A stretch of 64,000 bases of DNA, taken from positions 372,001 through 436,000 of the forward strand of contig CABHOK010000007.1 in the NCBI GenBank assembly GCA_902168205.1, read 5' to 3'. The notes below the pieces were generated by a model. The model searched no databases, had not been told where the DNA came from, and saw only the letters and a program-made list of their open reading frames with translations. The stretch comes from an uncultured Chitinophaga sp. Its GTDB lineage: Bacteria; Bacteroidota; Bacteroidia; Cytophagales; Cyclobacteriaceae. Below, piece by piece: positions 1-64,000 of the stretch (its first letter is position 1; each line of letters starts with the position of its first letter). The position numbers and the translations under genes were made by a program.

Positions 1-1418
<1,418 letters not shown>

Positions 1419-1440
1419 TAATCAGTAGTTTGTTGTGAAG

Positions 1441-1469
1441 GGAGGTTCGCGCAAGCGGCCTCCTTTTTT
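1441..1469 (+). terminator. Rho-independent terminator of katG
   Basis: GGAGG (1441-1445) pairs with CCTCC (1459-1463), with an inner CGC/GCG stem around GCAA, followed by six T. It starts 22 bases after the katG stop. A second weaker hairpin (1499-1516, loop TATA, then T7 at 1519-1525) follows and may act as a backup. Confidence 0.85.
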
Positions 1470-1533
1470 ATTATAGTATATTTGAAGCGGTTGCGTATAA
1501 GGCTATATATAGCTTTACTTTTTTTGCACACTC

Positions 1534-2457
1534 TCAATTAAAAGACTGCCTGAATTCCAAAGGCGAAAGTTTCGTTTTGGTTTTGAAGAACTTACTGAAC
1601 GACTGCGAGTGTTCAAAACCCAAAGCGTACGCAACTTCTCCTACCGACAGACTGGTAGTGGAAAGCATCTCCTTCCCTTTTTCAATGAGCTTATCATGAA
1701 TGTGCTGCTGCGCATTTTTTCCGGTGAGTATACGGAGCATGTCGCTCAGATAGCTCGGTGATATATTTAACTGATCGGCCAGGTATTTAACGGTTGGTAT
1801 ACCGGACGCTTGCCCGCTGTCAAAGTGCTTCGTGAGTATATCTTCAAGTTTCAATAGTATATCATTACTGGCGGCCTTGCGTGTAATAAACTGCCGCTTG
1901 TAAAAACGATTCGCATAATTCAGCAACAGCTCCAGTTGCGACATAACTACATCCTGACTAAAATCATCGATCCGGCTGTTCAACTCTAATTCAATCATTT
2001 CAAAAATAGAAATGATAGTTTGTTTTTCATCCTCCGACAGATGCAATGCCTCATTGGCAGAGTAAGAGAAGAATCCATACTGCTTGATCGTTTTGGACAA
2101 CGAATGATTCAACAGAAAATCCGGATGAATCAGTAAAGTATATAACGAACATGTTTCGTTAACTTCACCTTCAATATTACGGTCGCCAAGGATCTGATTC
2201 GGAGCAGCGAACAGTAAACCACCTTCATCAAAATCATAATACCCCTGTCCATACCGTAACCTCCCCTTGCGGTTCGGCTTATAGGATATCTTATAAAAGT
2301 TCAACACATGCGAGGCGCTGGATCGGGAGCCCTCCGCCATTGATGACATATTTTTGAGCAAACTGATCAACGGATGCTTGGGCGCGGGCAAACCAAAGGC
2401 ACGATGTGCCTCAAGTAAAGACGTAAACCGCAGTGGACCATCTTCTTTCCTTTTCAT
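1534..2457 (-). CDS. AraC-family transcriptional regulator (copy A)
   Basis: A 307-residue protein with an N-terminal cupin-like sensor region (about 40-190; contains YGQGYYDFDEGGLLFAAPNQ) and a C-terminal AraC/XylS helix-turn-helix domain (about 205-305). The second helix region reads VGEVAYALGFEHSQSFSKFFK and the family ending is SPLEFRQSF. It lies 100 bp downstream of an SDR gene on the same strand and is probably co-transcribed with it. Its closest relative in the window is the AraC gene at 3518-4435, to which it aligns along its whole length, and the two genes share DNA identity at the 3' end (TGAATTCCAAAGGCGA in both). A role controlling the neighbouring oxidoreductases is inferred from context; the effector is unknown. 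Confidence 0.93.
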   Translation of the reverse strand: MKRKEDGPLRFTSLLEAHRAFGLPAPKHPLISLLKNMSSMAEGSRSSASHVLNFYKISYKPNRKGRLRYGQGYYDFDEGGLLFAAPNQILGDRNIEGEVNETCSLYTLLIHPDFLLNHSLSKTIKQYGFFSYSANEALHLSEDEKQTIISIFEMIELELNSRIDDFSQDVVMSQLELLLNYANRFYKRQFITRKAASNDILLKLEDILTKHFDSGQASGIPTVKYLADQLNISPSYLSDMLRILTGKNAQQHIHDKLIEKGKEMLSTTSLSVGEVAYALGFEHSQSFSKFFKTKTKLSPLEFRQSFN

Positions 2458-2557
2458 ATTCAGAATTTGTTATAAAAAGATAACTGATGCCTACCTGACA
2501 TCAATTATCCTATATATACCTATAAACACTTTTTAGTTGTACAGGTTCAATACGTAC

Positions 2558-3400
2558 TTACGCTTGCGCAGCGTTAGAGACCTCCTCCCATGCTTCCCAG
2601 GTCGCTAACCGTTCGCTATAGGCTCCGCGGATCCACGACAAACCCTGGCTGCCCAGGATAAAACGAAGCGGTGGTTGCTCGGCATCCACGATGCGGAAGA
2701 TAGCCTGTGGTGTTGCATGAGGATCTCCCTGTTCCATTGTCTTCATACCGCCTATGAACTGCTCTTTAAACGAAGCGTATACATCGAGGCCTTGTGTGAA
2801 CTTCAACGAATCCTGGCTTCCAAACTCCGTTGCATAGGCCCCCGGCTCTATAATGCTCACGTTAATACCGAACTGTTTAATCTCGGCAGCAAGACTTTCA
2901 TGAATAGCTTCGAATGCCCATTTCGAAGAACAATAATAACCAACCACCGGAAATGTTACATGACCGAGGCTGCTTGATACACCCAGTATATGTCCCCGGC
3001 CCTGCTGTCTCATCAGCGGCAAAGCGGCTTTGATCACCGACAGTGTACCAAAAATATTTGTTTCATACTGGGCGCGAACGTCATCAGCATTCGTTTCTTC
3101 AATGGTACCTACAAGTGCATAGCCGGCATTATTCAGCAAAACGTCAATCCTTCCGAAGTGAGCATGGGCTTGCTTCACGGCTTTCTCTACCTGTTCAGGT
3201 TTGGTAACGTCTAGTTCAAGCGTTAAAACGTTCTCGCTATATTTTTGCTGAAGATCAGCAATGCTCGCTACATTTCTGGCTGTCGCTGCAACCTTGTCGC
3301 CACGTTCGAGTGCAGCCTGAGCCCAGATGCGTCCAAACCCGCGCGAAGTTCCTGTTATGAACCAAACTTTAGCTTTTGAATTTTCTTTCTGTTGCGTCAT
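2558..3400 (-). CDS. SDR-family oxidoreductase (copy A)
   Basis: A 280-residue classical short-chain dehydrogenase/reductase. The cofactor motif TGTSRGFG is near residue 16, NNAG near 91, a catalytic-type Ser in VSSSLG, and the YCSSK (YxxxK) active site near 160, all expected for NAD(P)-dependent carbonyl/alcohol oxidoreductases. It has no signal peptide, so it is cytoplasmic. The substrate cannot be read from the sequence. The upstream region holds a direct-repeat operator and a -7-like box shared with the second SDR gene (4486-5322), which suggests common control by the linked AraC proteins. ATG at 3400 is chosen because MTQQKENSKAKVWFITG gives the normal short lead into the Rossmann fold. 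Confidence 0.95.
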   Translation of the reverse strand: MTQQKENSKAKVWFITGTSRGFGRIWAQAALERGDKVAATARNVASIADLQQKYSENVLTLELDVTKPEQVEKAVKQAHAHFGRIDVLLNNAGYALVGTIEETNADDVRAQYETNIFGTLSVIKAALPLMRQQGRGHILGVSSSLGHVTFPVVGYYCSSKWAFEAIHESLAAEIKQFGINVSIIEPGAYATEFGSQDSLKFTQGLDVYASFKEQFIGGMKTMEQGDPHATPQAIFRIVDAEQPPLRFILGSQGLSWIRGAYSERLATWEAWEEVSNAAQA

Positions 3401-3424
3401 AAATAAGACTTTTAATTTATCGCA

Positions 3425-3432
3425 TCAAAAGT
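3425..3432 (-). promoter_or_regulatory. Candidate -7 box upstream of SDR copy A
   Basis: On the minus strand this reads GACTTTTG, a partial match to the Bacteroidota -7 consensus TAnnTTTG. It lies 25 bp upstream of the ATG and 20-21 bp from the direct-repeat operator, the same geometry as at the second SDR gene. Confidence 0.4.
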
Positions 3433-3452
3433 CTGCAGAGTTAAAATCTGCT

Positions 3453-3488
3453 TTGTAGCCAAATTGAGGGTTGTTGTAACCTAAATGA
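3453..3488 (-). promoter_or_regulatory. Direct-repeat operator (21-bp spacing), probable AraC site
   Basis: Two half-sites on the plus strand, ttgtagccaaattga (3453-3467) and ttgtaacctaaatga (3474-3488), start exactly 21 bp apart. The same pair with the same spacing occurs at 5387-5422. Nine of 15 positions are invariant in all four half-sites (TTGTANCNNAANNNA). Two tandem half-sites about two helical turns apart, next to the promoter, is the classic layout for AraC-family activators. Assignment to the neighbouring AraC genes is inference. Confidence 0.65.
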
Positions 3489-3517
3489 GAAAAGGTTGGG
3501 AAGTGAAAAGTATACTT

Positions 3518-4435
3518 TCAATTAAAGGAATGTCTGAATTCCAAAGGCGATACGTTCGTTTTGCTCTTGAATAATTTGTTGAACGACTGCGAATGCTCGA
3601 AGCCAAGCTGGTAAGCAATTTCACTTACCGAAAGTTTAGTGGTAGACAATTTCTCCTTTGCCTTTTCAATAAGCTTATCATGAATGTGATGTTGGGTTGA
3701 TTGTCCCGTTAACGCCTTTAGCAAACTGCCCAGGTAATTGGGCGATATATTTAAAACCTCAGCAATCTGCTGCGCAGTCGGCAAACCTTTTTCAATGAGG
3801 TCTTCACTGCTAAACCAATCGTCAAGAATCTTTTCCAATCGTTCAAGAACCAGGTGACTGCTTTTCTTCCGGGTTATAAATTGCCTTTGATAAAAACGTT
3901 CACAGTAATTCAACAGCAGTTGAATCTGAGCAATGATGATGTTGTGACTGAACTTATCAATATTAGCGTGATACTCCCGCTGTATATTCTGCATTAGTTC
4001 GGTGATAATGATTTCTTCTTTCTCTGACATGAACAACGCTTCGTTCACAGCATAACCGAAGAATTCATATTGCTTTATATCTTTTGCCAAAGGGGTATTC
4101 CATAAAAACTCCGGATGAATAAACAGCAGCATACCTGTTGGTTTTACCTTGGGCCTTTCAACGGTAAGATGTACCACTTGTCCAGGTGCTACAAATGAGA
4201 TCAGTCCTTCATCGAAATCATATTGCTGCTGTCCATAACGAAATTTACCCTGGATGTTACGTTTCAATCCAACCGAATAAAAGTTTTGTACCCAACTTAT
4301 TTCTTTCTCGTTGGTCTGGTATTCAACCAAACTATAGTCCACCAAACTAACCAGTGGATGTTCCGGTTTGGGCAAACCACTCATCTTGTGAAATTCACTA
4401 ATGGTATTGAAGGTGTAAATGTTCCTGGGTTTCAT
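3518..4435 (-). CDS. AraC-family transcriptional regulator (copy B)
   Basis: A 305-residue paralogue of the regulator at 1534-2457. It has an N-terminal sensor region (YGQQQYDFDEGLISFVAPGQ) and a C-terminal AraC helix-turn-helix pair, including SVSEIAYQLGFEHSQSFNKLFK and the ending SPLEFRHSFN. It starts 50 bp downstream of the SDR gene 4486-5322 on the same strand, so the order SDR-AraC-SDR-AraC is a repeated two-gene module. It is likely co-transcribed with that SDR gene and a candidate to bind the operators at 3453-3488 and 5387-5422, giving autoregulation through the shared transcript. Effector unknown. Confidence 0.93.
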   Translation of the reverse strand: MKPRNIYTFNTISEFHKMSGLPKPEHPLVSLVDYSLVEYQTNEKEISWVQNFYSVGLKRNIQGKFRYGQQQYDFDEGLISFVAPGQVVHLTVERPKVKPTGMLLFIHPEFLWNTPLAKDIKQYEFFGYAVNEALFMSEKEEIIITELMQNIQREYHANIDKFSHNIIIAQIQLLLNYCERFYQRQFITRKKSSHLVLERLEKILDDWFSSEDLIEKGLPTAQQIAEVLNISPNYLGSLLKALTGQSTQHHIHDKLIEKAKEKLSTTKLSVSEIAYQLGFEHSQSFNKLFKSKTNVSPLEFRHSFN

Positions 4436-4485
4436 AGATATATATAGAGGCAGAACTAAAGTATAGTTCCACCTCTTTTTATAGT

Positions 4486-5322
4486 TCAGTAATCAGTTGA
4501 CTTGCTCAGGGCCTCGTTGGCCGTGAGTTCGTTTTTCAATATATCAATTTTACTATTTGCCATTCCGAATGAATCGCTTCCCATGAAGAAATGCAAGGGA
4601 GGGTTTTGGTTCTCTGCTAATGTAATCAATGCAAGCGCTCCTTTTTCAGGATCACCCGGTTGATTACCCGGAATTTTTTCAAGATGCATCTGGTCAAGCT
4701 CCCTGGCTTCCTTATAGTCAGCAATAGGATTTGCTGCAAAACGTAACGATCCCTTAAGAAGAAAATTAGTTTTAAAGTAGCCCGGGTATACAATGGTAGC
4801 AGAGACTCCGAGCGACTTCACTTCAGCAGAAAAAGCTTCTGTTAATCCGGCTACTGCAAATTTAGTGGCGTTATATATGCCCCAGCCCGGAAACGCTCCT
4901 AAAAATCCTGCGATAGAAGAAATGTTGATGATGTGTCCCGACTTTTTCGCACGCAGGTGAGGCATCACGTGCCTGATCACATTCAGTACACCAAACACGT
5001 TGGCATCGAAGTTCTCACGCGACTCTTTATCCGTAAGTTCTTCAATTGTTCCCAACTGACCGTAGCCTGCGTTGTTTACCACCACATCTATACCTCCGAA
5101 AGTCTGCAATGTTTTGGCAATGGCATTGCCTATACTTTTCTCATTTACCACATCGGCTTCCAGGGGAAGAAAATTTACAGAGGAGCCCACTTCTCTGCTC
5201 AGCGCGTCTGCTGTTCTGGATGTTGCTGCTACACGGTAGCCTTCTTTTAAAAGTCTTTGCACCAATGTAAGACCGAGACCTTTTGATGCTCCGGTTACGA
5301 ACCATACTTTTTTAGTGTTCAT
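4486..5322 (-). CDS. SDR-family oxidoreductase (copy B)
   Basis: A 278-residue classical SDR with the cofactor motif TGASKGLG near residue 10, NNAGYG near 86, ISSIAG with the catalytic-type Ser, and the YNATK active site. It is cytoplasmic and NAD(P)-dependent; the substrate is unknown. It is related to the SDR at 2558-3400 but more diverged than the two AraC copies appear to be. Its promoter region (5323-5422) carries the same pair of half-sites and a CACCTTTG -7-like box. The AraC gene 3518-4435 follows after 50 bp. Confidence 0.95.
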   Translation of the reverse strand: MNTKKVWFVTGASKGLGLTLVQRLLKEGYRVAATSRTADALSREVGSSVNFLPLEADVVNEKSIGNAIAKTLQTFGGIDVVVNNAGYGQLGTIEELTDKESRENFDANVFGVLNVIRHVMPHLRAKKSGHIINISSIAGFLGAFPGWGIYNATKFAVAGLTEAFSAEVKSLGVSATIVYPGYFKTNFLLKGSLRFAANPIADYKEARELDQMHLEKIPGNQPGDPEKGALALITLAENQNPPLHFFMGSDSFGMANSKIDILKNELTANEALSKSTDY

Positions 5323-5359
5323 TATTGTTTATGTTTTTGTTGTTGAATAATTACACTAC

Positions 5360-5367
5360 AAAGGTGG
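5360..5367 (-). promoter_or_regulatory. Candidate -7 box upstream of SDR copy B
   Basis: On the minus strand this reads CACCTTTG (followed by TA), a partial match to TAnnTTTG, 20 bp from the operator and 38 bp upstream of the start codon. The identical CACCTTTGTA occurs on the plus strand at 5628-5637, upstream of the hydrolase gene at 5701. Confidence 0.45.
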
Positions 5368-5386
5368 CGCATGCAGCAGCGGCCGT

Positions 5387-5422
5387 TGTAGCTAAATCAA
5401 TGGTCGTTGTAGCCGAAACAAT
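5387..5422 (-). promoter_or_regulatory. Direct-repeat operator (21-bp spacing), second copy
   Basis: Half-sites ttgtagctaaatcaa (5387-5401) and ttgtagccgaaacaa (5408-5422) begin 21 bp apart, as at 3453-3488. Distance to the -7-like box is also conserved (20 versus 21 bp). This strengthens the case for a functional AraC-type activator site next to the -33 position. Confidence 0.65.
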
Positions 5423-5700
5423 GATGTGATCTTTTCTACCATTATGCATATCGAGTGAAGTGTCTTTAGAGATGCACAGTACTATATATACATAGAATCG
5501 GTCTCTCCTATTCGTATTCCGGTTAACGGCATTGCCTCAAAAAATATTGACGTATCAATTACCTACCGAGGGAAAAATATACAAGCATCGTGGCTTTTCA
5601 TCCATTCTTAATGGGATTGATACATAGCACCTTTGTATCATCAAAACAATTACAAACAAAAACAAAACTAATTTAATCAAATCACTTTAACCCAAAGAAA
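5423..5700 (+). promoter_or_regulatory. Intergenic promoter region of the secreted hydrolase
   Basis: The 378-bp gap 5323-5700 separates two divergent genes. Its left part holds the SDR promoter and operator. The rest holds a -7-like box CACCTTTG at 5628-5635, predicting transcription start near 5642 and an A-rich leader of about 60 nt before the ATG at 5701. I found no TTGTANC half-site pair facing this gene, and no small ORF or RNA gene in the gap. Confidence 0.4.
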
Positions 5701-6609
5701 ATGAAAACAAAAATTTTAACAATCGCATTCCTGGCAACCATACTCCTTTGCGGACAAACCTTCTCTCAGGGGAAAAGAGTACAAGCATCAGCCGGAAGAG
5801 AGGAATATATTGAAGTAGAGAAAAATGTACGGCTGCATGTAGTAGACCAGGGCGAAGGTCAGCCGATTGTGCTGATCCACGGCTGGCCGCTTAACAACGC
5901 CATGTATGAGTATCAATATCAATACCTGGTGCAGCGAGGTTTCAGAGTGATTGGTATCTCACTCCGTGGCTTTGGTAAATCCGATAAACCATATGGCCGA
6001 TACGACTTCGATGTATCATCCGATGATATCAAAGCCGTATTGGAGAAACTGAAAATTGAAAACGCAGTCTTGGGAGGTTTCTCCATGGGCGGTGCGGTTG
6101 TTCTTCACTATGTAACCAAGTATAACAGTGCTCACGTCAGTAAACTGGCATTGTTTGCAGCAGCGGCACCGTCATGGGTACAACGTCCTGGTTTTCCCTA
6201 TGGGCTGACGGAGAAAGATGCACAGGCATTCATTCAATTAACGGCAACGGACAGACCGCAGGTGCTTGACAATTTTGGGAAGGCTATGGCCGCTACTGAA
6301 ACCGGAATCTCCGAAGGTATGTCGAGCTGGTTAAGAAGCATCAACATGGAAGCATCACCGTATGCCGCTACCGAATCAATCCGTTCACTCGCCAAACTCG
6401 ATTTACGACCCGAGCTCGCGAAGATAAAAATACCGGTAGCGATCTTCCACGGTGTAAAAGACAAGTTGTGCGACTTTGCTTTCGCGGAGCAACTTCACCA
6501 GGGGATAAAGAACTCCTATATCGTAAAGTTTGAGAACAGCGGTCATGCACTCTTCATAGAGGAAATGCAGAAGTTCAACACTGAATTAGAGAAATTTGCT
6601 ACCCGGTAA
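5701..6609 (+). CDS. Secreted alpha/beta hydrolase (haloperoxidase/esterase-like)
   Basis: A 302-residue protein starting with a signal peptide (MKTKILTIAFLATILLCGQTFS, cut near 22). The alpha/beta-hydrolase core shows the oxyanion segment LIHGWPLNNAMYEYQ (near 60), the nucleophile elbow GGFSMGG (Ser near 130), the acid in HGVKDKLCD and the catalytic His in NSGHALF (near 281). This arrangement matches cofactor-free haloperoxidase/arylesterase-like serine hydrolases. It is probably periplasmic; the substrate is unknown. It is transcribed away from the SDR/AraC cluster and ends at a strong terminator, so it forms its own transcript. Its -7-like box is identical to that of SDR copy B, which hints at coordinated expression, although the operator repeats are absent. 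Confidence 0.92.
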   Translation: MKTKILTIAFLATILLCGQTFSQGKRVQASAGREEYIEVEKNVRLHVVDQGEGQPIVLIHGWPLNNAMYEYQYQYLVQRGFRVIGISLRGFGKSDKPYGRYDFDVSSDDIKAVLEKLKIENAVLGGFSMGGAVVLHYVTKYNSAHVSKLALFAAAAPSWVQRPGFPYGLTEKDAQAFIQLTATDRPQVLDNFGKAMAATETGISEGMSSWLRSINMEASPYAATESIRSLAKLDLRPELAKIKIPVAIFHGVKDKLCDFAFAEQLHQGIKNSYIVKFENSGHALFIEEMQKFNTELEKFATR

Positions 6610-6620
6610 ACAGCCCCCTG

Positions 6621-6656
6621 CAGATGCAGCGTTCACAACACGCTGCATCTGTTTTT
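6621..6656 (+). terminator. Rho-independent terminator after the hydrolase
   Basis: A perfect 11-bp stem, cagatgcagcg (6621-6631) and cgctgcatctg (6641-6651), with a 9-nt loop and five T. It begins 12 bases after the stop and separates the hydrolase from the AraC gene at 6725. Confidence 0.93.
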
Positions 6657-6724
6657 ATAAAGAGAAACTTCAGCGATAGCGATAATAATTATATCTTTCA
6701 CGCATATACTCATTTCGATAAGAC

Positions 6725-7588
6725 ATGAACAAGGCCAATTTATTTGAAAGTACTTTTAAGAGGTTAGGCATGGTACAGGTAAGCGAAACCAATGTTGATG
6801 ACATCAACAGCAGCACGTACAAACCGTATATAAAAGTATTGTATCTGCCGAAAGGCTATAAACTCACCATAGATTTTGGAGTATATGTTACGCGGCAGCC
6901 TTCGCTCTTTTTTGTTGCACCGAACCAGGTTCTTAAAATCGAAGCGTGTGGTCCGGAGAAAGGATTTTTTATTTTTTACAACCGTGATTTCTATTGCATT
7001 CAGATACACGACAACGAAGTTGCCTGTGACGGTCTGCTGTATAACAATATCAATAATATACCACTGGTAACTGTTCACAAAGAAGACAGTGCTTTCATCA
7101 ACTATTTATTCAAACAAATAGAAGAAGAGTTCGAACTGCGCGATACATCACTGGAAGAAATGATCCGTACATACCTGAAGCAGTTACTCATTAAAGCTAC
7201 GCGCCTGTGGAAGAAACAACACCTGGAAAAATTGATCGTAGAACAAAACCATGACCTGGAGTTCTTCAGAAAATTTACGCTGCTGGTTGATGTACATTAT
7301 AAAGAAAAGCATACCGTTGCCGACTATGCAGATGTTCTCTCGATGGCAGCCAAAACGGTGACACACAAATTCAAGCGCATGAATTTACCGCAGCCAAACG
7401 AGATCATTAAAAACCGGATCATACTCGAAGCCAAAAGACTACTCGTGCATACTTCCATGACGGCAAAAGAAATTGCGCATGAATTGGGATATGAAGATCC
7501 TGCCTATTTCAGCCGACAGTTCCAGATCAAGACGGGTGAATCGCCTTCCGGTTTCAGAACAAAATACCTGAAAGCCGGCAAGGTATAG
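6725..7588 (+). CDS. AraC-family transcriptional regulator (third, distinct type)
   Basis: A 287-residue regulator with an N-terminal sensor region (about 30-170, including SLFFVAPNQVLKIEACGPEKG) and a C-terminal AraC domain (about 185-283). HTH 1 lies around HTVADYADVLSMAAKTVTHKF, HTH 2 around MTAKEIAHELGYEDPAYFSRQF, and the family ending is SPSGFRTKYL. It is clearly different in sequence from the two paralogous AraC proteins at 1534 and 3518. It stands alone between the hydrolase terminator and a DUF4240 gene. Its target is unknown; the adjacent secreted hydrolase is the nearest candidate. Confidence 0.92.
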   Translation: MNKANLFESTFKRLGMVQVSETNVDDINSSTYKPYIKVLYLPKGYKLTIDFGVYVTRQPSLFFVAPNQVLKIEACGPEKGFFIFYNRDFYCIQIHDNEVACDGLLYNNINNIPLVTVHKEDSAFINYLFKQIEEEFELRDTSLEEMIRTYLKQLLIKATRLWKKQHLEKLIVEQNHDLEFFRKFTLLVDVHYKEKHTVADYADVLSMAAKTVTHKFKRMNLPQPNEIIKNRIILEAKRLLVHTSMTAKEIAHELGYEDPAYFSRQFQIKTGESPSGFRTKYLKAGKV

Positions 7589-7738
7589 AAGCCCTGGAAT
7601 ATCCTCGCCTATAGTTTACAATAGCAATTAAAAGTTATACCGCTATAGCGTACTTTCGGGTTAACCTTTTGTTAAACCTAATTTTCTTCTGACACCTTTC
7701 TGATTTTTTTTCTAATTTACGCAATAACCCCCTACACG

Positions 7739-8305
7739 ATGGCACAGTCAAAAAGTCAAACACCGATTGAAAAAACTTCGGAACTGCTCGATGAAGATCG
7801 CTACTGGTCCCTTATCCAACAGGCGCAAGATAACACAGAAGACCTGGATGAGATGGAAGAATACCTGGTTGAGGAAGTCGAAAAGCTCTCACCAAAAGAA
7901 ATGGTCGGCTTCTACCTTCGAACTCATTATTTTCTGGACAAAGCGTATACTTCCGAACTATGGTGCGCAGCCTATATCATCAACGGTGGCGCCTCAGACG
8001 ATGGCTTTGAATATTTCAGACTCTGGTTAATATCAGCCGGGAAAGATATATACCATAAAGCCGTGTCCAATCCTGATTCACTCGCAGACGTTGTAGAAAC
8101 CGGCAACGACTATGAGTTCGAAGGGCTTACATACGTACCGATAACTGCTTTTGAAAATAAGACAGAACTGGACCTCTACGACTATATCGATGAAGAGAAT
8201 GTGCATCGTGCAAACCCGGATATAGAACTTACCTGGGAAGAAGAAGAGCCCGAGAGCCAGAAGAAAATCTGCCCGAAGCTGTATGAAATGTTCGTGGAAG
8301 ATTAG
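7739..8305 (+). CDS. DUF4240-type protein
   Basis: A 188-residue acidic cytoplasmic protein. The segment DEDRYWSLIQQAQ through FEYFRLWLISAGKDIYHKAVSNPDSLADV (about 19-125) matches what I recall of the DUF4240 family: a leading W, a central YIINGGASDDGFEYFRLW motif and a W/LIS-G-K segment. The last 60 residues are rich in Asp and Glu. It has no signal peptide or membrane segment. The function is not known; such proteins are often stand-alone genes, as here. The 150-bp upstream gap contains a possible -7-like ACCTTTTG at 7664-7671 and a T-rich leader. Confidence 0.8.
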   Translation: MAQSKSQTPIEKTSELLDEDRYWSLIQQAQDNTEDLDEMEEYLVEEVEKLSPKEMVGFYLRTHYFLDKAYTSELWCAAYIINGGASDDGFEYFRLWLISAGKDIYHKAVSNPDSLADVVETGNDYEFEGLTYVPITAFENKTELDLYDYIDEENVHRANPDIELTWEEEEPESQKKICPKLYEMFVED

Positions 8306-8378
8306 TTTCCATTGGTCCGCATACAAGAAAGCAACAGCAAATAAAGTCTATAGAATCCAAGTATACTTTACCGTCACA

Positions 8379-9890
8379 TCAATCAGCAAAGAAGGATTTG
8401 AAAATCTCCGAATTAACATCCACGCCATTTCCTTTGCTGGTTGACTGTGACAATAACCGAAGGCACTTTCGTATAGCCTCCCGTTGATGCGTGGATGGTA
8501 TACATTCAAACATCGGATCTTTATTTATAGCACTTGCATCAGTCGGAAGGTTTTTAAAAGTTCCGTAAAATGTATTTCCGGAAAATATTGTGGCTATATC
8601 CTGACCGAAGTTGAATTGAGACGAATCAAGCGAATAAAAAATGTTATTACGGAACACCGTTTTATCAGGCCACGGTCCACCCCAGTTTTCCATTTTGACG
8701 AGCGTGCGATCTATACCACGGGAAGTCTTCGGCTTCACGATGATGATGTTATTATGAATCTGCGTATCGCTGCACGGACCGGTAATGTGAAACACCGGAG
8801 AAAATATACCGGCACGTTCAGTAGGATAAGGCCGTAAGCCATCATTGAGACTCACATTGTATCGGATAATCGTACCGCTAGTACCTATATTTGAACTCTT
8901 CCCGATGCTGCTTCCTTCATTGCAGATCAGTAAAAAGCCTCCATAGTTATCATGACTATAATTATACTGTATGATGGTGTTCCGGCAATTCCAGTCAGCA
9001 TCAAAACCCTGCCCATCCCATTTGGCTTTATGTCCTGACACTTCATTGAATTGAATGATCGTATTATCACAGCTCCACGGCCATATCCCGGCAGCGGCAT
9101 CCTCATGCGAAAGAATGTCCGGTGAATCACGCATGATGTTGTGTTCAATCAACGCGCCATCGCATCCGATCGGAACAATACCATCGCCCGGAATTTTCTC
9201 CAGCAGGTTTCCTCGAATTACAACGCCCAGGCTAGGGTACCAACTGGCGCGGTTCGAATAACCATGCGCAATGATACCGTTACGCCCACAGTTATAGAGA
9301 TGACAGTTTTCAATCCGCAGATCTATAAATCGCGAGCGTATAGAATCTCCGCTGTTATGCCATAATATAGCACTGCCACCGCCTTCGTTTTTTACAAGAC
9401 TTCCGTTGACATCATGGATCGATAAATTCCGAAGGTAAATATGGTGGCTTTCACCAAAGTTCCGCGCTATAACGGCAATACCGGTTCGTCTTGCCTCTCG
9501 CTGCGAGCCTGTGTTGGTAATTTCCAGATTAGACACTTCCCAATACTCAACATTCTGCAGCAATACAACGGAAGCCGTAACTCCCCCTCCATCGATTCGT
9601 GGTTTGCTCCCTTTTCCATAGGTATCAATAAGTATAGGCATACCCTCTTTTCCAGAACCGCGAAGCACCAGTTGTCCGCTGTAGCTTGTACCCGACCTGA
9701 TCAGTAATTTATCTCCCGGTTTAAATACCATGTTGTTCACACGGGCAAGCGATGCCCAACTACCCGCTGGTTTCAATCCCGAGTTTTTATCATTACCATT
9801 CTTGCTGTCCAGGTAGTATATATTCTGCGCGAAGCCCGCGTAGGACAGAAAGCAAAGAATTATCCACAACGCTTGTTGTCTTATATGCAT
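8379..9890 (-). CDS. Secreted right-handed beta-helix protein (polysaccharide lyase/epimerase-like)
   Basis: A 503-residue protein from the ATG at 9890, which gives a clean signal peptide (MHIRQQALWIILCFLSYAGFAQ); an upstream ATG at 9935 would add 15 residues. After the signal comes IYYLDSKNGNDKNSGLKPAGSWASLARVN, a typical start of right-handed parallel beta-helix enzymes in which short N- and G-rich coils repeat (NLEITNTG, IENCHLYNCGRNGI, GVVIRGNLLEKI, TIIQFNEVSG, TIIQYNYSHDNYGG). The fold is shared by pectate lyases, alginate epimerases and some glycosidases. I cannot identify catalytic residues with confidence. It is divergent from the GH16 gene at 10147, so it may belong to the same glycan programme. 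Confidence 0.85.
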   Translation of the reverse strand: MHIRQQALWIILCFLSYAGFAQNIYYLDSKNGNDKNSGLKPAGSWASLARVNNMVFKPGDKLLIRSGTSYSGQLVLRGSGKEGMPILIDTYGKGSKPRIDGGGVTASVVLLQNVEYWEVSNLEITNTGSQREARRTGIAVIARNFGESHHIYLRNLSIHDVNGSLVKNEGGGSAILWHNSGDSIRSRFIDLRIENCHLYNCGRNGIIAHGYSNRASWYPSLGVVIRGNLLEKIPGDGIVPIGCDGALIEHNIMRDSPDILSHEDAAAGIWPWSCDNTIIQFNEVSGHKAKWDGQGFDADWNCRNTIIQYNYSHDNYGGFLLICNEGSSIGKSSNIGTSGTIIRYNVSLNDGLRPYPTERAGIFSPVFHITGPCSDTQIHNNIIIVKPKTSRGIDRTLVKMENWGGPWPDKTVFRNNIFYSLDSSQFNFGQDIATIFSGNTFYGTFKNLPTDASAINKDPMFECIPSTHQREAIRKCLRLLSQSTSKGNGVDVNSEIFKSFFAD

Positions 9891-9980
9891 GGTATGCGTG
9901 ATAAAAGATTGTAGCCGGCCTGATTTCAAATCCATGCAAAAGTATGAGAAGATTCATGAGCACGACAGGGTATATTTAGT

Positions 9981-9988
9981 CAAACATA
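9981..9988 (-). promoter_or_regulatory. -7 box of the beta-helix gene
   Basis: On the minus strand this reads TATGTTTG, a perfect match to the Bacteroidota -7 consensus TAnnTTTG, 46 bp upstream of the first ATG (9935) and 91 bp upstream of the preferred one (9890). No clear -33 TTG is seen at the expected distance. Confidence 0.5.
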
Positions 9989-10146
9989 AGGTTGAATGTA
10001 AGTCACGATCCGGAAATGACTTCTGTCCCTGTCCTATTCGTGATAAAACGAGATAAAGCCGTGAAATGAGACATTTCCCCCTTTAATCAATTACTTTCAC
10101 CCCCATTGCCGGTTATAGGGCTGCTAACTTGCTATCTTATTTAAAC

Positions 10147-10983
10147 ATGAAATTCATGCTGCGGTTGCTCATCACGATTCTTGTTCTTTCGGTTGTGTCT
10201 TGTCAGTCTCCATCGGTTAACAGCGCGCATGTTCCCGATGGATATACCTTACAATGGTCAGACGAATTTGAAGCCTCAGCAATTGATACTGCCTCCTGGA
10301 CTGCGGGGTCACTGCGCGACTCCCGTTATGGCGACCTGGTTCCTGGTGCGAAGGGCGATCACCTGCTGAACGACCATTACGCAGGGTATATCACCACAGA
10401 AGATTCGTATCTGGAAAACGGTAGCCTGGTTCTGCGCAATCAAAAGCGCAGTTACACAGGCCATAATCCGGCCGGCACGTATTCTTACACGAGCGGTTGG
10501 GTTATGAGCATGCACAAGATTTATTTCAACAAAGGATACCTGGAGATCAAAGCACGTTTTCCGGCCGGAGATAAAGTATGGCCGGCTCTGTGGCTCATCG
10601 CGGAAGACTTAACGTGGGGCCCCGAGTGGGATATATTTGAATACTTCGGCTATCGTGAAGACGTAGGCTTCGACAACATGGGTGTCCATCTTTACTCTGC
10701 AGAGAATCAGTGGCATTCGGCATGGTTAAAGCAATTCGATAAAACTTTTCGCTGCGATGCGTGGCACATCTACGGGTTTGAGTGGACAGATCAGTCTGCA
10801 ACCTGGTATATAGATGGCAAAAAAGTACACGAGTTACTCGCCTCTCAAACAAAAGGCTGGCCGGATGAAAATATGTACCTGGTGCTGAACAACGGACAGC
10901 GATCAGAGTCACCGGACAGCGCAACGGTTTGGCCCAACGCCCTCTATATTGATTATGTAAAGCTGTATCAAAAGAACAAGTGA
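10147..10983 (+). CDS. GH16-family endo-glycanase lipoprotein
   Basis: A 278-residue lipoprotein. The ATG at 10147 gives MKFMLRLLITILVLSVVSCQSP with a lipobox Cys at 19; a TTG six codons upstream is possible but unnecessary. The GH16 jelly-roll core shows WSDEFEA (near 37), the retaining active-site motif E160-W-D162-I-F-E165 (ExDxxE) and the later WHIYGFEWTDQSATWYIDG strand pair. GH16 enzymes cut internal beta-1,3/1,4-glycosidic bonds in glucans or galactans. Beside a GH43_24 homologue and GH35/GH2 enzymes, an endo-beta-1,3-galactanase acting on arabinogalactan at the cell surface is the most likely job, but a laminarinase cannot be excluded. It is the first gene of the plus-strand locus, 50 bp before the HTCS gene. 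Confidence 0.9.
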   Translation: MKFMLRLLITILVLSVVSCQSPSVNSAHVPDGYTLQWSDEFEASAIDTASWTAGSLRDSRYGDLVPGAKGDHLLNDHYAGYITTEDSYLENGSLVLRNQKRSYTGHNPAGTYSYTSGWVMSMHKIYFNKGYLEIKARFPAGDKVWPALWLIAEDLTWGPEWDIFEYFGYREDVGFDNMGVHLYSAENQWHSAWLKQFDKTFRCDAWHIYGFEWTDQSATWYIDGKKVHELLASQTKGWPDENMYLVLNNGQRSESPDSATVWPNALYIDYVKLYQKNK

Positions 10984-11033
10984 TACTGTACTGCTAACTT
11001 GCGCGTAAAGTTTTTTATCCAACGGAGACCGAG

Positions 11034-14000
11034 ATGATGGCACGTATGCTGGTGAGATATATTATACTTTTTGTGATCACAGGCATGTATATACCGCTTG
11101 CAGCACAGCCGGTATATCTGCATAAGCATTTTGGTATGCACGATGGTCTGTCGAATGATGAAGTTACTTCGATCGTTCAGGACAAACAGGATTTCATCTG
11201 GATTGGTACGCGCGGTGGTCTGAATCGCTATGACGGACATGAGTTCGTAAGCTACCAGAAAGAAGAAGGCGGCCTCTCAAGCAGCGCGATCGAAACACTT
11301 TTTGTAGACAGTCGCGGAAAGCTTTGGATCGGAACACACAATGGTGTGGACTGCTTTGATCCGGTCACAGAAAGTTTCTCACACTTTATACTCAAAGACA
11401 GCAACGCTACCAATGCCGGGGAGAATCGCATCGTTCAACTGTTTGAAGACAGTAAAGGTATAATTTGGGCCGGTGACTATAGCCGCGGTCTCTATCGGAA
11501 AACAAGTGACAGTACATTTGAAAATCACGTCAGCCAGTTGGCGATCCGAAAAGTAATTGAAGATGATAAAGGTTTATTCTGGATTGCTGCTGAGTATAAA
11601 GGACTGGTGCTATACAACCCGGTAAGTCAAACGAGTACTACCATTCTGGATGTTTCCACCGGAGTTACCACCATCGAGAAGAGTATAGCGAAAGACAAAA
11701 TTTACCTCGGCACGTGGCGTGAAGGACTTTTCGAAGTAGATATCTCGGAAGGATATTTTAAAAGTCCGAAGATCGCACAACACAAGCTGAATACCAGCAT
11801 TCATTCCACCAAACTCAACGATATATATACCTTGCGTGCCATGCCGCAGGACGAACTCTGGATGGGCACCTGGGATGGCGGCCTGCGTATCTGGAATGGA
11901 GAAAAAGATATAGCCAGATTTGCGCGCAACATTAACCGGCAGGGACTCAGCAATAACATTGTACTCTGCATATTTAAAGATCGCTCCGGGTTGATATGGG
12001 TAGGGACTGATGGTGGCGGTGTAAATATATTCAAAGCCAATACGAGTGGCTTTCAAAACATCGGAGCCGATCCTTATGCAGCAAGAAGTCTCAGCAATGA
12101 GAAGGTGGATGCTATAGCGATGGACACGCAGGGCAATGTGATGGTTGGTACACGAGGCGAAGGCTTGAACATTATTCGCGGCAGTAATGTAGAGGCACTT
12201 AATCGTCCCGGGTTTCTGGATGCTTACTACAATGGAAAAAATAATATAGCTGCACTGCTATACGATGGATTCGGCAACTGGTGGATTGGCGATCTCGACT
12301 TTGGACTCTATAGATTACGTTGTGATAAAGATCTGAAGAACTGCCGGTATGAATCGCTTCGTCCGGGCGAAGGACAGCATCACATCGGTGGTATCAAGAT
12401 TACAGCTCTTGCAGAAGATGCACAGCATCGTGTATGGGTTGGGACTCAACGCAATGGCATCAGCTGCATTTCACTGAATGCGAACGGTGATATAGAATCC
12501 ATTCATCATGATAATCTTGATATATATGGTGAGCAGGGCCAGCGCATTACCACCATCGTTGCAAGCACACAATCGGAACGACTGTGGATCGGCACCTATA
12601 ACGGACTATTGAATTACACGACTGATGCTATATATGGCCGCTATCACCAAAAAACAAAACCGCTGTTGGAAAACGAAATCATCCGCACGGTATACGAAGA
12701 TGCGAAAGGTAACGTGTGGGCGGGAACCTATAACGGCCTCTGGCAAATCCGCACGAATGCATCCGGAGTAAAGGAACAAAAAAAGTGGACCGTGAAGGAT
12801 GGCCTTTCATCCAACTATATACAAGGCATTACCGGTGTACACCAGGATCGGCATCTCTGGATCTCTACCAGCAACGGTCTTAATATGCTTGACCTGGAGT
12901 CGGGTACGGTCAAAATATATACGGAATACGATGGTATGATTGGCGACAGTTTTTTGCTGAACTCGGTCTTTAACGATAAGCAGGGCCATTTATACTTTGG
13001 CTCTACCAACGGACTCACGTGGTTTAATATGGACAGTCTCCGCTCCGATCGAAATACAATACCGCCCCGCTTCACCGGCCTGATCCTGAATGATGATATC
13101 AATGTTCGTGTAGGACATGAATACTTCGGCAACGTGATTCTTCCGGAATCCATGGAGTATACCTCTCAAATTGTACTGGACCATCACGTAAAAAAATTTA
13201 CATTAACATTCTCCGCTCCTGATTTTTTCTCTCCGAACCGCGCCCAGTATTCGTATCAGCTAAAAGGCTATGACGATCGGTGGATCGAACATACATCGCA
13301 CACCGCTTCCTTTACCAACCTCGATGCCGGCACCTATATATTTCGCCTGCGGGTAAATTCCAACAGCGACCAGGAGACATCTGCTATACAGGAAATAAAG
13401 ATCACCATCCTTCCTCCCCCCTGGGCAACGTGGTGGGCGTATACCGGATATATACTTTTTTCCGTGCTCGTAGCAGTCTGTTTGTTCCGGTTGATCAATG
13501 CGCAGACCAATCTGCGGAACAAGCTCAGGATGGAACAGGTGTTGCGTGAAAAGGAAAGTGAACTAAACCAACTCAAGCTTCGCTTCTTTACCAATATATC
13601 GCACGAGTTACGCACACCTTTAACGTTGATCGCTGCACCGCTGGAAGAAATGCTGTTGTCGCAGACCTTGCCCGAAGCCTATCGCGAGAAAGCCAGGCTT
13701 ATGAAGCGTAATGTTAAGAGCCTGCTTCGCTTGTCGGACCAGCTCATCACCTTCCGCAAAGTGGAAACGCAAAATATGGATCTGCTGCTCGCCCCGGTAG
13801 ATGTCGTGGCGTTCTGTCGTGAGATCTATAGTCTGTTCAAACTCAGCAGCGGTGACGACAAGTATATATTTGAATTTTACAGCGACCGCGAGCAATGTAT
13901 AGCCTATATAGACCAGGAAAAACTGGAGATGATTCTTCTGAACCTGATCTCAAATGCTGTTAAGTTCAGCCCCAAGGGAGGAGTTATTTCCATTCGTGTA

Positions 14001-15149
14001 TCGGTACAGGATGAGTATATCATTTTACTTGTGGAAGATCATGGCATTGGTATGTCGCAGGAAAATGTCTCGCGCATCTTCGAACGTTTCTACCAACTCG
14101 GAGACAGCCGCACCAACACCGGTGTAGGTATAGGACTCGCCCTGGTGGAGAGCCTGGTAAATCTGCACCACGGACAAATTCGCGTTGAAAGCAAGAAGGG
14201 TTCCGGCAGTAAATTTTTTGTAAGTCTGCCCCTCGGACGTTGGTTCGAAAAGCTTGACTATGCGCACATGCGCGAAGGCGAACAAGCTACCTTACGAAGC
14301 GATTACTGGAAAGAACAGATCCATGATCTCTTCATGGAGCAACAGGCGAGTCGTCAATCCATGCTTGAGTCCACTACACAGATCCTGATTGTTGATGACA
14401 ACAAAGAGATGGCCGATTACCTCGGTGTGTTGTTTGCCGGAAACTATCGCTGCAAGATTGCCTATAATGGCGAAGACGCACTGCAGGTTCTGAACAATGA
14501 AATTATAGAACTTGTTATACTCGATGTAATGATGCCCGGCATCAGTGGTGTGGAACTTTGCCAGAAGATAAAGAGCAATCGTACCACCTCGCATGTGCCG
14601 GTCATCATGCTGTCGGCAAAGACCGCGGTGGAAGATCAGCTCAGTGGTTTGCATACCGGAGCCGATGACTATATTGAAAAACCTTTCAACCCTGATCTGC
14701 TGAAAGCCCGCGTAAGAACACGCCTTGAGAAAGTAAAGGAACTGAAAGAATACTATCAACGCGAATTCCTGTTGCAACCCAAAGAGCAGGTAGTTGCGAA
14801 TGATGATGAGAAATTTATACTGGACTTAAAGTCCATCGTTGAAAAATATATAGCTGACACCGACAAGATCAAACTCGCGGTGCAGGAAGAAATGGCCATG
14901 AGTAAAGCAACGCTATATCGCAAGCTCAAATCCATCACCGACTATTCACTTTCCGAATTCATTAAAGTTATCCGGATCAAGAAAGCCGCCCAGTTGCTGA
15001 CCAGTTCGCAGTTGAGCATCTCCGAGATCGCCTACGATGTCGGCTTTAACGATCTGAAGTACTTCCGCGTCTGTTTCGAAAGCGTGTATCATACCACACC
15101 CTCCGAATACCGCAAGGCAAACAAAGCCAATACGAACATAACGGTGTGA
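11034..15149 (+). CDS. Hybrid two-component system sensor/regulator (HTCS)
   Basis: A 1371-residue single-chain two-component system. Order: signal peptide (1-24), periplasmic double-propeller of Reg_prop repeats (about 28-700, repeated IWIGTxxGGLxRYD-type blades), Y_Y_Y domain (about 720-785), TM helix (about 799-822), HisKA with phospho-acceptor H857 in NISHELRTP, HATPase with NLISNAVKFSPKGG, DHGIGM and GVGIGLALV, receiver domain with VDD near 1118 and phospho-acceptor D1164 in ILDVMMPG, and a C-terminal AraC helix-turn-helix (about 1270-1365). HTCS proteins bind oligosaccharides from the target glycan in the periplasm and activate their own locus. It sits between the two GH16 genes in what looks like one transcript, so it is the likely activator of the plus-strand arabinogalactan genes. 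Confidence 0.97.
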   Translation: MMARMLVRYIILFVITGMYIPLAAQPVYLHKHFGMHDGLSNDEVTSIVQDKQDFIWIGTRGGLNRYDGHEFVSYQKEEGGLSSSAIETLFVDSRGKLWIGTHNGVDCFDPVTESFSHFILKDSNATNAGENRIVQLFEDSKGIIWAGDYSRGLYRKTSDSTFENHVSQLAIRKVIEDDKGLFWIAAEYKGLVLYNPVSQTSTTILDVSTGVTTIEKSIAKDKIYLGTWREGLFEVDISEGYFKSPKIAQHKLNTSIHSTKLNDIYTLRAMPQDELWMGTWDGGLRIWNGEKDIARFARNINRQGLSNNIVLCIFKDRSGLIWVGTDGGGVNIFKANTSGFQNIGADPYAARSLSNEKVDAIAMDTQGNVMVGTRGEGLNIIRGSNVEALNRPGFLDAYYNGKNNIAALLYDGFGNWWIGDLDFGLYRLRCDKDLKNCRYESLRPGEGQHHIGGIKITALAEDAQHRVWVGTQRNGISCISLNANGDIESIHHDNLDIYGEQGQRITTIVASTQSERLWIGTYNGLLNYTTDAIYGRYHQKTKPLLENEIIRTVYEDAKGNVWAGTYNGLWQIRTNASGVKEQKKWTVKDGLSSNYIQGITGVHQDRHLWISTSNGLNMLDLESGTVKIYTEYDGMIGDSFLLNSVFNDKQGHLYFGSTNGLTWFNMDSLRSDRNTIPPRFTGLILNDDINVRVGHEYFGNVILPESMEYTSQIVLDHHVKKFTLTFSAPDFFSPNRAQYSYQLKGYDDRWIEHTSHTASFTNLDAGTYIFRLRVNSNSDQETSAIQEIKITILPPPWATWWAYTGYILFSVLVAVCLFRLINAQTNLRNKLRMEQVLREKESELNQLKLRFFTNISHELRTPLTLIAAPLEEMLLSQTLPEAYREKARLMKRNVKSLLRLSDQLITFRKVETQNMDLLLAPVDVVAFCREIYSLFKLSSGDDKYIFEFYSDREQCIAYIDQEKLEMILLNLISNAVKFSPKGGVISIRVSVQDEYIILLVEDHGIGMSQENVSRIFERFYQLGDSRTNTGVGIGLALVESLVNLHHGQIRVESKKGSGSKFFVSLPLGRWFEKLDYAHMREGEQATLRSDYWKEQIHDLFMEQQASRQSMLESTTQILIVDDNKEMADYLGVLFAGNYRCKIAYNGEDALQVLNNEIIELVILDVMMPGISGVELCQKIKSNRTTSHVPVIMLSAKTAVEDQLSGLHTGADDYIEKPFNPDLLKARVRTRLEKVKELKEYYQREFLLQPKEQVVANDDEKFILDLKSIVEKYIADTDKIKLAVQEEMAMSKATLYRKLKSITDYSLSEFIKVIRIKKAAQLLTSSQLSISEIAYDVGFNDLKYFRVCFESVYHTTPSEYRKANKANTNITV

Positions 15150-15268
15150 CTACACGCAACTGCGTGCACAATTTGTTGCGCTGATTTTTATAGCGTTTCA
15201 GATCAAATCTGAATTGATCCCCACCATTATTTGAGATAATACACCCTACAACTGCTACCGTTGTCGCC

Positions 15269-15276
15269 AACCTTTG
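15269..15276 (+). promoter_or_regulatory. Weak -7-like box before second GH16 gene
   Basis: AACCTTTG, a partial match to TAnnTTTG, 34 bp upstream of the ATG at 15310, inside the 160-bp gap after the HTCS gene. It may give a second transcript start for the downstream genes. Confidence 0.25.
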
Positions 15277-15309
15277 CATGTATATTTTCACCTTAACCCA
15301 TTTTAATTT

Positions 15310-16146
15310 ATGAGACGCCTCTTCACCGTTGCATCGCTTGCCGTGATCGGCATGCTGACAAGCTCCTGTTCGGAAGAACCCGTAAAAAATTCCTCCCCGG
15401 AGGACACCCGAGTTGGTGCATGGGAAACTGTGCTGGACAACTCCTTCACGGATTACACAACCTTTGAGTCCAAGTGGAATTATCTTTACCCGTGGGGTTC
15501 AGACCACAATGGCAGCGCGCGGATGTACGGAAGTACAACCGATCACAATCACATCTATATTACTACCGGGGGAGTTCTGAATCTCAAAGCTACACGCATT
15601 ACCTGGAATGAAGGCAACAGTCCGCACTCACCGTATTTGCCGATCCGTTATCATTCCGGAGCCGTGCATGCTAAACATCAGATCCTCATCAATGATCAGT
15701 ATCCGGATTACGAAGTGAAGGGAGAATTTCAGGCACCCACTGCAGGCGGCACATGGCCGGCCTTCTGGCTTACCGGTGTGAACTCATGGCCGCCAGAGTC
15801 TGACATCATGGAGTTCAAAGGAAGCAACGTGAACTGGCAAAACACGATGGATGGTCCAGACTGGACAAATGTACACACGCAGTCAACGCAGACTACGGTG
15901 AGCAATGCCGGGAACTGGCACACCTATCGTGCCTGGATTACCAAGGTAAATGCTACGGATGTAGACATTCATTACTACATCGATGGTGCATGGAAAGCTG
16001 TACACCGCGCACCGAATTTTGTTAACAGTCCTATGTGGTTAATCGTCAACCTTCAGATGGAAGGATCGAGCGGAAGCTCCGGTCCAACCAGCGATACATA
16101 CCTGAAGGCTCGTAATATTTATGTAGGACGAACAAAAGCTTTCTGA
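15310..16146 (+). CDS. GH16-family endo-glycanase lipoprotein (second)
   Basis: A 278-residue lipoprotein with MRRLFTVASLAVIGMLTSSCSEEP (Cys at 20), a likely surface-exposed type given the acidic residues after Cys. The GH16 catalytic motif is E163-S-D165-I-M-E168 in WPPESDIMEF, and the core includes YEVKGEFQAPTAGGTWPAFWLTG and VDIHYYIDGAWKAVH. It differs strongly from the GH16 at 10147 in the loops, so the two probably have different substrate preferences or product lengths. It lies between the HTCS and the CAP/GH43_24 genes. Endo-galactanase on the beta-1,3-galactan backbone is the best inference. Confidence 0.9.
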   Translation: MRRLFTVASLAVIGMLTSSCSEEPVKNSSPEDTRVGAWETVLDNSFTDYTTFESKWNYLYPWGSDHNGSARMYGSTTDHNHIYITTGGVLNLKATRITWNEGNSPHSPYLPIRYHSGAVHAKHQILINDQYPDYEVKGEFQAPTAGGTWPAFWLTGVNSWPPESDIMEFKGSNVNWQNTMDGPDWTNVHTQSTQTTVSNAGNWHTYRAWITKVNATDVDIHYYIDGAWKAVHRAPNFVNSPMWLIVNLQMEGSSGSSGPTSDTYLKARNIYVGRTKAF

Positions 16147-16168
16147 TCCATAGCCAGGAACGAAACAG

Positions 16169-16196
16169 GAACAGTCGTCTGGAAAGATGACTGTTC
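16169..16196 (+). terminator. Stem-loop between GH16 and CAP genes
   Basis: gaacagtcgtc (16169-16179) pairs with gatgactgttc (16186-16196) with one G-T pair and a 6-nt loop. There is no T-run, so it is more likely an mRNA-stabilising or partial-termination hairpin within the operon than a full terminator. Confidence 0.4.
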
Positions 16197-16239
16197 TGCC
16201 TATATATACCACTATATATACCCACAAGAAATTCATCCT

Positions 16240-16707
16240 TTGAAGTATACGATCCTCATCTGTTTACTGCTTGGCGCAGCTGCCTGCGCATCCGATGACC
16301 TTTCGCCCGATATCAAACGTGCTATGCTCGACCGGGTAAATTCCATTCGCGCGGCAGGATGCACGTGTGGCACGGTAGTATATCCACCGGTTCAGCCGCT
16401 TACTACTATAAATATACCACTATCGGAAGCGGCTTTCGCGCATGCGCAGGATATGTACTTGCACAACTATTTTTCGCATGTCTCACCACAAGGTATATCG
16501 CCGGAAGAGCGTGTAACCACAGCCGGATACGAAGGTAATTTTCTTGCCGAGACTATAGCAGCCGGATGTACCACCGTAAACGAAGCGGTGAATGCATGGC
16601 TGCAGAGTCCCAGTCATTGTGAAGCACTGATGAAACGTGAAGCCAACGAAATGGGAGTCGCACAGGTGAATTCGTATTGGACACTCGAGCTCGGCCAGAA
16701 ACGCTAA
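16240..16707 (+). CDS. CAP-domain (SCP/PR-1-like) lipoprotein
   Basis: A 155-residue lipoprotein starting at a TTG codon (16240). The lipobox Cys is at 16 in MKYTILICLLLGAAACASDD, which supports this start since no ATG is suitably placed. Residues about 25-155 form a CAP domain: ALFxHAQDMYLHNYFSHVSPQG-like segment with the conserved His, then GNFLAETIAAG and VNAWLQSPSHCEALM, ending in WTLELGQ. CAP proteins in bacteria are of poorly known function. Its place between a GH16 and a GH43_24 gene, with 23 bp to the next start, makes it part of the locus transcript, which is unusual for this family. Confidence 0.87.
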   Translation: MKYTILICLLLGAAACASDDLSPDIKRAMLDRVNSIRAAGCTCGTVVYPPVQPLTTINIPLSEAAFAHAQDMYLHNYFSHVSPQGISPEERVTTAGYEGNFLAETIAAGCTTVNEAVNAWLQSPSHCEALMKREANEMGVAQVNSYWTLELGQKR

Positions 16708-16730
16708 GACTTATTTCAACGAAACTATAA

Positions 16731-17858
16731 ATGAAAAAACAAACACTACTCTTTATTCTTGTACTCTGCTGCTTTATCCATACGTATGGACAACAGCAAT
16801 TTCAACCCGGAGCTATATGGCCGGATAGCGATGGCAGACACATCAACGCGCATGGCGGTGGCATTCTATACTATGGAGACACATACTATTGGTTCGGCGA
16901 ATTTAAAACCGAAGGTAAAGCCGGCAACCGCGCGTGGATTGGTATAAGCTGCTACTCATCAAAAGATCTTTACACCTGGAAGAATGAAGGCATTGCTCTT
17001 CCGGTAGTAGACGACCCGACTTCAGAAATTACAAAAGGCTGCGTCATTGAACGTCCCAAGGTAATTTACAACGCGAAGACCAGGAAGTTTGTGTTGTGGT
17101 TTCACCTCGAGTTAAAAGAGCAGGGCTATAGTGCCGCGCGAACAGCTGTGGCCGTTAGCGATAAGCCGACAGGTCCCTATACCTATATTCGGTCCTACAG
17201 ACCGAACCGTAAAACATGGCCGATCAATTTTGAGAAAGCATGGCAAACAAAAGCTGTGAATGAAAGTGAACTGAAAGCTCACACAGATCCGTGGAGAAAA
17301 GAAGTTGCCGAAGGACTCTTTGTTCGAAGAGATTTTGAAAAAGGACAAATGTCGCGTGACATGACGTTGTTCGTGGATGATGATGGCAAAGCGTATCACA
17401 TTCACTCGGCAGAAGAAAACCTGACGCTTCACGTTTCTGAACTTACAGACGATTACCTGTCGTTTACCGGCAAGTGGGCAACGATAGCACCTGCCGGACA
17501 TAACGAAGCACCTGCACTTATAAAGCGAAACGGTAAATATATACTTGTTACATCAGGTTGCACCGGGTGGGAACCCAACGCTGCACGCTCATTTGTCTCA
17601 GACTCAATCTGGGGACCGTGGAGATCACTTGGCAATCCGGCCCAAGGCGAAAATGCAGGACGCACATTCGAATCTCAAAGCACATACATCCTTCCGGTGC
17701 AGGGCCGTAAAGACCAATATATTTTTATGGCAGACCGGTGGGTACCCGACAACGCTATCGATGGCCGGTATATATGGCTTCCGCTGACATTTGATGGCGA
17801 CAAACCCGTGATCAAGTGGTTTGACAAATGGAGCCTGGAGCAACTTGCCAATCCATAG
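16731..17858 (+). CDS. GH43 (subfamily 24-like) exo-beta-1,3-galactanase
   Basis: A 375-residue secreted protein (signal MKKQTLLFILVLCCFIHTYGQQ). The opening GRHINAHGGGILYYGDTYYWFGE is the hallmark of the GH43_24 galactanase group. E259 in GHNEAPALIK fits the general acid. The place of the usual general base is taken by a Gln, Q316 in ESQSTYILP, as I recall for the fungal exo-beta-1,3-galactanase of this subfamily. The enzyme removes galactose units, often bypassing beta-1,6 side chains, from the beta-1,3-galactan backbone of arabinogalactan. It lies between the CAP gene and SusC. It is the best substrate marker for the plus-strand unit. Confidence 0.88.
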   Translation: MKKQTLLFILVLCCFIHTYGQQQFQPGAIWPDSDGRHINAHGGGILYYGDTYYWFGEFKTEGKAGNRAWIGISCYSSKDLYTWKNEGIALPVVDDPTSEITKGCVIERPKVIYNAKTRKFVLWFHLELKEQGYSAARTAVAVSDKPTGPYTYIRSYRPNRKTWPINFEKAWQTKAVNESELKAHTDPWRKEVAEGLFVRRDFEKGQMSRDMTLFVDDDGKAYHIHSAEENLTLHVSELTDDYLSFTGKWATIAPAGHNEAPALIKRNGKYILVTSGCTGWEPNAARSFVSDSIWGPWRSLGNPAQGENAGRTFESQSTYILPVQGRKDQYIFMADRWVPDNAIDGRYIWLPLTFDGDKPVIKWFDKWSLEQLANP

Positions 17859-18161
17859 TCATGCTCACCCTGCACCCGGTTCCTTTCTATATATAGTATA
17901 AGATGAGGAGTAGCCTCGCTCACTCCTCTCCTTTCATGGTACGGAAAACGCCTCTCATAATTTATTTTGAACGCATTCACCCTATTTCTGATGTATTTCT
18001 CTCTATGTCGCGAGCAAACGATTGCGACTATTGTAGACACCAAATTCAATCGCATGAGACTACTTTACTCTTCTTCGACAGTCGCTGGTAAACAGCGATC
18101 AGCGATGAGGGCTGCTTCACGTGTCCTCATTGACTATCACCAACCTTTCAAACCTATCACT
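17859..18161 (+). promoter_or_regulatory. Intergenic leader before SusC
   Basis: A 303-bp gap between the GH43_24 stop and the preferred SusC start. It holds a hairpin, gaggagt (17905-17911) with actcctc (17922-17928), followed only by a weak pyrimidine tract, so possibly partial termination. The SusC frame stays open back to 17967, but this part has no signal sequence and reads like leader DNA. No RNA gene or clear AraC-type repeat pair was seen. Confidence 0.3.
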
Positions 18162-21100
18162 ATGCTAACGTATTTTAAAACACCACATCTCTTGCTGATG
18201 TGTCTGTGGCTGGCGTTTACAACAACAGCCTTCGCACAAACCACCGTCTCCGGGCGTGTTGTAAGCGCAGAAGATCAAACCGGGCTTCCCGGTGTAAGCA
18301 TCATCGTTAAGGGTACATCTTCCGGTACCACCACCAACGCGGATGGCAACTATACATTAGCTATACCCAATGGCGATGCTATACTAGTCTTCTCGTTTGT
18401 CGGCTTCCGAAACCAGGAAGTGCTCGTAGGCAGCAACACAACCGTAAATGTTTCGCTTGAGACAGACATTCAATCCCTGCAGGAAGTAGTGGTAGTCGGA
18501 TACGGAGAACAGAAAAAAGCAAACCTTACGGGTGCAGTAGCATCCGTCAATGTCAACGATGTTAAATCTATACCGGTATCAAACACAGCTAGTCTTTTTC
18601 AGGGACGCATGCCGGGTGTAACGGTGAGTAACTTCAGCGGTCAGCCGGGGAATGATGATCCTCAGATCCGCATCCGTGGTATCGGTACATTTAACTCCGG
18701 TGCAGAGCCGCTGGTGATTGTCGATGGAATTCAAAGTCAGATCAACCAGGTACCGGTAGCTGATATTGAAAGTATAAGTGTACTCAAAGATGCAGCCTCT
18801 GCCGCTATATATGGTGTGCGTGCAGCAAACGGAGTTATCATCATCACAACCAAACGAGGTAAGGAAGGACAGGCACGTATCAACCTGAACAGTAACGTAG
18901 CTTTTCAAAGTCCGATCATGAAACCGGATTTTCTTGACTCATGGGATTGGGCCACTATACGCAACGAATGGAATGTTGCCACCGGAGGCACACCCACGTA
19001 TACCGCTGAACAGATACAAGCGATGCGAGACGGATCCGATCCCGATCATTTCGCGAATACCGATTGGTGGGATGAGACATTCCGCACCGGCATTATGCAA
19101 ACTTACGATGCATCGATCAGTGGCGGTTCGCAGAATGTAAAGTATATGGTGTCTGCACAGTATATGGATCAGCTGGGGGTGCTAAAAGGAACCGATGCCA
19201 ATCGTACCAGTGTGCGTGCCAATATAGATATAGATGCCTCTAAAAAATTAAAAGTAGGACTCAACCTGTACGGGTATGACCGAAAGTATAACGAGCCTTC
19301 TTTAAACTCAGCATCGTCTAACGATGACAACAGTATAGTATATAGCATTCGCAGATTTACGCAGCCTACTATTCCGGTTCGTTATGCCAATGGTGAGTTT
19401 GGATTTGTAGATGGTGCTGAGCCAACGCGTGTCGGATTTCGCAATACCGTATGGGCAGCAACAACAGGATTTAGTGAAACACAGGAGTCTCGTTTGGAAG
19501 GCAAGCTGTTTGCCAGCTATGAATTTACCGAAGGGCTGAAGTTTAAAACCAGTGTGGGTGCTATCAATGTCTCCGGTGTAAACTCACGATTCGTCCCCAC
19601 CTATAAACAATTGAATCCGGAAGGTGTTGTGATCAGTCAGAATGTAAACAACAACCTGAGCAACACCAACACAACCTTTAAAAGACAGTTGCTCGAAAAT
19701 ATCCTCACCTACGACAAGACTATAGGACAGCATGCTATAAATGTATTGTTAGGACACACCGCTCAATATGAACGCAACGACTATATGTATGCGTATCGCC
19801 AGAATTTTCCGAACAACAACCTGCACGAGCTTGATGCCGGATCACAAAACCCGCAGGTAGCGGGCAATGCGTATGAAGTTGCCCTGCAATCATTCTTTGG
19901 TCGCGTCAACTATATATATAATGATAAATATCTTTTCGAAGCGAACATGCGCTACGATGGCTCATCGCGTATGCCAAAGTCAGAACGGTATGGCTTGTTT
20001 CCCTCTGTATCCGCTGGCTGGGTAATCAGCAGTGAAAGTTTCCTGGCTGACAACAACGTTATATCTTTTATGAAACTACGCGCGAGCTGGGGACAACTCG
20101 GTAACCAGGAAATTGGTAACTATGCCTATACGCAGAATTTTGCTACCGGTAACAATTACCTGATCGGTGGCATTGTATCAGGAGGTGTAGCGATTAATGA
20201 TCTTGCCAATGAAAATATAACATGGGAAAAGACTACAATCACAGACATCGGTCTGGATATGAATTTCCTGAACGATCGACTGCAGATCACAGCCGATTAC
20301 TTTAACAAGAAATCATCTGACATTCTGATTCGCCTGCCTATACCCGGAACATTGGGTGTTAACAATGGTCCGTATCAAAACGTAGCAGCCGTTGATAATA
20401 AAGGCTGGGAACTAAATATAGCATACCAGGATCGGAAAGGTGATCTCGGTTACTCAGCCAGTGTAAACTTCTCGCAGGTAAAAAATGAAATTACGGACAT
20501 TGCAGGACTCGAGAACTGGATCAGCGGCAACACGATAAATGTAGTCGGTCAACCCATCGGTGCGTACTACGGTTATGTTGCTGATGGATACTATACCGAA
20601 GAAGAACTCGCGAACGCGCCCACGCAATTCGGAACGCTGCGTGCCGGTGATATCAAGTATAAAGACATAAGCGGTCCCAATGGTATACCGGATGGAAAGA
20701 TCACGGCCGATTATGATCGCCAGATCATCGGTGAACCGTTTCCAAAACTCAGTTATGCATTTAACCTGGGTGCTGACTATAAAGGCTTCGACTTAAGTCT
20801 GTTCTTCCAGGGTGTATCCGGTATAGAACGTTTCTATTGGTATAACACAGAGAACGTTGGGCAATTTACAAGCTCTGTTCTGGATCATTGGACTCCTACA
20901 AACACAGATGCTGCGTACCCGCGCTTCGGTAACAACAGCAACAACTTTGCTATGTCGAGCTTCTGGCTGCGCGATGCTTCGTACCTGCGACTGAAGAATG
21001 TACAACTCGGATATACCTTCCCGAAAGCGTGGACGGAAAGATTGTCGATGCAAAACCTGCGACTGTACTTCACCGGTACAAACCTCGTCACCTTCACCGA

Positions 21101-21200
21101 TGTTGAAGAGTTTGATCCCGAGCGTCCGACAGGCGATGAACGCAACCGCGCATACCCGGGTCTGAAGTCATACTCATTCGGTCTCAACATTACTTTCTAA
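18162..21200 (+). CDS. SusC-type TonB-dependent outer-membrane transporter
   Basis: A 1012-residue SusC-like protein from the ATG at 18162, chosen because MLTYFKTPHLLLMCLWLAFTTTAFAQ is a proper signal peptide. Next are a carboxypeptidase-regulatory-like domain (about 28-105, LPGVSIIVKGTSSGTTTNADGNY), the VVVVGYG segment before the plug, the plug (LKDAASAAIYGVRAANGVIIITTKRGK) and a C-terminal 22-strand barrel ending in aromatic residues (SFGLNITF). It imports oligosaccharides across the outer membrane using TonB energy, together with the SusD partner that starts 19 bp later. Substrate, by context, is arabinogalactan-derived oligosaccharides. Confidence 0.96.
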   Translation: MLTYFKTPHLLLMCLWLAFTTTAFAQTTVSGRVVSAEDQTGLPGVSIIVKGTSSGTTTNADGNYTLAIPNGDAILVFSFVGFRNQEVLVGSNTTVNVSLETDIQSLQEVVVVGYGEQKKANLTGAVASVNVNDVKSIPVSNTASLFQGRMPGVTVSNFSGQPGNDDPQIRIRGIGTFNSGAEPLVIVDGIQSQINQVPVADIESISVLKDAASAAIYGVRAANGVIIITTKRGKEGQARINLNSNVAFQSPIMKPDFLDSWDWATIRNEWNVATGGTPTYTAEQIQAMRDGSDPDHFANTDWWDETFRTGIMQTYDASISGGSQNVKYMVSAQYMDQLGVLKGTDANRTSVRANIDIDASKKLKVGLNLYGYDRKYNEPSLNSASSNDDNSIVYSIRRFTQPTIPVRYANGEFGFVDGAEPTRVGFRNTVWAATTGFSETQESRLEGKLFASYEFTEGLKFKTSVGAINVSGVNSRFVPTYKQLNPEGVVISQNVNNNLSNTNTTFKRQLLENILTYDKTIGQHAINVLLGHTAQYERNDYMYAYRQNFPNNNLHELDAGSQNPQVAGNAYEVALQSFFGRVNYIYNDKYLFEANMRYDGSSRMPKSERYGLFPSVSAGWVISSESFLADNNVISFMKLRASWGQLGNQEIGNYAYTQNFATGNNYLIGGIVSGGVAINDLANENITWEKTTITDIGLDMNFLNDRLQITADYFNKKSSDILIRLPIPGTLGVNNGPYQNVAAVDNKGWELNIAYQDRKGDLGYSASVNFSQVKNEITDIAGLENWISGNTINVVGQPIGAYYGYVADGYYTEEELANAPTQFGTLRAGDIKYKDISGPNGIPDGKITADYDRQIIGEPFPKLSYAFNLGADYKGFDLSLFFQGVSGIERFYWYNTENVGQFTSSVLDHWTPTNTDAAYPRFGNNSNNFAMSSFWLRDASYLRLKNVQLGYTFPKAWTERLSMQNLRLYFTGTNLVTFTDVEEFDPERPTGDERNRAYPGLKSYSFGLNITF

Positions 21201-21219
21201 CCTTGTAAATCATTTCGAT

Positions 21220-22755
21220 ATGAAATATATCAAGCTATATATCACGATCGCGCTGCTGACTATATTCTCGGCATGCTCTGACGAGTTCCTTGATCGCAAG
21301 TCGCTTAACGACTTAAGCTCCGATTCTTTCTGGACAACGGAAGATGATGCCAAGATGGCACTCATGGGGTGTTACTCTGCCCTGCAGGATCAATGGCTGT
21401 TTGATTCAGACCCGTGGACAGGCGGTGTGATGAGACTCGACTATCTCTCCGACAACGGATATACCGCATGGCAATGGATGCCGGGCGGAGATATAGCACA
21501 AGGTACGCACAACTCTACATCATGGATCTTAGGCGACACATGGCGTTCAGCGTATCGTGCTATAGGCCGCACCAACCAGGTTATTGCCAATGTCCCAACG
21601 ATTCCAAACATCAATCCGCAGGCAGCGAATCGTATGGTAGCCGAAGCGAAAGTAATTCGCGCTACTGTATATACACTTCTGGCGATGACCTTTCACGATG
21701 TACCGCTGATCACCGAACCACAAAGTGTACAGGAAGCATCGGTGCCTAAAAATACACACGATGAAATCGTGAACTTCATCACAAGCGATGTGGAAGCGAT
21801 CGTAAATGATTTACCATTGCCGGGAGAAATTCCAGGCACGGAATATGGCAGAATAAGCCGCGGTGCTGCACTCGCTACACTGGCCCGTATATATCTTTAT
21901 CATCACGAATATACCAAGGCTGCAGAGGCTGCTAAAAAAGTGATCGACCTTGGTTATTATTCTTTAGCGGCTGACTATAGCACGTTGTTTACAACAGATC
22001 ATGAACAGGACAAGGAAGTAATTTTCGCCGTTACATTTGATCGCTTCCTCGATGATGGCTCTGCCTTCGCGGGTTACTGGGGGATGATCGACTATCAACG
22101 TGCATTACCGAACCTTGCGGAAGAGTTTTACACTACCGATGGATTGCCAATAACAGAATCTGCACTCTACGACCCTGCTGATCCTTCTGCGAACCGTGAT
22201 CCGCGTTTCCGTACAACCCTTGTTTCCAACAATGACACGTGGAAAGGTAATGCCGTTACGGACCAGGAAGGTTTTTATTATCAGCGCAAATATACCGAGG
22301 AGAATAATGATGAAGATCATTTCGATTCGCCACAGGACTTCTATGTAATACGTTATGCTGATATACTCTTGATGCGTGCTGAAGCACTGGTAAGTGCAGG
22401 TGGCTATAGTGAAAGTGAAGTGATTGGACTGATCAACCAGGTGCGCGACCGTGTAGACATGCCGCATGTTGAAGATGTAGAAGGAACGGGCCTCACTGCG
22501 GAAGCGCTTCTCGAAGTAATTAAACATGAACGCAGAGTAGAACTGGCATTCGAGGGATTGCGTTACTTCGACCTGGTACGCTGGGAAGAACTTGGCGAAC
22601 GCTATGAATGGTATATGGCGAATGAACTGACCGCTATACAAGCGCTTGGTTACCCGGATGCATACCCGCGTCAGTTTATATCATATCGCTGGCCATTGCC
22701 GCAAAGCGAGATCAACGTTAACAAGAACCTGATACAACATGACGAGTGGCGGTAA
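21220..22755 (+). CDS. SusD/RagB surface glycan-binding lipoprotein
   Basis: A 511-residue lipoprotein with Cys19 in LTIFSACSDEFLD; the SDE residues after Cys fit surface export. It has the helical TPR scaffold of the SusD family, e.g. AYRAIGRTNQVIANV, MVAEAKVIRATVYTLLAMTFHDVPLI, ISRGAALATLARIYLY, and the C-terminal RYADILLMRAEALV and RRVELAFEGLRYFDLVRW motifs. It forms the lid on the SusC barrel and binds oligosaccharides. It is the last gene of the plus-strand unit and is followed by a strong terminator. Confidence 0.96.
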   Translation: MKYIKLYITIALLTIFSACSDEFLDRKSLNDLSSDSFWTTEDDAKMALMGCYSALQDQWLFDSDPWTGGVMRLDYLSDNGYTAWQWMPGGDIAQGTHNSTSWILGDTWRSAYRAIGRTNQVIANVPTIPNINPQAANRMVAEAKVIRATVYTLLAMTFHDVPLITEPQSVQEASVPKNTHDEIVNFITSDVEAIVNDLPLPGEIPGTEYGRISRGAALATLARIYLYHHEYTKAAEAAKKVIDLGYYSLAADYSTLFTTDHEQDKEVIFAVTFDRFLDDGSAFAGYWGMIDYQRALPNLAEEFYTTDGLPITESALYDPADPSANRDPRFRTTLVSNNDTWKGNAVTDQEGFYYQRKYTEENNDEDHFDSPQDFYVIRYADILLMRAEALVSAGGYSESEVIGLINQVRDRVDMPHVEDVEGTGLTAEALLEVIKHERRVELAFEGLRYFDLVRWEELGERYEWYMANELTAIQALGYPDAYPRQFISYRWPLPQSEINVNKNLIQHDEWR

Positions 22756-22769
22756 TGCCGGAACAAACA

Positions 22770-22798
22770 AAAAGCCTCAGAATAACGCTGAGGCTTTT
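22770..22798. terminator. Bidirectional hairpin terminator between converging loci
   Basis: A perfect 11-bp stem, aaaagcctcag (22770-22780) and ctgaggctttt (22788-22798), with a 7-nt loop. The A-run on one side and the T-run on the other allow termination of the SusD transcript (plus) and possibly the GH2 transcript (minus). Confidence 0.9.
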
Positions 22799-22868
22799 CT
22801 ATTTTTTACCGTGTACGTGAGACTTTGCGTTGAAGTATATATACGTGGTTGTCTCGTTGTATAGTCTG

Positions 22869-24724
22869 CTATTGAGACTTCCTCCCCTTTTCTACTTCAT
22901 CGTAATATCGCTTCAGCACATAAAACGCTTTCTTCTTGTTGCCTTTCTGATCGAAGAGACCTTTGTTGTTCCAGCCCTCCTGGTAGAGCGGGTTGTTGCG
23001 TTTTGGTGAACGGAAATCATTGAGTATCCACGGAGATATACCTACATAATTATCAGGCATGCGCTTCATCATTTCAATTTGTTCACGGTAATACCATTCC
23101 TGGTATTCTTCACTCCAACGCGTGAGTGAATCAGCATGAAAACCACCAAGAGCCTCTGCTCCTGTCTCGCTGAAGAATAAAGGTTTGTCATACTTAACGG
23201 CCCATTTTGCATTGCGACAATTGTTGGGCAGTCCACCATACCAGCCAAGGTATTCATTTACCGATACTATATCCGTGTATTGTCCCAACGGATCATCGAT
23301 AGTTTGTGTACCGTTTACGTTGTGTACTTCGAGAGCAGCACTAACCAGGCGTGTATTGTCCAATGCCCTGGCACGGAATACAAGCTCACGCATAAAATTA
23401 GTTCTCGACTCGTTCACCGGTGTCTCATTTCCGACCGACCAGATCACGATGCTGGCCCGGTTGCGATCGCGTTGTATCATTTCCTGCAACTGCTGCTTTG
23501 CTTTGTTTAATACTTCCGCATTTGCAAAATCAATTGTCCAGTATACCGGTATCTCAGACCACACCAGTATACCGAGTGAGTCAGCAACTTTCATCATCGC
23601 TTCGTTGTGCGGATAATGCGCCAGGCGTACCATGTTTGCATTCAGTTCTTTTGCCTGACCGAGTAACTGCAGCGCATCTTTGCGCCGTTGGCTCTTCTCA
23701 TCTCCTGCGGTATTTCTTCATGTATACATATACCGCGCAGAAATACGGGTACATTATTAAGCAGTATCTGCTTCCCCTTTACTGCAATGGTACGGAAGCC
23801 AACCTTGTCAATAACCCTGTCGTTTGCGGATGAGACAATCACCTGGTATAGCTTCGGATTCTGAAGCGTCCACAACTGCAGATTTTTTATCTTGATCGAA
23901 AAGTATGCTGTATCGGTTTTATACACCGCTTTCGTTTTTACTTTCAACTCGGGTATTTCAATGGTAACATCACTGCGGATAGCGCCATGAAGAACCACCC
24001 AGCCGTTTATTGTTTTCTGTTTCTCATGAATAGATGTTCTGTCCAGCGAAACGAAATAGTCTTGGATATACGTAGCAGGAACCGTAATGAGATTAACATC
24101 ACGGGTAATTCCACCGTAGTTCCACCAATCGGTATTCAAGGTTGGTACAGCATCCTTGTGCCGCCTGTTATCGACCTTTACTACCAGGAAATTATTTTCT
24201 TCTCTTAGCAGTCCACGCGGTATTTCGAAATTGAATGGCGTAAAACCTCCGGTGTGCATACCAAGCTTCTGGCCATTGAGATACACGTGTGCCTCGTAGT
24301 TCACAGCACCAAAGTGTATATATACACTTTCGTTGTTCGATGGCAGCGTAGCATTAAATGATTTTTTATACCACACCGTTCCCTCATAGTATAGAAACTT
24401 CGGATCCTGCGAGTTCCAATCCTGCGGAACCTGTAGTATATACTCGTCCGTATAGCCATGTTCCTTGCGCTCTGTTTTGTTCTCGGGTACATCCGTGTTC
24501 CAATAGGCCTCGCGATCATTCTCACTCCGCTCCTGCCAGCGATAGTTATAGAAACCCGTCTCATACGGATCAACTATATATTGCCAATCACCATTGAGGC
24601 TTACTGTTTTTCTGGCGGCAACATTGGCGATCAGGCCCTGCTGTGCATTTGAAGCAATGGACAACAGAATAGACGCCAACAGCGATGCATATCTTAGAGT
24701 TGATCGATATAAGTCTGGTAACAT
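22869..24724 (-). pseudogene. GH2-family glycosidase, frameshifted
   Basis: Two adjacent frames together spell one GH2 enzyme of about 617 residues. The N-terminal part (24724-23642) has a signal peptide, the sugar-binding domain (SLNGDWQYIVDP, WYKKSFNATLP, YLNGQKLGMHTGGFTPFNFEI) and the start of the TIM barrel (FLRGICIHEEIP). The C-terminal part (to 22869) holds VRLAHYPHNE, IVIWSVGNETP with the acid/base Glu and FFSETGAEA with the nucleophile. The join needs one extra base near the TTT at 23679-23681: the other frame then continues as DALQLLGQAKELNANMVRLAHYPHNE. The likely activity is beta-galactosidase or beta-glucuronidase. As written, translation stops before the active site. A sequencing error in a short homopolymer is as likely as a real mutation. 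It is the last gene of the minus-strand unit. Confidence 0.88.
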
Positions 24725-24760
24725 AACACGTGAATTACACCCTAAACATAACTATAGTTT

Positions 24761-26626
24761 CTAATTAGCGGATGAGATTGAATCAAGAATTGGTTTAGCC
24801 AATGTCTCGATACTCTTTTGAGAAGTTTCCAGCAGTTCCAACACATAAACTTCGTTCTTGCCAACCTTTAACCATTCTGCCGGTACATATATAGTCTGCT
24901 GCGGACCAATCGACCAGTATCTTCCCAAATTATGTCCGTTGATCCACACTACACCTTTACCCCATTTACGCATATCCAGATAGGTATCGTTAACTTCGTT
25001 TAATGTAAACTCTCCCACTTTGATAACCGGACCTTCTGTTAGTTTCCTGTCTGCTCTTGTAAATTTGAGATTTGAAATACTGTTGAATGGCAATGAACGC
25101 ATCTCCCAATTCAGTAACTCAGTCTTGTTGAGCGTTACCGAAGCGGTAATGCCTTTTCTGTTCTTCAACAAATAGGGTCCGAAATTGATGCGGCCTAAGT
25201 TCTCTACGAGTATATCCAGTTTTACCTCACCGGCAGGTATCACAACGGAGAGGCTATCCTGACGAAGTCTGCGGTCCAATACCCCAACACGTTTGCCGTT
25301 GATGAAAACAATTCCATAATCGCGAAGCTCGTTGATCTTCAGAATACCGGCACCACTCTTGTTCGTCAGGGTTGTGCTGTACCGAACAAAACCATACGCC
25401 TGGTTCAGGTCTTCGAATGTAAGCGGACGTACATTTTTTACAGGTGCAGATACGATATCGAATGCATTCAATTCACCTGAAAAGTTAATCAACGGAATGG
25501 CTACTGCTTTTTTAGGTGCGGGTACAGCAGGCAACACCTGTCCTTTCGGAAGATGCTTCTGAATCACGTTTCTGAACTCCATGAATTTTTCAGTAGCATT
25601 GCCGGCTTCGTCCAGCGGTGCATCATAATCGTAGCTGCTGATCTGCGGCTCGTATGGATTCTTATCGTTATAGTTTGCACCGTTCATAAATCCGCGTGTA
25701 GTACCGCCATGAAACATATACATGTTAATGGAAATACCAGCCGCCAGTACAGCATCAAGTTTAGGAGCATGATCTTTGGCAGGAACGGTGTGATGCGGAG
25801 TACCCCACCAGTCGAACCATGCCGGGTACCACTCCGCTATATAGAACGGCCCTTTACCATTGTGATATTCACGCACAAGTGCTTTTACGTCTTTCGGATT
25901 GTCCAATCCATTTACAGCGGGTAACAATCCCGGTATATGTCCATCCTTTACTTTCGGAGCCGGATCGCAGGTATATAGCAAGCCATCAAAACCCGCTTCA
26001 ATAAAGAGGCGCTTGTTCTCTTCGAGGTATGCTTTATCATTTGAATAAAAACCATATTCATTTTCAACCTGCACCATTAAAATGTTACCCCCGTGATTAA
26101 CCTGGAGCGGTGCAAGCTGCCTGGCTACTTCATGTATATACTTGCGATAAGCCGTGATAAATTTCGGTTCCAGACTTCGAACGACCAGTCCTTCTTCCTT
26201 CTGCAACCAGTATGGATATCCTCCGAATTCCCATTCGGCACAAACATACGGGCTTGGTCGCAGCACCACCCACAGTCCTTCTTCCTGCGCGATCTTTACA
26301 AAGGCCGCTATATCATTGTTACCCGAAAAATCATACTTGCCTTTTTCGGGTTCGTGTACATTCCAGAAAACATAGGTACCGATCGTGTTCAACCCCATAG
26401 CCTTTGCCATGCGCATGCGGTGGCGCCATGCTTCTTTGGGTATACGCGGATAATGAAGCTCTCCCGAGATCATCAGGAAAGTTTTTCCATCCAGCAGAAA
26501 TGTGGAGTCGCCTAAGGCAAAGGTATGTTTACTCGTTTGTGTCCATGCGGAATGAGACACCAGCAGGAGCATGAGCAAGAGAATAACAGGGGTTCGGAAA
26601 AACCGGGAGTTGTGGTTGGTAGTCAT
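24761..26626 (-). CDS. GH35 beta-galactosidase
   Basis: A 621-residue secreted enzyme from the ATG at 26626 (signal through about residue 30); an in-frame TTG at 26635 is less likely. The GH35 barrel shows MISGELHYPRIP (near 52), TYVFWNVHEPEKGKYDF (near 84), the acid/base E190 in VQVENEYGFY and the nucleophile E265 in FYIAEWYPAWFDWWG. C-terminal beta domains contain the jelly-roll signature GVVWINGHNLGRYWSIGPQQTIYVP. It removes terminal beta-linked galactose, fitting beta-1,3- or beta-1,6-galactan fragments in this locus. It starts 36 bp upstream of the GH2 gene and lies 156 bp downstream of a GH43 gene. Confidence 0.95.
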   Translation of the reverse strand: MTTNHNSRFFRTPVILLLMLLLVSHSAWTQTSKHTFALGDSTFLLDGKTFLMISGELHYPRIPKEAWRHRMRMAKAMGLNTIGTYVFWNVHEPEKGKYDFSGNNDIAAFVKIAQEEGLWVVLRPSPYVCAEWEFGGYPYWLQKEEGLVVRSLEPKFITAYRKYIHEVARQLAPLQVNHGGNILMVQVENEYGFYSNDKAYLEENKRLFIEAGFDGLLYTCDPAPKVKDGHIPGLLPAVNGLDNPKDVKALVREYHNGKGPFYIAEWYPAWFDWWGTPHHTVPAKDHAPKLDAVLAAGISINMYMFHGGTTRGFMNGANYNDKNPYEPQISSYDYDAPLDEAGNATEKFMEFRNVIQKHLPKGQVLPAVPAPKKAVAIPLINFSGELNAFDIVSAPVKNVRPLTFEDLNQAYGFVRYSTTLTNKSGAGILKINELRDYGIVFINGKRVGVLDRRLRQDSLSVVIPAGEVKLDILVENLGRINFGPYLLKNRKGITASVTLNKTELLNWEMRSLPFNSISNLKFTRADRKLTEGPVIKVGEFTLNEVNDTYLDMRKWGKGVVWINGHNLGRYWSIGPQQTIYVPAEWLKVGKNEVYVLELLETSQKSIETLAKPILDSISSAN

Positions 26627-26782
26627 AATAAACAAAGGGCTAATAGTTTAAATATCTATGCTAAAATTCAACGTTTGTCACATGTTATGAAGGGGGCAAA
26701 TTGATATACTTTGCTGGTGCTTTGATCTTATCGGGTTTGTTCAGGGTGTATAGTAACACAGAACGGAGGTAAACGACATGTG

Positions 26783-28060
26783 TCAATGCGCAATTCCCTG
26801 CAGAGTCGGTACTACCTCTATAATTGTTCCAGCCGCATCAAACCGAAGTTCATCGATACAAACCTCGCGATTAAATCCAGCCGAACGTCCCATCGTTATA
26901 CCTTTCGGGTAGGTAAACCGATGGTATACCAGGTACCAATTGTCGGTGCCCGGTACATGTATCACTGAATTATGGCCGGTGCCATGAATTTGTGCTGACA
27001 GATTTTTCCGGATCACGATGTTGCCCTCTCCGATCGTTAAAGGTCCCAGCGGTGACGATGCGGTTGCATACCTGACTTTGTAGTTAGGACTCCGCGTATC
27101 ATCCTCCGACCACATGAAATAATATATACCGTTTCGCACAAACACATAGGTGCCCTCGCGAAACGTTTCATCCGGAGTCATCAAGGTAAGTGTCTCACGT
27201 TTGATGGAGAGCATGTCGTCATTGAGTTCGGCTGCCGCCAGGTATCCATTTCCCCAGTATAAATAATATTTTTTGGAGACGGGATCAGCAAACACCATCG
27301 GGTCGATCTCTTGTCCATTGGTAATACCGGCCGGTTTAAAATCAATCAATGGTGTACCGGAATCCTTGAACGGTCCGGCAGGATCATCAGCAGTTGCCAC
27401 ACCAATCTTTTGTGCAGCTGTAAAGTAAAAGAAGTATTTATATTTCCCGTTCACAAGACGTTCGATCGCTGTAGGTGCCCAGGCATTACGAGGTCCCCAC
27501 GGTACATCTTTCTTTAGATCGAGAATAACACCTTCGTCTTTCCAATCGATGAGGTTGCTTGATGAGAAGGTTTTGAAATACGTGCCTGACCAACTCTGAA
27601 AACCATCGCTGGTAGGATATAAATAGAATTTTTTCTTGTTGAACGAGTATAGTATATCCGGGTCTGCAAAGTAACCTTCCAGCACGGGGTTGCCCGCTAT
27701 ATATACTTCCACTTTATACCGGGTTGTTTTACCTTGCGCTGAAACGGTATACTCTACAGAACCTTTGCTGAAATCGGTTTTGCCGGAAGGGTATATTTTC
27801 ACACCGGCATCTGATGCAAACGCAGGGTCGAATGTTTTAAGATTCGTTCCGGGCTTTACCGGCAGTGAGACAAGCTTAAGCGAATCGTTATACACCATAT
27901 TATTACGCTTAACATATGTTGACTGCGAACGCAGCGGTATATTATCCGGCTCCGGTTTCGCTTCATTTTGTTCTGATTGAGCACTGGCAACAAAACTCAA
28001 TACAACTGATATTATGAACAGTATAAAAATCCGATACATTCTGCTATAGGTTTGCAACAT
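26783..28060 (-). CDS. GH43-family glycosidase (five-bladed propeller)
   Basis: A protein of 425 residues (or 418 from the ATG at 28039, MYRIFILFIISVVLSFVASAQ, the better signal peptide). An N-terminal small domain (about 40-125) is followed by a GH43 propeller: GYFADPDILYS with the base Asp, WAPTAIERLVNGKYKYFFYFT, NGQEIDPMVFADPVSKKYYLYWGNG with the pKa-modulating Asp, and REGTYVFVRNGIYYFMWS with the acid Glu. GH43 enzymes of this kind are mostly alpha-L-arabinofuranosidases or beta-xylosidases; arabinofuranosidase fits an arabinogalactan locus. It starts only 8-29 bp after the HTCS stop, so the two are co-transcribed. Confidence 0.93.
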   Translation of the reverse strand: MLQTYSRMYRIFILFIISVVLSFVASAQSEQNEAKPEPDNIPLRSQSTYVKRNNMVYNDSLKLVSLPVKPGTNLKTFDPAFASDAGVKIYPSGKTDFSKGSVEYTVSAQGKTTRYKVEVYIAGNPVLEGYFADPDILYSFNKKKFYLYPTSDGFQSWSGTYFKTFSSSNLIDWKDEGVILDLKKDVPWGPRNAWAPTAIERLVNGKYKYFFYFTAAQKIGVATADDPAGPFKDSGTPLIDFKPAGITNGQEIDPMVFADPVSKKYYLYWGNGYLAAAELNDDMLSIKRETLTLMTPDETFREGTYVFVRNGIYYFMWSEDDTRSPNYKVRYATASSPLGPLTIGEGNIVIRKNLSAQIHGTGHNSVIHVPGTDNWYLVYHRFTYPKGITMGRSAGFNREVCIDELRFDAAGTIIEVVPTLQGIAH

Positions 28061-28068
28061 TTAACATT

Positions 28069-31000
28069 TTACTTTTCAAGAAGCTGTGATGGCGGATATC
28101 CGAATTCTTTGATAAAACACTTTCGAAAATATTTGAGATCTGAAAATCCCACCATATATACCACCTCATATACTTTATATTGCTGTGTACGCAACAGTTT
28201 GGCTGCCTCTGAAATCCGCAAGGAACGGATATACTCGATGGGCGATAGCCCTGTAAGCTGCTTTATCTTTTTATAAAGAATGGTTTTACTCAAGCCTACT
28301 TCATGACTAACAGCATCAACACTCAGGTCAGCATTGTTCATATTTACTTTTACAACTTCAAATATCTGTTGCAATAACTTTTCATCCGGAGAGGCGATCG
28401 TTGGCTTCTCGTCTGTGAGGAAGAGTGTCCGATAATAGCGTCTTGAATTTTCGCGCGCCTGCAAAAGATTGTTGATCGTAAGCGACAATATCTCCGGACT
28501 GAACGGCTTTGTTATATAGGCATCTGCACCTGTCTCCAATCCTGCTTTGTGCTGGCTATGTGCTGCACGCGCTGTTAAAAGTACAACCGGTATATGGCTG
28601 GTCTTGATGTTCTGCTTGAGAGCGTGGCAGAGTTCCATACCATCCATCTCAGCCATCATGATATCACTCAAGACCAGGTCCGGATTATTATCGAACGCAG
28701 CTTCCAGGGCCTGCTTGCCATCACTCGTTTCAATAATTCGATAGCCGGGACTCAGATACTCTTTCAGGAATGAACGTACCTCTTCATCATCTTCCACCAG
28801 GAGGATTGTCTTAAGTCCTTTTTTTGCATGCGTGCTCTGTCCCTCTTCGTATTCTTCCTGCTCCTGCAGTTCGGCTTCGAGCTCGGTTGTCTTATCCGTA
28901 TCGATGATAACCTCGTGCGATTCAAAGTGATCTTTACCCAAGGGTATCTTTACCTTGAATACGGAACCTGATCCTACCGTACTATCAGCATATATTTCAC
29001 CCTTGTGCAGGTATACCAGTTTCTTGGCCAAAGCCAGCCCTATACCGGAGCTTATGTGATTATTGGCGTTGCCGTGATAAAACCAGTCAAATATATACCG
29101 CACCTGGTCTCTCTCGATACCAATGCCATTATCTTTTACTTCGATACAAACACACTCTTTGCCATCAACACACAGTTCCTTTTTTACGGTGATACTGATC
29201 GCGTTGCCTTCCCCTATATATTTAAAAGAATTTGAAACGATGTTGGTCAGCACCATTTCCATTTTTTCCGGATCGATCCAGGTATAGATGGATTTCTCTT
29301 CCGTATAGAATTCAAAGTGTACATTCGGCCGGTTGGACAACTCCTTGAAATTTATGAATATATCTTCAATGAACGGTACAATGTCGACCTGGCGGATGGT
29401 GAGCATCATCTTGCCGCTCTCGATCTTTCTGTAATCAAGCAGCTTGTTGATAAGTGTTAACAGCTTGTGCGCATTGCGATGCACCATGTGCAACTTCTTG
29501 CTATTGGGTGTATCATTGTTCTCTTTGGACATCATTTCTTCCAACGGCCCAATGATCAGCGTTAGCGGTGTTTTGAACTCGTGCGACACTTCAGTAAAAA
29601 AAGCGAGCTTGTCGTGCACAACCTGACGCTCGCGTCTGCGTTTGTTCCTCTCGCTCTTCACGCGCTTCTTCAGATAGAGCTGCCGCTTGCGAATGGAAAA
29701 TATACTCCAGCCGGCCAGTCCGAGTATAAGTGCATAGGTAACGTATGCCAGGGGCGTACGCCACAACGGTGGGGCTACAGTTACCTTAACGTGAGCAAAC
29801 TTTGCCGGCCAGGTATTGGACTGGTTCGTAGCTTTCACTTTAAACTCGTACGTACCCGGTGACAAATAGCGATACGATGCCGTTCGTTGATTACCGATAT
29901 AGTTCCAGTCTGCATCAACGCCTTCAAGCTTATAGGCATATTCGCATTTCTCTGGCCCGCTGTAGTCCAGTGCTGTGAACTCGAACGTAAACGAAGCCTG
30001 ATCGTGCCGCAACGTGAGATGCTCCGTTTCATCAATTACCTTTTCAAGAATATCATCTTCAGTGTCGCCACCAATTTTCACCGGCTTGTTAAACAGTCGA
30101 AATCCCGAAAGTTTTATGTCGGGTACGATTTTGCTATTCGTTACTTTCTGCGGGTAAAACAAATTGAAACCATACGTTCCGCCAAAGCCTATATATCCTT
30201 TCGGTATATTATTCAACGATGAGCCCGGAGTAAATTGTCCCACCTGCAAACCATCGTTGGAAGTATAATTGGAAAAAGTTCTGGTAGCATGATCAAATCG
30301 CGATATACCGCTGATGGTACTGCACCATACATTCTGCTGTTCGTCAATCTGTATACCAAAGACCGTGTTGTTGATCAAACCGTCTTCATCGGTATAGCGC
30401 TTAAACGTTTTATCATTCAGGTTATAAGCACCGAGTCCACCACCGGTTCCGATCCAGAGTGTATTGTCCTTGTCAATGGCCAGCGCGTGTACAACGTTGC
30501 TCTGCAAAAGGTTGGTAGACTCCGTGCCCGAGAAAATATTCTCCACCTGCCGTGTGTCCGGATCATAGGACAACAGACCGTTGCCATAACACCCTAACCA
30601 TAATTTTCCCTTCTTGTCTTCTGCCATGGCACGCACATCGATGGTCGAAAATATAGAGGCATCTTTATTTATTTTAAAGGTCCTGTCTGCTTTGTCAAGC
30701 ATACTGAGGCCACCGCGCGTTGCTCCTACCCATATATTTCGTTTTGAATCTTCGAAGAGAAGCGATACGCGATGTCCCAGCGGAACCGGAGCATCATTCG
30801 TTGACCGCGGATAGTGTACAAATAAATCGGTCTTCTCATCGTATCGATATATACCATGTGCCAACGTTCCAAACCATAAATTACCATGGTAATCGCGAAG
30901 TGCACTATAGACTACATCATCGCCAATGCTCCCCGGCTTTCCATCTGCATCGTAATGATGCAGCAGTTTACCTTCAGCAGAAAATTTATAGATCCCTTTG

Positions 31001-32163
31001 GAGTCTGTACCAGCCCATATATTACCATCGTCATCATTACACAATCCATAGAAGGGCACCATGCTCTCGGCAGCACCGACAATGCGTTTCACCTCCACCT
31101 TCATGAAGTTCTTCTCTTCACTGCTCACCATATAGATACCATCGCCGTGGGTACCGATCCAGATGTTGTTGTCACGATCCTGATATATAGACCGGATGGT
31201 ATGCTGGGATATATCAAATGCATCCAGGGCGGTAACGTGTCGCGATGACAATCGATCTACCTTGCGACCATCGAAGTCCTGCAGGTTTACGGTATAGATA
31301 CCATTTCCCTGTGTTCCGATCCAGAGCGTTTTATCTTTATCCTCCAGCAATGAAAACACACCACGCTGCGCAGGAAGTATAGTATCGAGCACAACAAATT
31401 TACCCTCTGCCCGAATGAAAAGTACGAGTCCTTTGGTGGTACCGATCCAGATGTTGCCGAGGTGATCTTCCAGGAAACATTTCACATACTGCGAAGGCAA
31501 GATGTCGCTGGCAGAATATGCTTCAATCTTTTCATGATTTTTTCCTTCACGCGTGCGGAATACATCGAGGCCCGTATTCTGTGCGCCCGACCATATATAG
31601 CCATAGCTGTCTTCGAAAACAGTGATGGTCGCTGTACTGTTCAGCTTGAAAGTTTGCGTTGTATCATATTTACCCGTAGACGGATAGAATATACCTATAC
31701 CACCAAAATACCAGCCGATCCACAATTTACCGGTATTGCTTTCGGAAATATAGGATACATCGTTTTTGCCGTTTGGATTCAGAAACACGGTCCACTTTTG
31801 TGTAGACAGATCGAATTGATATAGTCCTCTTCGGGATGACACCCACAATCTTCCTTGTGAATCTTTAAATATCCGTTGCACGAAGTTGTCGTGAAACTGG
31901 TTGGGTCCGCTCTTATCGAACTTGAATACCGTGAAGGCATAGCCATCGAAGCGGTTCAGTCCATCGTCTGTGGCAAACCACATCCATCCCTTATCGTCCT
32001 GCGATATACTGTTCACTACCGCCTGAGACAATCCGTCTTTTATACTATAGCGCTTGATGATCTTGTCACGAATAGGCTGCGCGAAACTCTCATGAGAAAA
32101 TCCACACGCCAGCATCAGCGCTATCGAAAATAAAAGACGGAAGCTATATTCAGTCCGGTACAT
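28069..32163 (-). CDS. Hybrid two-component system sensor/regulator (second HTCS)
   Basis: A 1364-residue HTCS: signal peptide (1-29), Reg_prop double propeller (about 35-715, repeats such as GWMWFATDDGLNRFDG and LWIGTGGGLGAYN), Y_Y_Y domain (about 720-790), TM helix (LAYVTYALILGLAGWSIFSI), HisKA with H861 in FTEVSHEFKTP, HATPase (NIVSNSFKYIGEG, DNGIGI, SSGIGLALA), receiver with D1167 in VLSDIMMAE, and a C-terminal AraC helix-turn-helix (ending FGYPPSQLLEK). It is similar in layout to the HTCS at 11034 but diverged in the sensor, so it probably detects another fragment of the same or a related glycan. It is embedded within the minus-strand operon, 12 bp after DUF2264. Confidence 0.97.
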   Translation of the reverse strand: MYRTEYSFRLLFSIALMLACGFSHESFAQPIRDKIIKRYSIKDGLSQAVVNSISQDDKGWMWFATDDGLNRFDGYAFTVFKFDKSGPNQFHDNFVQRIFKDSQGRLWVSSRRGLYQFDLSTQKWTVFLNPNGKNDVSYISESNTGKLWIGWYFGGIGIFYPSTGKYDTTQTFKLNSTATITVFEDSYGYIWSGAQNTGLDVFRTREGKNHEKIEAYSASDILPSQYVKCFLEDHLGNIWIGTTKGLVLFIRAEGKFVVLDTILPAQRGVFSLLEDKDKTLWIGTQGNGIYTVNLQDFDGRKVDRLSSRHVTALDAFDISQHTIRSIYQDRDNNIWIGTHGDGIYMVSSEEKNFMKVEVKRIVGAAESMVPFYGLCNDDDGNIWAGTDSKGIYKFSAEGKLLHHYDADGKPGSIGDDVVYSALRDYHGNLWFGTLAHGIYRYDEKTDLFVHYPRSTNDAPVPLGHRVSLLFEDSKRNIWVGATRGGLSMLDKADRTFKINKDASIFSTIDVRAMAEDKKGKLWLGCYGNGLLSYDPDTRQVENIFSGTESTNLLQSNVVHALAIDKDNTLWIGTGGGLGAYNLNDKTFKRYTDEDGLINNTVFGIQIDEQQNVWCSTISGISRFDHATRTFSNYTSNDGLQVGQFTPGSSLNNIPKGYIGFGGTYGFNLFYPQKVTNSKIVPDIKLSGFRLFNKPVKIGGDTEDDILEKVIDETEHLTLRHDQASFTFEFTALDYSGPEKCEYAYKLEGVDADWNYIGNQRTASYRYLSPGTYEFKVKATNQSNTWPAKFAHVKVTVAPPLWRTPLAYVTYALILGLAGWSIFSIRKRQLYLKKRVKSERNKRRRERQVVHDKLAFFTEVSHEFKTPLTLIIGPLEEMMSKENNDTPNSKKLHMVHRNAHKLLTLINKLLDYRKIESGKMMLTIRQVDIVPFIEDIFINFKELSNRPNVHFEFYTEEKSIYTWIDPEKMEMVLTNIVSNSFKYIGEGNAISITVKKELCVDGKECVCIEVKDNGIGIERDQVRYIFDWFYHGNANNHISSGIGLALAKKLVYLHKGEIYADSTVGSGSVFKVKIPLGKDHFESHEVIIDTDKTTELEAELQEQEEYEEGQSTHAKKGLKTILLVEDDEEVRSFLKEYLSPGYRIIETSDGKQALEAAFDNNPDLVLSDIMMAEMDGMELCHALKQNIKTSHIPVVLLTARAAHSQHKAGLETGADAYITKPFSPEILSLTINNLLQARENSRRYYRTLFLTDEKPTIASPDEKLLQQIFEVVKVNMNNADLSVDAVSHEVGLSKTILYKKIKQLTGLSPIEYIRSLRISEAAKLLRTQQYKVYEVVYMVGFSDLKYFRKCFIKEFGYPPSQLLEK

Positions 32164-32175
32164 ACCTTGAAGATA

Positions 32176-33420
32176 TTAAATCGCCTTGTCAATCGGGAAC
32201 TTCATTCCTGCAAAAGCTTTTTTACTTGTCCAATCGGCATCAGGAGAATTCCAGAATTCATCGTCTGCCGGTAAACCCAACGGAAGAAAAGAAACGGTAC
32301 ACAAATACAAGCTTCCCGTTGAAATATAGGATTCACCGACCTCCGCCTGATGTCCGGCCAAACCAATCGTTAACCAGCCGTTGGTGTCGAACGTTCCCGG
32401 AGCTTCCAGTGTCTTTTTGATCACCGCAGTAAGTGCACTGCGAACCTGTGCCGGTTTGATATGGGCAGGCAATTGCTTTTGCAATGCCACCTGACTCAAC
32501 AATTGAAATGCACCGCACCGATAGGCCAGCGAGCGACCGACCGGAGGAAATGTTCCTTCCGGTGATATGAGTCGTTCCTGAATTTCAGCATAGCGTTGCG
32601 CGCGCTTGAGTACCCTCGCTGACAATTCTTTGCCATCGTCCTTTCCTTCATTCAACACCTTCAGTATATCCAGCAGCATCGGTTGGATAACGTAGCTGTT
32701 GTAATAGTCGAAATGAAAATCCGGACCATCGCCATATATACCATCGCCTTTATACCATTCCTCGTGCGATTTCAACGCATAGTCTATACGCACGGTATCA
32801 TAGTCGTTGGTAAATTTCAACAGCGCAGCTTCAATCATCGCGCTGAAAAGAAGCCAGTTGGAATAATACGGTTTTATAACACGGGTTGAGCGAAGTGCTG
32901 TAACAAGATGTTGCTGTGTTGCCGCATCAAGATTGCCCCAGAGTTGCTTCGGTGCGCGCAACAGTGCATGTGCGAGAAACGCAGCATCAACCAGTGGCTG
33001 ACGCAACTGCGTAAAGTTCATATAGCTCTTCGCTGCAGGTGTAACAGCATGCTGAATAGCCTTCGCTGATAACGCAATGAACTTCTGTCGAAGCTGACCT
33101 TCTTTGGTTTGATCAGCACCGAGCTCAAGCCAGGGTGCCAGTCCGGCCAGCGTGCGTCCCAATGCCTCGAGGTACGTAACTTCCTTTCGCGAAGACAACT
33201 CTCCCTCCACACACTCTACAGGCATCAGTTCTTTGATACGATCCTGCTGCAGTGCCGATAAGACCGGCTCCGCGACACGCGTTACCATGTTGACCCAGTA
33301 CTCACGGTCGGTACGGACTTCTTTGAAATATAGTTCCGGTTGTTTGATACTCAACAGCGGTGCTAACGTGCTGCCGGCTCCCAGCAGCGAAAAGCCTCTT
33401 AAAAAATTTCTCCTGATCAT
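32176..33420 (-). CDS. DUF2264 (GH154-like) secreted protein
   Basis: A 414-residue protein with a Tat-like or Sec N-terminus (MIRRNFLRGFSLLGAGSTLAPLL; twin Arg at 3-4). The rest matches the DUF2264 family of (alpha/alpha)-helical-toroid proteins: REYWVNMVTRVAEPVLSAL, GRTLAGLAPWLELG, SNWLLFSAMIEAALL, YGDGPDFHFDYYNSYVIQPMLLDIL, and PVGRSLAYRCGAFQLL. From memory, members of this group in arabinogalactan loci were assigned to GH154 (exo-beta-glucuronidases), which would remove glucuronic acid caps from arabinogalactan side chains. That activity is an inference. It stands between GH105 and HTCS genes with short gaps (46 and 12 bp). Confidence 0.85.
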   Translation of the reverse strand: MIRRNFLRGFSLLGAGSTLAPLLSIKQPELYFKEVRTDREYWVNMVTRVAEPVLSALQQDRIKELMPVECVEGELSSRKEVTYLEALGRTLAGLAPWLELGADQTKEGQLRQKFIALSAKAIQHAVTPAAKSYMNFTQLRQPLVDAAFLAHALLRAPKQLWGNLDAATQQHLVTALRSTRVIKPYYSNWLLFSAMIEAALLKFTNDYDTVRIDYALKSHEEWYKGDGIYGDGPDFHFDYYNSYVIQPMLLDILKVLNEGKDDGKELSARVLKRAQRYAEIQERLISPEGTFPPVGRSLAYRCGAFQLLSQVALQKQLPAHIKPAQVRSALTAVIKKTLEAPGTFDTNGWLTIGLAGHQAEVGESYISTGSLYLCTVSFLPLGLPADDEFWNSPDADWTSKKAFAGMKFPIDKAI

Positions 33421-33466
33421 TTTTTATCGTTCCCGTACATTGATATATAGGTATATATACCGTGTG

Positions 33467-34570
33467 CTATTCCATTTTATAAATTTCGCTTCCGGCCAGT
33501 AAAAATGCACCGGCACCATATTCCTGGTAATTGTCAATGGTAACTTTATCGGGTGAAGCTCCGATGGGTTGTACCCACTGTAATTTACCCTCTTTCGTGA
33601 CGTATTTATTTAGTCCTTCCCATGCATTTTTGACAACCGGTAAATATTCTGTTTTATCTAACAATCCCCGGTTAATTCCCCAGGCAAATGCGTAGCAGAA
33701 GAATGCTGTACCGCTGGTTTCCGGGTGCGGCACTTCGCTTTCATCCAGCAGGCTTGGGCGCCACAGACCATCTTTACCCTGTATAGCTTTTACAGAGGCT
33801 GCCATCTCGCGAAGCAAGGCTATATATTTTTCATAGGCCGGATTATCTTTGGGAAGCACCTGCAATACACGTACGGTTCCGGCCATAACCCAACCGTTGC
33901 CCCGAGCCCAGAATGTTTTTTTACCCTGCGGTGTCTTCTTGTTAAAGTACGATTGATCGCGATAGAAAAGATGTTCCTGCGGATCATACAGAAATTCATG
34001 CGCATCCCAGAACATCGTGTTGAGAAAATCAAGATAGCGCTGGTCTCCCGTAGCCACCGCTAATTTAGCAAGTACAGGTGGCGCCATAAACAGCGCATCA
34101 CACCACCACCAGTCTTCGCGGCCCGGCTTTGGATTTGCCATAAGCGAATCGAATGTGTGCTGTATATCAGCAATCATCTGCGGATCCTTTTTCAGATCGT
34201 AAAGTTCGAGATAGGTTTGTCCTTTGGCGTGATCATCGGCATGTCGCAGGCGCTCGGCTAATTTCCAATCAAATGATTCCGACCAGGCTGTAGCAGCATC
34301 CAGATACCTGGCATCCTGTGTTGTGCGATAGGTTGCCATTACACCGGTATAAAAAGCAGCGCGTGCCCAATCGTTGTCATTCTTCGCGTTGAACGAAACC
34401 GGGTTTGCCAATTGCCAGTCGCACACCTTACGCATTTGAGACAGTATACTTTTTTTAGAAAATATATCGGCAAACATTTCTGCTAACAAGCCTGAGGTTG
34501 TCAGGACGATAAGCATCATCGTACCGACTACGATGAAATATAATTTCTTTTTCGAATGATTCTGATTCAC
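33467..34570 (-). CDS. GH105/GH88-type unsaturated uronyl hydrolase
   Basis: A 367-residue protein if started at GTG 34570, just before KKKLYFIVVGTMMLIVL, which looks like a signal or anchor; a GTG at 34624 would add 18 residues. The (alpha/alpha)6 toroid shows DNDWARAAFYTGVMATY, the HADDHAKGQTYLELY segment, the catalytic Asp in WWWCDALFMAPPVLAKLA (residue 158) and FWARGNGWVMAG. GH105 and GH88 enzymes hydrate the 4,5-double bond of unsaturated uronic acids left by lyases. In an arabinogalactan locus this would follow a glucuronan-type lyase step, but no lyase is seen here unless the beta-helix protein at 8379 plays that part. Confidence 0.9.
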   Translation of the reverse strand: MNQNHSKKKLYFIVVGTMMLIVLTTSGLLAEMFADIFSKKSILSQMRKVCDWQLANPVSFNAKNDNDWARAAFYTGVMATYRTTQDARYLDAATAWSESFDWKLAERLRHADDHAKGQTYLELYDLKKDPQMIADIQHTFDSLMANPKPGREDWWWCDALFMAPPVLAKLAVATGDQRYLDFLNTMFWDAHEFLYDPQEHLFYRDQSYFNKKTPQGKKTFWARGNGWVMAGTVRVLQVLPKDNPAYEKYIALLREMAASVKAIQGKDGLWRPSLLDESEVPHPETSGTAFFCYAFAWGINRGLLDKTEYLPVVKNAWEGLNKYVTKEGKLQWVQPIGASPDKVTIDNYQEYGAGAFLLAGSEIYKME

Positions 34571-34708
34571 GTTACAGTAGAGGTTAATGTGATGTCTAAA
34601 TTCTAATTCGGGCAGGATACACACGAAATTTTTATGATCCCACGTCTAACAAATATACTCGCAGGCTATATCGCGAGGGACTTACGTTATGAAATACTAA
34701 AGCATCAG

Positions 34709-35698
34709 TTACTCCCGAAAACGCTCGGGCCTGCCCCACTGCTTTATTAACCGATTCAATTCATCGCGCGTGATGCTGATCACGGCTCCGTGTCTTGGAT
34801 GAAAGTCCATGGAAACATTTTCCACCAGCGTGAACGAATCGAGTGTTTTACTTCGGGTAAATTCATATCTACCCTTGGTATATACATCATACATCAATAT
34901 ATACTCAGGAGAATTATGAACTTTGAAAACGCATGCGCCCTCCACGGCATCTTTGGTTTGCTGTAAGTAGTTCTCTTGCTCCGACCATTTACCGGAAGTC
35001 AACGAAGTGGATGTAGCTTTCCGGATGCCGTTACCGTTACCTTCGGTTTTATAGAATAAATGATATACTCCGTCTTTGAAAACTATATCACCATCAATAC
35101 AGGACTTACCATTTGCAGGAAAAAACAATTGCTTCGGTTCGCTTTCCAAATCCGTAAAGGCTTCATTCGCGTAAGCATAATATATAATATCTTCTCCTTT
35201 GCGGCCATGCTTCATCGACCAGTATACCATATACTTATTCTTTTGCGGATCGTAAATAGTCTGTGGCGCCCATACACGCAACAAGCTATCCTGGTTCGAA
35301 AATCTCTTTTGCATGTTGATGACGCTGGATTGCCAGTACACCAAATCATCTGATCTCATCAGCACCATGGCACGATTGGAGTTCCAGCCTTTCGAGGAAG
35401 TCATATCGGTAACAACCATATAGAAAGTTTTTCCATCGTTGCTTCGCAGAATATGAGGATCGCGAACACCGCCCGTTGAGCTTATCGCTTTTGAATCCAC
35501 AACAGGTTTATTATTATTTAAGGCGAAGAAATTTAGTCCATCGATGCTCACCGCATAGTGAATTGATTCATCCGCTACTGCATTACCGGTAAAGTACACA
35601 AACAAGTATGCTGACCGGTCTTTTTCAGCGGAAGAAGGTTGCTGCGCAAAGCCTGAAAAAAATGTAATGGATAAGAAGATGAATATAATCTTGCTCAT
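34709..35698 (-). CDS. GH43-like glycosidase, single domain
   Basis: A 329-residue protein from the ATG at 35698 (signal MSKIIFIFLSITFFSGFAQ). It has a propeller fold with SAYLFVYFTGN, GGVRDPHILRSNDGKTFYMVVTD and RVWAPQTIYDPQKNKYMVYWSMKHG, later SCIDGDIVFKDGVYHLFYKTEGNG and VEGACVFKVHNSPEYILMYDVY. It is a clear paralogue of the N-terminal half of the tandem protein at 42287-44284 (GGIRDPHILRREDGKGFYLTATD, WVWAPQTIYDPKAKKYLVYFT). I recall such proteins as GH43 subfamily 34-like enzymes of arabinogalactan loci, probably acting on galactose or arabinofuranose. It lies 146 bp after SusD, beyond a stem-loop. Confidence 0.88.
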   Translation of the reverse strand: MSKIIFIFLSITFFSGFAQQPSSAEKDRSAYLFVYFTGNAVADESIHYAVSIDGLNFFALNNNKPVVDSKAISSTGGVRDPHILRSNDGKTFYMVVTDMTSSKGWNSNRAMVLMRSDDLVYWQSSVINMQKRFSNQDSLLRVWAPQTIYDPQKNKYMVYWSMKHGRKGEDIIYYAYANEAFTDLESEPKQLFFPANGKSCIDGDIVFKDGVYHLFYKTEGNGNGIRKATSTSLTSGKWSEQENYLQQTKDAVEGACVFKVHNSPEYILMYDVYTKGRYEFTRSKTLDSFTLVENVSMDFHPRHGAVISITRDELNRLIKQWGRPERFRE

Positions 35699-35792
35699 AA
35701 GTACATGCAGGGTGTTCAAACGATATACAATTATTGAACCAATATACCGGGATAATATACTTCTAAAAAACGAATAGTCTTTCATACAAGTA

Positions 35793-35819
35793 TGCCGTAA
35801 GCAACTTACGCTTACGGCA
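35793..35819 (-). terminator. Stem-loop after SusD (intercistronic)
   Basis: A perfect 9-bp stem, tgccgtaag (35793-35801) and cttacggca (35811-35819), with a 9-nt loop. It begins 26 bp past the SusD stop and has no T-run, so it may protect the SusCD part of the mRNA or cause partial termination before the enzyme genes. Confidence 0.5.
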
Positions 35820-35844
35820 CACTTAACAAACTCCGATGCTGCTT

Positions 35845-37851
35845 CTAATCGGTCACTTTATCTTCATCAGCAACAGCTTCCTCCCAGGTTTCCCACTTCG
35901 GTGTAGCAGCATCATAACCGGCATAACCATAGTTTTGACTCAGCACGCCTTTGTTGTTCGCTGTTATAGCAGCATTGGGTATAGGCCAGTAAAAGTTACG
36001 CTTGTCCATGGTATAGTTGAACGTACCGGTTCTCACGCTTACAGAGCCTTTGTTATATATGCTATAGTGCATGATGCGCTGATACCAGTAGCTGCCGCCG
36101 GTTGCATCTGTACCTGACTGCTTGTCGAACGTATTAACATCGTAAGAATTACCCCACTCGTCTGACTTGCCACTCAGTGCCAGGCAGTATGAGACACGAC
36201 TCAATTCTACGTTACGCCACTCTTCCAGGTATAGCTCGCGTGCGCGCTCGTTCATGATGTCGCCAATCGTAACGGTCGAGTATAGCTGTGTACACAATGC
36301 TCGCTTACGAACTTCATTTACATCTTCTGCAGCAGAAGCAGCATCGCCTAAATAGAATTTAGCTTCGGCACGCAGCAGGTATGTTTCTGCCAGGCGGTAA
36401 AAATACCAGTCAGCATTGCCACCGTTGGTAGCACCGTTGAACTGCGTGGCACCCGGGTTTGCTTCTGCAAGTACATCTTCGAGATATAGTTTGTAATGAG
36501 GCCAGTCAAACCAGTCGCGGATTGTATCGCTACACAACAGAGCGTTTGTAGTCGGGTGACGAAGAACCAGGTTTTGACCATACCATGCAGATGTCTTATC
36601 ATTATACTTCAGCGAAGTCATCTTGCCCCAGTTACCTACGGTGCTGTTATGCCGCAAGTCACCTTCGTCATTCTGTCCATTTACATTCCATACAGCATGC
36701 GTAGCAAAATATGTAGGACGAAATGTACCTATACCACGGCCTACCGCTCGCAGGTAATCATACTGTGAATTATAGTTCGATGTGTTGTTACGTGCATAGT
36801 TGTTTACTGCATTTTTACCATCTGGTGTTTTTGTACCGTTACCATCATTCCAGAACGGTCCAAAGATTCGCATCGTCAGAAATTGAATGAACGACTCCGA
36901 TGTAGTGCCGCGATTAGGCATACCCAGAATTACTTCTTTGTTGGCACCGATCAATTTGTTTTCAGGACGATGCAAGTCCCAAATTACATTTCGCGTAATC
37001 GGCCAGGTCTGCGGTTCGCCACCATCATTGAAGGTACCAAATGTAGTCTGCATGAGTTGATATCCGGATTGACTGATCAGTATATCTGCCTGCTCCTTCG
37101 CTTTTTCAAACTGTCCGGTAGCGAGGTAACATTTGATCAGCAACTGGCGGCAAGCACCTTTGTTGATCATGCCTATATATCCCATGTCTTTTTGATCGGG
37201 CACCCACTCCACGGCAAACTCCATGTCCTTGGTGATCATCTCCAGGATCGCTTCCTTCTTCGTAGAGCGGTAATTCTGTTTAGGCACCTGAAGAATTTTA
37301 GTTACCAACGGAACATCTCCGAATTGAAACACAAGTGTGAGATAGCGGAAGGAACGATGGAAGTATGCTCTTCCAAGATACGCGTTCTTCGTTGCTTCAT
37401 CCAGACCTTTTACATTCTCAATAAAACTGGTGATCGTGTTCGCGTATTTAATTCCATTGTACGTCTCGTCCCAGAAGTAACTGATGCGGTTACGATCTCC
37501 GTTCTCTGCACCTCCTGTTGGCGTAAGCACGTTGGCTATATCCGAGAACATACCGCCATCATCCGTCTTGCTGGCAACAGCCATTTCCGAAAACATATAC
37601 TCGGTTGCTATCGGAACCGATATATTATTGTTCGAGCTGTTGTAGAATGTCCAGTAACTTCGCAGGTGTCGATCTGCCATCGCCAGCACAGCCTGCAGGC
37701 CAGACTCCGTACTCAGCGTAGTGGACGGTTCATAAAATGACAGCGGGTCGGGTTCCAGAAATTCATCGGAACAACTGGGAAATACTACGAACGGTACAAG
37801 TATCAGAAGCTTCCCCACTATAGCGCGTATATCTTTAAACGTATTTTTCAT
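35845..37851 (-). CDS. SusD/RagB surface glycan-binding lipoprotein
   Basis: A 668-residue lipoprotein, larger than the usual 500-600. Cys27 in VVFPSCSDEFLEPD carries the acidic surface-export-type residues. SusD features are EATKNAYLGRAYFHRSFRYLTLVFQFGDVPLVT, INKGACRQLLIKCYLATGQFEKAKEQAD, FYRLAETYLLRAEAKFYLG and NERARELYLEEWRNVELSRVSYCLA. Extra loops account for its length. It follows SusC after 11 bp and would form the lid and binding site of that transporter. Confidence 0.95.
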   Translation of the reverse strand: MKNTFKDIRAIVGKLLILVPFVVFPSCSDEFLEPDPLSFYEPSTTLSTESGLQAVLAMADRHLRSYWTFYNSSNNNISVPIATEYMFSEMAVASKTDDGGMFSDIANVLTPTGGAENGDRNRISYFWDETYNGIKYANTITSFIENVKGLDEATKNAYLGRAYFHRSFRYLTLVFQFGDVPLVTKILQVPKQNYRSTKKEAILEMITKDMEFAVEWVPDQKDMGYIGMINKGACRQLLIKCYLATGQFEKAKEQADILISQSGYQLMQTTFGTFNDGGEPQTWPITRNVIWDLHRPENKLIGANKEVILGMPNRGTTSESFIQFLTMRIFGPFWNDGNGTKTPDGKNAVNNYARNNTSNYNSQYDYLRAVGRGIGTFRPTYFATHAVWNVNGQNDEGDLRHNSTVGNWGKMTSLKYNDKTSAWYGQNLVLRHPTTNALLCSDTIRDWFDWPHYKLYLEDVLAEANPGATQFNGATNGGNADWYFYRLAETYLLRAEAKFYLGDAASAAEDVNEVRKRALCTQLYSTVTIGDIMNERARELYLEEWRNVELSRVSYCLALSGKSDEWGNSYDVNTFDKQSGTDATGGSYWYQRIMHYSIYNKGSVSVRTGTFNYTMDKRNFYWPIPNAAITANNKGVLSQNYGYAGYDAATPKWETWEEAVADEDKVTD

Positions 37852-37862
37852 TGCTCGTTACT

Positions 37863-40800
37863 TTAAAAAGTTACATTTAATCCAATTGTAAACAGTCGTG
37901 TTGCCAGGCCTCCGGTTTCAGGGTCGCCATACTCCCAGTTTTTATTCCAGACAGCCACGTTGCGAACGGTACCATATACCTTTACTTTCTCAATGTCCCA
38001 TCGTGAAGACAACTGCGTTGGTATCGTATATCCCAGCGTGATGTTTTCAAGACGAACAAAGGAGCGGTTGTAAAGTCTTCCGGGTGAAGTTATACCGGCA
38101 GGTCCACGTGAATCCAGTCGGGCGTATTCATTGGTCGGATTGTCCAATGTCCAATAAGGCTTCGCGTACATGTTCATTCCGTACGTTACCAGCGAGCCGC
38201 CATTGTCCTGATTCAGGTAATTACCATCTATACTTTTATGTCCGGAGTAAGCGTATATATTGATCGATACCGTGAGATTTCTGAACAGTGTGAAATCGTT
38301 TCGAAGCGACCAGTGCAACGGAGGGGCTGTCTGACCGAGAAACTCTTTATCGCTGTCGTTATATACCGGGGTGGTGGTGCCATCAGCGTTCACCTTATCA
38401 TCTGCGGTATAATTGTTTGCTACTTTCGGATCTCCCGGGCGCTGTCCATATTTAGCAGCTTCTGCAGCCTCCTCTTTTTGCCACACTCCGGTTACATTAT
38501 AATTCCATATAGCACTGATCGGTTGCCCTATAAACCAGTTGTTGGTTCGGTCATCCATCTCCTTTACGCCTACTACATTTCCTTCTGCATCAATTATACT
38601 TTCATATTGATAGTATAGATGCTTGATCTCGTTCTTGTAGTATGACAAGCCGAGTGTCGTGCGCCATTCGAAATTCTGATTTTTAACATTCACCGAGTTG
38701 ATCATAAGTTCTATACCTCTGTTTTGAACTTCACCCAGGTTGGTAGCGATCGATGAGAAACCAGAGAAGCCGGGCAGGCGCTGCGTCATGATCATGTCAT
38801 TGGTATTGCTCACGTAATACTCGATGCTACCCGAGATTCGGTCTGCGAAGAAACCATAGTCGAGACCAACGTTCCAGCTCTTTGTCTTCTCCCACTGCAG
38901 GTATGGATTCGCGAGACGATCAATGGTGAGATAACGAACTTGTACCGTGCTACCCGATGCATTGATATACCCTTGTGTTGCACCAGTACCGGCACCGAGG
39001 TTTGCAAGCGACAAGTATGGATCTGCGAGTGAACGGTTACCATTCTTACCCCATGACACACGCAGCTTACCGGTGCTCATCGGTGCCCATTGGAAAAACT
39101 TCTCATTAACGAATGACCAACCCACCGCTACAGAAGGAAATGTAGCATACGGATTCGAACTACCGAATGCCGAGTAACCATCTCTGCGAACGGATGTCGT
39201 TACCATATAGCGATCATCGTACGAGTAGAACAAGCGGGCCATGAGTGCGTTCGCTGTCTGGTGCGTATCGGTTGACGAAAAATTACTTTCCGCTTTACCT
39301 CCGTTTTGTGTGTTATGCAAACCGAGCGCGTCTGATGGTTGAATGTTGCGTGCTTCAATTCGGTCTTGCCAGTACCTGCGTTCTTCTGCTTCCTGCACAA
39401 GCGTAACATTCACGTGGTGCTTCTCTGCTATAGTCTGGTCCCAGGTAATGGTGTTGTTAAGCGACCAATCAAAACGTTTTGCCTGTTCGCGGTTTACACC
39501 ATGATCGATCGCGAGCCAGTCCGGATGTTCGGTTGATTCGAAGTAACGATCATAAAAATACTGGTAGCGAGGTGCTGCATTGAATCTATAGGTGATGTTA
39601 AACGGAAGGGTAACTTTTGCGGAGAGAATTGAATTCAATACAGTATATCCTTTCTCAAGGTCCATATACTGCCTGTCGAAATCAAAATTATAGCCGCGGT
39701 GTGGTGCTGCATCTCCCATCGGGTGTGCTACTAATTGTCCCGTGCTGTCGGCATACGTTGCATAGGGGCTGTTGCGTACCTGGTTGGCATCCCAGTAGTT
39801 CAACCCTAAACCTGGTTGGAGGCCGCCATCGGTTCGATCCTGAAAGTTTACGTTGGCCCCAATCGTGATCCACTTGTTTACTTTACCTTCTACACTCAGG
39901 TTCGAGCGTATAGCCCGGTAGTTGTCTCCTACAATGGCACCTTCGTTCTTCACGTAGCCCATCGACATATAGTAATTGATACGATCGCTGGCTCCCGATA
40001 CACTCAGGTTGTAGTCCTGGTTAAAGCCGGTACGGAAGGTATGATCGTACCAGTCAAACGACCTACCTGCGAGGTAATTGGACAGGGAGTTAAAGCCGAG
40101 TCCTAAACGCTTCGCATATATACTGGCATCCGATTCATTCGCTTCGTTGGTAGTATAGGCTCTCCAATCAGTCAATGAAACGCCCAGGGCACCGAGATTC
40201 TCCGGACTATCAAAATATCCCGGACGATTTACATACGCTGCGGTCTGGTATGCTTCGTAATTTCCGGTTGTGGCATTTACACCATAGGTAGAAGTTTTAT
40301 ACCAATCCTGGCGATACTGCATGTATTGATCCGGACCAAATACCTCACGATATGCGCTGCGGCTTGTCGTGCCTATATTTGAGTTGAAGACAATAACCGG
40401 TTTACCTTCTTTTCCTTTTTTGGTGGTGATGATGATAACACCGTTCGCGGCCTGCGCTCCATATACCGCAGCAGCAGAAGCATCTTTCAACAGGTCGATC
40501 TGCTCTATATCATCCGGGTTGATTTCAGAGAGTTCACCATAGAAGATCATACCATTGAGTACAATCAGCGGATCGTTGTGACCACCGTCAGTATATACCG
40601 AACGTTGACCACGTACCTGTAATGATCCTCCACCTTTTGCCGATGGATCATAGCCTACATTTAAACCCGGGGTACCGCGGAGGATGTCTTGCACGGTCTT
40701 CGGATTTTCATTCTCAAGTCGCGAAGGTTGAATCTGTATAATGGCACCGGTAAGATCTTTTTTCTGCATGGTACCATAGCCGACTACAACGACTTCCGAC

Positions 40801-41153
40801 AGTTGCTGTATATCCGGTTGAAGCGCTACGTTGATTACCTGCAGATTTGCAACGGGCACTTCCTGTTGCTCGTAGCCGATGAATGTAAAAACCAGCACGG
40901 CATTTTCATTGGCTATACTCAATGAATAGTTACCATTCGCATCGGTAGTTGTACCCGAAGTAGTGCCTTTGATAACAATGTTCACGCCCGGTAATGGCGT
41001 GTTGTCATCCTTCGATGTTACTTTACCGCTAACAATAAACTCCTGTTGAACTCCGTAGTTGACCGTTGCTCCTGCCACCGGAGTTAGGGCAAACGTAATG
41101 ACGATGGCCATCAACAGTTCGCTTCTAATAAATAGTAAAAGTTGTTTTCCCAT
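37863..41153 (-). CDS. SusC-type TonB-dependent outer-membrane transporter
   Basis: A 1096-residue SusC homologue and first gene of the minus-strand unit. It has a signal-anchor N-terminus, a carboxypeptidase-regulatory-like domain (about 40-115, LPGVNIVIKGTTSGTTTDANGNY), VVVVGYGTMQKKDLTGAI, a plug with LLKDASAAAVYGAQAANGVIIITTKKGK, and a barrel ending in TIGLNVTF. It probably imports an arabinogalactan-derived oligosaccharide different from that of the plus-strand SusC. Its upstream DNA (41154-41968) is an unusually long gap with a possible regulator site. Confidence 0.96.
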   Translation of the reverse strand: MGKQLLLFIRSELLMAIVITFALTPVAGATVNYGVQQEFIVSGKVTSKDDNTPLPGVNIVIKGTTSGTTTDANGNYSLSIANENAVLVFTFIGYEQQEVPVANLQVINVALQPDIQQLSEVVVVGYGTMQKKDLTGAIIQIQPSRLENENPKTVQDILRGTPGLNVGYDPSAKGGGSLQVRGQRSVYTDGGHNDPLIVLNGMIFYGELSEINPDDIEQIDLLKDASAAAVYGAQAANGVIIITTKKGKEGKPVIVFNSNIGTTSRSAYREVFGPDQYMQYRQDWYKTSTYGVNATTGNYEAYQTAAYVNRPGYFDSPENLGALGVSLTDWRAYTTNEANESDASIYAKRLGLGFNSLSNYLAGRSFDWYDHTFRTGFNQDYNLSVSGASDRINYYMSMGYVKNEGAIVGDNYRAIRSNLSVEGKVNKWITIGANVNFQDRTDGGLQPGLGLNYWDANQVRNSPYATYADSTGQLVAHPMGDAAPHRGYNFDFDRQYMDLEKGYTVLNSILSAKVTLPFNITYRFNAAPRYQYFYDRYFESTEHPDWLAIDHGVNREQAKRFDWSLNNTITWDQTIAEKHHVNVTLVQEAEERRYWQDRIEARNIQPSDALGLHNTQNGGKAESNFSSTDTHQTANALMARLFYSYDDRYMVTTSVRRDGYSAFGSSNPYATFPSVAVGWSFVNEKFFQWAPMSTGKLRVSWGKNGNRSLADPYLSLANLGAGTGATQGYINASGSTVQVRYLTIDRLANPYLQWEKTKSWNVGLDYGFFADRISGSIEYYVSNTNDMIMTQRLPGFSGFSSIATNLGEVQNRGIELMINSVNVKNQNFEWRTTLGLSYYKNEIKHLYYQYESIIDAEGNVVGVKEMDDRTNNWFIGQPISAIWNYNVTGVWQKEEAAEAAKYGQRPGDPKVANNYTADDKVNADGTTTPVYNDSDKEFLGQTAPPLHWSLRNDFTLFRNLTVSINIYAYSGHKSIDGNYLNQDNGGSLVTYGMNMYAKPYWTLDNPTNEYARLDSRGPAGITSPGRLYNRSFVRLENITLGYTIPTQLSSRWDIEKVKVYGTVRNVAVWNKNWEYGDPETGGLATRLFTIGLNVTF

Positions 41154-41968
41154 AGTGGATCATCTTTAAGGTTAGGTAATAGATTAACAGACATACTCAG
41201 GCAAAGCCTCAGTCGTCAGGTCTGAGTAAAAGAATACTGTTAAGTATGAGCGGAAAGCAGAGCTTCGGATTGCTATAACAGCACGTGTCTCAAAACATTT
41301 GGCGCTGTTGGCAATCGATTCACAACACTTCCTGATTCAAGCAGGAAGCATTTTGTGTGCACTCTGTTATCAAAGCATTCTTTGCCGCGGGGCAACACAT
41401 CTGGCGGGCGCCAGCGAACTGGTTTCTAGTAAACATTTACGTCTCATTCAATTTTGGTTTGGGTAAAACATGTAAATCAAGACGGGTCGGCTTGAACAAA
41501 CAGCTCCTTATATCGAGAAAACTGCTGCGTGGACTTTGCAAGTCTTTCCGCTCCTGATATTTCAAAATTATCGCTGAAACGGCCTTTTTCCGGGGGGTCA
41601 ATTCGGGGTTTGTTGGGGGTGACTTAGACTTTTTCAAACGTTTTAAAGAACACTTCAAACGGTTTCAATACAAAATAATGTCTTCGTAACACTTTTCTTT
41701 ATTAGCCCTTACTTTCGGATGTCATCGCTCTGTACCTTATGAGTTGTCGGTCTGGAGATACGCCTTCTGATGATCGTTGTCTCATCGCTCAGAATGGAAT
41801 CGCACAGCCACGGTGATGAGTTCAGTTTCGCTTCGAAAAGACTTTCGGCGTTGCCAACCTCTGAGGTTTATCAATTTAACTTTTAAAAACAAAGTACTTT
41901 TAATTACATTAGTTTATAAATAGAATAGGGTCGGAAAGTAAAATAGGACAAACCCAAAAATTCAGATT
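41154..41968. promoter_or_regulatory. 815-bp intergenic control region
   Basis: This gap lies between the divergent SusC (start 41153) and a small membrane protein gene (41969). I see no convincing gene; short frames such as 41357-41557 lack a start context or family motif. It contains an imperfect hairpin near SusC (actcaggc at 41195-41202 with gcctcagt at 41206-41213, one mismatch). It also contains a direct repeat TTCAAACG(T/G)TTT at 41633 and 41654. The composition is mixed, with G-runs around 41590-41625. Confidence 0.4.
41633..41665 (-). promoter_or_regulatory. Direct repeat TTCAAACGKTTT with 21-bp period
   Basis: ttcaaacgtttt starts at 41633 and ttcaaacggttt at 41654, exactly 21 bp apart with 11 of 12 bases equal. 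The period is that of AraC-type DNA-binding domains, including those of HTCS regulators. It lies 480 bp upstream of SusC and 300 bp upstream of the small gene, so which gene it would serve is open. A single TTCAAACG also occurs at 35714-35721, in the SusD-GH43 gap. Confidence 0.4.
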
Positions 41969-42178
41969 ATGAAAAACAAGACAGGTATGGCGATCGGTTT
42001 TATTGCAGGTGTAGCAGGCTTTCTTTTTTTATTCAAAATAATCATCCTGGATAATACACCTCCATCGGATGAACTTGCACCCGGAATTGTGGTGATGGCT
42101 TCCATACTGAACGGAATCATACTCTCCTACATCGGTTCGCTGCTTCAAAATTACCTGCGAAAGAAAAAGACACTATAG
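41969..42178 (+). CDS. Small two-helix membrane protein, unknown function
   Basis: A 69-residue protein with two hydrophobic segments (about 6-26, MAIGFIAGVAGFLFLFKIIIL, and 38-60, APGIVVMASILNGIILSYIGSLL) separated by an acidic Pro-rich turn (DNTPPSDELAP), and a basic C-terminus (RKKKTL) that would stay in the cytoplasm. The codon pattern and ATG placement look genuine. I do not recognise the family. It is isolated, on the plus strand between two minus-strand glycosidase units. Confidence 0.65.
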   Translation: MKNKTGMAIGFIAGVAGFLFLFKIIILDNTPPSDELAPGIVVMASILNGIILSYIGSLLQNYLRKKKTL

Positions 42179-42286
42179 CCAACAGCGTCAGTACGATTGA
42201 AGTATATACCTGGCAATATATAGGCTTGGAGAAATGATCATCCCATCAGTTTCTTACGGAATATATATACTTACCAAGCCCCTGTC

Positions 42287-44284
42287 CTATTTGCCAGACG
42301 CGGGGCTCACACCTTCAGAGGTCATCTTTACGCGCTCCAATGTTCCGTCAGCTTTGTAATACAAACGGTCAATGCAGATTGATCTGCTATAGCTGCCTCC
42401 GTCATGCTGCAGCGCTCCATTGTGATAAATGAAGTATGGATTTCCTTTAAACTCAACAATTGCCTGGTGATTGGTGTTGCTATTCCCGGCAATCTCGTTG
42501 AGAATTCCCTGGTATACATACGGACCTTCTATACGATCGGCCATCGCGTATGCTATTCGTTCGGGGAAACCCGTTGCATACGACAAGAAGTATTTGCCGT
42601 TGTGTTTATGAACCCACGGTGCCTCGGTAAACTGAAAGTCCTTAAAGTCAATCTTCTTTATTTCACCATCAATCTCAATCATGTTATCCTTTAGCTTCGC
42701 ATAGTAACATTGCCCGTTACCCCAAAACAACCACGCCTGACCATCGTCATCAACAAACACAGCCGGATCTATACAGGCCCATGAATGTGTGGACGCGAAG
42801 CAATCTTTGTTCGTTAACAACGGCTTACCCAATGCATCTCTATAGGGACCTTGCGGACGATCAGCAACGGCAACACCTATACCTGTCCAATTCGTGCTGA
42901 TATACCAGTAATACTTTCCGCTTCGTTCAACAACATGTCCCGCATAGGCATCACCACTCTTGGCCCATGCGAAGTCGGTAATTTTCAGTGATGCCGGGTA
43001 TTGTGTCCACGTCTTCAGATCGGTGGTGGAGAAAACCAGCCAGTCTTTCATTTTATATCCCTTTTGTGCACCGGTAGAATCATGCCCTGCGAAAAGCCAC
43101 AACGTATCTCCCTTCACCAATGCTCCGGGATCTGCTGTATACTCATGCGTGATGATCGGGTTGGCAGAAGATGTAAAACGATATTGATCAGAAGACTCAA
43201 GCGGACGTACCAGCGCACCGGGTACACCGCCCCACTTCGCCTGCAACAAGCGTGCTTCTTCCCTCGTGATTCCAATCACACTGCCATGACGGGGATTGAA
43301 ATTTTTCTTAAAAGACTCGGGAGTTTGTGTGAAGTTTACCAGGTCGCTGCTGCGTTGAAATTCATAACGCAGGTTGGTATATAGATCGTACATTAAAATA
43401 TACTCTTCAGAATTATTGAGCCTGAACACGCTTGATCCTTCCACAACCGTTGCCTTTGCCGAATAAGCATCCAGGTATTTATAGTCTTCTACCCATGGTC
43501 CCCACAACGATTTGCTGGTTGCCTGCTGAATACCATTTTTTATTTCTTTCCCGGACTCATCCTTTGTATTCCCCTTGAAGAAGAAATGATAGATTCCGTT
43601 TTTGTAAATGATATCGCCATCTATAGCGCCAAATCCGGGACTAAACATCAGGCGTGGCTCACTTTCAAATCCGGTAAAATCTTTATTGGCATACGCTGCA
43701 TAAAAATCAAGCTTGTTATCGCCCTCAAAGCGGACCGTGAAATATACCAGGTACTTCTTTGCTTTCGGATCATATATAGTCTGTGGTGCCCATACCCATT
43801 TTACATTGCTGAATTTTTGGGGATACGCTTTGGCTAAATCAATAATGCTGTGTGTCCAATTGATCAGATCATCCGAACGCAGCAATACTATACCGGGATT
43901 ATGCGACCATCCGTTTTTGTGGGCGAACATATCAGTCGCAGTGAGATAGAAACCTTTGCCATCTTCCCTGCGCAAGATGTGCGGATCGCGAATGCCACCC
44001 GTTCCGGATATATCACTTGACGACAAGATGGGTTGATTGGTATTCAGAGCAAACCAGTTCAACGCGTTTTCACTCACTGCAAAACGAAGTTGCTCCTGCT
44101 TGTCTTTATCGCCTGAGCCTTCAAAGTAAGCAAAAAGATAGCCTGTAAATTTTTCTTTCACTACAGTTCGGTCTCCTTCCGCTGCATTCTTTTTTTTGAT
44201 ATTGGCAGCTGCTGAATTTGTTTGTTGACCCCATGTAAAAGAAGCGATGGTCAAAGCCATCATCATGAGCATTATCTTTTTCAT
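42287..44284 (-). CDS. Two-domain GH43 glycosidase
   Basis: A 665-residue secreted protein (signal MKKIMLMMMALTIASFTWGQ) with two propellers. Domain 1 (about 45-355) resembles the stand-alone protein at 34709-35698. Domain 2 (about 370-655) is a canonical GH43 with HEYTADPGALVKGDTLWLFAGHD (base Asp), SWACIDPAVFVDDDGQAWLFWGNG (modulating Asp) and FTEAPWVHKHNGKYFLSYA (acid Glu). Domain 2 looks like an alpha-L-arabinofuranosidase or beta-xylosidase. A fusion of two activities would allow stepwise trimming of side chains. It lies just outside the SusC operon on the same strand, with its own upstream gap of 295 bp. Confidence 0.92.
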   Translation of the reverse strand: MKKIMLMMMALTIASFTWGQQTNSAAANIKKKNAAEGDRTVVKEKFTGYLFAYFEGSGDKDKQEQLRFAVSENALNWFALNTNQPILSSSDISGTGGIRDPHILRREDGKGFYLTATDMFAHKNGWSHNPGIVLLRSDDLINWTHSIIDLAKAYPQKFSNVKWVWAPQTIYDPKAKKYLVYFTVRFEGDNKLDFYAAYANKDFTGFESEPRLMFSPGFGAIDGDIIYKNGIYHFFFKGNTKDESGKEIKNGIQQATSKSLWGPWVEDYKYLDAYSAKATVVEGSSVFRLNNSEEYILMYDLYTNLRYEFQRSSDLVNFTQTPESFKKNFNPRHGSVIGITREEARLLQAKWGGVPGALVRPLESSDQYRFTSSANPIITHEYTADPGALVKGDTLWLFAGHDSTGAQKGYKMKDWLVFSTTDLKTWTQYPASLKITDFAWAKSGDAYAGHVVERSGKYYWYISTNWTGIGVAVADRPQGPYRDALGKPLLTNKDCFASTHSWACIDPAVFVDDDGQAWLFWGNGQCYYAKLKDNMIEIDGEIKKIDFKDFQFTEAPWVHKHNGKYFLSYATGFPERIAYAMADRIEGPYVYQGILNEIAGNSNTNHQAIVEFKGNPYFIYHNGALQHDGGSYSRSICIDRLYYKADGTLERVKMTSEGVSPASGK

Positions 44285-44523
44285 TCTTCGATTGTAGTAT
44301 TACTTTTTGTTTCAATTGTCAATTACTGCGCACACGATGCTCCATCCACGGGCACTTCATATCCGTGCGCACGAACACTTCGGAAATTAAAGATTGGAAA
44401 TGGGTTGTAGCACTCGCGTCTGGTGAAACGATTACTGATTCAAGTATAGTGTATTTTCAACACTTCATAAAACTTATTTTTTAATTGGCTGAAAATGCTG
44501 ATGAAGTATTTTGATCTGGAAAG

Positions 44524-44543
44524 TTTCGTGACGGCTCACGAAA
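44524..44543 (-). terminator. Hairpin downstream of the alpha/beta hydrolase
   Basis: A perfect 8-bp stem, tttcgtga (44524-44531) and tcacgaaa (44536-44543), with a 4-nt loop, located 36 bp after the stop at 44580 on the minus strand. The T-tract is short (ACTTTCC), so termination may be incomplete. The rest of the gap 44285-44579 holds only a GTGCGCA inverted repeat (44327-44333 and 44365-44371). Confidence 0.45.
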
Positions 44544-44579
44544 AAGTATATATATACCTCATTGGCAAGCAGCGCTGAC

Positions 44580-45440
44580 TCACGACATGAAATTCCGGAT
44601 AAGCTCCGACACCTCATCAAAATTTGTCTCTAACGGCATGTGGCCTGCATCCAGAATATAGACTTGAGCATCTGGCACATCTCTTTTATAGCAAGAAGCT
44701 TCGTTCACACGAAAGAATACATCCTTCTTGCCCCAGATAACAAGCGTGGATGGGTGGTATGTGCGCAAATACTTTTGAAATGCGGGGTACATTTCCAGAT
44801 TACTTTTATAATCGCAATTGAGTTCAAACTGCATATCGATATTACCGGGTCTGCTCATGCGTTCCCAGTCAAGCATCCAGGATTCGGGACTGACACGAGC
44901 GAGTTGTTCTTCAGAGAGTCCGGCCGTATACTGCATGCGCACGCCTTCTTCACTTAGAAAAGCTGATACGCGTTTCTTCTTTTCTTCTGTAGGATGTTCC
45001 CAGTAATCGCGTGTCTCATCCCATTCCTTGCCGATGCCTTCCATATAGGCATTACCATTCTGAACTATAATTCTTTCGATCTTCTCCGGATGATTCACAC
45101 ATATCCGCAGGCCTATAGGACAACCATAGTCATGGAGATAAATGCTGAAAGATTTCAAGTCAATCACCTCTGTAAACCGGTTCATGTATGCTGCTATATT
45201 TTCAAATGTATACCTGAAATTGTTTTTGTCAGGAAACGCGCTGAATCCAAAGCCGGGATAATCCGGAGCCACGAGGTAAAACTTATCAGCGAGTATAACC
45301 ATCAGGTTTTTAAACATAACCGATGATGTTGGAAAGCCGTGCAACAACAACAGTACTGGATTGTTGCGATCACCAGCTTCACGATAAAAAACATCCACTC
45401 CGTCAACTGCGATTGTCTTATTGAAAATTTGACTGCTCAT
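44580..45440 (-). CDS. Alpha/beta hydrolase with Asp nucleophile (epoxide hydrolase/dehalogenase-like)
   Basis: A 286-residue cytoplasmic enzyme from the ATG at 45440 (MSSQIFNKTIAVDGVDVFYREAG); longer upstream starts lack family similarity. Oxyanion motif HGFPTSSVMF (near 38), nucleophile elbow YLHDYGCPIG where Asp replaces Ser, acid in IWGKKDVFF and His in LDAGHMPLETN. An Asp nucleophile is typical of epoxide hydrolases and haloalkane or fluoroacetate dehalogenases. Lid segment 150-215. The substrate is not deducible. It is divergent from the membrane-bound regulator at 45684, which may control it. Confidence 0.92.
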   Translation of the reverse strand: MSSQIFNKTIAVDGVDVFYREAGDRNNPVLLLLHGFPTSSVMFKNLMVILADKFYLVAPDYPGFGFSAFPDKNNFRYTFENIAAYMNRFTEVIDLKSFSIYLHDYGCPIGLRICVNHPEKIERIIVQNGNAYMEGIGKEWDETRDYWEHPTEEKKKRVSAFLSEEGVRMQYTAGLSEEQLARVSPESWMLDWERMSRPGNIDMQFELNCDYKSNLEMYPAFQKYLRTYHPSTLVIWGKKDVFFRVNEASCYKRDVPDAQVYILDAGHMPLETNFDEVSELIRNFMS

Positions 45441-45555
45441 GTTACAACGGCATCTTATTTTACCATCATAAAATAATATGCCTTCACCCGGTGCATGCCC
45501 GAAGAGGCGCACAGAAGCGTTATTTCGAACAAGTGGAGCATTCGTGGTGGGCCGC

Positions 45556-45603
45556 AAAAAAAAGACGCGCTGAAAATCAGCAAACTCGTCAGCGTTTTTT
45601 TTT
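45556..45603. terminator. Bidirectional terminator-like hairpin in a divergent gap
   Basis: cgctga (45568-45573) pairs with tcagcg (45589-45594), with a 15-nt loop. Nine T follow on the plus strand (45595-45603), and the eight A at 45556-45563 give a T-run on the minus strand. It lies between two divergent start codons (45440 and 45684), where terminators are not expected. It may insulate the two promoters or act in a leader. Confidence 0.45.
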
Positions 45604-45683
45604 ATTTTGTCACCAAAAAACGGTGAATAACCTTGAGTAGAACGCAAGCAGGCCTGTGGAGTTTGTGCCGGAATTTTGAAGAT

Positions 45684-48218
45684 ATGCTTTCCCTGATTAA
45701 ATCATTTTGCTTTGCATTCCTGTTTTTTGGCTTTGTGTCCCTGCAAGCAGCGCCTCCGGGTGGACTAAAGTTTCATGGAAGCGAGCAATCCATCAATCAA
45801 CGCACATCATACAATGTTTTTGGGGAGAAGACTCCCGAGTTTTCAGATCACTTTGATATTGAGTTCAACCTGTCGCTCTTTCCCACAACAGAGTTCGGGT
45901 ATATCATCCGCATTAAAAACAAGGAAAGTAACCGAATCTATAATCTGTTCTACGATGGTCAGGGCAGTGATCTCGTTTTTAAATTTAATGAAGAGGGCAA
46001 GAATAACCTGATCGTGGCCACGATGAATCGTGATGAGCTGCTCGACCTGCACTGGTTTAAAATGAAAATCGTATTCGATCTGAAAAGCGATTCGATTAAA
46101 CTAACCGTTCATAACAAAACGTTTGGAACCGGTAATGAAGAATTTCCAGAGCTCTACTACCCGATCATTCTCTTCGGTAAAAGCGATCACATCATTGACG
46201 TTCCGTCATTCGCTATAAAAGATCTCTCCGTGGGCAACCAGGAGAAATATAGCTTTCCGTTAAATGAAAGCAAAGGCAATGTTGTTTACGATATAAGCGG
46301 CAATGCCATGGGTGAAGTTGCCAATCCGGAGTGGCTGGTGAATGATGCCTACCACTGGCGGTATAAGACTTCATTCAAATCGAAGTCAGTAGCAGGTGCT
46401 AATTATAACCCGGAGAAAAAAGAGATATACTATTTCAACCGCGATTCACTGCATGTATACAATGTGCGATCGGGCGACACGGATGTTAAAGTTTTCCGGG
46501 AAGCATGTCCGGTGAAACTTATGCTGGGCACAAACTTCATCGACACACAACATAACAAACTATATTCGTATGAGACTTACTATTCTCATCCCAACGAAAA
46601 CTACGCGGGACCAACGGTAGCGAGTCTTGATCTGAATACTTATGAATGGACAGCCGAGAATTCGGAGCAACTCACAAGCCCGCTCCACCATCATGGTTCC
46701 TACTTCAACACACCGGCTCAACAGTACACGATCTTCGGGGGTTTTGGACGAATGCGCTATAGCAAGGATTTCTTTGCGTATGATTTACACAGGAAGCAAT
46801 GGGACACACTTCGTGGCTATACGGGAGACTTTCTCTCCCCTCGTTATTTTTCGTCCGTAGGATATTTAAAAAAGACAAACTGTATATATGTCTTTGGTGG
46901 AATGGGCAATGAGTCCGGAGAGCAGACGGTGGGAAGAAAGTATTATTATGATCTCTACAAGATAGATTTGACCACGAAGCATGTCTCAAAGCTTTGGGAA
47001 ATTCCCTGGGAGCGCGACAATGTAGTTCCGGTAAGAGGAATGGTGATACTGGATGATTCAAGCTTCTACACATTATGTTACCCGGAGCACTTTACGGAAT
47101 CGCTTCTGAAGCTCTACAGGTTTTCGCTGAAAGACGGCAGTTATGAAATACTGGGAGACTCTATCCCTATATTTTCTGACAAGATTACCACGAACGCCAA
47201 CCTGTATTACGACAGTATGCTCAACAACCTGTATGCTGTTGTTCAGGAATTTGACGATGATATTTCATCAGACCTGAAAGTATATTCGTTGTCGTTCCCT
47301 CCCCTTACGGCACAGGAGCTCGCAAGCTATTCGAGGGAAAAAGGCAATTATGCGCTGGTGATCATTTTCCTTGTCGCTATAGTGGCTGCGGGAGGTATAT
47401 ATTTGTTATACCGAAAACAAAAATCTAAATACAGCACGGTTGAAGGTGACACGGAAGACATTGTTACACTACCTGGTGAAGTTCCGTCAGAAGCGACAGC
47501 TATAACATCACGCCCCAACTCGATTTACCTGTTTGGAGATTTTACCGTTCGCGATCGTAACAACCGGGATGTTACCTATTTGTTCAGCGCACAACTGAAG
47601 CAGATATTCTGTCTCATTTTACAATACAGCATAACCGAAAATGGTATAGCATCCGCACGACTCAGCAATATACTGTGGCCTGACAAGCCTGCTGACAAAG
47701 TAAAGAACTCAAGAGGTGTTACGATCAACCATTTGCGCAAAGTACTCAGCGAGCTGGATGGTATCGAATTGATCTACGACAAAGGGAATTTCAAGATAGA
47801 ACAATCCGAAGCGTTTTATTGTGACTATACACGATGTATACAGATCATCTCTTCCAATGAAGTTGATAAGTACAGGGATGAACTCGTGGATATACTATCA
47901 CGTGGCAAGTTTCTGCAACTCTCCGATCACGAGTTATACGATTCATTCAAAGAAGAAGTAGAAAAGAAACTCGAACCGGTATTGCTGCTGGAGATGGAAA
48001 AGAGTTTTACAGCAGAGCTTTATCCAACAACGATTGCCTTTGCAGAAGCCATCACCAACATCGATCCGCTGAATGATGCCGCGTTAACGTTCCAGGTTAA
48101 AGCGATGCAACGATTAAAGATGAATGATGAAGCGAGACTGCGCTACCAGACATTTATCATCGAGTATAAAAAAGTAATGGGGACTGATTATCCCCATCCT
48201 TTCAAGAGCTTTGTTTGA
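45684..48218 (+). CDS. Membrane-anchored Kelch/lectin sensor with SARP-type DNA-binding domain
   Basis: An 844-residue protein from the ATG at 45684, which gives the signal peptide MLSLIKSFCFAFLFFGFVSLQA. Order: lectin-like (concanavalin-type) beta-sandwich (about 30-190), Kelch/galactose-oxidase-type propeller (about 225-540, e.g. QQYTIFGGFGRMRYSKDFFAYDL and NCIYVFGGMGNESG), one TM helix (about 554-576, YALVIIFLVAIVAAGGIYLLY), an OmpR/SARP-type winged helix (about 613-710, IYLFGDFTVRDRNNRDVTYLF, RLSNILWPDKPADKVKNSRGVTINHLRKVL) and a BTAD-like helical domain (about 720-844). It would sense something outside and bind DNA from the membrane, without phosphorelay. Targets could be the hydrolase at 44580 or the mannan locus that converges on it; neither is shown by the sequence. 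Confidence 0.88.
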   Translation: MLSLIKSFCFAFLFFGFVSLQAAPPGGLKFHGSEQSINQRTSYNVFGEKTPEFSDHFDIEFNLSLFPTTEFGYIIRIKNKESNRIYNLFYDGQGSDLVFKFNEEGKNNLIVATMNRDELLDLHWFKMKIVFDLKSDSIKLTVHNKTFGTGNEEFPELYYPIILFGKSDHIIDVPSFAIKDLSVGNQEKYSFPLNESKGNVVYDISGNAMGEVANPEWLVNDAYHWRYKTSFKSKSVAGANYNPEKKEIYYFNRDSLHVYNVRSGDTDVKVFREACPVKLMLGTNFIDTQHNKLYSYETYYSHPNENYAGPTVASLDLNTYEWTAENSEQLTSPLHHHGSYFNTPAQQYTIFGGFGRMRYSKDFFAYDLHRKQWDTLRGYTGDFLSPRYFSSVGYLKKTNCIYVFGGMGNESGEQTVGRKYYYDLYKIDLTTKHVSKLWEIPWERDNVVPVRGMVILDDSSFYTLCYPEHFTESLLKLYRFSLKDGSYEILGDSIPIFSDKITTNANLYYDSMLNNLYAVVQEFDDDISSDLKVYSLSFPPLTAQELASYSREKGNYALVIIFLVAIVAAGGIYLLYRKQKSKYSTVEGDTEDIVTLPGEVPSEATAITSRPNSIYLFGDFTVRDRNNRDVTYLFSAQLKQIFCLILQYSITENGIASARLSNILWPDKPADKVKNSRGVTINHLRKVLSELDGIELIYDKGNFKIEQSEAFYCDYTRCIQIISSNEVDKYRDELVDILSRGKFLQLSDHELYDSFKEEVEKKLEPVLLLEMEKSFTAELYPTTIAFAEAITNIDPLNDAALTFQVKAMQRLKMNDEARLRYQTFIIEYKKVMGTDYPHPFKSFV

Positions 48219-48307
48219 TTATCCGCTAATCGTTAAAAGTCCGGTGTCTCCGCATATATAGCACACTTCACGAATAACCATTAACGGTTACCGGATAACG
48301 ATTACCG

Positions 48308-50809
48308 CTACTTCTCCAACATCTTGATAAAATACCCGCCCACTACGGAGCGCGCCTGGAATCCCACCTGCTTGGCATCCGGTGTTTCGTACCAATCGCT
48401 CATCGGAACGCGATCTGGTGTTTCTGTAACAAAACCATATAGCGGGTCGATAAGCTTCTGGAACGTTGCTGTATCATTAGCCAGTGTTGCTGTCCAAACG
48501 ATCCAGTCTGCTTTAGTATAGGTTCTCCGGTTGTCCAATGGCAAACCATATTTGTTCTGCTTGGTCTGGTAGTAAGCAATTTCTTTTTGCAATACGCTGT
48601 CGGGGAAAATACCAAGCTTTAGCAACTTGTCCCAAACCAGGTTATACTTCTGGCTCCACGTTCCGGGTTGATCGAACGTAAGGCGAAAGTGATCGCCATC
48701 GTCCGCCATCTTTACCCACTCCTGCGCCATCTTTTTAGCTTCACTGGTATATTTCGCTGCTATATCTTTTTTGCCAAGCATATCGGCAAGTTTACCATAG
48801 CCTGCTATACCTACAATTGCCTTTGCTGAAAGATTTACGTTGTGCGCAAAATGTCCGGCAAAGTCATCTGTGCAAAGTTGATTTTCCGGATCAAGACCAT
48901 GCTCCAGCAGATAGTTCGCCCATGTAGTCAACGCTTCCCAATGTTTTTCGGCATAGTCAGCTTTTCCTTCTATTGTAGCAATGGCCGTTGCCAGTATCAG
49001 CATGTTACCGCTCTCTTCTACAGGCATGTCACCACCATACGTTTGTCCATTGGCCTGCGGATAGGTACCGACATCGTGCGCTGCAAACGGCTTTGTCCAC
49101 TTGCCACTTTCGGTATAGTAAAATATCGGGTTCATCATTCCCTTCAGAAGTTCAGGATTGTATTTGAGATAGAGCGGAGCAGACGGATACGTTATATCCA
49201 CCGTACCGATCGAACCATTACTAAAATTCTCCTTCGATAAAAAAAGCGTGTTACCCTCCATATCCTTCGCCAGCTTGTGTGCCGCTATAGATTGACGATA
49301 GGCGAGCACGCACAGGCGCGCATACTTTTCACCTCCGGCTGCCAGTGCATCACTATATATTTTGTTGTCAAACTCATCACAACGTGCTATAACTGTCTCA
49401 TAGTCTGCTGCTGCACCCGACAAAGCCTTATCAAAACTTACCTGTCCATCTTTCGTCCACCATGCTTTCAGATTCTTTTCAAAATACTGCAGTGACTCAA
49501 TATCATCGTAGGCCAGCATAACATGCCCCGTTGCCGGTGTTGTTGATACTTTATTCAGGTTGTCTGTGTAAGCAAGCACCGGCATGGTGTTCGACAGAAC
49601 TGCAGTAATCTTCTCGCTGGAAGGATTTACTTTACCACTCTCGGTGAACGACTTTTTCACGGCTGAGAAATCGCCCATAGCCAGTCCGTTATTTTTAGAT
49701 TCTTTGGAAGCGATGTAAAAATATCCCCAGTCGATGCGAACATTGTCACCTTTCTTTTTCAAAACAGGTTGCTCGGTTGTTCCCGTTTTCACAAAGTCTA
49801 TATCGCCTGTTTTACCGGTGGTTATTTCAACCTCCTGATTCAATTCGTTAACAGCCCATTCCGGTGTAGCATCGAAATATACCTGTACATCGTGCGACTG
49901 ACCATCGTTGGAAACAGCTTCGTAGCTGATATAGTTTACGGGACGTGAAAGCAAATCCAGATCATCGATCAGCAAAGGTGAAGCGAACTCAACATGCAAA
50001 TCTACCGGACCACACGTGAAATCATATTTAGTTTGTGTAGCCGTGATCTTCACACTTTTCTGAACCGCAGCGTCAGCAAAGATTGGCTGCTGATCGCTCT
50101 CTTTGAAAATACCAAAGTCAACGTACGCCAGACCACCTCGATCAAGACAGTGTGCAGCAATTACGTTTTTACCGTTGGCATTCAACAAGCTCTTATCAAG
50201 TTTCATGGTAACACCGTTCTTGGCATGATTACCGGTGTTAACGATCTCCTTACCATTCAGGTATAACTCGAAATCATCATCGTGCGAATAGATTAGATAT
50301 AATTCGCCATTTCCTATAACAGGCAAAATAAATTCTCTGCGCACCCATATCTCTTTTGTTTGCCACGGAGTGTTAGTCTCAAAAGTATTGGGTGTCCCAA
50401 AACCGGCTTTACCACTTTGCCATACAGCATCCTTGAAGTCAGGTTGCTCCCAGCCCTTTGCAGGTTCCTTCGTTACATACTTTCCCTGCCATGGTTCATG
50501 TTTTGCATCGGGTAAAACAGGTTTCAATGGAATCTCCTCTTTTCCGAGAAAGCGATATACTTGCCCGTCAACCCGTACAGCACCAATCAACGAATGATTT
50601 TTACCGGTCCAATGTTTTACCGGACTATCAAACAATTGATCGGATGTTGACCATGCACTGGTATAGGGGTCAATGGTTATCAACGGATAGGCTGGAGCAC
50701 GAAACGCCAAACCAGCTTCTTCCTTTTTTTGCACGTCCTGCTTACCACAGGAAGCCAGGGCGATGGCAACAAAAATTGCCGGTATTTGATTTAAGGATAT
50801 TTTGAACAT
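48308..50809 (-). CDS. DUF4965/DUF1793 (glutaminase A-like) lipoprotein
   Basis: An 833-residue lipoprotein (Cys21 in AIALASCGKQD). The N-terminal DUF4964-type segment (LITIDPYTSAWSTSDQLFDSPVKHWTGK) is followed by an inserted galactose-binding-like sandwich (about 110-240, LYLIYSHDDDFELYLNGKEI). Then come DUF5127-like and DUF4965 parts and a helical C-terminal DUF1793 domain (NLSAKAIVGIAGYGKLADMLG, TYTKADWIVWTATLAN). The family includes fungal glutaminase A, but bacterial members sit in glycan loci and their true activity is unclear. It is the last gene of the mannan-type operon, 21 bp after GH92. The 89-bp gap to the converging regulator has no convincing terminator. Confidence 0.9.
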   Translation of the reverse strand: MFKISLNQIPAIFVAIALASCGKQDVQKKEEAGLAFRAPAYPLITIDPYTSAWSTSDQLFDSPVKHWTGKNHSLIGAVRVDGQVYRFLGKEEIPLKPVLPDAKHEPWQGKYVTKEPAKGWEQPDFKDAVWQSGKAGFGTPNTFETNTPWQTKEIWVRREFILPVIGNGELYLIYSHDDDFELYLNGKEIVNTGNHAKNGVTMKLDKSLLNANGKNVIAAHCLDRGGLAYVDFGIFKESDQQPIFADAAVQKSVKITATQTKYDFTCGPVDLHVEFASPLLIDDLDLLSRPVNYISYEAVSNDGQSHDVQVYFDATPEWAVNELNQEVEITTGKTGDIDFVKTGTTEQPVLKKKGDNVRIDWGYFYIASKESKNNGLAMGDFSAVKKSFTESGKVNPSSEKITAVLSNTMPVLAYTDNLNKVSTTPATGHVMLAYDDIESLQYFEKNLKAWWTKDGQVSFDKALSGAAADYETVIARCDEFDNKIYSDALAAGGEKYARLCVLAYRQSIAAHKLAKDMEGNTLFLSKENFSNGSIGTVDITYPSAPLYLKYNPELLKGMMNPIFYYTESGKWTKPFAAHDVGTYPQANGQTYGGDMPVEESGNMLILATAIATIEGKADYAEKHWEALTTWANYLLEHGLDPENQLCTDDFAGHFAHNVNLSAKAIVGIAGYGKLADMLGKKDIAAKYTSEAKKMAQEWVKMADDGDHFRLTFDQPGTWSQKYNLVWDKLLKLGIFPDSVLQKEIAYYQTKQNKYGLPLDNRRTYTKADWIVWTATLANDTATFQKLIDPLYGFVTETPDRVPMSDWYETPDAKQVGFQARSVVGGYFIKMLEK

Positions 50810-50830
50810 ACGATAGATTTCCTTTTCGGT

Positions 50831-53113
50831 TTATTTTTCATTTGAGAATGAGTACGGAAAGTCACTTTTCTCCACGCCTCTCTTTTTATTCGGAGAAGCG
50901 CTCATGTTAACATTGATCGTTGCGCCCTTCATCAGGTCTTCGTGCGTCAGGTAATTCTTCGTGTACACTTTACCATTCAGCTTCATCTCCGATATATAGC
51001 GATTTTCTTTTGAATTATTAGTAGCCGTGATCACGATCTCTTTCCCGTTATCCAATTTAATTTTCACAGACTTGAACAGAGGCGATCCCACAATATACTC
51101 GTTGCTGCCCGGACATAGCGGATAAAAACCCAATGACGAGAAAACATACCATGCAGAAGTCTGCCCGTTGTCTTCATCACCACAATAGCCATCCGGTGTT
51201 GCTGCATATAGCTTGTCGATGATCTCACGCGCCCAATACTGTGCTTTCCAAGGTTCGCCTGCATAGTTGTATAAATATACCATGTGCTGGATCGGCTGAT
51301 TACCGTGTGCGTATTGCCCCATGTCCATCACCTGCATTTCGCGCATCTCGTGAATCATCGAGCGGCTTTCCATTCCTCTTGAACCGGGAATAACAAAAAC
51401 AGAATCGAGCATCGATACAAATTGCTTTTGTCCACCCATCAGGTCGATCAATCCCTGTGGATCATGAAACACAGACCATGAGTAATGCCAGCTGTTTCCT
51501 TCGGTAAAATCGCGCCCCCAGTCAGCAGGGTTAAATGTCTCAGCGAAAGAGCCGTTACGTGCACGGCCTGCCATCAACTTGCGTTGCGAATAATACAGGT
51601 TCTTATAATTCAAGGCACGTTTCGCATATATATCAATTTCATGCTGTGGCTTGTTGAGTGCCTTCCCTAAACGATAGATTGTCCAATCGTCATACGCATA
51701 TTCCAGTGTACGCGCTACATTCTGATCAACGTCTATATCATTTGGTATATAGCCATACTGGTTATAGTGCTCATATCCTTTTCTTCCGGATGCAGAAACT
51801 TTAGGATGCACGCTGTTTGCGCCGTGCTTCAAAGCTTCCCATAGTGTCTCAATGTCATAACCACGCACACCTTTCAGATAAGCATCAGCAACGACAGACG
51901 CAGAGTTATTACCCACCATGATGTCGCGATGACCGGGGCTTGCCCATTCGGGAAGAAAGCCGCTTTCTTTATAGGCGTTCGCGAGACCTTCCTGCATCTT
52001 TGCATTTTCAGAAGGGTATAAAAAATTGAGGAATGGAAACAGACTGCGAAATGTATCCCAGAAGCCGGTATCGGTATACATATAGCCCGGTGATACTTTC
52101 CCATTGTACGGGCTGTAGTGAACTACTTTTCCATTAGCATCTACTTCTGAAAAATTTCTCGGGAATAAAACAGAGCGATAGAATGAAGAGTAGAATGTAC
52201 GGAGGTTATCGAGGTTATCGTCTTCTACCTTGATCTTTCCCAACACATCATTCCAGCGTTGCTTTCCTTTACTCACAACTTTATCGAAGTCAGCATCACC
52301 TAATTCTTTCAGGTTACGAAGCGCTTGTTCTTCACTGATAAAAGACGAAGCGACACGGGCATGGACCTGCTCGTTATCAGAAGTTGAGAAACCAATAACG
52401 GCACCAGCATGATTTCCTTTAAACTCCTTCTCTCCTTCTGTGACCTTGCCATCTTTAACAGCCGCTACATACGCGAACGGCTTGTCGAAAATAATAACAA
52501 AGTAATTTTTGAAATTATCCGGCACGCCTCCGCTGTTGCGCGTGGTATAGCCTACTATCTTCTTTTCTTCCGGTATAATTTTTATGAATGAACCTTTATC
52601 AAATGCATCGGTAACAATGAACGCATTTTTAGTTTGCGGAAAAGTAAAGCGGAACATGGCAGCTCTTTCAGTCGGAGCTATTTCCGTGGTTACATCGTGA
52701 TCGGCTAAATGTACACGGTAGTAATACGGCTTTGCAACTTCCGCTTTATGAGAAAACCAACTAGCTCTTTCATCTTCGTTGAACACAGCCTTGCCTGTAA
52801 CGGGCATGATCGAGAATTGCCCATAGTCATTCATCCACGGGCTTGGCTGATGTGTTTGCTTAAATCCCCTGATCTTGTCTGCTGTATAGGTATACATCCA
52901 GCCATCGCCCATCTTGCCGGTTTGTGGCGACCAGAAATTCATTGCCCAAGGCAGCGCCACGGCAGGATATGTATTTCCGGTTGATAACTCAAACTTTGAA
53001 TTTGTTCCTACCAGTGTACTTACATAACTGACAGGATCACTAACCTGCGCATTTACTTTCAGAATAAGACACCCTAAAAAAAACATCCCTGGTAAACCAA
53101 TTTTCTTCCTCAT
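50831..53113 (-). CDS. GH92 alpha-mannosidase
   Basis: A 760-residue secreted enzyme (signal MRKKIGLPGMFFLGCLILKVNAQ). The GH92 signatures are PAVALPWAMNFWSPQTG, GFKQTHQPSPWMNDYGQFSIMP, the catalytic-domain segment GNSWHYSWSVFHDPQGLIDLMGG and CGDEDNGQTSAWYVFSSLGFYPLCPG. GH92 enzymes are calcium-dependent, inverting exo-alpha-mannosidases (alpha-1,2, -1,3, -1,4 or -1,6). The HQPSPWMNDYG form of the N-terminal loop differs from the THLSG form I associate with many alpha-1,2 enzymes, so the linkage preference is open. With GH76 in the same operon, the substrate is probably an alpha-mannan. Confidence 0.96.
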   Translation of the reverse strand: MRKKIGLPGMFFLGCLILKVNAQVSDPVSYVSTLVGTNSKFELSTGNTYPAVALPWAMNFWSPQTGKMGDGWMYTYTADKIRGFKQTHQPSPWMNDYGQFSIMPVTGKAVFNEDERASWFSHKAEVAKPYYYRVHLADHDVTTEIAPTERAAMFRFTFPQTKNAFIVTDAFDKGSFIKIIPEEKKIVGYTTRNSGGVPDNFKNYFVIIFDKPFAYVAAVKDGKVTEGEKEFKGNHAGAVIGFSTSDNEQVHARVASSFISEEQALRNLKELGDADFDKVVSKGKQRWNDVLGKIKVEDDNLDNLRTFYSSFYRSVLFPRNFSEVDANGKVVHYSPYNGKVSPGYMYTDTGFWDTFRSLFPFLNFLYPSENAKMQEGLANAYKESGFLPEWASPGHRDIMVGNNSASVVADAYLKGVRGYDIETLWEALKHGANSVHPKVSASGRKGYEHYNQYGYIPNDIDVDQNVARTLEYAYDDWTIYRLGKALNKPQHEIDIYAKRALNYKNLYYSQRKLMAGRARNGSFAETFNPADWGRDFTEGNSWHYSWSVFHDPQGLIDLMGGQKQFVSMLDSVFVIPGSRGMESRSMIHEMREMQVMDMGQYAHGNQPIQHMVYLYNYAGEPWKAQYWAREIIDKLYAATPDGYCGDEDNGQTSAWYVFSSLGFYPLCPGSNEYIVGSPLFKSVKIKLDNGKEIVITATNNSKENRYISEMKLNGKVYTKNYLTHEDLMKGATINVNMSASPNKKRGVEKSDFPYSFSNEK

Positions 53114-53172
53114 TTCTTTCTTAATCTTAATTCTACATTTATTAATTTATACACCTATATATGTTGTAATTT

Positions 53173-55374
53173 TCACCAACTCAATTTTACATGAACTCCT
53201 TCCGGGTTGTTTTCAAACTTTAAAAAACACGTTTTGCTACCTGCATCCCATGATGACTCCACGGGTAACGTTTTACCTGCCGCATCCGTCACTTCTATTT
53301 TGGTTGCTTTTACAGGTAAGAGTATCCGCATCACATTCGTGGTGTTCAATGCACTTTTCGCTACGAATGAATATGTACTCTTCGTTACTTTTTCCTGATA
53401 TACTCTTGCTGCAGCGGCAAGCACCTGTGGCGTTTTGGGATTCTTGACCCGGCTGATATTGTACAAGAATGCCTGCTCTCCAGGGCGAACTTGTTTTTCA
53501 TGGAGAACAGGAATTTCAGGATCAAATAAATCGATGAACCTGCCCGTCATGATATAGGGGGATAGACTTGAATTTTCGTCCACTACAGAAATAAGTTCGT
53601 ACGGTCCGCGGGTAAGTGTGAAGTGATTTTTATACTCAAGCTTTTCGGTTGATCCTGTTTCGTATAGCGTCTTGATTGTATTTACAAACGCTTCATCGTT
53701 ATTTGCTTTCAACACAAACTCCTTCGGGTCGCTGCGCAGGATATATACTTTTCCTTTTCCATATATATACTCGCCTCCGTTAAAAGGCTCTTTCACCCCG
53801 AGCTTCAGAAATAAATGTTCTGATGGTGCTTTAAATGTATTGCCGTTGGTATTCCACCACTCCTGCACACGTTGAAACGCATCTTCATCTCTGCCACAGT
53901 ATACCAGCACACCACCGTTCTTTACCCACTCGGCAATGTGATCGTGTGCGGCTTTATCCATAGGCTTCATGTTCGAGTAAGACATGATGAGTATCTTCAG
54001 ATCTTTCCACGTCTGGGGGTAGGATACATTTTCGATATGAACGGTCTTAACCGGAATGCCACGCTTCAGCAACGGAAGTGCCTGCCCATAGAAATTGGAC
54101 AACTGCGGATCTTCATATCCCTGATGAACCGGGAACCGCTGAAACATCAATGAGTTTGCCATGAGAACTCCTATACCCTGCGAACCACTCACTTTATTCC
54201 CGGACTCGGGCATGTTGTTCAGCGTATTGATCATGACCTGCATTTGTGTTGAATAAAAACGCGGTATCTGCTCTTTCCTGTCGCTGTTGGCGCTCGTGCG
54301 ATAGTAGCCTTCATATATACGATCCGGCCACGGCATTACTTCATAGTCAGCGATCTTCGGATATAGCAGTTGTGCTGTAAACGTAGCCTGGTAATTTTTC
54401 TTATAGTCGACCCAATCGCGCGGCCAGTCTTCGATCGGATCTGTGAGGAAAAACATTTTTCTTCCGGTAGGTTCCGTCATGGACTCCATTGAACCATATT
54501 CGAGAAAGGCCGTTTCGAATACGCGCTCTTTCATTTGCCCATTAAAGTAATTAGGCTCGCGTGATGTACCCGTCCACACCTGTGCTATATATCCGTCTAC
54601 ACACGGTAATGATGCCAGGCTTGCTTCGGGACTAACGATCATCCACTGTGAATAATTTACCAGCGAGTGCGTGGGTACATAGCAACGTATGTTCATGCCT
54701 TTACTCTTGCCGTACTCCTTTGCATAGGTAAAGCATTCGTTCAACGCCCTATAGTATAAATGATACTTCAACTTATTGGACAAGTATGTATTCTCAGGTG
54801 ATTCATGCTGCGGTCTCCAGTCAAATCCATAGTAAGCTTTCCACTCGCTTTTAAATGCACCGCTGTAACCGGAGCGCGCCCAGAACTCAGGCTCTTCGAG
54901 AAAGATTGCATCAATGCCTGCATCTATAACACGCTTGATGACTTTCTCCTTCATATACTTAATGAAGTTGGCGGACGGCACGATATAGGGCACCATGTGT
55001 CCGTGCCATAGCGTGTCACCTTTTTGTGTTACCTGTCCTTCATCAAGATGTTGCTCCCCATCCCAAGCACCGGTGAAATAATCCTGGTACTCACCCCATG
55101 CTATACCGGTCATGAAGTGCGTTGTATATCCCTTGTCGCGCCAGCTTTGAACGCGTTCTTCAAAAGACATATTTCCTTTTCCGTGATGATCCTTTACGCT
55201 ATATACGATAGCAACATCGGCACGTAAATCCGTTACCGGTTTCCACGGATTGGAAGTTTGAAATGTAGTTTTTTCCCGTGATTGAGTCTTTGATTGCTTG
55301 TCCTTTTGCCGTGACTGCGAATAACTTTGAACGGATAGTGCCAGCAGCAGGGAAAGTATAATCGTTTTTTGCAT
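53173..55374 (-). CDS. Unrecognised putative glycosidase with GATase-like domain
   Basis: A 733-residue secreted protein (signal MQKTIILSLLLALSVQSYSQ) after which comes a charged linker. Residues about 45-385 look like a TIM-barrel: DVAIVYSVKDHHGKG, GYTTHFMTGIAWGEYQDY, then GIDAIFLEEPEFWARSGYSGAFK, where the adjacent acids (FLEEPEFW) end a beta strand as in catalytic sites, and YIAQVWTGTSREPN. Residues about 400-560 resemble the GATase-type domain of GH42 enzymes (GVLMANSLMFQRFPV, LKILIMSYSNMKPMDKAAHDHIAEWVKNGGVLVYCG). A C-terminal beta domain follows. I cannot name a family. Position between DUF3823 and GH92 suggests action on mannan side groups. It is preceded by a terminator-like hairpin 17 bp before the ATG. 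Confidence 0.8.
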   Translation of the reverse strand: MQKTIILSLLLALSVQSYSQSRQKDKQSKTQSREKTTFQTSNPWKPVTDLRADVAIVYSVKDHHGKGNMSFEERVQSWRDKGYTTHFMTGIAWGEYQDYFTGAWDGEQHLDEGQVTQKGDTLWHGHMVPYIVPSANFIKYMKEKVIKRVIDAGIDAIFLEEPEFWARSGYSGAFKSEWKAYYGFDWRPQHESPENTYLSNKLKYHLYYRALNECFTYAKEYGKSKGMNIRCYVPTHSLVNYSQWMIVSPEASLASLPCVDGYIAQVWTGTSREPNYFNGQMKERVFETAFLEYGSMESMTEPTGRKMFFLTDPIEDWPRDWVDYKKNYQATFTAQLLYPKIADYEVMPWPDRIYEGYYRTSANSDRKEQIPRFYSTQMQVMINTLNNMPESGNKVSGSQGIGVLMANSLMFQRFPVHQGYEDPQLSNFYGQALPLLKRGIPVKTVHIENVSYPQTWKDLKILIMSYSNMKPMDKAAHDHIAEWVKNGGVLVYCGRDEDAFQRVQEWWNTNGNTFKAPSEHLFLKLGVKEPFNGGEYIYGKGKVYILRSDPKEFVLKANNDEAFVNTIKTLYETGSTEKLEYKNHFTLTRGPYELISVVDENSSLSPYIMTGRFIDLFDPEIPVLHEKQVRPGEQAFLYNISRVKNPKTPQVLAAAARVYQEKVTKSTYSFVAKSALNTTNVMRILLPVKATKIEVTDAAGKTLPVESSWDAGSKTCFLKFENNPEGVHVKLSW

Positions 55375-55391
55375 GATACTTTTGTTAAAAT

Positions 55392-55442
55392 AAAAAAATC
55401 CTCACCGCCTGGTGGAGATACCAATCATACAACGGTATGATT
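55392..55442 (-). terminator. Terminator-like double hairpin inside the mannan operon
   Basis: On the minus strand, ctccacc/ggtgagg (plus 55400-55417, one mismatch) forms a hairpin followed by A then seven T (plus 55392-55398). A second perfect 8-bp hairpin, aatcatac/gtatgatt with loop aacg, lies just upstream (55423-55442). They sit in the 161-bp gap after DUF3823. The effect would be partial termination or attenuation before the enzyme genes. Confidence 0.55.
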
Positions 55443-55535
55443 ATGCGCAATTCGTATAATGACTGCATGGCCCCTTGGAAAGTAAAGGTTCAAAGCCACC
55501 CCCATGACGAGATGACTTCAAACCTGAACTATATC

Positions 55536-56348
55536 TTACGGAATCAAGAGCTGCAGGGGCTCATTGTAGTTCCATCTTCTCGTTCCGCTACCTTTTGGTG
55601 TATCGTAGTTGATACGAGCCGCGGCACGGATAAAGACAACTCTTCCTGATGGAATCGTACCAGTCGATTCGATGGTGATCGTTTGTCCTAACAACGAATT
55701 GAACGCTGAACCGGTATATTCGATTTTGTTTGACCAGCGTTCATCGCGTGCGCGATACCCAACCGAAGATGAATAACTCACAAACAACTGAATGTCCGTA
55801 ATATTCTGGAAGCTGCTGCTATAGCCCCCCATCGGCTCAATCTTGTTACGGAACTCTTCTTCCGATACAGCGCGCGTAACACGCACCTTCGCTCTTACTT
55901 TACCATTGATTACTTCAGGCTCATCTACCCACTCTATTTTGAGGAAAGGTTGCACTTCGAATTTTACTTTCGTAACACCACTGATGTTTACGATTTGAGA
56001 TTCATCTGCGAGTGGAACACCTCTTTCGTCCTCACGCATCAGCGGAATGAAAGGTCCGTCAATACGAATGTGATAGGTGCCTTTGAATAATTTTGTATTC
56101 TGAAATGTACCATCCGGCATGCAAAAGAAGTCCGGGTTAGGTGTAACATTTTCGCCCCAGCTATCTTCTGTCAAACGCACGCGGATGCCCTCACTTCCCT
56201 GATCGGTAAGCACAGGTTCGCCAGTTTCTACATCCACTACTTCACCCTGAATGGTTTCTGCAGGCACTTCCTTGTTGTCTATTTCAAACAGACTGCAGGA
56301 CGTGAAAGAAAACAGGGCGATCGATAGTATATATGATATCTTCTTCAT
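55536..56348 (-). CDS. DUF3823 surface lipoprotein (SusE/F-position glycan binder)
   Basis: A 270-residue lipoprotein (Cys18 in FSFTSCSLFEIDN). It starts with a transthyretin/carboxypeptidase-regulatory-like domain (about 33-130: TIQGEVVDVETGEPV, GIRVRLTEDSWG, FKGTYHIRIDGPFIPL) and continues with an Ig-like C-terminal domain with FEVQPFLKIEW and VRAKVRVTRAVSEEEF. This is the DUF3823 pattern, found next to SusD in many loci, probably as an accessory surface glycan-binding protein. It follows SusD after 38 bp and is the last gene before the intra-operon hairpins. Confidence 0.9.
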   Translation of the reverse strand: MKKISYILSIALFSFTSCSLFEIDNKEVPAETIQGEVVDVETGEPVLTDQGSEGIRVRLTEDSWGENVTPNPDFFCMPDGTFQNTKLFKGTYHIRIDGPFIPLMREDERGVPLADESQIVNISGVTKVKFEVQPFLKIEWVDEPEVINGKVRAKVRVTRAVSEEEFRNKIEPMGGYSSSFQNITDIQLFVSYSSSVGYRARDERWSNKIEYTGSAFNSLLGQTITIESTGTIPSGRVVFIRAAARINYDTPKGSGTRRWNYNEPLQLLIP

Positions 56349-56386
56349 CTTCTGTAATTCTTAATTGTCTTATAACTCGTTATTCA

Positions 56387-58444
56387 TTATCGGTTCGGTT
56401 GCTGATCGATTACAGCACTCTTCGATACTTCACCGCCCGGTATAGCAAAGTAGTAGTCTACTATATTATACTCGAACGTCTTCAGGCTTACCCATTGGAA
56501 GCGCGCATCGAAAAAGTATTTTCCGGTTTGCGTAGAGAAGAACGGATACAAGCCACGGAAGCGATAGCGTGCGTTATTGCTAAAGGCATCTTTCTCTCTG
56601 TACTCTCCCCAGAAGCCATCGCGCTCTTCGTAGTGTTGTACTCTCCATCTCCGCAGATCCCATTTTGTTTTATGCTCGAGTGCAAGTTCTTTCCTGCGTT
56701 CTTTACGAACGATGTTACGTCCGTTGTCATCGGCAGTAACACTTCCTGCCAGTAACGTTGCTCCAGCTCTTTCACGAATTTCATTTACCGCTGATGTCGC
56801 TACCTGCAGCAGGTCTGTTCCATCCGGAGAAGCTTCACCTGCCAAGCGAAGTTCAACAGCAGCTTCCGCAGCATTTAACAATACTTCGGCATAGCGCATC
56901 AATATAAACGGTTGTGCAGATTTACCTTCGCCTGCTTCGAATGAAGGATCAGGATTTAACCATTTACGTCCATATAGTCCGGTGAGACATCCTTCTCCGT
57001 TATCGTAGAACGGACCGTTCGCACCGGCTGCGGTCATGTCTTCTCCTTCATAGGACACTATCTCCTGGCCGTTTCCTTCGCGCGCACTCAGGTAAAGCGT
57101 TTTTGATCCCTGTGTATAGGCTGCCAGGTTCTGATAGCGTGTCTCAGCCGTTGCATAGGTATAATTGCTGAAGAGCGGACTGATGGGTGCAGAGCCTGTA
57201 TATACTCCTGCACGGATTTCAATCTCTCTTCCCTTGAATACATCCCCCGGGAAAATTACATAGGCACGAAGACGTGGCTCTGCGTTCGCGAAGAAGTCCA
57301 TCGGTGAATCGTACATCAGGTATGTTCCATCGGTGTTGGAAGAACCATTGGTAACTTTTATCGTACCGTTGGAATAACGATCGAAGCCATCGAACAATTC
57401 CATAAAGTCTAGTGTAGGACATGTTCCGGATGCCAGTGGCGCCTTGAATATAAACGGAGCGCTATAGGCATCATAGCCATGGGTAAATGTAGGATAGCCG
57501 TACTCTTTCACATATATATTTTCAGGACTTGCGAGATCGCTAAACATATCCACCATGTTCTGATACTGTGCGTCTCGATCACCGGCTGCCCATTTCTTCT
57601 TATAGAGCGAGTAACGTCCGCTGGCGATAACTTCACGCGCAGCGGAATAAGCTTCCTTGAAATATTTTCTGGAAGCCGCTGCTGCGGACTCCGCTGCAAA
57701 TCCCATCACACGTACACCGGTTTTCTGTCCTAACCCGGTAAGTCTTCCGGTAACAGTCTCATTGTACTTCGCTACACTGGCGGCATATAGCATTGCTTCT
57801 GATTTGAATGCCAGGGCTATATATCTGTTTGAATATCCTCGCTCCGGACTTGTCGGCTGTAATAAAGATATAGCCTGATCAAAGTCTGCAAGCACCTGGT
57901 TCCAGGTCTCTTCCTCCGAAGAGCGTGGCACTTCCAGTTCATCTGCATCACCCGGGTAACGAATAACTTTTGTTACCAGTGGCACACCACCGAAGCGTCT
58001 TGCCATAGCATAGAATACCGTGGCGCGTACAAAGTATGCTTCACCTAAATAGTGATTGTACGTAACCTCCGGGAAATTACTTTGATAGTCGGGCAATGTC
58101 TCAATCAGGTAGTTTGCATCGCGCAGCAGAACAAATGCTTCTGTCCAATACGGAGTTCGCTCACCGGTAAAGGCGGAGCAGATTCCATCGCGATTCAATG
58201 CTTCCCCGGTTCCTTCTATACCCATGGATCCCAGCCAGGCATTGTATTCAATGCCCCACTGTGCCATGTATTTAAAATCCTCGAACGGCATCCTGCTATA
58301 CATGCGGGCCATATATACTTTCATACCAGACTCATTGGTGAAGAGTGTCTCATCGCCCACCACGTTGGGTGGCGGAATATCAAGGTCTGCACAGCCGGAG
58401 AAAGTGAATAAGCCGATCAGGAATACGATATATATCCTTTTCAT
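56387..58444 (-). CDS. SusD/RagB surface glycan-binding lipoprotein
   Basis: A 685-residue lipoprotein from the ATG at 58444 (MKRIYIVFLIGLFTFSGCADLDIPPP, Cys18); an open frame upstream of it to 58576 overlaps the SusC gene and has no signal. SusD helices include YNHYLGEAYFVRATVFYAMARRFGGVPLVT, NRYIALAFKSEAMLYAASVAKYN, PFILMRYAEVLLNAAEAAVELR and RRKELALEHKTKWDLRRWRV. It partners with the SusC ending 43 bp upstream. In context it binds alpha-mannan oligosaccharides. Confidence 0.95.
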   Translation of the reverse strand: MKRIYIVFLIGLFTFSGCADLDIPPPNVVGDETLFTNESGMKVYMARMYSRMPFEDFKYMAQWGIEYNAWLGSMGIEGTGEALNRDGICSAFTGERTPYWTEAFVLLRDANYLIETLPDYQSNFPEVTYNHYLGEAYFVRATVFYAMARRFGGVPLVTKVIRYPGDADELEVPRSSEEETWNQVLADFDQAISLLQPTSPERGYSNRYIALAFKSEAMLYAASVAKYNETVTGRLTGLGQKTGVRVMGFAAESAAAASRKYFKEAYSAAREVIASGRYSLYKKKWAAGDRDAQYQNMVDMFSDLASPENIYVKEYGYPTFTHGYDAYSAPFIFKAPLASGTCPTLDFMELFDGFDRYSNGTIKVTNGSSNTDGTYLMYDSPMDFFANAEPRLRAYVIFPGDVFKGREIEIRAGVYTGSAPISPLFSNYTYATAETRYQNLAAYTQGSKTLYLSAREGNGQEIVSYEGEDMTAAGANGPFYDNGEGCLTGLYGRKWLNPDPSFEAGEGKSAQPFILMRYAEVLLNAAEAAVELRLAGEASPDGTDLLQVATSAVNEIRERAGATLLAGSVTADDNGRNIVRKERRKELALEHKTKWDLRRWRVQHYEERDGFWGEYREKDAFSNNARYRFRGLYPFFSTQTGKYFFDARFQWVSLKTFEYNIVDYYFAIPGGEVSKSAVIDQQPNR

Positions 58445-58487
58445 ATTTGCTTCAGTTTTATAACTCGTAATTTTCTCAGTATATATT

Positions 58488-61400
58488 TTAAAATTTGGCA
58501 GAAATGCCCACCGTATACGTTTTGTTAAGCGGATACAATCTTCCGAGCTCATCGTCTGAATGTTCCGGATCAACAAACTTCACTCCTGTAATCGTGAACA
58601 TGTTGTAAGCATTGGCAAACACGCGCAGACTCATCGTAGAAAGCAGTCCTGTCTTTTTCGGCAATGTATAGCCGAGCTCGATGCTCTTCAGACGCAGGTA
58701 TGATGTGCTCACGCGGTTGAAGCTTGAGTTCTCACGCGGGTATCTTCCGGTATAGCCATAGTAGCCACTCGCCCACTCTGTTTCCGGATTGTAAGGATCT
58801 GCGGTTGGATCAACCGGATGCCAACGGTCGGTGTACTGTTCCAATGTACCGCCACCATTAATTCCCCATATAGCATAGAGCGGTTCTTTGTACTGCATTG
58901 ACCCCATCGCGGTTCCCTGGAAGAGGAAGTTCAGATCAAAGTTTTTATATCGGCAGTCATACGACAAACTAAAGTTCAGCCACGGTGTCTGATCGTATGC
59001 ATACGGATGTTCATCTTCCGCGTTGATCTCACCATCACCATTCCAGTCTTCATACTTGTAATCACCCGGAAGTATATCGCGATCTTTATATATAGGGTAA
59101 GACCAGATGTCTTCCCAGCTTGTATAGCGTCCGTCTGATTCGTATCCGAATTGTACACCCTGATAACGGTTGTTCAGGTTATCGTTACGCCAGCGATCAT
59201 ACGAGTTACCCCACGGTCCTTTTTCCACCGCAGTCAAATGTTCACGTCTGGTAATAGTACCAATCGCTTTTACCGTATAGGACAATTCACCGATGCGATT
59301 ACGATGCGACAATTCCAGGTCTATACCATATTGACGATCGCTGTTCAGGTTCTCTCTGGGTGCACCGGTACCCACTACCGTAGGAACATCTCCATTACGA
59401 TTAGCAAAGAGTCCATCCCTGCGGCGATCGAAGTAATCGAGAGTAAAACCAAAGAGACCGTTCCATCCTTCAAAGTCTACGCCCACATCGAACGTGCGCG
59501 CTTCCCACCAGGTGATCTGCTCATTCGGTACAATCAACGATACTCCGTTTACAAACTCACCACCGAACATATAGCCAGGTGCATATTTATTATAGTAACC
59601 GTTCTCTGCATTTTCGCCTGTAGCCGGGTATAGATAGCCCGGGTACCAATCGTATTTCAATGCATCATCGTCTGCCGTTACACCGTAGCTGGCACGCAAC
59701 TTGAACTGATCAACAAATGACAGTGCTGATATATTTCTGAAGAATGATTCTTCGGATATACGCCAGCCTATAGATCCCGAAGGGAAGAACCCCCATTGGT
59801 TGTCTTTCACAAATTTCGAAGAGCCATCGTAGCGGAACTGGAACTCGGCTATATATAGGTCCGCAAATGTATAGTTTGCTCTTCCGAACAACGCGTTGTT
59901 GGCTATCTCATAAAGATCATTGTCTCCGGAATACATACCGCTTAGCTGTGCATCGTTCACACCACCCAACAGGTAATCCATAGCAAAGGCAAGATTTCGC
60001 TGCGCATAGAAGTTATCTCCTTTTCTTTTCTGCGTTTCCCAGCCGAGGAGTCCTACTACTTTATGATTACCGAACGTGCGATTATAGTTTAACAGGAATT
60101 GACCAAGCACTTGCTGTTTGGTAAACATCTGGCGCGCCAACTGACTCGGAGAACTTGCGTTGTATAGTTTGGAATCGTATGTACCGGTCAATGTATTATA
60201 CATATACTGGTAGTACTCTCTTCTGAAGCCTGTATTATCATCATTACGATAATCGTAGCTGATCACTCCTTTGGCAGATAAACCTTCCAGTTTACCTGAG
60301 ACAGTTCCAAAGTCGAAATTGAGTGACACCAATGACTGGAGATTCTTCTGCGTTAATTTGCGATAACCGGATACATCTGAAGTCATCAGGGCCACTGTGT
60401 TCGTTTCGAGGTTCAGTCCCTCGTAGTTCAACATGGTATTTTCCGGATCCGCATAAGCCGGGAACAATACACCCTGCGCCCAGTAATTTCGAATGATGTC
60501 TACAGAACGTGCCAGCGGTGCGTTGGTTTGGTCGGCCATGCCGCTCAAGTTGATGTTGAACGTCAATCCTTTTACAAGTTCAGTAGTAATGTTGGTGCGC
60601 AAATTATACTTGTTATAGTTCAGGTCACCTGATTTGAATATACCTTCCTGGTAGAGATAACCTCCGCCTATATAGTACTGCGTTTTGTCGTTACCCCCGG
60701 TGATGCTTAAATCGTGTTGTGTCTGAGGTGCAAAGTCTGCAATGAGCAGTGAATTCCAGTCGGTAGACCTTCGCGCTCCGCTACGGAAAGCTTCAAAATC
60801 TTCTTCGTCATATATAATGCTTCCGCCATTGATGTTATTCATGGACTTCTCATTATATAGCGTCATGGTCTGATACGGATCTGCAAGCTTCGGCATACCG
60901 GATGGTTGCTGTAGTGTATAGGAACCGTTGTATGATATCTCCGTTTTGCCTTTCGTTCCTTTCTTCGTAGTCACCAGAATTACCCCGTTAGCCGCGCGCA
61001 CACCATATATAGCAGCAGATGCATCTTTCAACACCGATATATCTTCAATGTCATTCGGATTGAGACGTTGAAAATCAGACATGGTGCGTTGTATACCATC
61101 GATCACCACGAGCGGATTTCCGAGATAACCCCGTATATCAAAAACGTTATTAAAGCTACCCGGCTCAGCACTCTTCTGCCATACACGAACACCGGCCACT
61201 CTACCCGTAAGCATGTTCTGCGGGTTTTCGTTTTTGGTGCGCTGCATCTCATCGCCCTTGATGTTTGTTACAGCCCCGGTGAGCGTAACCTTTTGCTGTG
61301 TACCATAACCAATCACAACAACTTCACTAAGTTCCTGCAGATCGGCAATCAGCGCTACATCAATCACGGTGCGTGCTGTAACGACTTGCTCTTGTGTAGT

Positions 61401-61685
61401 ATACCCGATGAATGAAAAAACGAGTGTAGCATTTCCATCCGGAACTTCCAGTGAATACTTCCCGTCCGCATCCGTTGTTGTTCCCTGGGTTGTACCTTTG
61501 ATCACTACGTTTACTCCTGGTAAAGCTGACCCATCATCGGAGGATGTAACAGCACCGGTTATCGTAATTCGCTGCTGTATAGCGCCCGCTGAAACGAGGG
61601 GAGCTAAAACAATACACTGAAAAATTATTCCAAACACGGAATACTTTATCAGCCTTGTCAATGTTTGCTTGTATATATTCTGCAT
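58488..61685 (-). CDS. SusC-type TonB-dependent outer-membrane transporter
   Basis: A 1065-residue SusC homologue from the ATG at 61685 (MQNIYKQTLTRLIKYSVFGIIFQCIVLAPLVSAG), the first start with a signal-like N-terminus; upstream in-frame starts would overlap the GH76 gene. Domains: carboxypeptidase-regulatory-like (about 37-115, LPGVNVVIKGTTQGTTTDADGKY), VVIGYGTQQKVTLTGAV, plug (LKDASAAIYGVRAANGVILVTTKKGT) and barrel ending TVGISAKF. It imports mannan-derived oligosaccharides by context. GH76 ends 16 bp upstream, so transcription is shared. Confidence 0.95.
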   Translation of the reverse strand: MQNIYKQTLTRLIKYSVFGIIFQCIVLAPLVSAGAIQQRITITGAVTSSDDGSALPGVNVVIKGTTQGTTTDADGKYSLEVPDGNATLVFSFIGYTTQEQVVTARTVIDVALIADLQELSEVVVIGYGTQQKVTLTGAVTNIKGDEMQRTKNENPQNMLTGRVAGVRVWQKSAEPGSFNNVFDIRGYLGNPLVVIDGIQRTMSDFQRLNPNDIEDISVLKDASAAIYGVRAANGVILVTTKKGTKGKTEISYNGSYTLQQPSGMPKLADPYQTMTLYNEKSMNNINGGSIIYDEEDFEAFRSGARRSTDWNSLLIADFAPQTQHDLSITGGNDKTQYYIGGGYLYQEGIFKSGDLNYNKYNLRTNITTELVKGLTFNINLSGMADQTNAPLARSVDIIRNYWAQGVLFPAYADPENTMLNYEGLNLETNTVALMTSDVSGYRKLTQKNLQSLVSLNFDFGTVSGKLEGLSAKGVISYDYRNDDNTGFRREYYQYMYNTLTGTYDSKLYNASSPSQLARQMFTKQQVLGQFLLNYNRTFGNHKVVGLLGWETQKRKGDNFYAQRNLAFAMDYLLGGVNDAQLSGMYSGDNDLYEIANNALFGRANYTFADLYIAEFQFRYDGSSKFVKDNQWGFFPSGSIGWRISEESFFRNISALSFVDQFKLRASYGVTADDDALKYDWYPGYLYPATGENAENGYYNKYAPGYMFGGEFVNGVSLIVPNEQITWWEARTFDVGVDFEGWNGLFGFTLDYFDRRRDGLFANRNGDVPTVVGTGAPRENLNSDRQYGIDLELSHRNRIGELSYTVKAIGTITRREHLTAVEKGPWGNSYDRWRNDNLNNRYQGVQFGYESDGRYTSWEDIWSYPIYKDRDILPGDYKYEDWNGDGEINAEDEHPYAYDQTPWLNFSLSYDCRYKNFDLNFLFQGTAMGSMQYKEPLYAIWGINGGGTLEQYTDRWHPVDPTADPYNPETEWASGYYGYTGRYPRENSSFNRVSTSYLRLKSIELGYTLPKKTGLLSTMSLRVFANAYNMFTITGVKFVDPEHSDDELGRLYPLNKTYTVGISAKF

Positions 61686-61701
61686 ATGCTCAATGACTTT
61701 T

Positions 61702-63159
61702 TTATTTTTCAAGTTCATATTGCGACAGCACAGCATACTCGGCAGCAAATGCAAAGTTGAACATGCCCTCTGTGTTGTTCTTACCGTTGTCACGGTTCCA
61801 GCCTACCAATAAGTTTGTCGGAAGAAAACCTTTGTACAGGAAGTTGTCGTACGCGTAGTCAAGATTCTTCTGGAAAGAATTGATATAGTCTGCTACTGTT
61901 CCGTCTGCTTCGTATACATCTACATACCCTCGCATCAGCACACCATTGAACCAGTTTCTGAAACCACTGATGTCGTAGGTATAGTAGTTATCTTTAGTCT
62001 GTCCAAGTTTTGCAAAGTATTGGAAACTCGCATCCGATAATTTACTGATGTCGTCCAGGTATATATTATCGCCTGTTACCCGATACAGATCTGCACCACC
62101 GGAAAGCATCGAGCCGCTGTTATAGGTAATTGCAGGACCTACACGATCCTGACACGCGATCCCTTTGCGATACGTTGTACCATTTACCGTTTCGGTCTGT
62201 GGATTGCCCGGTGAGCAGCCGCCTCTCATATCGTCATATACACCATCACCGCGCAGTAACTGGCTCTTCTGCCATGCATATATGCGCTTGGCAAAGTCCA
62301 GGTAGTAATCACTTTTCTTTACCTGTGTCGTTACGCGGGTTTGCTTATCTGCAGCATCTATATAGCTGTAGGTTATTTCATCGTTCTTGTCTTTATACAA
62401 CTCGTGCAGCCACACCAACGGACTGACTATGGGCCCGTTGCTGCAGGCATGTTTCGTTACATAACCAGGCCCCCAGGTAATGCCACCACGTTCAGCGCCA
62501 TTGGCATCGCGTGTGCAATCCCATCCATCGAGTACATATTCGGTGAGATACTCGGCTCTCGCCAGATACTCAGCATTGTCTGTAGCCTTATACGCCTCGA
62601 TAAACTCACGAACAAGCCACATCTGGTCGTCATATACATTTTGGATTCCTGCTACCTGTGCAGAGCCTTTTGAACCACCGCGGTTTACACCGTATACCGA
62701 CCATTCTTTGGTTTGTGTATAGGAGGTCAGTTCGAACGTTCCTTCGTAGTAATCTGCATTCTCATACAACTTGTGAAGCAGCTCGGTATACTTGTTGAAA
62801 TGCTCGTTGTACAGGGTAGCACTACCGTGCTCCTTCTGTGCTTCGAGTGCATGAAGAATAGCATTCACAGCTTCGATCGCGCTGGTATACATCCATATAC
62901 TTCCTTTCTCTTCAGAACGTACATTGGTATAGGGATTATAGTAACGCGCCATCGCCATACCATCTCCTGTAAAGTGAGCGGTTACAGCATTGTCGGTAAG
63001 CTCTATAGCCCTGCGAAGATTTTGTTCCGACAGACTTACTTCGTTGGGTGGATTAACAGGACCATCTTCAGAAGCCGTGTCGCTGCAAGCCGCTATAGTC
63101 ATTAACAAGGCAAGGCTTGCTGTAGTAATCGAGCGAAATAGTGTCATTGTATAGTTCAT
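61702..63159 (-). CDS. GH76 endo-alpha-1,6-mannanase lipoprotein
   Basis: A 485-residue lipoprotein with Cys25 in LLMTIAACSDTASEDGP, the acidic stretch after Cys suggesting surface display. The GH76 (alpha/alpha)6 barrel shows the catalytic Asp pair D177-D178 in NVYDDQMWLVREFIEAY, GGITWGPGYVTKHACSNGPIV, and the later YAWQKSQLLRGDGVYDDM segment, TYNSGSMLSGGADLYRVTGD. GH76 enzymes cut the alpha-1,6-mannan backbone of fungal mannan or related glycans with retention. It lies upstream of SusC, 5 bp after the preceding gene. An alternative start five codons later (63147) is possible. Confidence 0.94.
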   Translation of the reverse strand: MNYTMTLFRSITTASLALLMTIAACSDTASEDGPVNPPNEVSLSEQNLRRAIELTDNAVTAHFTGDGMAMARYYNPYTNVRSEEKGSIWMYTSAIEAVNAILHALEAQKEHGSATLYNEHFNKYTELLHKLYENADYYEGTFELTSYTQTKEWSVYGVNRGGSKGSAQVAGIQNVYDDQMWLVREFIEAYKATDNAEYLARAEYLTEYVLDGWDCTRDANGAERGGITWGPGYVTKHACSNGPIVSPLVWLHELYKDKNDEITYSYIDAADKQTRVTTQVKKSDYYLDFAKRIYAWQKSQLLRGDGVYDDMRGGCSPGNPQTETVNGTTYRKGIACQDRVGPAITYNSGSMLSGGADLYRVTGDNIYLDDISKLSDASFQYFAKLGQTKDNYYTYDISGFRNWFNGVLMRGYVDVYEADGTVADYINSFQKNLDYAYDNFLYKGFLPTNLLVGWNRDNGKNNTEGMFNFAFAAEYAVLSQYELEK

Positions 63160-63164
63160 TCTTT

Positions 63165-64000
63165 TTAGTTCAGATTAATCGTGTGGAAAACAAGCTTGTT
63201 CTCACCCGTGCTTGCTTCACCGTTGTATACACCAAACGCGAGCGTTACATTTTTACCCGTAAATGGAGACAAGTCGTACACGAACGATGCATAGCCTTCG
63301 GGATTTCCGACACCACCATCACCATGTTTAAATTTCCAGCAGCCATTGTCTGCTGCGAGTGCTTCCTGTGCTGTGTTAGACTGAGGAGCCAGGTGTGTAA
63401 CCGTACCATCATCTTCAATCGCGGTGAGTTTGAAGTACGTATAGTTGCTGCCGAAATTGCGCGTGGTAAACGTGAGCTGATCCGTGCCTGCTCCTATAGC
63501 AAACTTCGCATACAGGTATGCTTCCGGCACCGTTGTATTCACATCTGCTGTGTTACGGGTTTTGAGAATATAGCCTTCGGAAGGAAATACTTCAGGATCT
63601 TTCAACAGTGGAACGAACGACCACTCTGCAGCAACGTGCGCAACATTACGCCATGCACGATAAGCATCAACATAGTTATCGCGGTTACCGGATATAGGGC
63701 TCAGACCGGTGAAGGATTTTTTAGTGTGAGGCATGATAGAGCGTACAGTCTCCTGAGACAACTTCCATCCCGGAATAACTTCCGTACCCGGCAGCCAATC
63801 CCAGCCCACAACTTTTTTGTTGGCGAAGCGAATCGCACGAAGAACAAGTTGTTTCCAATAATCACCGGTAGACTGGCGATATATACCTATAGCAACAATA
63901 ACTTCTTTGCCTACATAACTGCTCAAGTCAAATTCAAAATCAGCGTAGTCGCCTGAGCCATAGGTTTTGTTCTCACCTATTTTCACAGCTGCGGGTTGAG
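63165..64000 (-). CDS. Unknown secreted-type protein, C-terminal part (start outside window)
   Basis: The frame is open to the right window edge; about 278 residues of the C-terminus are seen. Two similar beta-rich segments frame it: YADFEFDLSSYVGKEVIVAIGIYRQSTGDYWKQLVLRAIRF near the start and YASFVYDLSPFTGKNVTLAFGVYNGEASTGENKLVFHTINLN at the end. They are internal repeats of a carbohydrate-binding-like sandwich. Between them is a W-rich region (GWDWLPGTEVIPGWKLS, YRAWRNVAHVAAEW). The repeats suggest a glycan-binding or multi-domain glycosidase protein of the mannan operon. I do not recognise the family. The next gene (GH76) starts 5 bp after its stop. Confidence 0.8.
   Translation of the reverse strand, partial: QPAAVKIGENKTYGSGDYADFEFDLSSYVGKEVIVAIGIYRQSTGDYWKQLVLRAIRFANKKVVGWDWLPGTEVIPGWKLSQETVRSIMPHTKKSFTGLSPISGNRDNYVDAYRAWRNVAHVAAEWSFVPLLKDPEVFPSEGYILKTRNTADVNTTVPEAYLYAKFAIGAGTDQLTFTTRNFGSNYTYFKLTAIEDDGTVTHLAPQSNTAQEALAADNGCWKFKHGDGGVGNPEGYASFVYDLSPFTGKNVTLAFGVYNGEASTGENKLVFHTINLN

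Follow-up and report, generated by a model that had tools for sequence, protein, structure and literature searches.

In a 64,000-nucleotide stretch of DNA from an uncultured Chitinophaga sp. (the window), two genes for short-chain dehydrogenases (SDRs) are each preceded by a pair of direct repeats and followed by the gene of an AraC-family regulator. We asked which protein reads these repeats and whether both pairs belong to a single circuit, as an earlier note on this DNA had proposed in describing them as class II AraC-family operators of one small regulon.

Two modules and their probable operators

Open reading frames and domain searches gave the minus-strand gene order SDR2-AraC2-SDR1-AraC1 (Table 1). 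The two AraC proteins matched PF12833 (HTH_18) at 67.5 and 68.5 bits (cut-off 33.6) and, having two helix-turn-helix motifs in the C-terminal part, are members of the one-component AraC/XylS family; AraC2 is the presumed reader of the module 2 operator. Beyond that operator, on the other strand, window positions 5701-7588 hold an alpha/beta hydrolase gene and another AraC-family gene, with no operator there in the genome-wide model search described below, and a long open frame at 1-1418 presumably corresponds to the C-terminal part of a catalase-peroxidase.

Table 1. Genes, operators and -7 boxes of the two modules in the window
Feature	Position	Strand	Description
SDR2	4486..5322	-	classical short-chain dehydrogenase, 278 aa; PF00106 E 1.7e-47
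AraC2	3518..4435	-	305 aa; HTH_18 E 6.3e-19; cupin-like N-terminal domain and two helix-turn-helix motifs
SDR1	2558..3400	-	classical short-chain dehydrogenase, 280 aa; PF00106 E 2e-47; PRK08263 362.9 bits (cut-off 290)
AraC1	1534..2457	-	307 aa; HTH_18 E 1.3e-18; paralogue of AraC2, 50% identical
Module 2 operator	5383..5421	-	two direct-repeat half-sites, 21-bp period; cores from 5386 and 5407 (+ numbering)
Module 1 operator	3450..3488	-	two direct-repeat half-sites, 21-bp period; cores from 3453 and 3474 (+ numbering)
SDR2 promoter -7 box CACCTTTG	5359..5366	-	from sequence; same column in 87 aligned sites
SDR1 promoter -7 box GACTTTTG	3426..3433	-	from sequence; column shared with other loci

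A pattern search of the window for TTGTANCNNAANNNA gave four exact matches, at 3453, 3474, 5386 and 5407 (+), and confirmed the nine invariant positions and the exact 21-bp spacing of both pairs that had been claimed; the first two coordinates had been given correctly, whereas the other two (5387 and 5408) had been placed one base too high. In the sense orientation the half-site consensus is wTTYGRCTACAACAA, with the second copy in the same direction 21 bp on. The -7-like box was likewise confirmed, its claimed distance of 20-21 bp narrowing to 20 bp in both modules, which is what separates the promoter-proximal half-site (3453, 5386) from the box's upstream end (3433, 5366). A TAnnTTTG -7 box has been mapped to -12 to -5 in Flavobacterium psychrophilum (PMC9723704), and if the box sits likewise here, transcription is predicted to start near 5354 for SDR2 and near 3421 for SDR1. 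Reckoned from the -7 box, the proximal half-site would span about -46 to -29. The -33 element of promoters would fall within this region. Direct repeats about 21 bp apart, with the proximal one over the -35/-33 region, are the layout of a class II operator.

Single half-sites with up to one mismatch were not enriched in the window (20 found against 20.1 expected). The pair occurred twice exactly and once more elsewhere with three mismatches, while shuffled windows held a mean of 0.79 pairs at up to three mismatches and reached three pairs in 5 of 100 shuffles.

Conservation of the operator among relatives

Loci were fetched for the best 80 of 484 relatives of AraC2, and a weight matrix covering columns -4 to 35 was grown from 41 seed sites on those same 80 loci. 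Above 14 bits the matrix found 88 sites in 77 of the 80, every one of them in the sense orientation, whereas the antisense, reversed and complemented sequences of these loci gave none; lowering the cut to 10 bits gave 90 sites against 1, 1 and 1 in the respective controls. Three loci had no site at first pass, and when they were re-examined a clear site emerged in L086 (25.8 bits) and weak ones in L048 (13.9 and 8.7 bits), while nothing in L063 scored above 4.8 bits. Sites were retained down to a protein identity of 60%. The spectrum of spacings peaked at 21 bp (30 pairs), no other spacing accounting for more than 5 pairs, and half-sites of the same promoter were more alike than mispaired ones (0.594 versus 0.522, sd 0.007, the largest of 200 mispairings being 0.543). 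Since a site precedes the genes in 77 of these 80 loci, the repeats are conserved upstream of orthologous SDR genes, as the earlier note's proposal demands.

The -7 box is conserved along with the repeats. Although they lie outside the trained columns, the four bases TTTG at columns 55-58 are present in 85, 86, 87 and 79 of 87 aligned rows, and the form at this fixed column is [CG]AnCTTTG, the leading T of the box being mostly C or G. With a -7 box of the TAnnTTTG kind, this is a Bacteroidota sigma-A promoter. The 21-bp direct repeats, the -7 register and the conservation in 77 of the best 80 loci together give good support to the proposal of an AraC-family operator in class II layout.

Among 85 first genes after sites, 79 fell into one similarity cluster containing the SDRs, four were the AraC gene itself, one encoded a zinc-type dehydrogenase and one was unrelated; Pfam searches of the 85 gave overlapping counts of 31 classical SDR, 58 NAD_binding_10 and 48 NmrA matches. 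By these counts the operator follows the AraC subfamily and NAD(P)-binding Rossmann proteins generally rather than one SDR. A third half-site 21 bp farther upstream was found with up to one mismatch in 0 of 84 sites and with two mismatches in 2, and we rejected it as a general feature.

By their record titles nearly all of the best 80 loci are from Bacteroidota of several orders, with one from a metagenome-assembled genome (MAG) labelled Anaerolineae. In the latter (L038), a contig of 18.5 kb encodes an AraC of 66% identity and has an operator that lacks the TTTG -7 box, which would fit either a misbinned Bacteroidota contig or a transfer. Four further loci have two operators each, one before the AraC gene and one before its neighbour (L034 at 3707 and 4958, L040 at 1765 and 3915, L042 at 3909 and 4991, L057 at 3912 and 4930), an arrangement that, judged from sequence, gives each gene a separate promoter instead of an operon.

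Sites in the source genome

A whole-genome search for the pair, as the earlier note had advised, gave a divided result: pairs with up to two mismatches were not above the level of the mirrored control (10 versus 13), but four pairs had no mismatch or one, so that the genomic signal consists of these four pairs and of the matches to a trained model. This model (R1) was built from 84 of the 88 sites, none of them from the source genome; the four left out beforehand comprised second registers, one site at a locus end and that of the Anaerolineae MAG. With 150 of 2712 first-look candidates in the 7.3-Mb genome scored, R1 returned four sites at E <= 0.01, the next best match (E 3.4) being noise: the module 2 operator (42.3 bits, E 3.8e-10, at 5357-5420), a site on contig C11 (35.0 bits), the module 1 operator (32.5 bits, E 4.4e-7, at 3426-3485) and a site on C3 (18.6 bits). 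The site is thus not limited to the two modules in which it was noticed. Three of the four adjoin SDR-AraC pairs of one AraC subfamily, the C3 site preceding such a pair.

The fourth, on C11, points away from a shortened AraC towards a 148-aa gene, which we take to be STAS-like and to be followed by a cupin-like gene. At this locus (C11:115006-116600; L004, L102) the shortened AraC belongs to the subfamily and is divergent from the strong operator, with the cupin-like gene after the 148-aa gene; this AraC lacks about 60 N-terminal residues, since its profile match starts at position 60. The sequence may reflect either the capture of the operator by a different gene or a rearrangement of the cassette.

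Six AraC-subfamily proteins of the source genome score above 300 bits, and four of them have sites (modules 1 and 2, C3 and C11). For the other two (C4:65990 and C7:283556) no operator was found in the genome, and their second recognition helix has SYF and QHF instead of QSF. These sister genes of the SYF/QHF type lie beside an SDR gene (L103, C4:64000-69000) and beside an aldo-keto-reductase-like gene (L104, C7:281500-287500), in both cases without an operator, and to judge from their helices such paralogues should use a different one.

Co-occurrence of site and regulator across genomes

We compared the presence of the site and of the AraC subfamily in 59 relatives and in 296 genomes of the phylum, two sets with 4 sites in common, using cuts set by hand (at least 24 bits for a site, at least 370 bits for an AraC) and counting a site as linked when the two lay within 5 kb. 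Linked sites made up 28 of 30 in the relatives and 31 of 34 in the phylum. No genome in either set had a site of at least 24 bits without an AraC of at least 370 bits, and the association at the level of genomes was strong (Fisher, 3.4e-12 in the relatives and 1.6e-29 in the phylum). Genomes with the AraC and no site of at least 24 bits numbered 2 of 17 and 4 of 26, respectively. Linkage fell with the score, to 5 of 7 and 10 of 22 for sites of 20-24 bits and to 2 of 5 and 5 of 24 below 20 bits; one unlinked match under the cut, in G318, scored 23.9 bits.

Counted from the side of the regulator, 31 of 52 AraC genes of at least 370 bits in the relatives and 42 of 73 in the phylum had a model match within 5 kb, and subfamily AraC genes with sites occurred in 15 of the 59 relatives and 22 of the 296 phylum genomes, counts from both sets that may be too low since few candidates were scored per genome. 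Among 66 held-out AraC genes, 11 had no site scoring above 0 within 2.6 kb upstream.

Which protein reads the site

A structure model of AraC2, made from an alignment of 45 chosen AraC rows (mean pLDDT 83.4, pTM 0.61), placed the recognition helices at residues 232-243 (HTH1) and 282-293 (HTH2). The DNA-binding part matched AraC (2k9s) and SoxS (7w5w) by sequence and the MarA-DNA complex (1bl0) by fold. In the N-terminal region of AraC1 and AraC2 the domain search found no Pfam domain; the modelled N-terminal fold of AraC2 resembled that of RhaR from E. coli (5u93_B, TM by target 0.67) and that of AraC (2arc, 0.60), and on this fold match it is predicted to be a cupin-like dimerisation/ligand domain. 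The rows with the best E-values, Rns and ToxT, fitted the whole chain poorly (rmsd near 21).

The presence of the site followed residue 284, in the second recognition helix. In a sample of 160 AraC proteins, composed of the best 80 of 484 and 80 from relatives with a few records in both, a site accompanied Ser284 in 128 of 133 cases but none of the 26 proteins with a different residue there, the remaining row being a gap; many sites of the first 80 had trained the matrix. A tree of 121 thinned rows, in which L179, L182 and roughly half of the best 80 are not represented, showed three changes, so that Ser284 and the operator mark essentially one clade.

The identity of two bases in the site followed residue 287, which lies in the same helix. 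Among 183 AraC-site pairs, from which L051 (and in places also L187) had been excluded, all 174 with Lys or Arg at 287 had a purine at column 25 and 169 of them also had one at column 4, none of the 174 showing C in the two columns together, while of the nine with Thr, Ser or Ala eight had C in both. As columns 4 and 25 occupy equivalent positions in the two half-sites, both half-sites had changed together. The proteins without Lys or Arg represent two lineages, one of seven proteins that are 75-83% mutually identical (STLF or SALF) and one from Fibrella (L076), with Ser at 287, whose closest relative with Lys or Arg there (74% identity) carries G and A in the two columns; the exception to the rule, L303, has a weak site. 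Among 66 held-out loci, from which L241 was excluded as a duplicate of a training row, C occupied both columns in 4 of 5 with Thr, Ser or Ala and in 0 of 50 with Lys or Arg. Sites, spacing, -7 register, linkage to the AraC subfamily and this co-variation of residue and base can all be read from the sequence. Co-occurrence and co-variation support the neighbouring AraC subfamily as the likely reader of the operator, with residue 287 as the best evidence.

Scans for operators of the C type with up to one mismatch gave 10 matches versus 6 in the mirrored control for 395 genomes of the phylum, and 13 versus 11 for 395 genomes of the class (the sets overlap), so that most of these matches are due to chance. 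Of the 20 distinct matches, three were in both lists and 2 were already known, which left 18 regions to be read. Three of them had TTTG in register, and in each the downstream AraC has Thr287 and is of the STLF type, one region having a Lys287 AraC upstream of the site as well; the other 15 had neither TTTG in register nor an AraC match.

For the first helix, a rule that paired residue 236 with the base at column 18 (G to T, S to A, R to C) was striking in the first 127 pairs, but the code was rejected when it predicted 18 of 32 held-out loci correctly against 15.5 by shuffling (largest 20), and this failure suggests that the rule reflects clade structure; independent-pair tests on the tree gave 2 to 5 supported pairs among those listed. 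The co-variation of HTH1 with the A-box and of HTH2 with the B-box as blocks was reached by 0 to 2 of 200 shuffles, but other windows of 12 residues in the protein co-varied almost as strongly, and after thinning at 75% identity more strongly than these. Block co-variation is no more than suggestive of HTH1 reading the upstream block and HTH2 the core.

Proposed mechanism and alternative readings

With high probability, each pair of half-sites serves an SDR-AraC operon as its class II operator and is bound by that operon's own AraC as a dimer. Binding, dimerisation, activation, ligand response and autoregulation are what we infer for its working. The AraC would dimerise through its RhaR/AraC-like cupin domain, which may also bind the ligand, and the two monomers would lie head to tail in the same orientation, 21 bp or two helical turns apart. 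HTH2 would read the GRCTACA core of each half-site, residue 287 contacting the base at column 4 in the distal and at column 25 in the proximal half-site, and the tAGa block upstream of the core, which is less conserved, is probably read by HTH1. The proximal monomer would take the place of the -33 element and contact RNA polymerase at the -7-box promoter, as in class II activation. The signal would be a ligand, possibly the dehydrogenase's own substrate or product, that turns on SDR and AraC together, and enzyme and regulator being made together would amount to positive autoregulation.

The strongest competitor, which we consider somewhat improbable, is the single small regulon of the earlier note, in which AraC1 and AraC2 would each bind both operators (and those on C3 and C11) and one inducer would open them all. 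The operators share their core, the HTH2 helices of AraC1 and AraC2 are nearly identical (GFEHSQSFSKFFK and GFEHSQSFNKLFK, both with K287), and the genome has only four model matches; but each SDR-AraC pair has an operator of its own in front, the upstream blocks at columns 16-20 are unlike (ATTGA versus CTCAA), and the HTH1 helices differ at residues 233, 236, 237, 238, 240 and 241. The argument from HTH1 is a weak one, since the per-base rule for this helix failed in held-out data. On balance, with an operator of its own for each pair and with unlike upstream blocks and HTH1 helices, the claim of one regulon was not borne out.

It is unlikely that the AraC acts instead as a repressor, covering the -33 region and keeping RNA polymerase out until it is freed by a ligand. 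One-component regulators often repress their own genes, and the proximal half-site does overlap the expected place of the -33 element, but across the aligned sites both the orientation and the spacing from the -7 box are constant, which fits a contact made by an activator better than it fits a roadblock. Far less probable still is a different, global regulator to whose repeats the AraC is an incidental neighbour. Such a regulator would account for the sites of at least 24 bits that are not linked to a subfamily AraC (2 of 30 in the relatives, 3 of 34 in the phylum) and for the frequent lack of linkage among weaker matches, yet every genome with a site of at least 24 bits among the 59 relatives and 296 phylum genomes has the AraC subfamily, the presence of the site tracks residue 284 of HTH2, and in both half-sites its bases track the neighbouring AraC's residue 287. 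A resemblance that is accidental, or that duplicated promoters have inherited without its serving any function, would suit the paralogy of the modules and the lack of enrichment of one-mismatch half-sites, but it has almost no probability given sites in 77 of the best 80 loci down to 60% identity, zero control matches at the same cut, and first genes as unlike as classical SDRs and NmrA-like proteins.

Relation to known systems

The spacing of AraC I1 and I2, their overlap with the -35 element, and class II AraC/XylS operators in general are textbook knowledge. XylS recognises repeats with box A (TGCA), 6 bp and box B (GGTA), according to PMC5481539. Like araI1-I2 and the XylS-dependent Pm operator of Proteobacteria, the present sites are two direct repeats with an upstream box A and a downstream box B; unlike them, they have other bases, a Bacteroidota -7 promoter of the TAnnTTTG type and first genes mostly of the SDR superfamily.

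A closer likeness is found within the phylum. Operators of the hybrid two-component systems (HTCS) of Bacteroides thetaiotaomicron are described in PMC3878776 as AraC-type direct repeats about 21 bp apart, and the resemblance considered here is one of layout (tandem repeats of about 21 bp, AraC-type readers). HTCS, as that source presents them, are membrane sensor-kinase hybrids acting on polysaccharide genes, whereas here a 305-aa AraC stands beside dehydrogenases; AraC1 and AraC2 show AraC-type HTH matches alone, with none of the sensor, histidine kinase and receiver domains that an HTCS joins to its AraC domain. The same paper lists the RhaR of Bacteroidetes, like our proteins a one-component AraC-family regulator of this phylum, but lists it for rhamnose.

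We found no paper in the open-access literature on this operator, this AraC subfamily or a residue-287 switch, in agreement with the view that the operator was undescribed. The architecture, with tandem AraC-type repeats about 21 bp apart, is already described for Bacteroides, and the present case is thus a new example of a familiar type of switch; the operator and the AraC subfamily are new to the literature searched.

Implications

Having argued that each operator is most probably read by the AraC of its own operon, we may ask how far this extends. The Bacteroidota may carry a large, duplicating family of self-contained SDR-AraC switches with one operator core and a recognition code that can be read in part, in which residue 287 of the second recognition helix sets the same base in both half-sites, a generalisation from sequence on which we remain evenly divided. 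If it is true, sequence alone would be enough to match operators with their regulators and to tell insulated paralogues from cross-wired ones, and the specificity attributed to residue 287 is testable by a single swap. The model of operator and -7 box allows promoters, start sites and regulons of SDR-AraC pairs to be predicted, and it offers a starting point in the search for inducers and in the construction of inducible promoters in Bacteroidota.
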